A stretch of 33,943 nucleotides of DNA, taken from a virus. The notes under the pieces were generated by a model, which was not told where the DNA came from, ran no database searches, and saw nothing but the letters and a program-made list of their open reading frames with translations. The DNA lies in the IMG/VR virus record IMGVR_UViG_3300042507_002260, positions 1-33,943 of that record, one strand, 5' to 3'. Shown here piece after piece: positions 1 to 33,943 of this stretch. Positions within the stretch are counted from its first letter, which is position 1; each line of letters starts with the position of its first letter. The position numbers and the translations under genes are program-made.

Positions 1-1
1 C

Positions 2-1060
2 CTCCGGGAAGAGGAGATTGCATCGCTTCGTAAGTACAAGTTCTTTGCCGCTCTGGAGGGTGCCGGGCAGATCCGGACCAACATGAGTGGCCGTGGCTTC
101 GACTGGGAAATCCAGTACCGGAACCACAATCCCAGTGGCAACAATGGTGAGACTCCTCGGAGCTTCGCCCGCGAGAACCTCTGGAAGAAATTGGAGTTGG
201 AGTACCGGGGTGCCCAGGTCACCGACGCGATCTACAAGCGGGAAATGCTTGAGAACCGTTCGGCCCAGGCTCTGGTCCAGGTCGCTGGCAAGATGGCGAG
301 TCGTCTGCTCACTTCGATGGAGCAGTATCTCGCCAAGGAGTGGGTGCAGGACGGTTATGCGTCGGGCAATGAGCTGCGGTTCCATGGCATCGAATCGTTC
401 ATGGGCGCGACCCAGACGATTGATTCGACCGCCACGGGCTACAGCCCGCGCTCGTCCAACGCGGCCGACCCGTTCTTCGCCCCCAACGACACCTATGCCG
501 GTCTTTCGACCGTCCTCGGTGCGTACGGTGGCAGTGCGACCACGCAGGGTTTCTGGCCCAACGGGAATTCCGACCCTGAGTTTGATTTCTTCAGCCCGGT
601 GATTGTGAACGCGGATTCGTCCTACTTCGGTGCCAGCACCTGGAAGGACAACTGCGTGAAGGCCGTCCGCGAGGCGCTTCACCAGACCCGCCGCAACGAC
701 ACCAAGGAAGATCAGGTGGACATGGTCCTTCTGGACCGCCGGTTGTTCATCGACTTCCTCAACACGCTGGATTCCAAGGAGCGTGTGATCGTCAGCCGCC
801 AGAACGGTCTGCGGAGCTACGGCTTCACGGATGTGTTTGAGCTGGACGGCGTTGAGGTGTCGGCGGAGAACTCGGTTCCGGCCAACACCGGCTACGGGCT
901 GGCGGTCGGCAACATTGAGTTGCTCTGCATGGAGTCCCAGCTCATGGTGAGCGAGGGTCCGTTCTACGACGAACTGACCCAGCAATTCCGGTACGTGGTT
1001 TCGACGCTCGGCAACCTGAAGTTCAAGTCGCCGCGCAACTTCTTCAAGCTGATTGCCTGA
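2..1060 (+). CDS. Major capsid protein (5' end cut by window edge)
   Basis: The reading frame is open to the left edge, so the true start is outside; the ATG at 83 is internal, since sensible protein (an acidic and basic stretch leading into the Met) continues upstream of it. At least 352 residues are visible. The C-terminal half has alternating beta-type segments and ends with a hydrophobic, basic stretch (YVVSTLGNLKFKSPRNFFKL) of the kind seen at the end of phage major capsid proteins. It forms the icosahedral shell. The next gene starts 18 bases downstream and looks like a decoration protein, which supports the assignment. HK97-type fold is expected from general knowledge, not shown here. 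I assign it from overall look and position, not from a diagnostic motif. Confidence 0.75.
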   Translation, partial: LREEEIASLRKYKFFAALEGAGQIRTNMSGRGFDWEIQYRNHNPSGNNGETPRSFARENLWKKLELEYRGAQVTDAIYKREMLENRSAQALVQVAGKMASRLLTSMEQYLAKEWVQDGYASGNELRFHGIESFMGATQTIDSTATGYSPRSSNAADPFFAPNDTYAGLSTVLGAYGGSATTQGFWPNGNSDPEFDFFSPVIVNADSSYFGASTWKDNCVKAVREALHQTRRNDTKEDQVDMVLLDRRLFIDFLNTLDSKERVIVSRQNGLRSYGFTDVFELDGVEVSAENSVPANTGYGLAVGNIELLCMESQLMVSEGPFYDELTQQFRYVVSTLGNLKFKSPRNFFKLIA

Positions 1061-1078
1061 CCAAGGAGAACAAAGAAG

Positions 1079-1633
1079 ATGAGTCTGTACGTTGATCCGC
1101 CGTTCGCTCTTGGTCAGACGCTTGGCGTCTCGTCCGCTTCGGATGGCGGTGGATGGGTTGGTGCGGTCAAGGTGTTTCCGGATGTGAATCCGGTCACTGG
1201 CCGGATCCGCAGCAACCGGGTGAAGAAGTGCATTGCCGTGCGGAACACCTCGGGCGTGGCCCTCCTGCCGAAGCGGGTGGTCACGTTCAAGAGCGGTTCG
1301 ATCACGGAGGTGGATGGCTACACCAACGTCACCGACCAAGCGTCGGCTGGCGTGGTGGATGAGCATCTGCCTGCCGCGGGTGTGGCTGCCAACGATGTGT
1401 TCTGGATTACGATTGACGGCCCGACCGAGGTCAAGCTCGGCCCGGCGCAGGAAGCGGCCGTGAACACCGTTCTGGTGGCTCTCACGGCGGCGACCAGCAC
1501 GGTGTCCACTACGGCGGGTCAGGCTCAGACGGGCGCTGCCACGTTCCTTCAGAACGGCTACATCGGCCGGGCTCTGTCGGCTGGTACGACCGGTCAGAAC
1601 GTCCTTGCCATTGTCAATCTGGTCCGCAGTTGA
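1079..1633 (+). CDS. Capsid decoration / head stabilisation protein candidate
   Basis: A 184-residue protein rich in Val, Thr, Ala and Gly, almost without Cys and with few charged runs, typical of a compact beta protein on a phage head. It contains a segment close to VKVFPDVNPVTGRIRSNR near residues 30-47 and ASAGVVDEHLPAAGVAAND near 85-103, a pattern I recall from small proteins encoded directly after capsid genes. A good ribosome site (AAGGAG) lies 12 bases ahead of the ATG at 1079. Its role in binding the outside of the shell is inferred from size, composition and position. It could instead be a head fibre base or another accessory head protein. Confidence 0.55.
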   Translation: MSLYVDPPFALGQTLGVSSASDGGGWVGAVKVFPDVNPVTGRIRSNRVKKCIAVRNTSGVALLPKRVVTFKSGSITEVDGYTNVTDQASAGVVDEHLPAAGVAANDVFWITIDGPTEVKLGPAQEAAVNTVLVALTAATSTVSTTAGQAQTGAATFLQNGYIGRALSAGTTGQNVLAIVNLVRS

Positions 1634-1638
1634 GTCTT

Positions 1639-1693
1639 CCCCTTCGGGGGTTCGGGGGGCAGCCGGATGGAGGGAAACCTCCTCCGGCTGTTT
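1639..1693 (+). terminator. Tandem hairpins after the capsid genes
   Basis: Two hairpins follow the stop at 1633. The first is CCCC-TTCG-GGGG (1639-1650), a UUCG tetraloop on a 4-base stem. The second pairs 1660-1673 with 1678-1690 through about 13 base pairs with one bulged T and a GAAA tetraloop at 1674-1677, followed by only TTT. The weak T tract means it could be a partial terminator or an RNA-stability element that keeps capsid mRNA levels above those of the genes downstream. Confidence 0.55.
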
Positions 1694-1699
1694 CCATAT

Positions 1700-1876
1700 A
1701 TGAACGACCTGATCTACGCGCTGATGAATGACCAAGCGGCCATCCAGAACCTGGACTATCTGCGGCAACTGATCGCAGAGGCTCGGGCGGATGTGCCGTA
1801 TGAGGACATGCAGCGTTTGCGCATGCTCCAGTACCAAGGCGCGCCGATGACGACTGAGCCACAGGAGGATCGCTGA
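1700..1876 (+). CDS. Small unknown head-region protein
   Basis: I do not recognise this protein. It is 58 residues from the ATG at 1700, or 69 from the in-frame ATG at 1667. I prefer 1700 because the 1667 codon sits inside the stem of the hairpin at 1660-1690, though 1700 has no clear ribosome site either. The protein is mostly helical by look (MNDLIYALMNDQ, then LDYLRQLIAEARADV) with a short acidic end. Its stop overlaps the next start as TGATG, so the two are probably translated together. A small head-assembly or scaffold-like role is possible but there is no direct evidence. Confidence 0.6.
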   Translation: MNDLIYALMNDQAAIQNLDYLRQLIAEARADVPYEDMQRLRMLQYQGAPMTTEPQEDR

Positions 1877-3150
1877 TGCTTTGGCAAAAGAGCCCGCAGT
1901 ACGAAGGCATGCCGCATGAGGAGTACCTCCAGACTGAGGAGGGGCAGCGATGGTTGCAGGCGAACCGCCGGTGGAGCGACTGGATGCAGCGCGGCGGGCC
2001 ACGGCAACTAGCGCCCGTAGCTGGCCCTCCTGCGCCAAAGCCGCTCCCTGCCCCAGCGGGCAAGCCGGCGCCCACGGCGCGCCCGTTGCCATCACTCCCT
2101 GCTAACTGGCGGGGCACGCGGGAACAGGCGGCTGCGATGGGCTTTGGGTTCGATATCAAGGGGCGACCGCAGTACATGCGGAACCAGCCGCCAGCCGCAG
2201 ACAAAAAGGCCAGCATGGGAGGTTCGTCTGGTGGCTCAATGCCTTACGGGACACTTCTCCGTGAAGGCCCCATTCCAGGCGGCGGCGTGCCATCCAGTGG
2301 CTCGCAAGACCCTTTTGTGAGAGGTAATTGGGGGCAACCGATTGGCCCTAATCCGGCTTTCGGCGCCGCCATGGGCTTAGAGTGGGACGGGAGTCAGTGG
2401 GTGAAAAAGAACCCCAATGCCGACCTAGAGCGTCAGGCGGCGGAGCTAGAGCTTCGTCGGCAGCAGTGGCAGTTCGACCAGATGACCAAGGACGGCGGCG
2501 GGTCGCCGCAGGCTCCGGACCTCCGCAAGCTCATCGAAGAGCAGCGTCGTCAGATGGACCAAGATGACCAGATGCGGAAGGTTGCCGAGATGCTGGCCAA
2601 CGAGCAGCGTGGCCGGGACGTTCTGGCTAGCGGCGAGGAGTGGCGTTGGGACGGGAACAAAATCGTCCCGCTGGATGACAAATACCGACAGTCCCAGAAG
2701 GCTGCGGGCCGCAAGCAGGCTGCCGAGCGGGACAACTTCCTGATCGAACAGGAGAACCGCAGGTCCGTTGCGGGCAATCGCCGTTCGACGGCGGACGGCG
2801 GCAGCGGCAAGCGCATCGGCCCCGTGACTGGAGTTGATGAACGCGGCAATCGCATTGGCCCGGGAGCAGCCCAGCCGATACCGCCCCAGGACACGGGCAC
2901 GCCGTATGGCGAATGGATCGGGATTGATCCTGCTGGCCCTCGCATTCAAGACTTCCAAGACCGCGACGGGGACGGCGTTGATGATCGCTATCAGTCTGGC
3001 CCAGGTGCGCCCAGTCAAAGGCGACTGCCTGCTGGGGGCGGCGGGTCGTCCGGTGGCAGCAGATACTCTCCCGAAGACATCGCCTACATCCAGGCGCAGC
3101 AGCGGATGCTGCAAGAAGGCCGCGGCGGAGTGGCGGGATATCGCCGGTAA
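1876..3150 (+). CDS. Pro/Gly-rich coiled-coil virion-region protein, unknown
   Basis: A 424-residue protein of unknown function. An N-terminal Trp-rich part (1-40) is followed by a Pro/Ala linker (45-75), a Gly/Ser linker (112-150), and two charged, probably coiled-coil segments (about 183-250 and 268-298). Each coil is preceded by a similar WDG-x-x-x-V unit (170-176 and 258-264), suggesting internal duplication. Near residues 362-370 the sequence DRDGDGVDD fits a calcium-binding loop of the type-3 thrombospondin or dockerin style. The C-terminus is Gly/Ser-rich and then helical. It sits between the capsid genes and the glycosyltransferase fusion. An extended structural or assembly protein is plausible; a scaffold usually precedes the capsid gene, so that is less likely. 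Confidence 0.6.
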   Translation: MLWQKSPQYEGMPHEEYLQTEEGQRWLQANRRWSDWMQRGGPRQLAPVAGPPAPKPLPAPAGKPAPTARPLPSLPANWRGTREQAAAMGFGFDIKGRPQYMRNQPPAADKKASMGGSSGGSMPYGTLLREGPIPGGGVPSSGSQDPFVRGNWGQPIGPNPAFGAAMGLEWDGSQWVKKNPNADLERQAAELELRRQQWQFDQMTKDGGGSPQAPDLRKLIEEQRRQMDQDDQMRKVAEMLANEQRGRDVLASGEEWRWDGNKIVPLDDKYRQSQKAAGRKQAAERDNFLIEQENRRSVAGNRRSTADGGSGKRIGPVTGVDERGNRIGPGAAQPIPPQDTGTPYGEWIGIDPAGPRIQDFQDRDGDGVDDRYQSGPGAPSQRRLPAGGGGSSGGSRYSPEDIAYIQAQQRMLQEGRGGVAGYRR

Positions 3151-3185
3151 CTGTATACTTGTCCACCTACCCCCCAAGGTGACAC

Positions 3186-4586
3186 ATGCAACAAAAGTTT
3201 ACAGTCGGTATCGTCACGTTCTCTTACGGCGGCAACGGCGGCATCTCCTCGGAGGTGCCTGACATCCGTGAATGGATGGTGCCGCTGGCCAGTGACATCT
3301 CCAAGGATCCGCGGGTGGAGAGCATCCGCATCTGGAACCTTGCTGACACGCCGATCACCATGACCCGCAACCGGGCTGTGATGCAGGCCCGGCAGAACGG
3401 CGTCGATGTCCTGGTGATGGTCGATTCGGACATGAAGCCTGACTTGTATGCCGGGCATCCGGACGCCAAGCCATTCTTCCAGTCGTCGTTCGACTTCTTG
3501 GTGAACCACTACCACAAGGGCCCCGTGGTCATCGGTGCCCCGTACTGCGGCCCGCCGCCCGTGGAGTGCGTCTACGTGTTCCGCTGGAACAACATGGCCA
3601 GCGAGAACCCCAACCCGGATTTCCAGTTGGAGATGTACGACCGCCACACGGCCGTGAAGATGGGCGGCATCCAAGAATGCGCCGCCCTGCCGACTGGCCT
3701 GATCATGTACGACATGCGGGCCTTTGAACTCACGGAGCCCAAGCAGGACGGTGACAAGCCGTGGTTCTATTACGAGTGGAAAGACCACTACGCCGCCGAG
3801 AAGGCTTCCACCGAAGATGTCACCATGACCCGTGACCTGTCCATGGTCGGCACGCAGAAGCTGGGCTACAACCCGGTGTTCTGTAACTGGGATGCGTGGG
3901 CCGGTCACTGGAAGCCGAAGTGCGTCGGCAAGCCCCAAGTGATTTCGGTGGACGGTATCTCGCACAAGCTGAAGGACTGCTGGGAGGCCAAGGTGGAACC
4001 CGGCACCAAGCTGGTGGAGTTTAAGTCGTCCGTGAAGCTGCCCGCGCAGCCCGCGTTCGACGGCATGGGCATGGACCTTCCCGGCCCCGACGCCAACGCC
4101 CTGGCAGCGATGGTGACGCAGTTCACACAGGAGCATGGCCGCCCCCCTGTGGTGTGCGAGGTGGGCTCATGGGCGGGTCGGTCTGCGATCACCATGGCCA
4201 AGGCCGGCGCCAAGGAAGTTGTGTGCGTCGATACGTGGGAGGGTTCTGAGAACGACGAAGGCTGCAAGGCATACGACGGTTCCCGCGGCACGCCCATCCA
4301 GGTCTTCCTTCGCAACACGCAGGGGCTGCCGATCCAGGCGTGCTGTGCCCGTTCTCCTGACGCCGCCGAGCGGTTCAAGGACGGGGAGTTCGACATCGTC
4401 TACATCGACGCCGAGCATGACTACGAATCCGTGAAGGCCGACATCGAAGCGTGGAAGCCAAAGGCCAAGCACATCTTGGCCGGGCATGACTACCACTCCT
4501 TCCCCGATGTTCGGCGGGCAGTGAAGGACTGCGGGATTACCCCGCATGTCGAAGGCAACGTGTGGATGACGAGTGTCGGAGCCTGA
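3186..4586 (+). CDS. Glycosyltransferase-methyltransferase fusion protein
   Basis: A 466-residue protein with two enzyme-like halves. Residues 5-270 resemble a GT-A fold glycosyltransferase: an N-terminal strand (FTVGIVTFSY), a segment TPITMTRNRAV at 55-65, and a DxD-type motif DSD at 80-82 that would hold a metal and nucleotide sugar. Residues 305-466 resemble a class I SAM-dependent methyltransferase of the Methyltransf_24 type: motif I EVGSWAGRS at 325-333, an acidic strand end DTW at 349-351, YIDAEHDYESV at 406-416, and AGHDY at 432-436. A ribosome site (AAGGTGA) precedes the ATG. Such proteins often build or cap surface sugars. Here it may modify virion proteins or host glycans; the substrate is unknown. 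The families are read from motifs, so the fused architecture is more certain than the chemistry. Confidence 0.75.
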   Translation: MQQKFTVGIVTFSYGGNGGISSEVPDIREWMVPLASDISKDPRVESIRIWNLADTPITMTRNRAVMQARQNGVDVLVMVDSDMKPDLYAGHPDAKPFFQSSFDFLVNHYHKGPVVIGAPYCGPPPVECVYVFRWNNMASENPNPDFQLEMYDRHTAVKMGGIQECAALPTGLIMYDMRAFELTEPKQDGDKPWFYYEWKDHYAAEKASTEDVTMTRDLSMVGTQKLGYNPVFCNWDAWAGHWKPKCVGKPQVISVDGISHKLKDCWEAKVEPGTKLVEFKSSVKLPAQPAFDGMGMDLPGPDANALAAMVTQFTQEHGRPPVVCEVGSWAGRSAITMAKAGAKEVVCVDTWEGSENDEGCKAYDGSRGTPIQVFLRNTQGLPIQACCARSPDAAERFKDGEFDIVYIDAEHDYESVKADIEAWKPKAKHILAGHDYHSFPDVRRAVKDCGITPHVEGNVWMTSVGA

Positions 4587-5199
4587 AAAAGTCTGCATAG
4601 AGTGCGGGCTAGCGTGGCCCGCTACCACGGCCCACTTCCACAAGTCCAAGGATGGATTCCACGCCCGCTGCCGAAAGTGCCGGAACAAGAAGATCCGCGG
4701 CGACCGCAAGGGCAAGCGGAACAAGAAGCTAGACGAGATTGAGAAGGGCGCGGTCAAGCACTTCGTTGCCGCCGCCCGTGTCGGCGGGGCCCGCATCCCG
4801 CACTCCTCGGAACTCTTGGAAGTTCTCATGGAGTATTTCGGCGGCACGCGCGGGTTCGCCAATCTCTTTATGAAGCAGTTCTACGACGCGCCCGTTGGTG
4901 GTGCGTTCAGGACCAAGATGCTGGACACCGTGGTTCGGCTGGTCAAAGACAACACGGCCATGGGCGGCGCCAAAAAGCCCCTGGAGCTGATGTCGGAAGA
5001 AGAGTTGGAAGCCGAGCTTCGGCGGCAGGTGATCGAAGCGGCCATGCAGATGAAACACATTGAGGTCGTAGATGAAGTGCGAGGATTGCCGCTGGTGGAT
5101 TCCAGTGGAGGAAGAGATGCAGGGGGAGTGCCATCGGTATCCGCCGACGCTCCTCGGGCAGAGGGGCTGGGATCGATTCCCCGAGACGATGCCCACTGA
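4573..5199 (+). CDS. Small terminase subunit candidate with N-terminal zinc finger
   Basis: A 208-residue protein starting at GTG 4573, overlapping the previous gene by 14 bases. Residues 8-36 carry CxxC...CxxC, and the stretch between (ATTAHFHKSKDGFHARC) resembles the small zinc finger often found at the N-terminus of phage HNH nucleases, but no HNH core follows. Residues 45-165 are basic then helical, ending in an acidic coil (SEEELEAELRRQVIEAAMQM). The position just ahead of the large terminase suggests the DNA-recognition subunit of the packaging motor. The last 42 residues or so overlap another reading frame (5072-5257) and are low in complexity, so they may be passively encoded. The terminase role is inferred from position and size. 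Confidence 0.5.
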   Translation: MSEPEKVCIECGLAWPATTAHFHKSKDGFHARCRKCRNKKIRGDRKGKRNKKLDEIEKGAVKHFVAAARVGGARIPHSSELLEVLMEYFGGTRGFANLFMKQFYDAPVGGAFRTKMLDTVVRLVKDNTAMGGAKKPLELMSEEELEAELRRQVIEAAMQMKHIEVVDEVRGLPLVDSSGGRDAGGVPSVSADAPRAEGLGSIPRDDAH

Positions 5200-5257
5200 T
5201 TTCTGTGGCGAATATGAAGAAACACCCCCGCCCAATTCAGCCCCCCCAAACTCCTGA
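5072..5257 (+). CDS. Small Cys-rich (zinc-binding type) protein nested between terminase genes
   Basis: A 61-residue protein in a frame different from both neighbours. It has CxxCxxW at the start (Cys 3, Cys 6, Trp 9), then GECHRYPP, then a GW...PETMPTDFCGEYE ending. I recognise this spacing of Cys, Pro, Trp and a final CGE(Y/F) from short metal-binding proteins found in many phages and bacteria. GAGG at 5062-5065 lies 6 bases ahead of the ATG. It overlaps the small terminase candidate by 128 bases and, if the GTG at 5205 is used, the large terminase by 53. The pattern is too specific to be a chance shadow. The role is unknown; four cysteines suggest a structural zinc site. Confidence 0.7.
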   Translation: MKCEDCRWWIPVEEEMQGECHRYPPTLLGQRGWDRFPETMPTDFCGEYEETPPPNSAPPNS

Positions 5258-6893
5258 CGAGCCGCTGGGTGAGATGACCCAGCACCAGCTCGGCCAGCTC
5301 AAGGACGTTCAGTCGGCTCTCACTGAGCGGCGGCTGGAGGCCCTGCGGCTGTATGAACCCATGCCGCACCAGGACGAGTTCCATAGCTGCATGGCATCGG
5401 AGCGGATCGTTCTGGGCGGTAACCGAGGCGGCAAGACGCTGGCGGTTGCGGTGGAGGCGGCCCGAGCGGCTACGGGCCAGGATCCCTATGGCAAGTACCC
5501 CAAGGAAGGCGGCAACCTCGCCATCATCGGCCGGAACTGGCCCCACATTGGATTGGTGATTTACCCAATCCTCCTAAAAGCCGGGGCGTTTCGGATCATC
5601 AAGGACGAGAAGACTGGCCAGTGGCGGTCGGTGCGGAGCGGCGATGACAAGAGCAAGAGCAAGCCTGCTCCTCCGCTGATCCCGCCGCGGCTGGTGAAGG
5701 ACATCTCTTGGGTGCTGAAGAACGCGGGCTACCTCAACAAACTTGAGTTGACCAACGGCTGGACGATCTGGTGCTTCTCGTCTGAGGGAGAGCCGCCGCA
5801 GGGCTATCAGGCCGACCTTATTTGGATTGACGAAGACGTAACGAATGAGGCTTTCGTCGGTGAGTCGCAGGCGCGGCTCGCAGATCGCAAGGGCCGCTTT
5901 GTGTGGTCGGCTATGCCGCACTCCAAGAACGACGCGCTGATCGGCCTGTGCGAGCGAGCCGACCGGGCGGTGGAGGAAGGGCGCACGGACGCCATCATCA
6001 AGAAGTTCACCTTCCGCTTCTTGGACAACGCCTTTATCGATTCGGAGGAAAAGAAGAAGAACATTGAGCGGTGGAGCGCGCTTGGGCAGGACGAACTGCG
6101 GATGCGTGCCGAGGGTGAGTTCACCACCGAATCCACGCTCATGTACCCGACGTTCAACCGCAGCGTGCATCTCATGCCGCGCACGGAACTGCCGGAAGGT
6201 GTGGTTCCGCCCGACTGGACACGGTATGTGGCGATTGACCCCGGCCACGCGGTCATGGCGACCATCTTTGCCGCCGTGCCGCCGCATGAGCGGTTTATGC
6301 TGATCTACGACGAACTGTACATCCGCAACTGCAACGCGCTGATTTGGGGCGAGCAGTTCTATGAGAAGGTCCGCGAGCAGCACATTCACGCGGCGATCAT
6401 GGATATGCACGGCGGCCTGCTCCGCGATCTGGGCTCGGGCCGCCTGCCGCATGAACTGTACTCGGAAGAACTTAAGAAACGGAAGATTCGCTTCGCCATC
6501 GGTGGGCACGGGTTTATTCCGGGTTCCGATGACATCCCGGCCAGAACCGCCATCGTCCGGCAGCTCCTGCATATCCAAGGCGACGGGACAACCCGACTCA
6601 AAATTCTTGAGGGCTCCTGCCCCAATCTGCTGCGAGAACTGAAGCGGTATCGCAAGAAGACAACGACGGTCAACGGTCAGGTCTTTGTCACCGATCAGCC
6701 CCAGACCCGAGGCGAGGTCCACGCCTGTCAGTCGCTGGAATACCTCTGTGCCTACGAACCCAAGTACCACGCCCCGCCACGGACTTTCGGTCCCGATCCA
6801 TGGTGGGTGAAGTGGCTGTCGGAGCGCAAGCGCCGCCAGCGGGAGTCGGTTGACCCCCATGTAATCCTCGGGCCCTCTAGGAGATTGCCGTGA
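5205..6893 (+). CDS. terL: Terminase large subunit (packaging ATPase and nuclease)
   Basis: A 562-residue protein that drives DNA into the capsid and cuts the concatemer. The ATPase half shows Walker A GGNRGGKT (71-78) and Walker B LIWIDED (205-211). The nuclease half has the strand AIDPGHAV with Asp 345 and IMDMHG with Asp 400, two of the usual acidic metal ligands; near the end, GEVHACQSLEYL (503-514) replaces the more common DHALDALRY pattern. Start choice is uncertain: GTG 5205, ATG 5214 or ATG 5274. The last follows GGGTGAG and lies just after the stop of the nested gene, and would leave the Walker A intact. The stop overlaps the next gene as GTGA. Confidence 0.93.
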   Translation: MANMKKHPRPIQPPQTPDEPLGEMTQHQLGQLKDVQSALTERRLEALRLYEPMPHQDEFHSCMASERIVLGGNRGGKTLAVAVEAARAATGQDPYGKYPKEGGNLAIIGRNWPHIGLVIYPILLKAGAFRIIKDEKTGQWRSVRSGDDKSKSKPAPPLIPPRLVKDISWVLKNAGYLNKLELTNGWTIWCFSSEGEPPQGYQADLIWIDEDVTNEAFVGESQARLADRKGRFVWSAMPHSKNDALIGLCERADRAVEEGRTDAIIKKFTFRFLDNAFIDSEEKKKNIERWSALGQDELRMRAEGEFTTESTLMYPTFNRSVHLMPRTELPEGVVPPDWTRYVAIDPGHAVMATIFAAVPPHERFMLIYDELYIRNCNALIWGEQFYEKVREQHIHAAIMDMHGGLLRDLGSGRLPHELYSEELKKRKIRFAIGGHGFIPGSDDIPARTAIVRQLLHIQGDGTTRLKILEGSCPNLLRELKRYRKKTTTVNGQVFVTDQPQTRGEVHACQSLEYLCAYEPKYHAPPRTFGPDPWWVKWLSERKRRQRESVDPHVILGPSRRLP

Positions 6894-7210
6894 GTTCCTA
6901 TGACATGCCCAAGGCCGACTTGGGCGACATTGTGCTGTTCTACGCCCATGAAGGGGCCACCCCGGTCCCGGCGATTGTGTCCGTGGTCGCCTCTCGCACG
7001 CTCACCCTCTGGGCGATTGCGGGCGAACTGGGCGGCGTGGTGAAGCCCTCGGTCCACCACCTTACCGACCCGGGCGTGAACGACTTCCCCGATTGGAAGC
7101 GTTATGGCTACTGGGACCACAAGCCCAAGGATTCGGCCGTCTCCATTCTGAGCGAGAAACTCAGCCTGTTGGAGAAGAAAGTGGCCGCCACAGCCCCGAA
7201 AAAGGCTTGA
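6890..7210 (+). CDS. Small SH3-like phage protein between terminase and portal
   Basis: A 106-residue protein starting at GTG 6890, with AGGAG 10 bases upstream and a GTGA overlap with the terminase. The pattern GDIVLFYAHEG...PVPAIVSVV...LTLWAIAG (about 11-44) has the short-strand look of an SH3-like barrel, and I recall similar small proteins next to packaging genes in other phages. A middle segment with several aromatic residues (DFPDWKRYGYWDHK) is followed by a short helix (ILSEKLSLLEKKVA) and a basic end. The biochemical role is not known; the position suggests a head-assembly or packaging accessory. Confidence 0.6.
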   Translation: MSSYDMPKADLGDIVLFYAHEGATPVPAIVSVVASRTLTLWAIAGELGGVVKPSVHHLTDPGVNDFPDWKRYGYWDHKPKDSAVSILSEKLSLLEKKVAATAPKKA

Positions 7211-7237
7211 CCGGACACTAGTCGGTAGGAGAACTCC

Positions 7238-9241
7238 ATGGCTGACGAGAACCCGCTGCGCCCACTTTGTAAGCGCTGGATCGAATGCGTCCGGCAAGCT
7301 GAAAAATACAAACGTCCCTTCAGCGAGGACGCTGCGGAAGCCATGGGGTTCTTTGCCGGTGACCCCGACTTCATGTGGAAGGACTCCTACGCTCGCGGTG
7401 AGCGGGGATACATCAAGGGGATGGACCCGCCCCCGTTCCGCATGATGGTCAACCGCGTGTGGGAGGCCGTTCGTCTCTTCACGGCAGTCATCCATCACCG
7501 CAACCCGACGCGGACGGTGTCTCCCAAGGACTACCCCATCCTGGGCCCGCAGCTTCTCGGCATCTTCCCCCAGCCCCCTGTCCCGCAGATGGGGCCGGAC
7601 GGCCAGCCGGTCATGGGCCCAGACGGCCAGCCGGTGATGATGCCCGATCCGGGGATGATGCAGTACCAGCAGATGCTCCAGCAGCAGCAGATGATGCTGG
7701 AGCGCCGCAAGGTGGTTGCCAAGCTCTTGGAGGACTACCTCAACTACACGCCCAACGAACTCAACCTCAAGCAGCACTCACGCAAGGTGGTGGAGGAGGC
7801 GTTTATCAAGGGCGCGGGTGTGTGGTGGCATGAGCTGTACACACCTCCCGGCGGCACGGTGAAGATGGCCGGGTCGTTCTACGACACCATCGACAATCTG
7901 GTCTGGGATCCCGACGCCGACGAGTTTGAGGACATCCGCTGGGCGGCTCGCCGCAGAGTGCAGCCCATCGATGAGGTGGCTGCGAAGTTCGGCCTGTCCC
8001 GTGACGACTTGAAGGGTTCTGTGGAGTCCTACTCCCGGCAGGCCGATGCGACCGAGCGCGGCTATCAGCATGAGAAGAAGACCGGCAAGACGAACGACCT
8101 GATCGTCTACTGGGAGATTTACTCCAAGACCGGCTTTGGCGACAGGCTCAAGGACGCCGACCAAGACCTGCGTGGCAAGTTCGACGCCCTCGGCCCCAAC
8201 TGCTACATCGTCGTTGCCGAGGGTGTGGATTTCCCGCTCAACATTCCTCCGGCGATGATGCAGGAGGAGGTCGATGAGTCCGGCATCCCCCCTACCCTGT
8301 TCATGGCTGCCCAGTGGCCGATCCCCTTCTGGGCCGAGCCGAGCGGATGGCCGTTCACGCCGCTGGTGTGGCACGGCAAGCCGGGCTACTCCTGGCCCAT
8401 CTCGCTGATCCGCCCCGGGATCGGGGAATTGAGATTCATCAACTGGGCGATGTCGTTCCTCGCCACCCGCATTGCCACCTCCAGCCAGACGCTCATCGGT
8501 GTGGCCAAGCATGCGGACCCGGATCTCAAGGCCAAGATCCTGGAGAAGAACGAGGGCGGGTTCAACATCGTTGAAATCTCCGAAGCGGTCGGCCGGTCGG
8601 TGAACGATGTGATCTCTGTCTTCCAGATGCCTGGGGTGACCCAGGACATGTACAACATCATCCAAGCCGTGACCGAGCTGTTCGACCGCCGCGTCGGGCT
8701 GACCGAGCTGATTTACGGCATGACCAGGGCCTCCTTCCGGTCGGCAGCAGAGGCCGCCGTGAAGTCGGAGCAGATCAGCGTCAGGCCCGACGACTACGCT
8801 TCGATTTTGGAAGATGCGTTGTCCGAGGTCGCTCGCAAGGAAGCGCTTCTCGCCCGCTGGATGGTCTACCCGCAGGACGTTGCTCCCATTCTGGGGCCGA
8901 TGGCTGCCCAGGCGTGGCAGTTGCATGTGCAGGGCGAAGACCCTGAGTCGGTCGTCCGTGAATATTCCTATCGCGTGGAGGCTGGTTCGGCACGCAAGCC
9001 GAATATCGCCACCAAGGTGGAGAACATGAACAACGCCATGCAGATAATGATGCCCGTGGCGCAGGGTCTGTTGCAGTCTGGCCAGCCGCAAATCTTCAAC
9101 GCCATGCTGGAGGACTGGGGCGAGGTGATGAACGTGGACATCAGCCGCTACATGGTCCCGCCTCCGCCCCCTCCGCCTCCCGGTCCTCCTCCAGTCCAGC
9201 CGCCCGAAGCCCCACCCGAAGCCCCTCCCCAAGGCCAATAG
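7238..9241 (+). CDS. Portal protein
   Basis: A 667-residue protein placed after the terminase, of the right size for a podovirus-type portal, the dodecameric ring through which DNA enters and leaves the head. The start at 7238 has GTAGGAG 9 bases upstream. An early segment (MMVNRVWEAVRLFTAVI) is followed by a Gln/Met-rich loop at about 130-155 (MQYQQMLQQQQMMLERR), then beta segments. A helical region near 455-520 (VTELFDRRVGLTELIYGMTRASFRSAAEA) fits the portal wing and stem. The last 30 residues are mostly Pro, Glu and Ala, probably a flexible tail. No single motif proves it; size, order and fold-like features together support it. Confidence 0.82.
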   Translation: MADENPLRPLCKRWIECVRQAEKYKRPFSEDAAEAMGFFAGDPDFMWKDSYARGERGYIKGMDPPPFRMMVNRVWEAVRLFTAVIHHRNPTRTVSPKDYPILGPQLLGIFPQPPVPQMGPDGQPVMGPDGQPVMMPDPGMMQYQQMLQQQQMMLERRKVVAKLLEDYLNYTPNELNLKQHSRKVVEEAFIKGAGVWWHELYTPPGGTVKMAGSFYDTIDNLVWDPDADEFEDIRWAARRRVQPIDEVAAKFGLSRDDLKGSVESYSRQADATERGYQHEKKTGKTNDLIVYWEIYSKTGFGDRLKDADQDLRGKFDALGPNCYIVVAEGVDFPLNIPPAMMQEEVDESGIPPTLFMAAQWPIPFWAEPSGWPFTPLVWHGKPGYSWPISLIRPGIGELRFINWAMSFLATRIATSSQTLIGVAKHADPDLKAKILEKNEGGFNIVEISEAVGRSVNDVISVFQMPGVTQDMYNIIQAVTELFDRRVGLTELIYGMTRASFRSAAEAAVKSEQISVRPDDYASILEDALSEVARKEALLARWMVYPQDVAPILGPMAAQAWQLHVQGEDPESVVREYSYRVEAGSARKPNIATKVENMNNAMQIMMPVAQGLLQSGQPQIFNAMLEDWGEVMNVDISRYMVPPPPPPPPGPPPVQPPEAPPEAPPQGQ

Positions 9242-9247
9242 TCCTGT

Positions 9248-9778
9248 ATGACATACCCACCTGAGATCGAAGCCGCTGGCGAATGGGCCAAGAGCCGCTA
9301 TGAGAAAGCCCTGCCCTACGGGGAGAAGTGGGCCGCTATGGTCGCCCTCCAGCAGCCGCCTGGAACCAAGGGAAGCGACCGGGCGTTTCTCCAGGGACGG
9401 CAGAACAACGAGCAGTTGGACGAGATGCCGAAGCGTCAGGCGCAGTACGTCGCCCGTGAGGCCCGGCAGGCAGGGATCAACATCTCGGGGAAATACTATT
9501 GCGCCGGGATAGCCGACAAGCGCGGCTGGAAAGACCCCGCGGCGTGGGTCAGCAGCAACGACGATGTTCTCAGCGTGGCCCGCAAGCGGCGCCTGCACGT
9601 TACGGGAAGCGTGAACTACGATCCCGGCGAAGCCCCGCCGAAGCGCGTGGTGCTGTCGGAGAGCATCATCAAAGACGAACTCCGCAAGGAGAAACGCAAG
9701 AACCCCAACGCCAAGGTCGGGGAGCTGCGAGAGAAGATCATTGACAAGCACGCATACAAGGTGAAGGGACGGCTATGA
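9248..9778 (+). CDS. Unknown basic protein downstream of portal
   Basis: A 176-residue protein I cannot assign to a function. It is rich in Lys, Arg, Tyr and Ala, starts with a helical segment (EIEAAGEWAKSRYEKALPYGEKW), and has a central part with GSDRAFLQGRQNN (41-53) and ISGKYYCAGIADKRGWKDPAAWVSS, then a strongly basic end (KDELRKEKRKNPNAKVGELREKIIDKH). I have the impression that the central pattern recurs in phages and planctomycetes, but this is memory only. The stop overlaps the next start as ATGA. A DNA-binding or assembly role would fit the charge but is not shown. Confidence 0.6.
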   Translation: MTYPPEIEAAGEWAKSRYEKALPYGEKWAAMVALQQPPGTKGSDRAFLQGRQNNEQLDEMPKRQAQYVAREARQAGINISGKYYCAGIADKRGWKDPAAWVSSNDDVLSVARKRRLHVTGSVNYDPGEAPPKRVVLSESIIKDELRKEKRKNPNAKVGELREKIIDKHAYKVKGRL

Positions 9779-10104
9779 ACGAGATCGCACGGCACTTTTC
9801 CCCCGGCTCGGTGATTACGGCCAACTCCTCGGCCGCCACAACGGCAGGCATGATTCCTTTCGGCCGTTTTGGCGGTGCGTGCGTGATGATTGCCGCCACC
9901 AACTCTTGCACGCAGATCAACTGGCACGGGACCGTAGACCCGGCCGTGACTCCGCGGGCCATCTATTCGGATGGCGCGGCCGTCACCTCTGCCGTCACGG
10001 TTGGGATCATCCCCGTGCCCGACGCCTGCTTCGCCGTTAACTATGTGGTCCCCGTCGTTGTGGGCGGGACAACCTGTGCAATGACCGTCATGGCCAAGGG
10101 GTGA
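9775..10104 (+). CDS. Small beta-rich head or fibre accessory protein
   Basis: A 109-residue protein starting in an ATGA overlap. It is rich in Val, Ala, Thr and Gly, with few charged residues and several Cys, and looks like a single beta sandwich (for example GACVMIAATNSCTQINWHG and CAMTVMAKG). The same type of short beta protein recurs at 16826-17179, where it sits next to the fibre gene. This suggests a virion surface or fibre accessory. I do not recognise the family. Confidence 0.6.
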   Translation: MNEIARHFSPGSVITANSSAATTAGMIPFGRFGGACVMIAATNSCTQINWHGTVDPAVTPRAIYSDGAAVTSAVTVGIIPVPDACFAVNYVVPVVVGGTTCAMTVMAKG

Positions 10105-10107
10105 GTG

Positions 10108-10905
10108 ATGGCGTTTGAATACGCTCCCGGCAGCAACGCGCCGATTCGGGTCCGTGAGTCGGTCGTTGTGAACGAGACTCCCACTGCGTCAGAGTTGGAG
10201 GAAGGCGAACTGGCCCTCAACAGCGCGGACGGCACTCTGTACTTCCAGACCGCGTCTGGAACTATCAGCCAGTTCCCGGGTGCGACGGGCTTTAAGAAGA
10301 TCGTCGCTTTAACGCAGGCCGCCTACGACGCCCTGGCCGTCAAGGATTCACAGACGCTGTATGTTGTTAAGGGTTCTGGCCCGTTGATTTCTGGTGTGGC
10401 TAGCGTCAACGGCCAAACGGGCAACGTGAGTCTCGCGTACTCATCGCCCGGCCACACGCACACAGCCGGTGAGGTCGGACTGCCGTCGATTTCGGTCGGC
10501 GCCCTGACGTACGCACAGGGCGCCTCCAGCAGCGATTACTACGAAGTTGCTGGCATGTCTGTGAACCTGTCCTCGCCCGGCGCATACGATGTGCGGGTCG
10601 TTCTGGTTGGGGCCAGCACCAGCGCCGTGTCTGGCGGCGCGCTGGTTGCTATCAACGGCGCGTCCTACGTGGGCTCTGCGCCCCCGACTGGCTACGCCCT
10701 ATACGGCGGCGCGGAATTGGTTGGCAATACCGCCCAGGCCATGTCTGCGTCTACGTCCGGCGCGTTGTCGGCTGCTTTTGTTTACGCCACATCCGCCGCT
10801 GCCACGCTGGCCGTTCGGTTCAACTCCGCCTCTCCGCCAGACAACGCCCATCTGGTGCCCGGGTCGCACATTATCGCCATTCGGTGCGGCGACGGGCCGT
10901 CCTGA
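10108..10905 (+). CDS. Tail or head fibre protein with GHTH motif
   Basis: A 265-residue protein. I choose the ATG at 10108 over the GTG one codon earlier. The first 80 residues hold ELEEGELALNSADGTLYFQ, a common opening module of phage fibre and side-tail proteins, followed by a short helix (LTQAAYDALAVKD) and a strand (TLYVVKG). Then come SVNGQTGNVSL and SSPGHTHTAGEVG near residues 95-125; the GHTH motif is well known in phage fibres and binds metal in the trimer core of some. The rest is a beta-rich C-terminal domain ending HIIAIRCGDGPS, probably the receptor-facing part. It should act as a trimer on the virion surface. Confidence 0.72.
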   Translation: MAFEYAPGSNAPIRVRESVVVNETPTASELEEGELALNSADGTLYFQTASGTISQFPGATGFKKIVALTQAAYDALAVKDSQTLYVVKGSGPLISGVASVNGQTGNVSLAYSSPGHTHTAGEVGLPSISVGALTYAQGASSSDYYEVAGMSVNLSSPGAYDVRVVLVGASTSAVSGGALVAINGASYVGSAPPTGYALYGGAELVGNTAQAMSASTSGALSAAFVYATSAAATLAVRFNSASPPDNAHLVPGSHIIAIRCGDGPS

Positions 10906-10932
10906 CCGTCACTAGATCACCGAGGCAAGCCC

Positions 10933-11715
10933 ATGTGTGCGATGAATCCCCGGCTGCTGCGTCCCAAGGCGAGCGGCTACGTCGCCACCGACGCAGATGC
11001 ACGCGCGTACCTATCGTCTGTCAAGACTGCCGATGGCTCCAGCCTGGAGCCGGCGGTGGCGAAGGCCATCAACGATTTCGTTGCAGGTTGCAAGACCGAT
11101 GCGATCTGGGATGCCATCAAAGCGTGCTGCATCCTATGCGGAGCCAAGACGCTTTCCGGTGCGTTGACGCCGCTGAAGGGTGCCGCGCCGACCAACAACG
11201 GGCCGTTCGTCGCGGGCGACTACAACCGAGAAACTGGCCTTGTCGGCAACGGGTCAACCAAGTGGCTGGACACCAGCCGCAACAACAATGCTGATCCGCA
11301 AGATAACAAACACTTTTCGGTTTACAGGTCGGTGGCAGCAACGAATGACGCCGGGCTTTTTGGAAGCAACGACACTACCACTGGGCATTCACACGTCTAC
11401 ACCGGGTTTGGGGCTTTCTATTTTCGCCACAACGCGGCAACTGCTGACATTCAGGCGTTGAGTGTGAATGCAGGCGCAGTCTTTTTGGGTGCATCCCGTT
11501 CGTCTTCTTCCAGCTTTGGTTATCGAATCGGCGCGAACAGCTATACGGCTACGGTTGCAAGCCAAACGCCTGCCAACTCCAACTTCCGCGCGTTTGAGAC
11601 GGGTGGGCGCACCAACGCACGCCTAGCGTTCTATTCCATTGGTGAAGCCGTAGACCTTGCGTTGCTGCGGACGCGGGTCGATACGCTCATCGCCGCAATA
11701 CAGGCAGCCATATGA
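10933..11715 (+). CDS. Lectin-like fibre / adhesin protein
   Basis: A 260-residue protein with an N-terminal helical part (ADARAYLSSVKTADGSSLEPAVAKAINDFVAGCKTDAIWDAIKACC), then ALTPLKGAAPTNNGPF, GDYNRETGLVGNGSTKWLDT (around 96-115) and a beta-rich remainder. I recall this arrangement in phage structural proteins that carry a concanavalin or LamG-like sandwich, where the Asn/Gly strand starts the sandwich. It probably binds a surface sugar. Start could be ATG 10933 (GAGG upstream) or ATG 10942. The stop overlaps the next gene as ATGA. Together with the gene before, it forms a likely receptor-binding pair. Confidence 0.65.
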   Translation: MCAMNPRLLRPKASGYVATDADARAYLSSVKTADGSSLEPAVAKAINDFVAGCKTDAIWDAIKACCILCGAKTLSGALTPLKGAAPTNNGPFVAGDYNRETGLVGNGSTKWLDTSRNNNADPQDNKHFSVYRSVAATNDAGLFGSNDTTTGHSHVYTGFGAFYFRHNAATADIQALSVNAGAVFLGASRSSSSSFGYRIGANSYTATVASQTPANSNFRAFETGGRTNARLAFYSIGEAVDLALLRTRVDTLIAAIQAAI

Positions 11716-12023
11716 CGCTCTCCGGCCTGACTCTCCCAGTGTCCTATGAATGGGGCGTGGCTCACGCCCTCCTGTTCAGCGCTGCCTTGGCCCAGCGGCT
11801 TGGCGAGGTGCAGGCCCAGCATGGCGACCCGCGCCATGTGCCATCCCCGCGCCGCCTGACCGATGGGCGATTCATGCTCACCGCCGACATCCTGACCGAG
11901 TGCGTGCCCGGCGGGCTGGTCTACGGTGGGTTCAGTCATCTGGACGCGGCCCGGTTTGATGAAATCGAAGTGGTTCCGCTGGCAGAGGTGTCGGCTTTGC
12001 TGCCGGTGGCACCGTCGCCATGA
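11712..12023 (+). CDS. Small unknown protein in fibre region
   Basis: A 103-residue protein without a recognised domain. It reads as mixed helix and strand: AHALLFSAALAQRLGEVQAQHG (17-38), then a segment with basic and Pro residues, GRFMLTADILTE, and VYGGFSHLDAARFDEIEVVPLAEVSALLP. Both ends overlap neighbours by ATGA, so it is coupled to the lectin-like gene before and to the tiny membrane peptide after. It may be a chaperone or a small virion part for the fibre genes; nothing in the sequence decides this. Confidence 0.6.
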   Translation: MTLSGLTLPVSYEWGVAHALLFSAALAQRLGEVQAQHGDPRHVPSPRRLTDGRFMLTADILTECVPGGLVYGGFSHLDAARFDEIEVVPLAEVSALLPVAPSP

Positions 12024-12112
12024 CCCTCCGGCATTTCCTGCTGTTCATGGTCCTCTCCGCCGCCGTCCTGGCCGCCATGATGGCCGGTTTTCTGGTGTTT
12101 CTGCGGGCCTAG
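12020..12112 (+). CDS. Tiny single-span membrane peptide
   Basis: A 30-residue reading frame that begins in an ATGA overlap with the previous gene. After MTLRHF it is almost wholly hydrophobic (LLFMVLSAAVLAAMM, then GFLVFL) and ends in RA, so it should form one transmembrane helix. The ATGA start copies the coupling used at most junctions of this operon, which is the main reason to believe it. It could be a small lysis protein, or a peptide that helps in membrane passage. The short length leaves a real chance that it is not expressed. Confidence 0.5.
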   Translation: MTLRHFLLFMVLSAAVLAAMMAGFLVFLRA

Positions 12113-12137
12113 TTCTGGGGCAATAGTCCCTAGAGCC

Positions 12138-13262
12138 ATGGCGTACCTCACGTATTACGATGCCGTCGAATCGCTGATCGTCTCCTCCTTTGGCGGCCCC
12201 CAGGACGCCGAGCAGCGGGACATCCGTACGGCCATTCACCGGGCGTACGACGAACTGACGACCATCCGGGACTGGGCCTACTACCACGTACACGGCCGGA
12301 TCGTCCTCCAGGCTCCGTACGACACCGGGACGGTCACCTCCAGCGGTGCCACAGTGACGCTCACGGGCGGCACATGGCCCACCTGGGCCGCCAGCGGTGC
12401 CTACCTGAAGGTCGGTGAGGAAATCTGCCGCGTGGCCTCCCGCACCTCTGGGAGCGTTGTGGTCCTGGATTCCGACCTTGCCTTGAAGGCCGACGTTACG
12501 GGTGCGTCCTACACGCTGTACCGCAGCGTCTACCCGCTGCCGGATGACTTCCGGAACCTGGACGAGCCCAGCGACGAATACAACTGGTGGAGTGGCCTGT
12601 ATGTGACCCCTGATCAGGCCATGAAGATCGAACGGGTCAGCAACTCCTCCGGGGAGCCGTACCACTGGACCTTGATCAAAGACCCTGACTCGTCCGGCTG
12701 GGCCATCAAGGTGGTTGGGTATCCCACCGGCACGCAGACGTTGGATTTCACCTATCGTCGCACGGCCCGGCCGATTCGCTACTCCGGCCATGAGGCTGCC
12801 CTGCGTCAGGGAACGCTGGCCCGCTCCACCACCGCGGTGACCGGAAGTGGCACGGCGTTCTCTTCCGCCATGGTGGGGAGCGTCCTGCGGATTGGCGACA
12901 CCACCAACATCCCTGGTCCGATTGAATCGCTGAACCCGTGGGTGTCGGAAGCCAAGATCACGGCGGTCGCCAGTGCGACTAGCCTCACCACGGATGCGTC
13001 CGGAACCGTGGCATCGACCACCAAGTACCTGATCACGGACCCCTTGGACCTTGCCCCGCACATGCACGGGGCCATGGATTCGGCGTGCGACTACTGGCTG
13101 GCCCGAATCCGCGGATCGGGCGAGGACAAGGCGTTCCAGCTCTACCAGCGGGATCTCCGGCTGGCGATGGAGCAGGACCAGCTCGCCCCGCTCTCAGGCC
13201 GGTCCCGCTACGTGTGGCATGACGGCGGCTGGCGGAGCCCGCTCCAAGCGGATGTCGGATGA
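12138..13262 (+). CDS. Tail connector / adaptor-like protein
   Basis: A 374-residue protein that probably joins portal and tail nozzle. The first 45 residues are helical and ionic (YYDAVESLIVSSFGG...DIRTAIHRAYDELTTIRDWAYYHVHG), a pattern typical of adaptor proteins that bind portal subunits. A beta-rich insertion follows (52-125), then YPLPDDFRNLDEPSDEYNWW near 132-151, another beta segment (222-275), and a helical C-terminal region (HMHGAMDSACDYWLARIRGSGEDKAFQLYQRDL). The two beta insertions both carry threshold-like repeats (for example TAVTGSGTAFSS) common in such proteins. The position before the nozzle gene agrees. There is no strong ribosome site. Confidence 0.68.
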   Translation: MAYLTYYDAVESLIVSSFGGPQDAEQRDIRTAIHRAYDELTTIRDWAYYHVHGRIVLQAPYDTGTVTSSGATVTLTGGTWPTWAASGAYLKVGEEICRVASRTSGSVVVLDSDLALKADVTGASYTLYRSVYPLPDDFRNLDEPSDEYNWWSGLYVTPDQAMKIERVSNSSGEPYHWTLIKDPDSSGWAIKVVGYPTGTQTLDFTYRRTARPIRYSGHEAALRQGTLARSTTAVTGSGTAFSSAMVGSVLRIGDTTNIPGPIESLNPWVSEAKITAVASATSLTTDASGTVASTTKYLITDPLDLAPHMHGAMDSACDYWLARIRGSGEDKAFQLYQRDLRLAMEQDQLAPLSGRSRYVWHDGGWRSPLQADVG

Positions 13263-13528
13263 TCACCATCGACACATGGCGTGGGCTCGTCACTAACGGC
13301 AGCCCGTATGCGTTGCCCGTGGGGGCCGCGGTGACGCAGGTCAACTTCCAGTGCCGCCGCCCCGGAGAGCTAACAGCCCGCGGCGGGCAGGTGGCGGCAT
13401 CGTTTAGCTCGCACGTTGCTGGGGCCACGCAGGTCGTTGAAATGTTTCGCTGCCCTATAGGTGCGTCTGAGTGCGTTCTGTACCAGTCGGCTGATGGCGT
13501 CATCAGGATTGCGAGAGGTTTTACGTGA
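13259..13528 (+). CDS. N-terminal part of the nozzle-like protein, encoded separately
   Basis: An 89-residue protein starting in an ATGA overlap. It holds an opening strand (IDTWRGLVTNGSPYALPVGAAVTQVNFQCRRPGELTARGGQ) and a second pair of strands (ATQVVEMFRCP and ECVLYQSADGVIRIARGFT). This is what I would expect at the start of a nozzle or beta-propeller protein: the RPGEL...RGG part normally precedes a strand pair and then the STVWP...GDVYGVNG part, which here opens the next gene. The stop overlaps the next start as GTGA, a change of -1 frame. It may be a naturally separate subunit or half of a broken or frameshifted gene. Confidence 0.65.
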   Translation: MITIDTWRGLVTNGSPYALPVGAAVTQVNFQCRRPGELTARGGQVAASFSSHVAGATQVVEMFRCPIGASECVLYQSADGVIRIARGFT

Positions 13529-15744
13529 GCGCACTTTCAGGCGGCAGCTCGCTGTCCACTGTCTGGCCCGTGACCTTTGCCCGCGGCCGGAACGGTGACG
13601 TTTATGGCGTGAATGGCGAGGCCCGTGGCATTCGCTGGGACACGGTCGCCGGGGTGGAGCAGCTTGGCATATCGGCCCCCGCCTCCGCGCCCACCATCAC
13701 GGTCGGAGGCGGAACCGCCAAGTACGACGTAGTCGGCGTGATGGTCACGGACCCCGGTGCGTGCTACAGCAAGACGCCGACGCTGTCGTTTAGTGCGTCT
13801 GGTTCGCAGGCCCCGCAGGCAAAGGCCAATCTTGCCCATGGCCACTGCGGCAGCGTCAGCATGCTGAAGTACGGGAATGGTTTCACCTCCCCTCCTACGG
13901 CTACCGTTTCCGCTCCAGATGCAGCGGGAGGCACAGGGGCCGTGCTGGCGGTAACCACCTCCAGCTTTACGATTGATCTCCCGGGCGGCGGCACGGAAAC
14001 ACGCTACCGCGTTGCGAGCGTGAGCGTTTCCGCTGGCGGGTCAGGCTATTCTGGTCGTCCGCAAGTTATTTTTTCCGGAGATGGGGCCGGTGGTGCCATC
14101 GCCACGGCCACCGTGTCGGCGGGCGTCATTACTGCCGTGACTGTCCGGCGTGGCGGCGTATATGAGACTGCCCCGACCGCAGTCATTGTGGCCGACTACG
14201 ACAATATCCCGCGTGATGCGGCCGTGGCTCCGGTCACCCAGCCCGCCATCATTGGTAAGTATTGGTGTGCGATCCGATACATAGACGACACGGTTCCCGA
14301 AAAGCGCGGGCCCATCCCGTCCAGCATCAGTGAACTGACCAGCATCGAAGTGTCCAGCGCGGCGCCGGGGTTCACTTGGAACTGGTCCAACGCTGGCATG
14401 GAATCCCGCGTAGACAAGATTGAATTGTGGAGAACCACCGCAGACCAAGTCTTGGTTCTGTACAAGGTGGCCGAGGTGTCGAAGGGCACCACTACCTACG
14501 CCGACAGCTTGTCCGACACGCAGCTCTCCGATCCTTCCCGGACGGGCTTTGCGGCCCTGCCCATAACGCTTCCTAACGGCCAGACAAACGCCCGGCGTTT
14601 CAATCCGCCGCCGCAGAACAAGCGCGTGGTGACCATCTTCCAAGACCGGGCATGGTATGCCGTCGATGTTCCCGGCAAGAAATTCAAAGGCACCTCCGAC
14701 TCCAACGCCGCGGAGCCGAATGCGTTGTACTTCTCTGAGGCCGACGAGCCGGAAAGCGTTCCGGAAGTCAACCAAATCGTTATCCAAGAGAACGTCAAGG
14801 GGCAGGATCGGGTCACCGCCCTAATGCCTTTTGGCGGCGGCATGGTGGTGTTGCAAGAGAGGCACGCCTACCGTCTGTCATTCGTATCGCAGCCCCTGAT
14901 CGACGCCAGTGTCACACTGATCGGTCAGCGAGGCTGCCTGAACCAGCGATGCTGGGATGTGTTTGACAACGTCGCATACGTGGTCGATAGCCTTGGGATG
15001 TACATCCTGGATGGCTCGCAGGCTGTGCCGCTCTCGGACCCTGTGGAAACCTACTGGTCTGACAACATCATCCACTGGGCCTCCTCAAAGTGGTTTTTCG
15101 TCCGCGTCGATCCGGTCAGCCGCATCGCCCGATTCTTCTTCTCGGTCACTGCCGGATTCCCTGACCGCGCCCTGTGCTTCCATCCCACCACCAAGGCGTG
15201 GTGGCTGGAAACCTACGCGCAGACCTTTGCGGCGGCGGAGTGCCTCTCCGCGGGCGGCAGGCAGAGCATGGTTGTGGGCGGCCAATCTGGGGCTTTGCTA
15301 AAGTTCGACACGGGCGGTGCGGACGTTCCAGCGGCTGGTGGCTCCGCGTCGATATCTTGCCAACTGCGGACTGGCAATATGTCCCTGGACCCCAAGCAGA
15401 ATGACCGCGCCATCCGTGTGCTGTACGCGCCGACCACCGCGGACTGCAACTTGTCGCTGGCTCTGCATTACAACGGGTCTTCTAGTCCCCGCAACGCTGC
15501 TGTCGCCACCGACCGCGGCGGCGGCTTCACCACTACGGGCGGAGCCGCGGCCACGTTGAACCTCAAGCGTTCCCGCTCGGCGCTTGGTGACGCTACTGGA
15601 TACGCGGTGTGTCACTACGCGGGCCGCATAGACGAGCGGTCGGTCGGCACCGACAGGCACCTGGCCGTTGCGTTGTCTTTATCTAGGCCAAGCTCTGAAA
15701 CTGTCACCGTGTACGGCACTGCTGTCGGCGGAGTGTCCCAGTAA
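13525..15744 (+). CDS. Tail nozzle-like structural protein
   Basis: A 739-residue protein starting at GTG 13525. Early residues STVWPVTFARGRNGDVYGVNG are followed by an inserted region (about 50-230) of Gly-rich repeat units of the form GGSGYS-x-x-P-x-V-x-F-S-G, each with paired strands; two or more copies are visible. The main part then resumes with KYWCAIRYID, and near 405-560 shows LYFSEADEPESVPEVNQIVI, VTALMPFGGGMVVLQERHAYRL, and NVAYVVDSLGMYILDG, the blade-like repeats of podovirus nozzle proteins. It should form the lower tail tube. The next gene, a fibre, begins in a TAATG overlap. The start seems incomplete without the 89-residue gene before it. Confidence 0.75.
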   Translation: MSALSGGSSLSTVWPVTFARGRNGDVYGVNGEARGIRWDTVAGVEQLGISAPASAPTITVGGGTAKYDVVGVMVTDPGACYSKTPTLSFSASGSQAPQAKANLAHGHCGSVSMLKYGNGFTSPPTATVSAPDAAGGTGAVLAVTTSSFTIDLPGGGTETRYRVASVSVSAGGSGYSGRPQVIFSGDGAGGAIATATVSAGVITAVTVRRGGVYETAPTAVIVADYDNIPRDAAVAPVTQPAIIGKYWCAIRYIDDTVPEKRGPIPSSISELTSIEVSSAAPGFTWNWSNAGMESRVDKIELWRTTADQVLVLYKVAEVSKGTTTYADSLSDTQLSDPSRTGFAALPITLPNGQTNARRFNPPPQNKRVVTIFQDRAWYAVDVPGKKFKGTSDSNAAEPNALYFSEADEPESVPEVNQIVIQENVKGQDRVTALMPFGGGMVVLQERHAYRLSFVSQPLIDASVTLIGQRGCLNQRCWDVFDNVAYVVDSLGMYILDGSQAVPLSDPVETYWSDNIIHWASSKWFFVRVDPVSRIARFFFSVTAGFPDRALCFHPTTKAWWLETYAQTFAAAECLSAGGRQSMVVGGQSGALLKFDTGGADVPAAGGSASISCQLRTGNMSLDPKQNDRAIRVLYAPTTADCNLSLALHYNGSSSPRNAAVATDRGGGFTTTGGAAATLNLKRSRSALGDATGYAVCHYAGRIDERSVGTDRHLAVALSLSRPSSETVTVYGTAVGGVSQ

Positions 15745-16829
15745 TGTTTACGCAGCAGTCTGGCCAGATCGAAAACGCCCTCCGCAGCGGTGGCGTTCCG
15801 GACATCTCCGCCAAGGAGATGATGCAGGGTGTCGCTAACTGCCGGTCGCCGCTAGAGCATCGGGGCAGCGCTGCGTTCACCCGGAACCCGCGTGACAATC
15901 GCAGCCTGTTTCCGGGCCAGCCACCAACCGGAGGGACGCCGAATTTCTATCTGTCGCCGTCCGTCATCGACAGATCGGTCATCATCAACATCCCGCCGTG
16001 GCAGCACGTACCGTGGACCCCCATTCCGTACCCGGACTACCCAGACTGGCAGCCCATCCCGTACCCCGACTGGGCCGCCGGGCAGTACCAGTGGGACGAC
16101 GTAAGCGTCATCATCAACAGCCCGACGTACATGGGCCCCGTGACGACCAACAACGTCACCACCAACAATGTTAAGTCTAACACCATCAACAACGATGGGG
16201 ACATCACCAACAACAACACCATCGTCAACGAAGGCCCGGTAACCATCAACGGCCCGGTTCATCACAACCACAACGTGGTTAACCAGAGCAATGTCACCAA
16301 CAAGAACACGGTGATCAACGAAGGCGACGTCTACAACGAGGGCGCCACCTACACGGACGTGTCCTACAACTACAACACCACAAACTTTGGCGACACTACG
16401 AACTACGGCCCGACCACGGTCAACCAGTTCTTTTCCTCTGGGCCGAGCGAGTTCAGCGGTGATACCTACATCGCAGGCGATGAGCTGAATGTCACCAGCG
16501 TTGTCGTCAACATTGGCGGCGACACCACTACTAACGTCACCATTGAAGGCGACACCATCACCATCGACGGGGACACCACCTTCACTGGCGATGTGTACTT
16601 CCCCGACCCCAGCAATCCTGGCGGGCCCCCCCTGGGCCCACTCAGCGTGATACAGGCCAGCTTGGTCACTGGCATCATGTGGGACGGCGCTACCCTGACG
16701 AAGAGCTATCGCACATTCACGGTTCTCGGAACCGTTGGGGCCGAGCAAACAAGCACCATTGTTTCCGGCGTGGCCTGCCCTTCGACTCCATTGGGCAGTA
16801 GCGCTAGCAACTACGTGGACATGCCATGA
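15744..16829 (+). CDS. Asn-rich beta-helical tail fibre protein
   Basis: A 361-residue protein. After a short helical start it has a Pro/Tyr/Trp-rich linker with two copies of PIPYPD(Y/W) near residues 93-110. Residues 130-290 form a long run of short Asn/Thr/Val units (for example VTTNNV, ITNNNTIVNEG, then GDTITIDGDTTFTGDVYF), the rhythm of a trimeric beta-helix shaft. A GGPPLGPL turn leads to a final beta domain (NYVDMP at the end). It should be a trimeric fibre attached to the nozzle encoded just before it. The nucleotide sequence repeats accordingly, which makes the region prone to change in length. The fold is inferred from the repeat pattern. Confidence 0.72.
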   Translation: MFTQQSGQIENALRSGGVPDISAKEMMQGVANCRSPLEHRGSAAFTRNPRDNRSLFPGQPPTGGTPNFYLSPSVIDRSVIINIPPWQHVPWTPIPYPDYPDWQPIPYPDWAAGQYQWDDVSVIINSPTYMGPVTTNNVTTNNVKSNTINNDGDITNNNTIVNEGPVTINGPVHHNHNVVNQSNVTNKNTVINEGDVYNEGATYTDVSYNYNTTNFGDTTNYGPTTVNQFFSSGPSEFSGDTYIAGDELNVTSVVVNIGGDTTTNVTIEGDTITIDGDTTFTGDVYFPDPSNPGGPPLGPLSVIQASLVTGIMWDGATLTKSYRTFTVLGTVGAEQTSTIVSGVACPSTPLGSSASNYVDMP

Positions 16830-17179
16830 GCAATCCCAACATCAAGGCCGCTAGTGCGATCACGGCGTTTAACGCCCCGGTCTGGGTGGGCACCACCTAC
16901 GCCGCGGTGGTCAGCAACGCCACCACCAGCAATGCGTTGCAGAAGATTAGCAGCGTGCATATCTGCAACATCACGGCCGCCACTAGCTGCGCAGTCACAG
17001 TGGCTCTCTCCAACGGCACCACCTACTACCACGTTGTCGCCGGGCAGGCCGTCACGGCGTCCGTGCAGCCAGTCACGCGGAACACTCCCATCTACCTGGA
17101 GGAGGGCGACAGCATCTGTATCTATGCCGCCACCTCTGGCCACCTCCAGGCTGTATTCAACTACGAGCAGGTGCAGTGA
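16826..17179 (+). CDS. Small beta-sandwich virion accessory protein
   Basis: A 117-residue protein beginning in an ATGA overlap with the fibre gene and ending in a GTGA overlap with the next. It is rich in Thr, Ala, Val and Asn (VHICNITAATSCAVTVALSNGTTYYHVVAG, and YLEEGDSICIYAATSGHLQAVFNYEQ), which looks like one eight-strand beta domain. I recall this pattern from small phage proteins beside fibres that may decorate the virion. It shares composition with 9775-10104, but I see no clear alignment. Confidence 0.62.
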   Translation: MSNPNIKAASAITAFNAPVWVGTTYAAVVSNATTSNALQKISSVHICNITAATSCAVTVALSNGTTYYHVVAGQAVTASVQPVTRNTPIYLEEGDSICIYAATSGHLQAVFNYEQVQ

Positions 17180-17841
17180 CCCTCCGCCTCTATAACGGCC
17201 GATGGCTTATTTTTGGATCCGGCATCGCCAACAGCGATGTGTGCTGCTGCCCAGAGCCACCTCCTCCAGGAAGCGGCACCTATCCGTGTGACTGCTTTGA
17301 TTTTTGGCCGGAGTCCCTGACGCTAGATATCACGGGATTGGCCGACTACCCAGTGCCTGGGGCCGGTCTGTGCAACTGCCCTGCGGACGGGTACGGCCCG
17401 GGCTTCAACCAATCGGTCGTCTTGGACTTTGCAGGCGTCGTCACGTTTGATGGCTGCCCTGCGCTCCCGGGCACTGCCAACTCCCGCGTCCGTACGCTTA
17501 ACTCGCTGCGGAATGCAACGGTGTATTCCGACCAGAATCCCTTCGGGCTGGCAGTGTACCGGGGATCCATGACGAACGGATCCTGCGACGAATACGGCGT
17601 GGAGGCGATTCTAAACAAGAGTGCGTTCGGTGGTTTTTGCGATGTCACTGTTGTCCTAGACAAGCTGGCGGCTGGTTCGCCGGACCTCTGCGACCCGTGG
17701 CTGCAAGCTTCGGCCGCGTGCAGTGCGTGGGTTCTGGGCGGCACGTTCAATACTTCCTGCGCTTCTGCCAATCTCACGGTGCAATCGTCCTACTTCGGCG
17801 GCGATGCGACGATGGGGCAGACCGCGGCCACGGTGGTGTGA
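17176..17841 (+). CDS. Cys-rich protein, unknown (13 Cys)
   Basis: A 221-residue protein starting at GTG 17176. It contains about 13 cysteines, including CCC near residue 25, CDC near 39 and CNC near 67, in a beta-rich context with Pro and Gly turns (EPPPPGSGTYPCDCFDFW, then PESLTLDITGLADY). No membrane helix or signal peptide is seen. The Cys-cluster-then-beta layout is one I associate from memory with planctomycete proteins. With so many Cys it could bind metal or, if exposed outside the cell, form disulfides. It lies between fibre accessory and virion genes, so a surface role is the simplest guess. Confidence 0.6.
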   Translation: MTLRLYNGRWLIFGSGIANSDVCCCPEPPPPGSGTYPCDCFDFWPESLTLDITGLADYPVPGAGLCNCPADGYGPGFNQSVVLDFAGVVTFDGCPALPGTANSRVRTLNSLRNATVYSDQNPFGLAVYRGSMTNGSCDEYGVEAILNKSAFGGFCDVTVVLDKLAAGSPDLCDPWLQASAACSAWVLGGTFNTSCASANLTVQSSYFGGDATMGQTAATVV

Positions 17842-18224
17842 CCATGGCGACGACGTACTGCCAGTTTGGGGATCCCGTCTCCGGGGTGAGGCGATGTTTG
17901 GTCTGCGGTCGCACAGTCTTCAGCACGGCGGCCCGCGTCTCGGCTAGGTGCCGCAAGGCCGTCATCGGCCCCGGAACAGAGCTGAAGTCCCTTTTGGCCG
18001 CCTTTGGGATCACCGCCACCCCAGACTGCCAGTGCAACCGCATGGCTTCGCAGATGGACGCCTGGGGCCCCGAGGAGTCGGAGCGGCGGGTGGAGGAGAT
18101 TGTGGACGCCATGCAAGAGGCCGCCGCAGCCAGGAGCCTGCCATTTCTCAGGGTGATCGGCCGCAAGCTGGTCCGAATCGCCTGCCAGCGCGCCCGCCGG
18201 AAATCCGCGCGGGCGGGACATTAG
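17838..18224 (+). CDS. Small Cys-containing protein, planctomycete-phage type
   Basis: A 128-residue protein from GTG 17838 (GTGA overlap with the previous gene), or 126 from ATG 17844; the open frame upstream is only a shadow of the previous gene. The N-terminal part has Cys at YCQFG, CLVCG and ARCRK, then GPGTELKSLLAAFGI (about 48-62), CQC, MDAWGPEESERRVEEIVDAMQEAA and a basic end (VIGRKLVRIACQRARRKS). I recall GPGTELK...C-x-C...W-G-P proteins from planctomycetes and their phages. The Cys pattern suggests a zinc site, and the C-terminal half looks like a helical hairpin. The function is unknown. Confidence 0.62.
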   Translation: MTMATTYCQFGDPVSGVRRCLVCGRTVFSTAARVSARCRKAVIGPGTELKSLLAAFGITATPDCQCNRMASQMDAWGPEESERRVEEIVDAMQEAAAARSLPFLRVIGRKLVRIACQRARRKSARAGH

Positions 18225-18242
18225 TTAGGTAGGAGCATAGAT

Positions 18243-19205
18243 ATGTACAACCCATTCGGCCCCGTCCGCGGCGTTCCCCAGCAGCCCCAGCAACCCCCGC
18301 AGGGGTTCCCGTCTCCGCAGGGGCGCCAGCCTCCACAAGCGCCGTCGCAGGGCCGCGGCCTGCTTGGGCAGTTTGGAGGCTTTGATCCTAGCGCCTACGC
18401 CGCTGGCGCGCAGGCCCAGTCTGCCAAGGACCAAGCCGCGTTCTCTGCCTACGGAAACTTGGGGATCGCTGGCCAGAACGCCATGGGCCAGTACGGGATG
18501 AACCGTGACGCCCAACTTACCAACCAGTCCATTGCTGCCGCCAATGCCTACGGGCAGATGGCCAACAACTACTACAACACCATGGGCCAGCTTGGGCAGA
18601 CGGCCGCCGGCCTGAGCGCCGCTGGGCTGAACGCTGGAGCGCAGTCTGCTAGCGGAAACATGTCCAGCAATTTCAACATGGGCATGGGCGGCGGGTTTAA
18701 CTCCGGTGGAGGCGGGTGGCCCGGGTTCACTGCCTCGGGCCCCGAGGGGACGATTGCCAGCGGGAGAATGGGCGGCGGCGGGGGCGGCGGGTTTGGCTTT
18801 GGTGGCAACGTCTCTGGCGGCGGCGGGGCCAGCTCCTCCATCAGCAAGGGCTCTAGCCAAGGCGAGCGAGCCGGTCTGGTCAACCAGGGATACGGGTTCT
18901 TGGGCGACGTTAAGAAGACGTTGAACGATCCCAAGAATCAGGCCATGGCCCTGGCGGGGCTGATGGGCGAGCAGTTCGGTGCCAACCGCGCCGCTGTCAT
19001 GGACCCGACCATTGTCAACTCGCTGAACTCCCAGATGGCGACGGGCTACAACGCGCTGGGTGGCCTATACGGCATGTCGGACTACGGCTTCAACACGGGC
19101 AGGCGGGCGCCCGCTGCGACCTACCAGCCGATGGGCGACAACTCCCAGTATTGGATGGACCCCAAGCGTAACCGCAACCAGTACAGCGCTGGTCGTCTTC
19201 GATGA
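18243..19205 (+). CDS. Gly/Met/Asn-rich virion protein
   Basis: A 320-residue protein with GTAGGAG about 9 bases ahead of the ATG. Residues 1-45 are Pro/Gln-rich, 50-140 are helical with many Ala, Gln, Asn and Tyr (AYGQMANNYYNTMGQLGQTAAGLSAAGLN), 145-200 are almost pure Gly/Ser/Met, and the end is mixed (GTGLYGMSDYGFNTGRR style). The composition, low in charge and high in Asn, Gln and Gly, is typical of flexible internal or ejection proteins of podoviruses. It opens a block of three similar genes and then the large ejection proteins. The role in delivery of DNA across the host envelope is inferred. Confidence 0.6.
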   Translation: MYNPFGPVRGVPQQPQQPPQGFPSPQGRQPPQAPSQGRGLLGQFGGFDPSAYAAGAQAQSAKDQAAFSAYGNLGIAGQNAMGQYGMNRDAQLTNQSIAAANAYGQMANNYYNTMGQLGQTAAGLSAAGLNAGAQSASGNMSSNFNMGMGGGFNSGGGGWPGFTASGPEGTIASGRMGGGGGGGFGFGGNVSGGGGASSSISKGSSQGERAGLVNQGYGFLGDVKKTLNDPKNQAMALAGLMGEQFGANRAAVMDPTIVNSLNSQMATGYNALGGLYGMSDYGFNTGRRAPAATYQPMGDNSQYWMDPKRNRNQYSAGRLR

Positions 19206-19570
19206 ACACCTACACCAACATCAACCCCAACCAGAAGCCGTTTGACCCGTCAGCGGGCACCAACCGTCTTCAGGCACCTCCGCCCAACATGTACAGCAAC
19301 AAGGCTGTGCAGCAGGTCTATGCGGACAACTACAACCCCATAGCCCAGAAGGCGGCCATTGATTTCGGCCGCGCCAACTCCCAGGCCGCGGCCGACTACC
19401 GGATGAAGGCCACGCAGGGGCAGAACGAATCGGTCTTGGCTGGGCTGAACCTGCTGGGCACGCAGCAGCAGAACGCCTACCAGCGTGATCAGGCCATGCA
19501 AAAGATGGCCTATGGCTGGATGGGCGACATGTTCGGCGGCATGACCGGCATGCTTGGCGGGTTGCTGTAG
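19202..19570 (+). CDS. Small Gln/Asn-rich virion protein, paralogue of the next
   Basis: A 122-residue protein with ATGA overlap to the one before. It is helical in the middle (YNPIAQKAAIDFGRANSQAAADYRMKATQGQ) and ends GWMGDMFGGMTGMLGGLL, a Gly/Met hydrophobic tail. The next gene ends GFMGNMFGNMTSAF followed by LLSGLL, so the two share a C-terminal signature. This looks like an old tandem duplication. The tail could insert into membrane or act as an assembly tag for the internal core. Confidence 0.6.
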   Translation: MNTYTNINPNQKPFDPSAGTNRLQAPPPNMYSNKAVQQVYADNYNPIAQKAAIDFGRANSQAAADYRMKATQGQNESVLAGLNLLGTQQQNAYQRDQAMQKMAYGWMGDMFGGMTGMLGGLL

Positions 19571-19580
19571 GAGCCTCCTG

Positions 19581-20159
19581 ATGATTCCGACACCACCATC
19601 CCCAGGCCAGCCTCGTCGCCCTCCTCCGGGCGGCCCGATGCGTCCCGACGCCACGCGGGGGCCCAACGGCCCAACGGGAGGAGGGCAGCCAGCGACCAGC
19701 GTCAACGTCAACCTCGCCCAGCCCGGCCTGGGTGGCATCTATGACGGTCGGCAGACGAACGCCAATGCCAACTACTACCGGGCCATGGCCGACTTCGCAG
19801 GCAACCCCCGTGCGGCCAGCAAACAGTATCAGCGTGGCGGCATCTCGTCATCGGCTGGCACGGACTCCTTGGGTGCTGCCGATGCGGCCAATGCCTACGC
19901 CCAAAACTTGGCTGCCTCTGAGCAGGCTCGCATGGGCGATGCCTACGCCAACGCCAACTACAACCTAGACGACACCATCAACCGGAATCGGTTCGGCACG
20001 GCGTTGTCTGGTTTGCAAGAGCAGTTCTCGCAGGCTGATTGGATGAACAACATGAACAGTGCCCAAAACGCCTTTGGGTTCATGGGGAACATGTTCGGCA
20101 ACATGACCTCCGCCTTCGGTGGTCGGGGAAACAACTCGCTACTCTCAGGACTTCTGTGA
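19581..20159 (+). CDS. Pro-leader virion protein with Gly/Met tail
   Basis: A 192-residue protein. I place the start at ATG 19581, with AGGAG 8 bases upstream, rather than at an upstream TTG that lies inside the previous gene. Residues 1-40 are Pro/Gly/Arg-rich, 55-170 are helical and rich in Ala, Asn and Tyr (NANANYYRAMADFAGN, then DAANAYAQNLAASEQARMGDAYANANYN), and the end carries GFMGNMFGNMT and LLSGLL. Likely part of the same virion core group as its neighbours. Confidence 0.62.
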   Translation: MIPTPPSPGQPRRPPPGGPMRPDATRGPNGPTGGGQPATSVNVNLAQPGLGGIYDGRQTNANANYYRAMADFAGNPRAASKQYQRGGISSSAGTDSLGAADAANAYAQNLAASEQARMGDAYANANYNLDDTINRNRFGTALSGLQEQFSQADWMNNMNSAQNAFGFMGNMFGNMTSAFGGRGNNSLLSGLL

Positions 20160-20431
20160 TGGACAAGATGGTGCTGGACTTGGACGAGATGCTGGACGGG
20201 TTCACCCGAGACGGCATGAAGAAGTTTGTGAAGCGGCTGCTCACGGCCAGCGAGGCCGAAGAGAAGCGGATGATGTCCAAGCTGAACGGCAAGCCCGCCA
20301 AGAACGACTTGGCCGACTTGGATGAGGAGATGCACGGCAAGCATCCCGCGCCCGAAGTCACGGATGAAGACATGCCGTACGACGGCGATGACGAACTGCC
20401 CGATGTACCGAAGAAGCGGGGTAAGAAGTAA
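20159..20431 (+). CDS. Small acidic protein, unknown
   Basis: A 90-residue protein whose ATG overlaps the previous stop as TGATG, with AGGA nearby. The first half is a charged helix (LDEMLDGFTRDGMKKFVKRLLTASEAEEKRMMSKLNG) and the second half is acidic and low in structure (DLADLDEEMHGKH, then DEDMPYDGDDELPDV), with a basic end KKRGKK. The upstream continuation of this frame is a shadow. It may be a chaperone or an assembly factor for the ejection proteins that follow; there is no direct evidence. Confidence 0.6.
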   Translation: MDKMVLDLDEMLDGFTRDGMKKFVKRLLTASEAEEKRMMSKLNGKPAKNDLADLDEEMHGKHPAPEVTDEDMPYDGDDELPDVPKKRGKK

Positions 20432-21828
20432 TGGCTGGACCGGGTGCGTTTGACGACGCTATTTCTGCCTACGCGCAGTGGATGGGTGGCCCCAGCCGCA
20501 AGACGGCGTATGTGGCCCAAGAGGCGGCCGGTAACCCACGGCTTCAGGCCCTGCTAGAGGAAGCGGCTACATCCGACACACCGGCTCGCGTCTTCGCTCG
20601 CATCTCCGCAGAGTTTGAGCCTCCGGCGATGGATCGCGCCGCGGCGGTGTACGGTGGCCGTGGTCAGCCTGGGCGGCGGTCGGCAGAAGAGATTGCCCGC
20701 GAGGGGGTGGCTGAAGAGTTGGGGCCATACTTCCGCGAAGCCCCGATGGCACAGGTCAACGACGCGCAGTCGCTTCTGAACCCCACCATGGGCGGCGAGG
20801 ATCTGATCGCACGGCTACAGGGCATGACCCCAAAGCCGCAGTACATGTACGACTTGCTGCCCGACACATCGATGCAGTTTGAGTTGAGCGATCTGACCCC
20901 TAGCCAGATGGCCTCAATGAATCCCCCGCGCGCACCGGAGCCCGATCTCATGGCCGCCTTCCGCGGCGACTTTGAGCGACAGGGCGACCGGCTGGCGGCA
21001 GAGATGAGTGCGCTCGGTGATGACGTTGCCGCCCAAGCTGCACCGCCGCCACCCAAGGTGGCCCCCCCCGCGCCGACACTTGATGCCGAGAGCCGTGCAT
21101 ATCTGCGCGCCGCCATGGACAGCGCACATCCAAGGGGCGCTGACTATCTGCGTGGCGACATCGGCCTGCCGGACCTGCGTGGCCCACGCGCCATGGACGA
21201 CATCGAAGTGCCCACCCGCTCGCCCCGCGGTGCCGCTCAAGGTCGGCCGCGAGTCAGCGACAACGCCCGCACGGCCGCCACGGCCGCTGGCATTGGGGCG
21301 CTCGGTGTCGCCGCAAACCTGGGAATGCGACAGGTGGTCGATCAAATCCCCGGCTGGGCCCGCGACCCCATCGGGGCCATGCGTGGCGCTAGCACCGCAG
21401 ACCTCGCAGCCGAGACTTCGCCGCCGCCTTCGGTGACCACGCAAGAGCCTGCTCCCATCGACTACGCCCAGATGGCGCGGGACAAGATTCGTCAGGCCAA
21501 TGAGATTCAGTTGCGTGAGGGCCGCATTACGCCCGAATCGGCGGCCTTGAGCCGCGAGGCGGATGCTCTGTACCTGCGGGCTGCCGAGGGCCGGCGGGCG
21601 GGGACTCAGCCGCCAATCATGCCTATCGAACAACAGAACGCCCAGACCAGTGCCATTCGCGCGCGGGGTGGCCCAGCCGGGGCGGATGCCCGATCTGCCG
21701 CTCGCCGCATTCTGGCAGACCTCAACGCTGGCCGAATTCCCACAGCCCAGCGTGCGGCTGCCCAAGCGGAAATGCAGCGTCTGTATCGGATGGCTGACGA
21801 CTACGACAACGCCAGGAGAGCCGGATGA
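20431..21828 (+). CDS. Internal virion / ejection protein candidate 1
   Basis: A 465-residue protein with a TAATG start overlap. It is rich in Ala, Arg, Pro and Asp, mostly helical, with Pro-rich joints (for example AAQAAPPPPKVAPPAPT near 200). A hydrophobic stretch, TAATAAGIGALGVAAN near 285-300, could be a membrane-active helix. The final quarter is highly charged and helical (RILADLNAGRIPTAQRAAAQAEMQRLYRMADDY). It is the first of three large consecutive genes before the integrase. This fits the trio of podovirus internal core proteins that leave the capsid during infection. The family itself is not recognised. Confidence 0.55.
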   Translation: MAGPGAFDDAISAYAQWMGGPSRKTAYVAQEAAGNPRLQALLEEAATSDTPARVFARISAEFEPPAMDRAAAVYGGRGQPGRRSAEEIAREGVAEELGPYFREAPMAQVNDAQSLLNPTMGGEDLIARLQGMTPKPQYMYDLLPDTSMQFELSDLTPSQMASMNPPRAPEPDLMAAFRGDFERQGDRLAAEMSALGDDVAAQAAPPPPKVAPPAPTLDAESRAYLRAAMDSAHPRGADYLRGDIGLPDLRGPRAMDDIEVPTRSPRGAAQGRPRVSDNARTAATAAGIGALGVAANLGMRQVVDQIPGWARDPIGAMRGASTADLAAETSPPPSVTTQEPAPIDYAQMARDKIRQANEIQLREGRITPESAALSREADALYLRAAEGRRAGTQPPIMPIEQQNAQTSAIRARGGPAGADARSAARRILADLNAGRIPTAQRAAAQAEMQRLYRMADDYDNARRAG

Positions 21829-23297
21829 GAACGCTCACTTCCCGCCAGATGGACATGGGCCGTCGCCAACTGGAGATTGAGGAAGCGCTGATCGCGCAGG
21901 GCATGGCACCGGCCGAGGCGGCCAGGGTCGCAGCGGCGCGCGTACTTTCGGCTGGCAACGGGGCAGAGGTGGACAACCTTGCCGCCGCTGCCACGCCTCT
22001 TAGCGTTGAGCCGATGGTAGGTGTCAGCCCAGAGTCCCTGCCAGCCGATGCGTATGGCGCTGCCTCTGGGCGCGCGGTGCGTGAGGCTAATCGTTCGCTC
22101 CCCGACGCCGAGGCCGCCTTGGCCCAAGAGCAGGGCTTGGCACGCGAGATCATGCGTGGCCTCCGCGAGTCGAATCGCAACTGGCCGGCAGAGGGTGACA
22201 GGCAGTACGCGGAGGAATATGGCCTGGGTGGGTTTGAGAATGGGGCTGGCGCCACTGACCTGGACTATCGCCGTCAGATCCAAGATCAGCAGGGCTACAT
22301 TCGCACTCAGCAGGGCATGGTTCCCGTGGGGCCGCAGGTTACGCCCGAGCGGATTGAGGCGCGGCGGGACTTCGCTGAGTGGGCCAATGAAACCCCCGGC
22401 ACGGAGCGGCAAGCTCAGTACGACCCCGAGGGCTATGAGCAGTTCCGAGAGGGCGTGCGGGACGATATTGGGCGGGCCGCACGTAGCGACTTGGTGCGAT
22501 ACGGCGCCGGGCCCGATGGCAATTCCAGCCTGACGCCCGGGCAGCAGCGCAACCGCGAGCAACGCGCGTTGTCCGAAGCTCGCGTGCGAGATGCCCAGCG
22601 TGGCAGATTCTACGAGGATCGCCTGATGATGGACGCTGGCGTGCGGGTGGAACCCCCGGGGCCGGACGCCACGCCCGAAGAACTGGAGCGCGCGGCCTAC
22701 CGCAACCGATACGCCGCTCGTCAGAACGAACTGGCCTCCCGCAAGCAGGCCGTGGAGCGCCGCCGGATGGCCCAGAGCAACCCTCTGGAATACATGAATC
22801 GCAATGACATTGGCGATTGGAATCGGATGATTGTTGCGAATCAGTTGCTTGGCCCGCGCGGCTACCGTGGCGCTACGCCGCTGGACGTTGATCAAGCCGC
22901 GCAGCAGGCCCTTGCTCTTCAGCAGTCGCGGCTTGGTCTGGGGCAAGGGTTCCAGCAATCGCCTCCGGGGCAGGCGGAGTTGATCCAGCAGAAGATTAAT
23001 GAAGGCAAGCCCGTTCTGATCCGCGCGCAAGAGGCCGTTGCCGCCGGGCGTCTGAACGACCCCACAATCCTGTCTTACGCAGACGACTTAGTGCATGCCA
23101 ACTACAGTTCTCGGCCCGGCATGCTTGGCGTTTCCACGTACTTGACTGACAACGAGGTGCCGCTCGCAGCGCAGCGGCTTGCAGACGACACCGGCCTGAA
23201 GTTGCCGGAAGCGGAACGGATCATACGGAGAATCCAGCAAGACCGGAACCGCAACTCTAATGCGTCCACCATCGCTTCCTTCTTCTACGACCAGTAA
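21825..23297 (+). CDS. Internal virion / ejection protein candidate 2
   Basis: A 490-residue protein starting in an ATGA overlap. The beginning is a strong helix (MDMGRRQLEIEEALIAQGMAPAEAARVAAARV), then a long charged, Glu/Arg/Gln-rich region follows with many short helices and no clear domain. Near the end, SYADDLVHANYSSRPGM is followed by a helical C-terminus that ends SFFYDQ. It ends in a TAATG overlap with the 1246-residue gene. Size and order fit the second of a podovirus ejection trio. No enzyme motif was found, so a structural role is inferred. Confidence 0.55.
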   Translation: MRTLTSRQMDMGRRQLEIEEALIAQGMAPAEAARVAAARVLSAGNGAEVDNLAAAATPLSVEPMVGVSPESLPADAYGAASGRAVREANRSLPDAEAALAQEQGLAREIMRGLRESNRNWPAEGDRQYAEEYGLGGFENGAGATDLDYRRQIQDQQGYIRTQQGMVPVGPQVTPERIEARRDFAEWANETPGTERQAQYDPEGYEQFREGVRDDIGRAARSDLVRYGAGPDGNSSLTPGQQRNREQRALSEARVRDAQRGRFYEDRLMMDAGVRVEPPGPDATPEELERAAYRNRYAARQNELASRKQAVERRRMAQSNPLEYMNRNDIGDWNRMIVANQLLGPRGYRGATPLDVDQAAQQALALQQSRLGLGQGFQQSPPGQAELIQQKINEGKPVLIRAQEAVAAGRLNDPTILSYADDLVHANYSSRPGMLGVSTYLTDNEVPLAAQRLADDTGLKLPEAERIIRRIQQDRNRNSNASTIASFFYDQ

Positions 23298-26200
23298 TGG
23301 CCCGCTCTCCCCTCTTCGACATCTACGACCCTTACGGGGAACTGGAAGAGCGTGCCCGCTTGGGCATGCTTGATGACGAGGAGTATCTCCTCGCTGGCCC
23401 CGTAGAACTTCGCAAGCCCACCCTCTCCGACCTCATGCCCGATGAGGAGAAGAAGGGCTGGCTCAACAGCCTTGCGGAGATGGGGTCTTCGGGACTCGCC
23501 ACGGCTGGCTATCTATTAGATACTCCAGGCGCCTTGGTCCGCGGCATCCTGGCTGGCGATCCTCTCTCAGCCTTTGGCTCCAGCGAAGACCGCGTCACTG
23601 GCCGCGAGCTGCTGCGGCAGTACGGGGCGATTGGCGAGGAGGACAATTGGGGTAACTTCGCAGGCGGGGTGGCTGCGGAAGCACTTTTAGATCCGTTCAC
23701 ATACGGCACGCTTGGTCTTTCTCTTCTCGGCCGCGGAGCCTTGAGCCAGACCGGGAAGGCCATGAAGGCGGCTGGGCTGCTCCGTGACAGCGCCGTTGAC
23801 TCTGCCGGACGCCTAAATGCGTTACGGTTTCAGGACAACCTTCCGCTGCGCAACGACGCCATTCCTACTCCGCGCGTCAGGGAGTATCAGCGCCGCCTGA
23901 CGCCCGAGCGGGCGATTGCGTTCTTAGATCCCGCAGACCAAGCCGCGGCTACCGCCAGATTGCAATCGCAGTTTGAGCGTTTTGGCGTTGATGCCGCGGA
24001 GGGCATGACGCAGCGGGCCGGAGTGCTGGACAACATCCGAATCCCCGGAACGAACATTGGGTTTGAGGTTGGCGGCGGGGCGTTCGGTGATGCGATTGCC
24101 GAGGGATTGGATGCGTTCGGCAACTTCACCAAGATGGCTCCAGTCCTGGGGCCCGTAACCCGCACGGCCGCGGCGTTGTTCGACCAGAACGTCGGCGGTC
24201 TTGGCACAGTTAGTTCCAACATGGAACTAACGAACGATCTTCAGTTCGCCAAGCGTGCCGCCAAGGTCAATGCCCGCAACAACCAGGAGGCTCTGGATCG
24301 GGCCTACTCGCTTCTCCAGTACGACGCGCGCAACGCCGATGTCCCTGATGCGGTCCCAAGCAGCTACCTTCCGGGCGGTGCCGCCATTCCCGAGGAATTG
24401 AGAACCTTTGATAGCCAGACGCTTTGGGATCGGCTGGCTGATTACGTGGAGGCCCGACCGCTTCCAGGGCCAACTCTGACCGGCGCGCCGCTGCGGACAA
24501 CCGGAGACGATGTCGCTGACTACGTCCTAGAGAATGTCCCTGAGTTCCGTGCCATCCGGGATCGGTTTGCCAACCTTGGCCCCGAAGCCGTGCAGGCCGC
24601 CCGAGACGCCGGACTTGCCACCCCCGTCGCGCAATCCCGTGGGGCCGGTGGGTTCATTCCGCGGCAACTTCGCCGGTTCTTGGATCCGTCTCCGCCCGAC
24701 ATTCCCGGTGGCGAGCCGTATGACTTCCGATCTTGGGGCCGAGACGAGCGGGCGTTCTCCGTGCAGGACAACTTCGGCCGCTCCCGCGATCCTGCTTACG
24801 ACCTGCCCGGCGGGATCCGGGCCTTCCGATACCTGACGGGTAATGTCGATCCGCTTCTGGATTCCCGGGCCCTCCAGCAAGACCTAATCGCCGCGCCTTC
24901 GGACAAAGCTCGGCGTGTCCTTTTGCGGCGTGCCCTGCGGACGCTTGGCAACCTTGATGACGCCGCGTTCACATTTGACGGCAAAACCAACCCATACCGC
25001 TATATCACCGAGAACGTGCGGAACTCTCGGGCCTATCAGGCAGCCGACCCGGCCGAGCAGGCAGCGATGCTCGCAACCGCACAGCGGGAAGTGAACGCCA
25101 ACTTTGAGAAGCTGGGCCAGCTTCTGATGAAGGCCGACACACAGTTTGCAGACCAAGGCATCGGCATCTTCGATACGCCGTCTTGGAACAACGCGCTGCG
25201 GTATGAGCGCGGCCAAGCGGAGAACCTTGCCAACGCCGACCAGCTCTTCGCCATGCTGCGGCGGCGGGTGGACCCGACGCCCGCCGGAAGGGTTGTGGGT
25301 GGGCAGAGCGTCTCTCTGGCCGACGCGGCTAGGGAGCTTGGCTTCGATCCCAAGAACTTCGCCAACCGCTGGATGCAGCAGGCGCCACCCGCCCAGCGAG
25401 TGCCACTGGATGAACTGTCGATCCCGCGGCAGTTTGTGGACGCGATGCGTGTCCTGACTCCACAGAGCCGACTGGCACTTCCGGAACGCGGCCTGCTCAA
25501 CGCTGCCGATCAATTCACCAGCGCCTTTAAAATCGGCGCCCTCGCAAGCCCAGCCTTCCATGTTCGTAATCAGTACAGCGGCATGTACAACGCCGCCACG
25601 GAAGGGGCCCTGAATCCGCTGGACATGATCGCCGCTGCCCAAGCAAGCGGTGGCAACTACGAATCGTTGGCCCGCCGGGCCCAAGGCGGGAGGTCGCCGT
25701 ATCGCAACCTGTCCACCGACGATGCCCTGCGTCAGTTTATTGGCGACTCTAGCGCCCAGCGGCTCGCGTCCGGCAATGTGATCAGCGACATCTCGGGCGT
25801 GGAAGACCCTGGTCGTATCGGCGGCATGTACGTCGGATCGGGTCCGACGATTGCGGAGTCCACCCGCCAAGCCTTGCAGCAGGGCCGCCGTGCCGATCCC
25901 GCCAACCGGACTTGGGGCAACTTCCTTGGCGACTTGTTTTCGATGCGTGGCGTGGGGATGACCCGCGAGCCCCGGCCGTACCAGACCAACCCGCTCTTGG
26001 CCTTTAATGACGCGGTCGGCAACCGCACGGAAGACACGCTGCGGATCGGTACGTTCCTCACCCTGATTCGCCAAGGCATGGACCCCGCCGAGGCGGGCGA
26101 TACGGTTCGTCGCCTACTCGTTGACTATTCGCCTTCTGCGTTCACCGACTTTGAGCGCAACGTGATGAAGCGGGTGGCGCCGTTTTATAGTTTCCAGAAG

Positions 26201-27037
26201 GGAATTTTGCCGAGCATTGCAGAGAACACGCTCTATCGCCCAGGCGGGTTGCAGGGTCAGACGATCCGCGCCGTGACCCGCGGAACCGAGCCGAGCGAAG
26301 ACAACTTCATTCCAGAGTACCTGCGGCAGTCGGCAGCGATCCCGCTCCCGGACGGCTGGCCGTCCCTGCTGGGCGGAGAGCCTGCGGAAGGGTTGCAGCG
26401 GTACATCACCAACATCGATCTGCCGTTTGAGTCCACGCTCAACCTGTTCACCCCTGGCGTCGGCACCACCACGGCATCACGGCTCGCGGACACCATCCAG
26501 AAGACCGGCAGCAACATCCTCGGCCAGACCAACCCGCTCATCAAAGCCCCGTTGGAGTACATCACCAACCGGCAGCTCTACACGGGCCGGGACATGTCGG
26601 ACCTGTACTCGGTGCTGGAGCAAGACCTCGGGCCCATAGGAAGACCGCTGGAGCAGGCGATCATCAACTTCGTTCCGTTCGGGGCCCGCGGCATCAGCAT
26701 GTACCGCCAGTTCAACGATGACCGGCTGGACCCCGTCGATGCCAGGATGAAGGCCGCGTTCAACGTCTTGGCTGGCGTGAAGCTCACCGACGTTGACGAG
26801 GAGCGGACCAAGCGACAGGCCGCAAGGACCATGCTCAACCAAATCCTGGAGACGACCCCAGGCGTCCGGACGTATGAGAACCTCACCGTTCCCGACGATG
26901 CCCTGCGGTCGATGCCAGAGGATCAGCGGAAGCTCTATCTGCTGTACCGCATCCTCCAGAGCGATGCCGCCAAGCGGGCCCGCGAGCGGAAGAAGACCGC
27001 CCTAGACCCGCTGGAAGTGCTAGGGGCTGTCGGCTAA
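23297..27037 (+). CDS. Very large internal virion protein (ejection protein candidate 3)
   Basis: A 1246-residue protein, the largest gene here, in the size range of T7 gp16. Early residues include a hydrophobic pair (GSSGLATAGYLLDTPGALVRGILAG, about 60-84). Near residue 742 it has KIGALASPAFHVRNQYSGMYN, and near 943 YSPSAFTDFERNVMKRVAPF followed by YSFQKG; I recall both patterns, FHVRN and T-x-F-E-R-x-V-x-x-x-x-PFY, from phage large polyvalent or internal proteins. No clear transglycosylase motif is seen. It probably forms part of a channel for DNA entry. The last 18 bases overlap the convergent integrase gene. Confidence 0.72.
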   Translation: MARSPLFDIYDPYGELEERARLGMLDDEEYLLAGPVELRKPTLSDLMPDEEKKGWLNSLAEMGSSGLATAGYLLDTPGALVRGILAGDPLSAFGSSEDRVTGRELLRQYGAIGEEDNWGNFAGGVAAEALLDPFTYGTLGLSLLGRGALSQTGKAMKAAGLLRDSAVDSAGRLNALRFQDNLPLRNDAIPTPRVREYQRRLTPERAIAFLDPADQAAATARLQSQFERFGVDAAEGMTQRAGVLDNIRIPGTNIGFEVGGGAFGDAIAEGLDAFGNFTKMAPVLGPVTRTAAALFDQNVGGLGTVSSNMELTNDLQFAKRAAKVNARNNQEALDRAYSLLQYDARNADVPDAVPSSYLPGGAAIPEELRTFDSQTLWDRLADYVEARPLPGPTLTGAPLRTTGDDVADYVLENVPEFRAIRDRFANLGPEAVQAARDAGLATPVAQSRGAGGFIPRQLRRFLDPSPPDIPGGEPYDFRSWGRDERAFSVQDNFGRSRDPAYDLPGGIRAFRYLTGNVDPLLDSRALQQDLIAAPSDKARRVLLRRALRTLGNLDDAAFTFDGKTNPYRYITENVRNSRAYQAADPAEQAAMLATAQREVNANFEKLGQLLMKADTQFADQGIGIFDTPSWNNALRYERGQAENLANADQLFAMLRRRVDPTPAGRVVGGQSVSLADAARELGFDPKNFANRWMQQAPPAQRVPLDELSIPRQFVDAMRVLTPQSRLALPERGLLNAADQFTSAFKIGALASPAFHVRNQYSGMYNAATEGALNPLDMIAAAQASGGNYESLARRAQGGRSPYRNLSTDDALRQFIGDSSAQRLASGNVISDISGVEDPGRIGGMYVGSGPTIAESTRQALQQGRRADPANRTWGNFLGDLFSMRGVGMTREPRPYQTNPLLAFNDAVGNRTEDTLRIGTFLTLIRQGMDPAEAGDTVRRLLVDYSPSAFTDFERNVMKRVAPFYSFQKGILPSIAENTLYRPGGLQGQTIRAVTRGTEPSEDNFIPEYLRQSAAIPLPDGWPSLLGGEPAEGLQRYITNIDLPFESTLNLFTPGVGTTTASRLADTIQKTGSNILGQTNPLIKAPLEYITNRQLYTGRDMSDLYSVLEQDLGPIGRPLEQAIINFVPFGARGISMYRQFNDDRLDPVDARMKAAFNVLAGVKLTDVDEERTKRQAARTMLNQILETTPGVRTYENLTVPDDALRSMPEDQRKLYLLYRILQSDAAKRARERKKTALDPLEVLGAVG

Positions 27038-27859
27038 CTCCAGCGGCGGGGCCGAGGGTTGCTCCCGTTTTTCCTCGGCCAGCAACAGCCTGTCTATGTA
27101 GTAGACCTTCATGCCAGGGGTCTTGTGACCTAAGTGTCCACTGGCATCTTTGCCCGCGATTTCCGCGTAAGTTGCCCCGGATCGTCGCAGAAACTTAGTG
27201 CTGCCCGACATTCCGGCTGCCTTGCAAAGACGCCGCATTTGGGCCAAAATCTTGTCTCTGCATATCAAGTCCCCGAATATGCGGGGGCCTCGCCGGGGCA
27301 GCTTTGAAATAGCCGCCAAGGCGTTGGCATCCAGATAGCAGACATGCGGTTCGCCCGTTTTGAACTGGCGGATCAGGAGTCTATGGCCACGGATTTGGTC
27401 ATGTCGAATTTCCAACAAATTCGCCAATCGCAGCCCGGTGGAGTAGGCCACCAGAAGCCATGCCTGCATGAGCGTGCTGTGCGCACACTTCGCTCCCCCA
27501 GTCAACTTCGCGGCTACCGACATCAGCCTGCGAATCTCGGCATGGGACCACGCAACTGGGCTGGGCGGCAACCGTTTGACCCGTCTGAGGGGGCGCACTA
27601 TACTCGCGTCCACCAACCCCTCGCTGGCGGCGAAGGCCAAGAGTCGCCCGAGCATGCGGCGGTGGTTGTATACGGTGGAGGGAGCCAGATGGGTCAGGGC
27701 TTTGGTCAGGTAGTCGTCCATGAGATCGGGAGTCAAATCCCCGACCTTCCACGGCAGACGGCGACAGAAGACCTCAAGCTGCTCCAAGTAACCGGGGCTT
27801 CCGCCGACGCGGTTGCAGTAGGCTCGGGCGAGTTCCAGGATGGTCATGGGGGCTGCCAT
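27020..27859 (-). CDS. int: Tyrosine recombinase (phage integrase)
   Basis: A 279-residue protein on the opposite strand. Residues 5-95 form a SAM-like core-binding domain; 103-260 form the catalytic domain. Visible catalytic residues are Arg 144 in TGLR, Lys 167 in QFKTGE, Lys 222-x-x-Arg 225 (KFLR) where Lys stands in for the usual His, His 245 in HLGHKT, and Tyr 254, nine residues after it. It would join phage attP to host attB. AGGAG lies about 13 bases ahead of the ATG at 27859; the in-frame ATG at 27847 is an alternative. It is convergent with the large ejection gene and has a tRNA fragment upstream. No excisionase is seen beside it. Confidence 0.93.
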   Translation of the reverse strand: MAAPMTILELARAYCNRVGGSPGYLEQLEVFCRRLPWKVGDLTPDLMDDYLTKALTHLAPSTVYNHRRMLGRLLAFAASEGLVDASIVRPLRRVKRLPPSPVAWSHAEIRRLMSVAAKLTGGAKCAHSTLMQAWLLVAYSTGLRLANLLEIRHDQIRGHRLLIRQFKTGEPHVCYLDANALAAISKLPRRGPRIFGDLICRDKILAQMRRLCKAAGMSGSTKFLRRSGATYAEIAGKDASGHLGHKTPGMKVYYIDRLLLAEEKREQPSAPPLELADSP

Positions 27860-27937
27860 TGGGGGGTTCCACTCCTAACTTATGGGCAGGAGTCGGTGCT
27901 TGCATCCCAGCGGAAAAACCGTCATAACCGGAACCTC

Positions 27938-27960
27938 GGGCAGCTAGCTCAGTTGGTTAG
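27938..27960 (+). other. attP: Candidate attP core: 5' fragment of a tRNA gene
   Basis: A 23-base segment reads like the start of a tRNA: a seven-base 5' acceptor arm followed by TAGCTCAGTTGGTTAG, the conserved D-arm (A-box). The D stem is not closed afterwards (TTGCC follows where GAGC is expected), so this is a fragment, not a functional tRNA. Integrases often target tRNA genes and phages carry a matching segment at attP, here 79 bases from the start of the integrase gene. Use of the 5' half instead of the more common 3' half is unusual. The core length cannot be fixed without the host sequence. Confidence 0.6.
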
Positions 27961-28145
27961 TTGCCTCGCGGTCTGGCTCGCTTTCCGCCGCTGGCCCATT
28001 ATCCGCGCCGCCTGGGTTGCCATTCTGGTGACCCGCTTCTGGCTCTCTGCCGCAGGCCACGCATGCCTGCTTGTCCTTCTTGGACAGTTTCGCAAAGCCC
28101 GTTTGGCACTGTTTCGGCCACGGGGGGGATAGACGGATCGACGCT

Positions 28146-28165
28146 GCCCCACGGAGGGGGCTTTT
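28146..28165 (+). terminator. Short hairpin with T tract before the recombination operon
   Basis: GCCCC at 28146-28150 pairs with GGGGC at 28157-28161 around a six-base loop, then TTTT. This short intrinsic-type hairpin lies 20 bases ahead of the exonuclease start and just before its ribosome site (AAGGAGG). It might work as an attenuator or an antitermination target of the early operon. The stem is only 5 bp, so the terminator strength is doubtful. Confidence 0.4.
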
Positions 28166-28184
28166 CACAAGGAGGACTGCACGC

Positions 28185-29045
28185 ATGGACAGCGAGATTA
28201 ATTGGGACGACCTGCCGGTGATGGTGACCGGCATGTCGAATCAGGCTTATCACCAGAAGAAGGGGTTCGACGGCCGGTCGTTCCTCTGCTCGGTGCAGAA
28301 GGGTGGCGGCGAGGCCCAGTTGTGGATGGACATGGGCTACTCCCTGTTCGGGGGGAACTCGGCCACAACCACGGGCAGCGAGTTTGACGAGATCGTCACG
28401 GGGATCCTTGGCGGCAAGAAGTTCGATGACATGGTGGTGGTGCCACCGGACGATGTCCTCGGCGCCAACGGCTCCCGCAGCACCAAGGCGTACAAGGAGT
28501 GGGCGGCCAACCAGACCGGCATCTGCGTCACCGCCGACAAGAAGTGGCAGTACAGCAAGATGCTGGATGCCATGCGGGGCAACGACTCGGTCTATGAGTT
28601 GATGACCCTGACCACGCGGACGCAGTTGTCCGTGTTCTTTGAGGCTCACGGTCACCGACTGAAGGTTCGGCCGGACGCCTGCACGGAAGGTCTGTGGTGG
28701 GATCTCAAGACCACCAGCAGTCCGTGGGACCGACTGTTCCGTAGCGCGCTGGACTACGGCTACTTGGAACAGGACTGGCTCTACCAACAGGGCGCGTACG
28801 CCATTGGCTATCCGCCGTTCCGCATGCCGTTTGTGTTCGTCCAGACCATGCCGCCGTTTGCTTGCCGGGTGTTCGTTTTGCCCGAGCAGATGGTGGCCGA
28901 GGCTGGCAAGCGGCTGATTAGCACCATGGAGGAAGTCCGACTGCGGCGTTCGACTGGCATGTATGTGCCAGCGGACGCGGAGGAGATTCAGGAGATGGCC
29001 TTCCCGCAGTGGGCCATGAAGCAGGAGGAGGTTGTTGAACTATGA
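28185..29045 (+). CDS. YqaJ/RecE-like PD-(D/E)XK exonuclease
   Basis: A 286-residue protein. I choose ATG 28185, which has AAGGAGG 9 bases upstream; the frame is open further up but without sense. The nuclease core shows Glu 153 (FFEAHGH), Asp 164 (RPDAC), Asp-Leu-Lys at 173-175 (WDLKTT) and QQGAY at 201-205, matching the E...D...DxK...QxxxY pattern of PD-(D/E)XK exonucleases such as YqaJ and RecE-type proteins. It should resect double-stranded DNA from 5' ends to give 3' overhangs for the annealing protein encoded next, with which it overlaps by ATGA. Together with ERF and SSB it forms a recombination set. Confidence 0.85.
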   Translation: MDSEINWDDLPVMVTGMSNQAYHQKKGFDGRSFLCSVQKGGGEAQLWMDMGYSLFGGNSATTTGSEFDEIVTGILGGKKFDDMVVVPPDDVLGANGSRSTKAYKEWAANQTGICVTADKKWQYSKMLDAMRGNDSVYELMTLTTRTQLSVFFEAHGHRLKVRPDACTEGLWWDLKTTSSPWDRLFRSALDYGYLEQDWLYQQGAYAIGYPPFRMPFVFVQTMPPFACRVFVLPEQMVAEAGKRLISTMEEVRLRRSTGMYVPADAEEIQEMAFPQWAMKQEEVVEL

Positions 29046-29671
29046 CTGATCACACGGAAATCTTGGGGCCGTCCTCGTCACCGGCTACGGGCAAGCTGAC
29101 CGAGGCGCTAGCCAAGGCCCAGGCTGAGTATCAAGCGGTGAAGCTGGACAGTGCCAACCCGCACTTTAAGTCTCGCTTTGCTTCTTACCAGCAGTGCTGC
29201 GAATCCCTGCGTGGTCCGCTCACTGCGAATGGATTGTGCCTGCCCGACTTTCGTCCCGGCTTGGTGGCTGGGCAGTGGGTGCTGGTCGGCACGCTTCGGC
29301 ATACCAGCGGCGAGTACATCCAAGGATGTGCCCCGCTGATCAATCCGAAGAACGACATGCAGGGCTTCGGCGCGGCGATGACCTACGCCAAGCGGACCTT
29401 GCTCATGGCCCTGACTGGCGGGTTCAGCGGCGAGCCGGATGACGATGGCAACGCCGTCCAGTCACCCGCTCCCAAGACGGGCGATGTCTACAAGTCCATG
29501 GCCTACGAACAGGGGGCCAAGAAAGCCATTGCCGAAGCCGAGACGAAGGCCGAGGCGCAGAAGCACTTGGACACCGTGCGGTTGCGGGCGAAGGAAAAGT
29601 CCGTACCGGCAGAGGTGTTCAAAAGGTGTGAGGAAGAGTTCAACCGTGTCTGGCAGAAGGAGGCCAAGTAA
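29042..29671 (+). CDS. erf: ERF-family single-strand annealing protein
   Basis: A 209-residue protein. Residues 17-150 follow the ERF pattern: LTEALAKAQAEYQAV, then ANPHFKSRFASYQ near 38-50, LTANGLCLPDF, LVGTLRHTSGEYIQG near 80-94, then DMQGFGAAMTYAKRTLLMAL near 104-123 and the closing EPDDDGN. The end is a charged helix. It binds the 3' single strands made by the exonuclease and pairs them with complementary DNA, useful for genome circularisation or repair. It overlaps neighbours by ATGA and TAATG. This is one of the clearest assignments in the window. Confidence 0.92.
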   Translation: MTDHTEILGPSSSPATGKLTEALAKAQAEYQAVKLDSANPHFKSRFASYQQCCESLRGPLTANGLCLPDFRPGLVAGQWVLVGTLRHTSGEYIQGCAPLINPKNDMQGFGAAMTYAKRTLLMALTGGFSGEPDDDGNAVQSPAPKTGDVYKSMAYEQGAKKAIAEAETKAEAQKHLDTVRLRAKEKSVPAEVFKRCEEEFNRVWQKEAK

Positions 29672-30003
29672 TGGGTTACCAGTGCGTGATGATCTTGGGC
29701 AACGTGACCAAGGATCCTGAGATTCGCCAAGTCGGTGAGAACCAAGTGGCGAAGTTCTCCGTGGCCGTCAACGGCTACAAGGACAGCGTGGAGTTTTTCG
29801 ACTGCGAGTGGTGGTCGCCCAACGGGGCATTGGGCTTTGTGGCCCGAGGCACCCCGGTGTTTTGCTCGGGCGAGATCCAGACCCAGAAGTGGGAGAAGGA
29901 TGGCCAGCAGCGGTCGAAGCAGGTGCTGAAGGTGAGGACGCTTCAACTCACCGGCAAGAAGGAAACCAAGGCCGAGCCTGAGTTCGCCTCAGACTTTGCC
30001 TGA
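29671..30003 (+). CDS. ssb: Single-stranded DNA-binding protein (OB fold)
   Basis: A 110-residue protein with the SSB plan: an opening strand VMILGNVTKDPEIRQVGENQVAKFSVAV (about 6-33), then a shorter-than-usual loop into VEFFDCEWWS, and RGTPVFCSGEIQTQKWEKDGQQRSK. The basic strand VLKVRTLQLTG follows, with a short tail ending EFASDFA that only loosely resembles the acidic partner-binding tip of bacterial SSB. It protects single strands for ERF and replication proteins. A strong terminator lies right after it. Confidence 0.88.
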   Translation: MGYQCVMILGNVTKDPEIRQVGENQVAKFSVAVNGYKDSVEFFDCEWWSPNGALGFVARGTPVFCSGEIQTQKWEKDGQQRSKQVLKVRTLQLTGKKETKAEPEFASDFA

Positions 30004-30019
30004 CAGAAAGTGCGCGCCG

Positions 30020-30062
30020 CCCGGGGCGGGGGCTCACCCTCCACCCCCGCCCCGGGTCTTTT
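30020..30062 (+). terminator. Strong intrinsic terminator after ssb
   Basis: A perfect 13-base GC stem pairs 30020-30032 with 30044-30056 around an 11-base loop, followed by TCTTTT. It closes the exonuclease-ERF-SSB operon 17 bases after the SSB stop. Genes after 30087 therefore need either their own promoter or antitermination. Confidence 0.9.
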
Positions 30063-30086
30063 CATTGGGAGGGACGAGGGAACACC

Positions 30087-30350
30087 GTGAAGGTCTATCG
30101 CACACAAGTATGGGATCGGATCGACAACCGCGGCATTCAGTTGTTCGCTGACAGCGCCGAGGTGGTGGAGGTCAACGGCACGGAGTACGTCAGCTACGGC
30201 CACCATATGGTGCGCCGCGACAACTCCTGGCATGAGTCGGAGGAGCAGGCTGCGGAGGCGGCTGCACACAAGATCGAAGAGTACGCCGCCATCCTGCTGC
30301 GGCAGGCACGGATGCTTCGCAAGCAGGAGGCCCTCCATGCTCCTGCGTGA
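30087..30350 (+). CDS. Small unknown protein before helicase
   Basis: An 87-residue protein starting at GTG 30087, with GGGAGG and GAGGG upstream. It begins with strands (KVYRTQVWDRIDNRGIQLFADSAEVVEVNGTEYVSYGHHMVRR), followed by a Glu/Ala-rich helix (ESEEQAAEAAAHKIEEYAAILLRQARMLRKQEAL). It overlaps the helicase gene by 14 bases. It looks like a small beta-then-helix regulator or replication accessory, but I do not recognise the family. Confidence 0.65.
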   Translation: MKVYRTQVWDRIDNRGIQLFADSAEVVEVNGTEYVSYGHHMVRRDNSWHESEEQAAEAAAHKIEEYAAILLRQARMLRKQEALHAPA

Positions 30351-31848
30351 TTACCAAGACATCAGCGTGGAGTCTCATCTTGCTGCGTTGGCGGATGGCG
30401 TACCCTCCACATTGACGGGCCTGTTCACCGGGGCGGGGAAAACGGTGGTCTTTGTCGAACTGGCCAATCGCATCTCTGGCCGGACATTGATCATCGCCCC
30501 GCTCCGGGAGCTGGTTTGGCAGGCCGTTGACAAGGTGCGGTCGATCATGGGCATCGACCCTGCCTTGGAAATGGCGGAGTACCGCAGCCAAGAGGACGAG
30601 TGGTGGTCGCCCAAGGTTGCGGTGGCTTGCAAGCAGACGCTGATCCGGGGCCGCTACAAGAAGTTCACCGACGTTCAGTTGGTGATTGTGGACGAGGCTC
30701 ACATGCAGTTCTCGCCAGCCTGCTTGGAGATGTTTCGCTGGTTCAACGAACGCGGGGCGATGGTCGCTGGGTTCACTGCCACGCCGTTTCGGATGAGCGG
30801 CGAGGCAATGCAGGACTACTACCAGCGTGTCCTGGGCAACCTGGACATGCAGTGGGCCATCGACAACGGCTGGTCCGTTCCTCCGCTGTGCAAGATCGCC
30901 CGGGTTGAATCGCTGGATCTGTCGGGCGTGAGCGTGTCGGGAGGTGACTTCAACCAGAAGGAACTCCAAGCCGCGGTGGACAAGGAGGCGAACCTCCACC
31001 GGATCGCCCTGATCACCAAGGAGGAGATGTCGGGTCCGACCGTGGTGTTCACTCCCTCGGTCGCCTCGGCCAAGGGAGTCTGTCATTACCTCACCAACAA
31101 CTACGGGATCCCTGCCGTGTACGTCCACGGCTCCCAGCCGGAGGAAGAACGCAATGCGGCCATCCTGGATTTCAAGTCGGGCAGAGCAAAGGTTCTCTGC
31201 AACTGCGCCGTGGTGGCTGTTGGTTTTGATCACCCTCCTGTTTCGACCCTTATTCTCGGCCGTCCGACACGCTCCCGATCATTTTGGCTCCAGTGTGTCG
31301 GGCGAGCGACTCGCGCCCTGGGCGGAGTTGTTGATTTCCCAGGCAGCACAGCGGAAAGCCGCATCGCCGCCATCGCCGCCAGCGACAAGCCGCGATTCAA
31401 AATTGTTGACTGCACCGACGCCTCGCTAGACCACCGGCTGATCACCGCCGTGGACATGTTCGTCACCACGGGCGACAAGGAAATCAGGCAGGCCGTCAAG
31501 AAGGCGGCGGAGGATCGGCCGCTCACGCAGGAAGAACTGGACGCTGTCGCTCAACAGGAACTGGAGCGGCGGCTGATCGCCCAAGAGATCGAAGCCCGGC
31601 GGCGGCGGATGGCCGGACAGGCTGCGGGTCGGGTTGTGGGCCGTGAGTTTGATCTGGCTGCGGGTGGGAGCCGGAACATCGGCACGTACATGAACCCCCT
31701 GAAGGGCAAGTACGGCGGGCTGATGATGTCGCAACTCCCCGGCTACTACGTGGAGTGGGCATGTAACAACCCCGGCATCAAGGGCTGGATCAAGAACAAC
31801 TTTCTCAAGGAAAGGAGCCGCAGGCGTGAACTCGCAAAAGCGGTCTGA
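30337..31848 (+). CDS. SF2 helicase with DUF3820-like C-terminal domain
   Basis: A 503-residue protein. I choose ATG 30337 (AGGAGG 8 bases upstream), which begins MLLRDYQ with the Q-like start of the superfamily. Motifs: TGAGKTV (31-37), VDEAH (118-122), TATP (147-150) and QCVGRATR (near 318-325). It should unwind DNA or RNA with ATP, as in phage replication or recombination. After the RecA-like pair, residues 447-495 read YMNPLKGKYGG...MMSQLPGYYVEW and resemble a DUF3820-type module (fGK-KGK-LP-YL-W), a small domain I know from other phage and bacterial proteins. The last bases overlap the next start. Confidence 0.85.
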   Translation: MLLRDYQDISVESHLAALADGVPSTLTGLFTGAGKTVVFVELANRISGRTLIIAPLRELVWQAVDKVRSIMGIDPALEMAEYRSQEDEWWSPKVAVACKQTLIRGRYKKFTDVQLVIVDEAHMQFSPACLEMFRWFNERGAMVAGFTATPFRMSGEAMQDYYQRVLGNLDMQWAIDNGWSVPPLCKIARVESLDLSGVSVSGGDFNQKELQAAVDKEANLHRIALITKEEMSGPTVVFTPSVASAKGVCHYLTNNYGIPAVYVHGSQPEEERNAAILDFKSGRAKVLCNCAVVAVGFDHPPVSTLILGRPTRSRSFWLQCVGRATRALGGVVDFPGSTAESRIAAIAASDKPRFKIVDCTDASLDHRLITAVDMFVTTGDKEIRQAVKKAAEDRPLTQEELDAVAQQELERRLIAQEIEARRRRMAGQAAGRVVGREFDLAAGGSRNIGTYMNPLKGKYGGLMMSQLPGYYVEWACNNPGIKGWIKNNFLKERSRRRELAKAV

Positions 31849-32050
31849 CTTACTGCTGGAGGATACGGTCCAGCAGATCACGGAGGTGTTTGAGGTTTCG
31901 CACGCCTTCCCCAAGGCGTTCATCAAGGAGGAGAAGCGACATGGATTCTGGAAGCGATTGTGGATTCGTCTTGCGTCATGCTTTGGCTCACGCCGCCGAT
32001 CTGCACCGCAGCGTGATCGTCAACCGCGAGGCGATCTCCAGCGTGGCTGA
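31826..32050 (+). CDS. Small unknown protein overlapping helicase end
   Basis: A 74-residue frame beginning at GTG 31826, with GAAAGGAG about 9 bases ahead. The first 40 residues look like a real protein (a helix with LLLEDTVQQITEVFEVSHAFPKAFIKEE), whereas the last 36 overlap the next gene (31941) in another frame and are Arg/Ser-rich. It overlaps the helicase by 23 bases. The ribosome site and the regular first half support it. I do not recognise it. Confidence 0.5.
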   Translation: MNSQKRSDLLLEDTVQQITEVFEVSHAFPKAFIKEEKRHGFWKRLWIRLASCFGSRRRSAPQRDRQPRGDLQRG

Positions 32051-32492
32051 GAGAATGATGCTCTCATTCCCTCAGTGCCGTGGCGTGGTGCGCCTGCTGC
32101 GAGTCTCGGGCTACATCCCGAGCCCGGAGCGGCTGGCCCTGGTTGCCATGAAGGACTGGGGGCTGGAGGACGAAGACATTGCCGAAATGTGGGGCCGCCC
32201 AACGGAATGGGCGACTCAGGTGCGGGCCGACGCCGAGAAGCTCCGAGAGGCGGAGCCGATTGCGGACCACCTGGAATACCTGGACGAGGGGCTCTGCCCC
32301 GGCGATCCGTGCCCCGAAGAACTGTATCGCAGGGCCGCTGAGATCAGGGCCAAGCGGGACAGAACGTGGTCGCACGCCTTGAGCGGGCGTCCACTTAGTG
32401 CCCCGACGCAGGGCGGGATGCGTCACTACGCCTGGGATGGCCGCTATGCATCGTTCGTTTCGATCCTCGCTTCAGGCTGGTCAAGACGCTGA
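31941..32492 (+). CDS. Putative HTH-like DNA-binding protein
   Basis: A 183-residue protein starting at ATG 31941, with AAGGAGGAG about 8 bases upstream. A helical first part (HALAHAADLHRSVIVNREAISSVAERMMLSF) is followed by ALVAMKDWGLEDEDIAEMWGRPTEWATQVR (about 70-99), which fits a helix-turn-helix with Gly-Leu and a Trp-Gly turn. Then EHLEYLDEGLCPGDPCPEELYRRAAEIRAKRDRTW-like helical text ends in a basic tail. I recall such Trp-Gly-Arg-Pro and EELYRRAAEIR proteins from planctomycete phages. It may be a transcription regulator of the early genes. The end overlaps the nuclease start. Confidence 0.6.
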   Translation: MDSGSDCGFVLRHALAHAADLHRSVIVNREAISSVAERMMLSFPQCRGVVRLLRVSGYIPSPERLALVAMKDWGLEDEDIAEMWGRPTEWATQVRADAEKLREAEPIADHLEYLDEGLCPGDPCPEELYRRAAEIRAKRDRTWSHALSGRPLSAPTQGGMRHYAWDGRYASFVSILASGWSRR

Positions 32493-33066
32493 ACGCCGCT
32501 GGGTCGATAGCCTTCGGGCTATCGGCCGGGCGGTGGCTCACGGACTGAAACTTCGCATCAAGAAACACTGCAAGGTCAACGACCATGTCGAATCGCCCGA
32601 TGCTTGCCTCCTCTTGTCGGTGGAGATCAAGGAACGCTCCTTGTCCTTCACCTCTCCGGAGGATTACCCGTACGACACCGTCTTCGTTGATGACTGTCGC
32701 GGGCTCGCCCGTGAGAGTTTCGGTCACTTCGCCTACGTCTACCTTTCCAAGCCGACCGGCCAATGGGTCTGGCTGTCTGTCCTGGACCGTGACGAGACAT
32801 GGACAGAGACGACTACGTTCGACCGCGGGCGGGGCCATGAGGTGCCGGTCCTGGTGGCGCCGAAGGGGCACCTTCGACCAGCCCAGCAACTGATTGATTT
32901 GATTTATCCGCACCACTATCTGGATTTAGTCGATGGAGAAACAGGAGCCTTCGTCAGCGGAGGTGGAGAGGTTGAGGAGCGAGAACGCTACGTTGCGAAA
33001 ACGCATCCGGACGCTGGAGGAAGAACTACGCCGCCTCCAGGCAAGACTCGTAAGCACATGGGGTGA
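32446..33066 (+). CDS. PD-(D/E)XK nuclease
   Basis: A 206-residue protein; the start is uncertain, with ATG 32446 or ATG 32437 possible, each overlapping the previous gene by about 50 bases and without a good ribosome site. It opens with FRSSLQAGQDAERRWVDSLRAIG (helix with Glu 16), followed by ESPDACLLLSVEIKER, where Asp 52 and Glu 60-Ile-Lys 62 form the PD-(D/E)XK signature. Strands follow (DTVFVDD, FAYVYLSK, WVWLSVLDR). This fits a small restriction-like or resolvase-like nuclease. The last 45 residues or so are overlaid with another frame (32933) and look low in order. Confidence 0.72.
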   Translation: MHRSFRSSLQAGQDAERRWVDSLRAIGRAVAHGLKLRIKKHCKVNDHVESPDACLLLSVEIKERSLSFTSPEDYPYDTVFVDDCRGLARESFGHFAYVYLSKPTGQWVWLSVLDRDETWTETTTFDRGRGHEVPVLVAPKGHLRPAQQLIDLIYPHHYLDLVDGETGAFVSGGGEVEERERYVAKTHPDAGGRTTPPPGKTRKHMG

Positions 33067-33073
33067 TGCATGA
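32933..33073 (+). CDS. Leucine-zipper peptide overlapping the nuclease 3' end
   Basis: A 46-residue frame in the +1 register relative to the nuclease. It contains a regular heptad coil, VERLRSENATLRKRIRTL, then EEELRRLQARL, with Leu/Ile at the expected seven-residue spacing over about 30 residues. The next gene starts in an ATGA overlap with its stop, as in most junctions here. The ribosome site is weak (GGAT at about -12). The coil should form a dimer or bind a partner. The coil is too regular to be a likely chance reading frame, though the frame has no proven start. Confidence 0.6.
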   Translation: MEKQEPSSAEVERLRSENATLRKRIRTLEEELRRLQARLVSTWGDA

Positions 33074-33213
33074 GCAAACCGTTGATCTTGGTGACGATGG
33101 CGATCTACGCCTACGTGGCGGGTGAGCAGCTCCACAAGGGCAACGTGCCGGGATTTGTCATGTGGGCCGCGTACAGCGTGGCCAACCTGGGCCTGTATCT
33201 GATGACGAAGTGA
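33070..33213 (+). CDS. Small two-span membrane protein
   Basis: A 47-residue protein starting in an ATGA overlap. Two hydrophobic spans are visible: LILVTMAIYAYVAG near 5-18 and VPGFVMWAAYSVANLGLYLM near 27-46, joined by the short loop EQLHKGN. The sequence HKGN...W..Y..ANLGLYL is one I recall from very short phage proteins of unknown function. A membrane location is well supported; it may be a holin-like or a host-membrane protein. Confidence 0.62.
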   Translation: MSKPLILVTMAIYAYVAGEQLHKGNVPGFVMWAAYSVANLGLYLMTK

Positions 33214-33300
33214 GAACACACAGGATCAGGGGCGGCGAGGAGATGACGATGAGCAACGAAACGAACGCATCCGAGCCGTCAGGTGCATCCGCTGGTTCTC
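33211..33300 (+). repeat. Leader repeat, copy A
   Basis: From TGAGAACAC at 33211-33219, through GATCA, to ATGAGC-ACGA at the start codon, and on to GCATCCGCTGGTTCT, this stretch resembles copy B at 33815 (TGAGAACAC identical, the last element 14 of 15 identical). In each case TGAGAACAC begins with the stop codon of the gene before. The copies cover the leader and the first codons of the genes at 33249 and 33861. Confidence 0.5.
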
Positions 33301-33533
33301 ACGGTAAGCCGGTTGTGTGGGCCGCCATGCACGGCGACGTTGCGATGTATACGTCCCGTCGCAGGGAGAGCGTAAGCGACATCGCCGCAAGGTACGGACG
33401 CGAAATCGTTCCGCTCTACCGTTCTCCCACGCTCACCGACGAGGAGCGGGCGGCGATTGAGCAAGCGGTTAAGTGGTACGACAACATGCGAGCGGCTTCC
33501 ACTCTGCGAGCGCTACTGGAGAGACTGAAATGA
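33249..33533 (+). CDS. Small unknown protein with shared leader
   Basis: A 94-residue protein. I prefer ATG 33249 because GAGGAG lies 6 bases ahead; the in-frame ATG at 33243 has no room for it. The first 20 residues (MSNETNASEPSGASAGS) are Ser/Glu/Asn-rich and disordered, similar to the start of the gene at 33861. The rest is helical and basic (SVSDIAARYGREIVPLYRS, then TDEERAAIEQAVKWYDNMRAASTLRALLERL). The stop overlaps the next gene as ATGA. The function is unknown. Confidence 0.6.
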   Translation: MSNETNASEPSGASAGSHGKPVVWAAMHGDVAMYTSRRRESVSDIAARYGREIVPLYRSPTLTDEERAAIEQAVKWYDNMRAASTLRALLERLK

Positions 33534-33817
33534 TCGAAGCAGTATCAAGTGCAGTTGAGGATCGGATACTTGGCGGCATCGGCTGCTTCGCCGCCGTCAT
33601 TGCGGTCGGCGTTGGGCTTATTGCTTTCGCCATCGGCCGGTGGAGCGTCTCGCCGGATAAGCCACAGCCAACGTCAGAGGAATCGCTTATTGTGATCCCG
33701 CCATCCAGCGGAGTGCCGGAACGCTACTGGCGTCCACACACAGAGACGCGCAATGGACACTTGTATGTCACCGAAGGCAAGTTCGTTCATTCGCCGGCGT
33801 GCGGATGCAAGGATTGA
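33530..33817 (+). CDS. Single-span membrane protein, unknown
   Basis: A 95-residue protein starting in an ATGA overlap. Residues 13-35 form one hydrophobic span (GGIGCFAAVIAVGVGLIAFA), then a charged linker (RWSVSPDKPQPTSEESL), and a soluble end with ERYWRPHTETRNGHLYVTEGKFVHSPACGCKD. The final CGC with the nearby His could bind metal. The N-terminus is short, so orientation in the membrane is not obvious. It is probably a host-membrane or accessory protein. Confidence 0.6.
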   Translation: MIEAVSSAVEDRILGGIGCFAAVIAVGVGLIAFAIGRWSVSPDKPQPTSEESLIVIPPSSGVPERYWRPHTETRNGHLYVTEGKFVHSPACGCKD

Positions 33818-33902
33818 GAACACGCGAGATCAACAGCCGCGAACAAAGGAGGCGGCAACTATGAGCGACGAGAATGAGCGGTCTGTTGCATCGGCTGGTT
33901 CT
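33815..33902 (+). repeat. Leader repeat, copy B
   Basis: Second copy of the leader described at 33211, with TGAGAACAC at 33815-33823 and ATGAGCGACGA at the start codon 33861, then GCATCGGCTGGTTCT. The spacing from TGAGAACAC to the start is 46 bases here and 38 in copy A. It may mark a family of small early genes made by duplication. Confidence 0.5.
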
Positions 33903-33943
33903 GTGGCGGGCGGCAATGACCTTATTGATCGACTAAGCGACCT
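33861..33943 (+). CDS. Unknown protein, cut by the right edge
   Basis: Only the first 27 residues are visible, starting MSDENERSVASAGS and continuing GGNDLIDRLSD. The start at 33861 has AAAGGAGG about 10 bases ahead. The opening resembles the gene at 33249 (MSNETNASEP...ASAGS), so the two may share a duplicated leader. The product cannot be assigned. Confidence 0.5.
   Translation, partial: MSDENERSVASAGSVAGGNDLIDRLSD

Follow-up and report, generated by a model that had tools for sequence, protein, structure and literature searches.

The tRNA segment and its surroundings

The stretch of DNA analysed here, called the window, is the whole IMG/VR virus record IMGVR_UViG_3300042507_002260 (33,943 nt). 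On its plus strand, at 27938-27960, lies a segment that corresponds to nt 1-23 of tRNA-Val(CAC) and matches complete planctomycete genes for this tRNA exactly. It is composed of GGGCAGC (27938-27944) directly followed by TAGCTCAGTTGGTTAG (27945-27960), a 16-mer that occurs in a single copy in the window when up to two mismatches are allowed, the number expected from shuffled sequences being 0. A preliminary description of this DNA had reported here a segment with a D-arm box, 79 bases from the start of an integrase gene and without a complete tRNA. These points stand, and neither ARAGORN nor Rfam detected a tRNA in the window, whether complete or split. The phage genes that were said to continue on both sides are likewise present: genes for packaging and structure on the left and, to the right, a helicase gene and an operon that opens with an exonuclease VIII-like gene (28185..29045, plus strand; PHROG 412, E 2e-34).

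The neighboring gene (27020..27859, minus strand) encodes a tyrosine integrase of 279 aa with a core-binding and a catalytic domain, as indicated by Pfam PF00589, the PHROG integrase match, and the predicted structure. The model of this protein has a mean pLDDT of 93, and its fold resembles that of lambda Int and of the XerA / Xer recombinases. Residues R144, K167, R225, H245, and Y254 occupy the active-site positions and are invariant in 24 family members. With 279 aa the protein is too short to hold an arm-binding domain as well. Although the first ATG is the one 79 bases from the segment, the start conserved in the family is an ATG 12 bases further in.

Probable attachment sites and tRNA targets of the integrase family

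The family was gathered from IMG/VR with integrase peptides alone, so that the search was blind to the attachment site. It returned 7 loci and then 53, the latter with 48-97% identity, and in 53/53 of them a tRNA 5' segment lies upstream of the integrase, 47-109 bp from the start of the integrase match. Among annotated phages and plasmids there were no relatives of the window integrase. The genome collection contributed a single relative of the family (L042), inside a metagenome-assembled genome (MAG) of a Pirellulaceae bacterium; the binning or the host status of this MAG is doubtful because it has no tRNA-Val of the window's sequence. One record of 117778 bp (IMGVR_UViG_3300049595_001870, here G003; loci L033-L038) holds two related but distinct family phages about 57 kb apart, arranged head to tail, each carrying an integrase and an att type of its own. 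This could be a tandem, a cointegrate, or an assembly chimera; tandem prophages joined at att are unsupported, the same phage type flanking each att region. In another set of relatives, L020/L104 and L024/L101, the att regions are near-identical but for an insertion of about 42 bp right after the core.

Most family segments have the form GGGCA(G/A)C-TAGCTCAGTTG or GCACCCC-TAGCTCAATTG; one is GCGCGCG-TAGCTCAGTTG, and an additional relative on G003 has GCGCCCG-TGGCTCAATTG. In a class-level sample of 398 genomes, taken around the MAG that holds L042, the sequence GGGCAGCTAGCTCAGTTGG starts a tRNA gene in seven Planctomycetia genomes of 3-4 Mb, not counting the phage contig. ARAGORN calls six of these seven genes as complete tRNA-Val(CAC), the seventh being interrupted by the end of its contig; the window is identical to them over nt 1-23, preceded by one or two bases that match by chance. 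The exact match to a planctomycete tRNA gene that the preliminary description had proposed to look for does therefore exist, and the GGGCAAC form is a tRNA-Val(CAC) in an eighth genome. The sequence GCACCCCTAGCTCAATTGGATAGAGC is tRNA-Arg(ACG), present in about a quarter of the class-level sample. A phylum-level sample of 392 genomes lacked the host tRNA, which turned up in the class-level sample alone. These matches suggest a host of planctomycete type, and Val-type sites may serve as a host clue for uncultured planctomycete viruses, pointing to a small-genome (3-4 Mb) lineage. Across the family the targets are thus tRNA-Val(CAC), tRNA-Arg(ACG), and the GCGCGCG and GCGCCCG types. On the integrase tree 6 changes of target label are needed, with Val and Arg switching several times.

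The extent of the conserved element was measured as information content over 34 non-redundant attP sites (<80% alike). Conservation rises from 0.19 bits at position -1 to 1.94 at tRNA nt 1; the mean is 1.59 bits for nt 1-18 and 0.74 for nt 19-26, so that the signal fades after G18 within the D-loop, and amounts to 0.1-0.2 outside the element. The element therefore starts exactly at the start of the tRNA and stops inside the D-loop. It includes an inverted repeat with 11-bp arms around TCA(G/A)TTG, a design that fits the core of a tyrosine-recombinase site. In the window the putative integrase half-site C is GGGCAGCTAGC (27938..27948, plus strand), with boundaries drawn from the inverted-repeat analysis of the 34 sites. 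The probable 7-bp overlap, where crossover would occur, is TCAGTTG (27949..27955, plus strand), which spans tRNA D-stem and D-loop and is near-invariant bar one G/A position. The putative half-site C' is GTTAGTTGCCT (27956..27966, plus strand), which, read as its reverse complement AGGCAACTAAC, shares 8 of 11 positions with C. Over the 34 sites, 7.0 of the 11 positions of C are matched by the reverse complement of C', where shuffles give 3.2. Moreover, the C' arm follows the target: CCGTGGC is found in both arms of L036b and GCGTAG in both arms of L094. The family thus documents repeated switching of tRNA target, with integrase half-sites that change to match.

Directly downstream of the core is a conserved feature that the preliminary description did not contain: a small hydrophobic ORF and, behind it, a terminator-like hairpin. 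The ORF (27953..28132, plus strand; HMM match 3e-15) leaves the core itself, starting at TTG 27953 or further upstream and stopping at 28130-28132; it is present at 53/58 attPs, and its reading frame is open upstream as well. There is no consistent start codon across the relatives, and neither Pfam nor PHROG gives a family match. There is an excess at the third codon position (0.155, 0.101, 0.226), and the plus-strand dN/dS is mostly 0.2-0.8; coding on the minus strand as the source of the conserved downstream frame was ruled out by a stop in that frame at every attP. The hairpin, GCCCCACGGAGGGGGC-TTTT (28146..28165, plus strand), recurs behind the ORF in most relatives, with altered bases in the stem; a consensus scan calls none in the window.

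A further observation concerns the region 27860-28132 and its counterparts in L052-L100, L042, and L201. There the frame of the small ORF is in phase with the integrase start codon at 52/53 sites, including those in which the core is read in a different frame. From the ORF to the integrase start the plus frame has stops at 0/53 sites, the other two frames having them at 20 and 37. The stretch between the small ORF and the integrase start shows no codon periodicity.

On the other side of the core, a candidate promoter reads into the tRNA segment (27900..27928, plus strand: TTGCAT, 17 nt, CATAAC). It was recognized by enrichment at the level of the family: the -10 consensus is matched at >=5/6 within 30 nt upstream of nt 1 at 59% of sites, compared with 6% in shuffles and 0% in a control stretch, the spacing to nt 1 usually being 8-19 nt. 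With the -35 added, the family mean score is 8.8 versus 7.1 for shuffled and 7.8 for reversed sequence. In the window itself the match is weak (p=0.32), and a consensus scan calls none there. Taken over the whole family, these figures suggest that a phage promoter lies ahead of the tRNA segment.

Predicted integration into the D-loop of a host tRNA gene

There is a strong case that the locus is a phage attP of a 5'-restoring type that acts in the D-loop, and by which we infer that integration proceeds. The core is identical to one end of a host tRNA gene, the tyrosine recombinase beside it has all its active-site residues, and the putative half-sites are inverted around a short overlap; the tRNA end carried by attP is the 5' end in every family member and not the 3' end of the classical type. 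We consider it very probable that 27938-27966 is the attachment core and that the integrase recombines it with the D-stem and D-loop of a host tRNA-Val(CAC), rebuilding the gene from its front end. Strand exchange would take place between the 11-bp half-sites that flank TCAGTTG. At attR the promoter-like stretch and 5' end of the phage would be joined to host nt 19-76, and since the phage core starts at tRNA nt 1 with the promoter-like stretch before it, the original 5' end of the host gene, with its promoter, would be displaced to attL, at the far side. The phage should thus supply the 5' end of the rebuilt tRNA and probably its promoter too, which would then drive the gene. When the join was made in silico at nt 18, ARAGORN called the attR product (phage left, host right) as tRNA-Val for 7/7 hosts and made no tRNA call for attL or for attP.

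The part of the preliminary description that read this segment as the attP core is supported by the match to a tRNA 5' end and by the same kind of segment at every related integrase recovered. The prophages with this repeat at their ends and the same integrase that it had proposed to seek were not found in a limited sampling, which covered 397 genomes of the likely host order and one scan of the whole genome collection. A pattern scan of viral contigs for the full tRNA-Arg yielded five stretches on four contigs, with no integrated family member among them.

This absence of family prophages from the searched genomes, together with the fact that the relatives are known as virus contigs with an un-recombined site, could be taken to mean that the integrase core, once copied from a tRNA, survives as a relic or as a binding mimic in a phage that now integrates elsewhere or never. 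We regard this as unlikely. Metagenomes mostly sample free-virus contigs anyway, and a relic would be expected to decay, yet sites of several tRNA identities have kept nt 1-18 intact and an abrupt boundary at nt 1, and their partner arm varies with the target. More improbable still is that the segment acts as a transcribed regulatory or decoy RNA, a mimic of the tRNA D-arm held in a hairpin, and is not an att site at all. Such a role would account for the promoter-like stretch upstream, for an inverted repeat able to fold as a hairpin, and for the small ORF and terminator-like hairpin downstream, but not for a segment that begins exactly at tRNA nt 1, switches tRNA identity as a unit, and is in every case adjoined by an integrase gene.

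A different question is what the promoter-like stretch does if the core is attP as proposed. It may possibly serve the small ORF or the right operon of the free phage and not the tRNA after integration, a suggestion we would make only tentatively. The conserved ORF and terminator-like hairpin directly downstream speak for it, as does the weak promoter match in some members, the window included; on the other hand, it is compatible with a tRNA role, as the geometry places any promoter there next to the rebuilt tRNA, at a spacing to nt 1 that is typically 8-19 nt. Held with similar reserve is the idea that attP is a built-in promoter exchange, in which a single transcription unit of the free phage (promoter, tRNA 5' segment, small membrane-protein ORF, and terminator) straddles the core and integration swaps the partners. 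The host tRNA would then be made from the phage promoter, and the phage ORF would be driven from the promoter of that tRNA. If true, the phage would gain a means of sensing whether it is integrated, along with a grip on a host tRNA.

Relation to other tRNA-integrating elements

The proposed attP core shares with classical tRNA-integrating phages and islands a tyrosine integrase beside attP, a tRNA part in attP that restores the gene, and inverted half-sites around an overlap of about 7 bp. It differs from the classical phages in that the 5' and not the 3' end is carried, the crossover maps to the D-stem and D-loop, and the host promoter would be displaced. This would be a whole phage family that seizes a host tRNA's promoter along with its 5' end, the mirror image of most phages. 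The sublocations listed for integration in tRNA genes, in a review that cites Williams 2002, are the anticodon, the T loop, and the 3' end, and the same review states that, very few cases aside, bacterial recombinant tRNAs retain their own promoter (PMC8371274). The Islander survey found 5' tDNA fragments in 159 of 3919 islands (about 4%), in agreement with the earlier remark that a 5' segment is less common than a 3' one, and assigned crossovers to the anticodon or the T-stem/junction (PMC4383910). The islands with 5' fragments resemble the predicted product in that the fragment is displaced upstream of an intact tRNA gene, but that survey's classes assign none of the crossovers to the D-loop (PMC4383910). 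A D-loop class is absent from both publications, Williams 2002 being known to us through the citing review alone (PMC8371274; PMC4383910). The family would thus add the D-loop to the sites where integrases appear to cut tRNA genes.

The archaeal pTN3-like integrases also have the 5' half of a tRNA gene as attB, a use called unique in archaea (PMC8371274), and part the rebuilt gene, tRNA-Leu in pTN3, from its own promoter (PMC5495485, PMC8371274). In pTN3, 41 bp are shared (PMC5495485), reaching the anticodon, and attP is located within the integrase gene, which is disrupted on integration; in the viruses of bacteria described here identity stops in the D-loop, and the integrase gene, with attP 79 bp upstream, stays whole. 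A looser likeness is to phages with integration-dependent immunity such as BPs, in which attP lies in the repressor gene, and this loses its C-terminus (PMC4557955). In both cases attP overlaps an ORF, one end of which integration changes or, here, would change, but the small hydrophobic ORF has no family match and would lose its upstream part. By its position it would come to lie behind the promoter of the host tRNA, so that integration would exchange the promoters of the two.

Similar geometry is found integrated with other integrases. About 100 tRNA-Arg matches were examined and six proved to be 5' fragments, two ending in the D-loop and four in or just past the anticodon arm; a seventh candidate (L213) turned out to be complete, its acceptor being a variant one. 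In the planctomycete chromosome G592 a 5' tRNA-Arg fragment ending at GG19 (1642589) is followed 66 kb on, on the same strand, by the intact gene (1709045), and the 66-kb island carries a tyrosine integrase of another, unrelated type that reads away from the intact tRNA-Arg. This island is the predicted geometry, produced by a different integrase. On the virus contig L175 an intact tRNA-Arg, one of the five stretches from the pattern scan, has 117 bp upstream of it a 35%-identical integrase, a junction that is consistent with attR; a scan of viral contigs with this integrase found only itself.

Other planctomycete-type elements, L160 (G465), L151/L152 (G752), L246 (G501), and L173/L174, have 5' tRNA-Arg fragments that end in or just past the anticodon arm; 5'-restoring integration may be common in the phylum and involve several integrase types. 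A point against the proposed mode is that the most similar integrases of planctomycete genomes (about 33% identity) adjoin tRNA-Met sequence, in one case a 3'-half fragment, which is the usual mode: at L163 (G491), positions 1100-1500, an integrase with 33% identity to the family lies beside a 3'-half tRNA-Met-like sequence.
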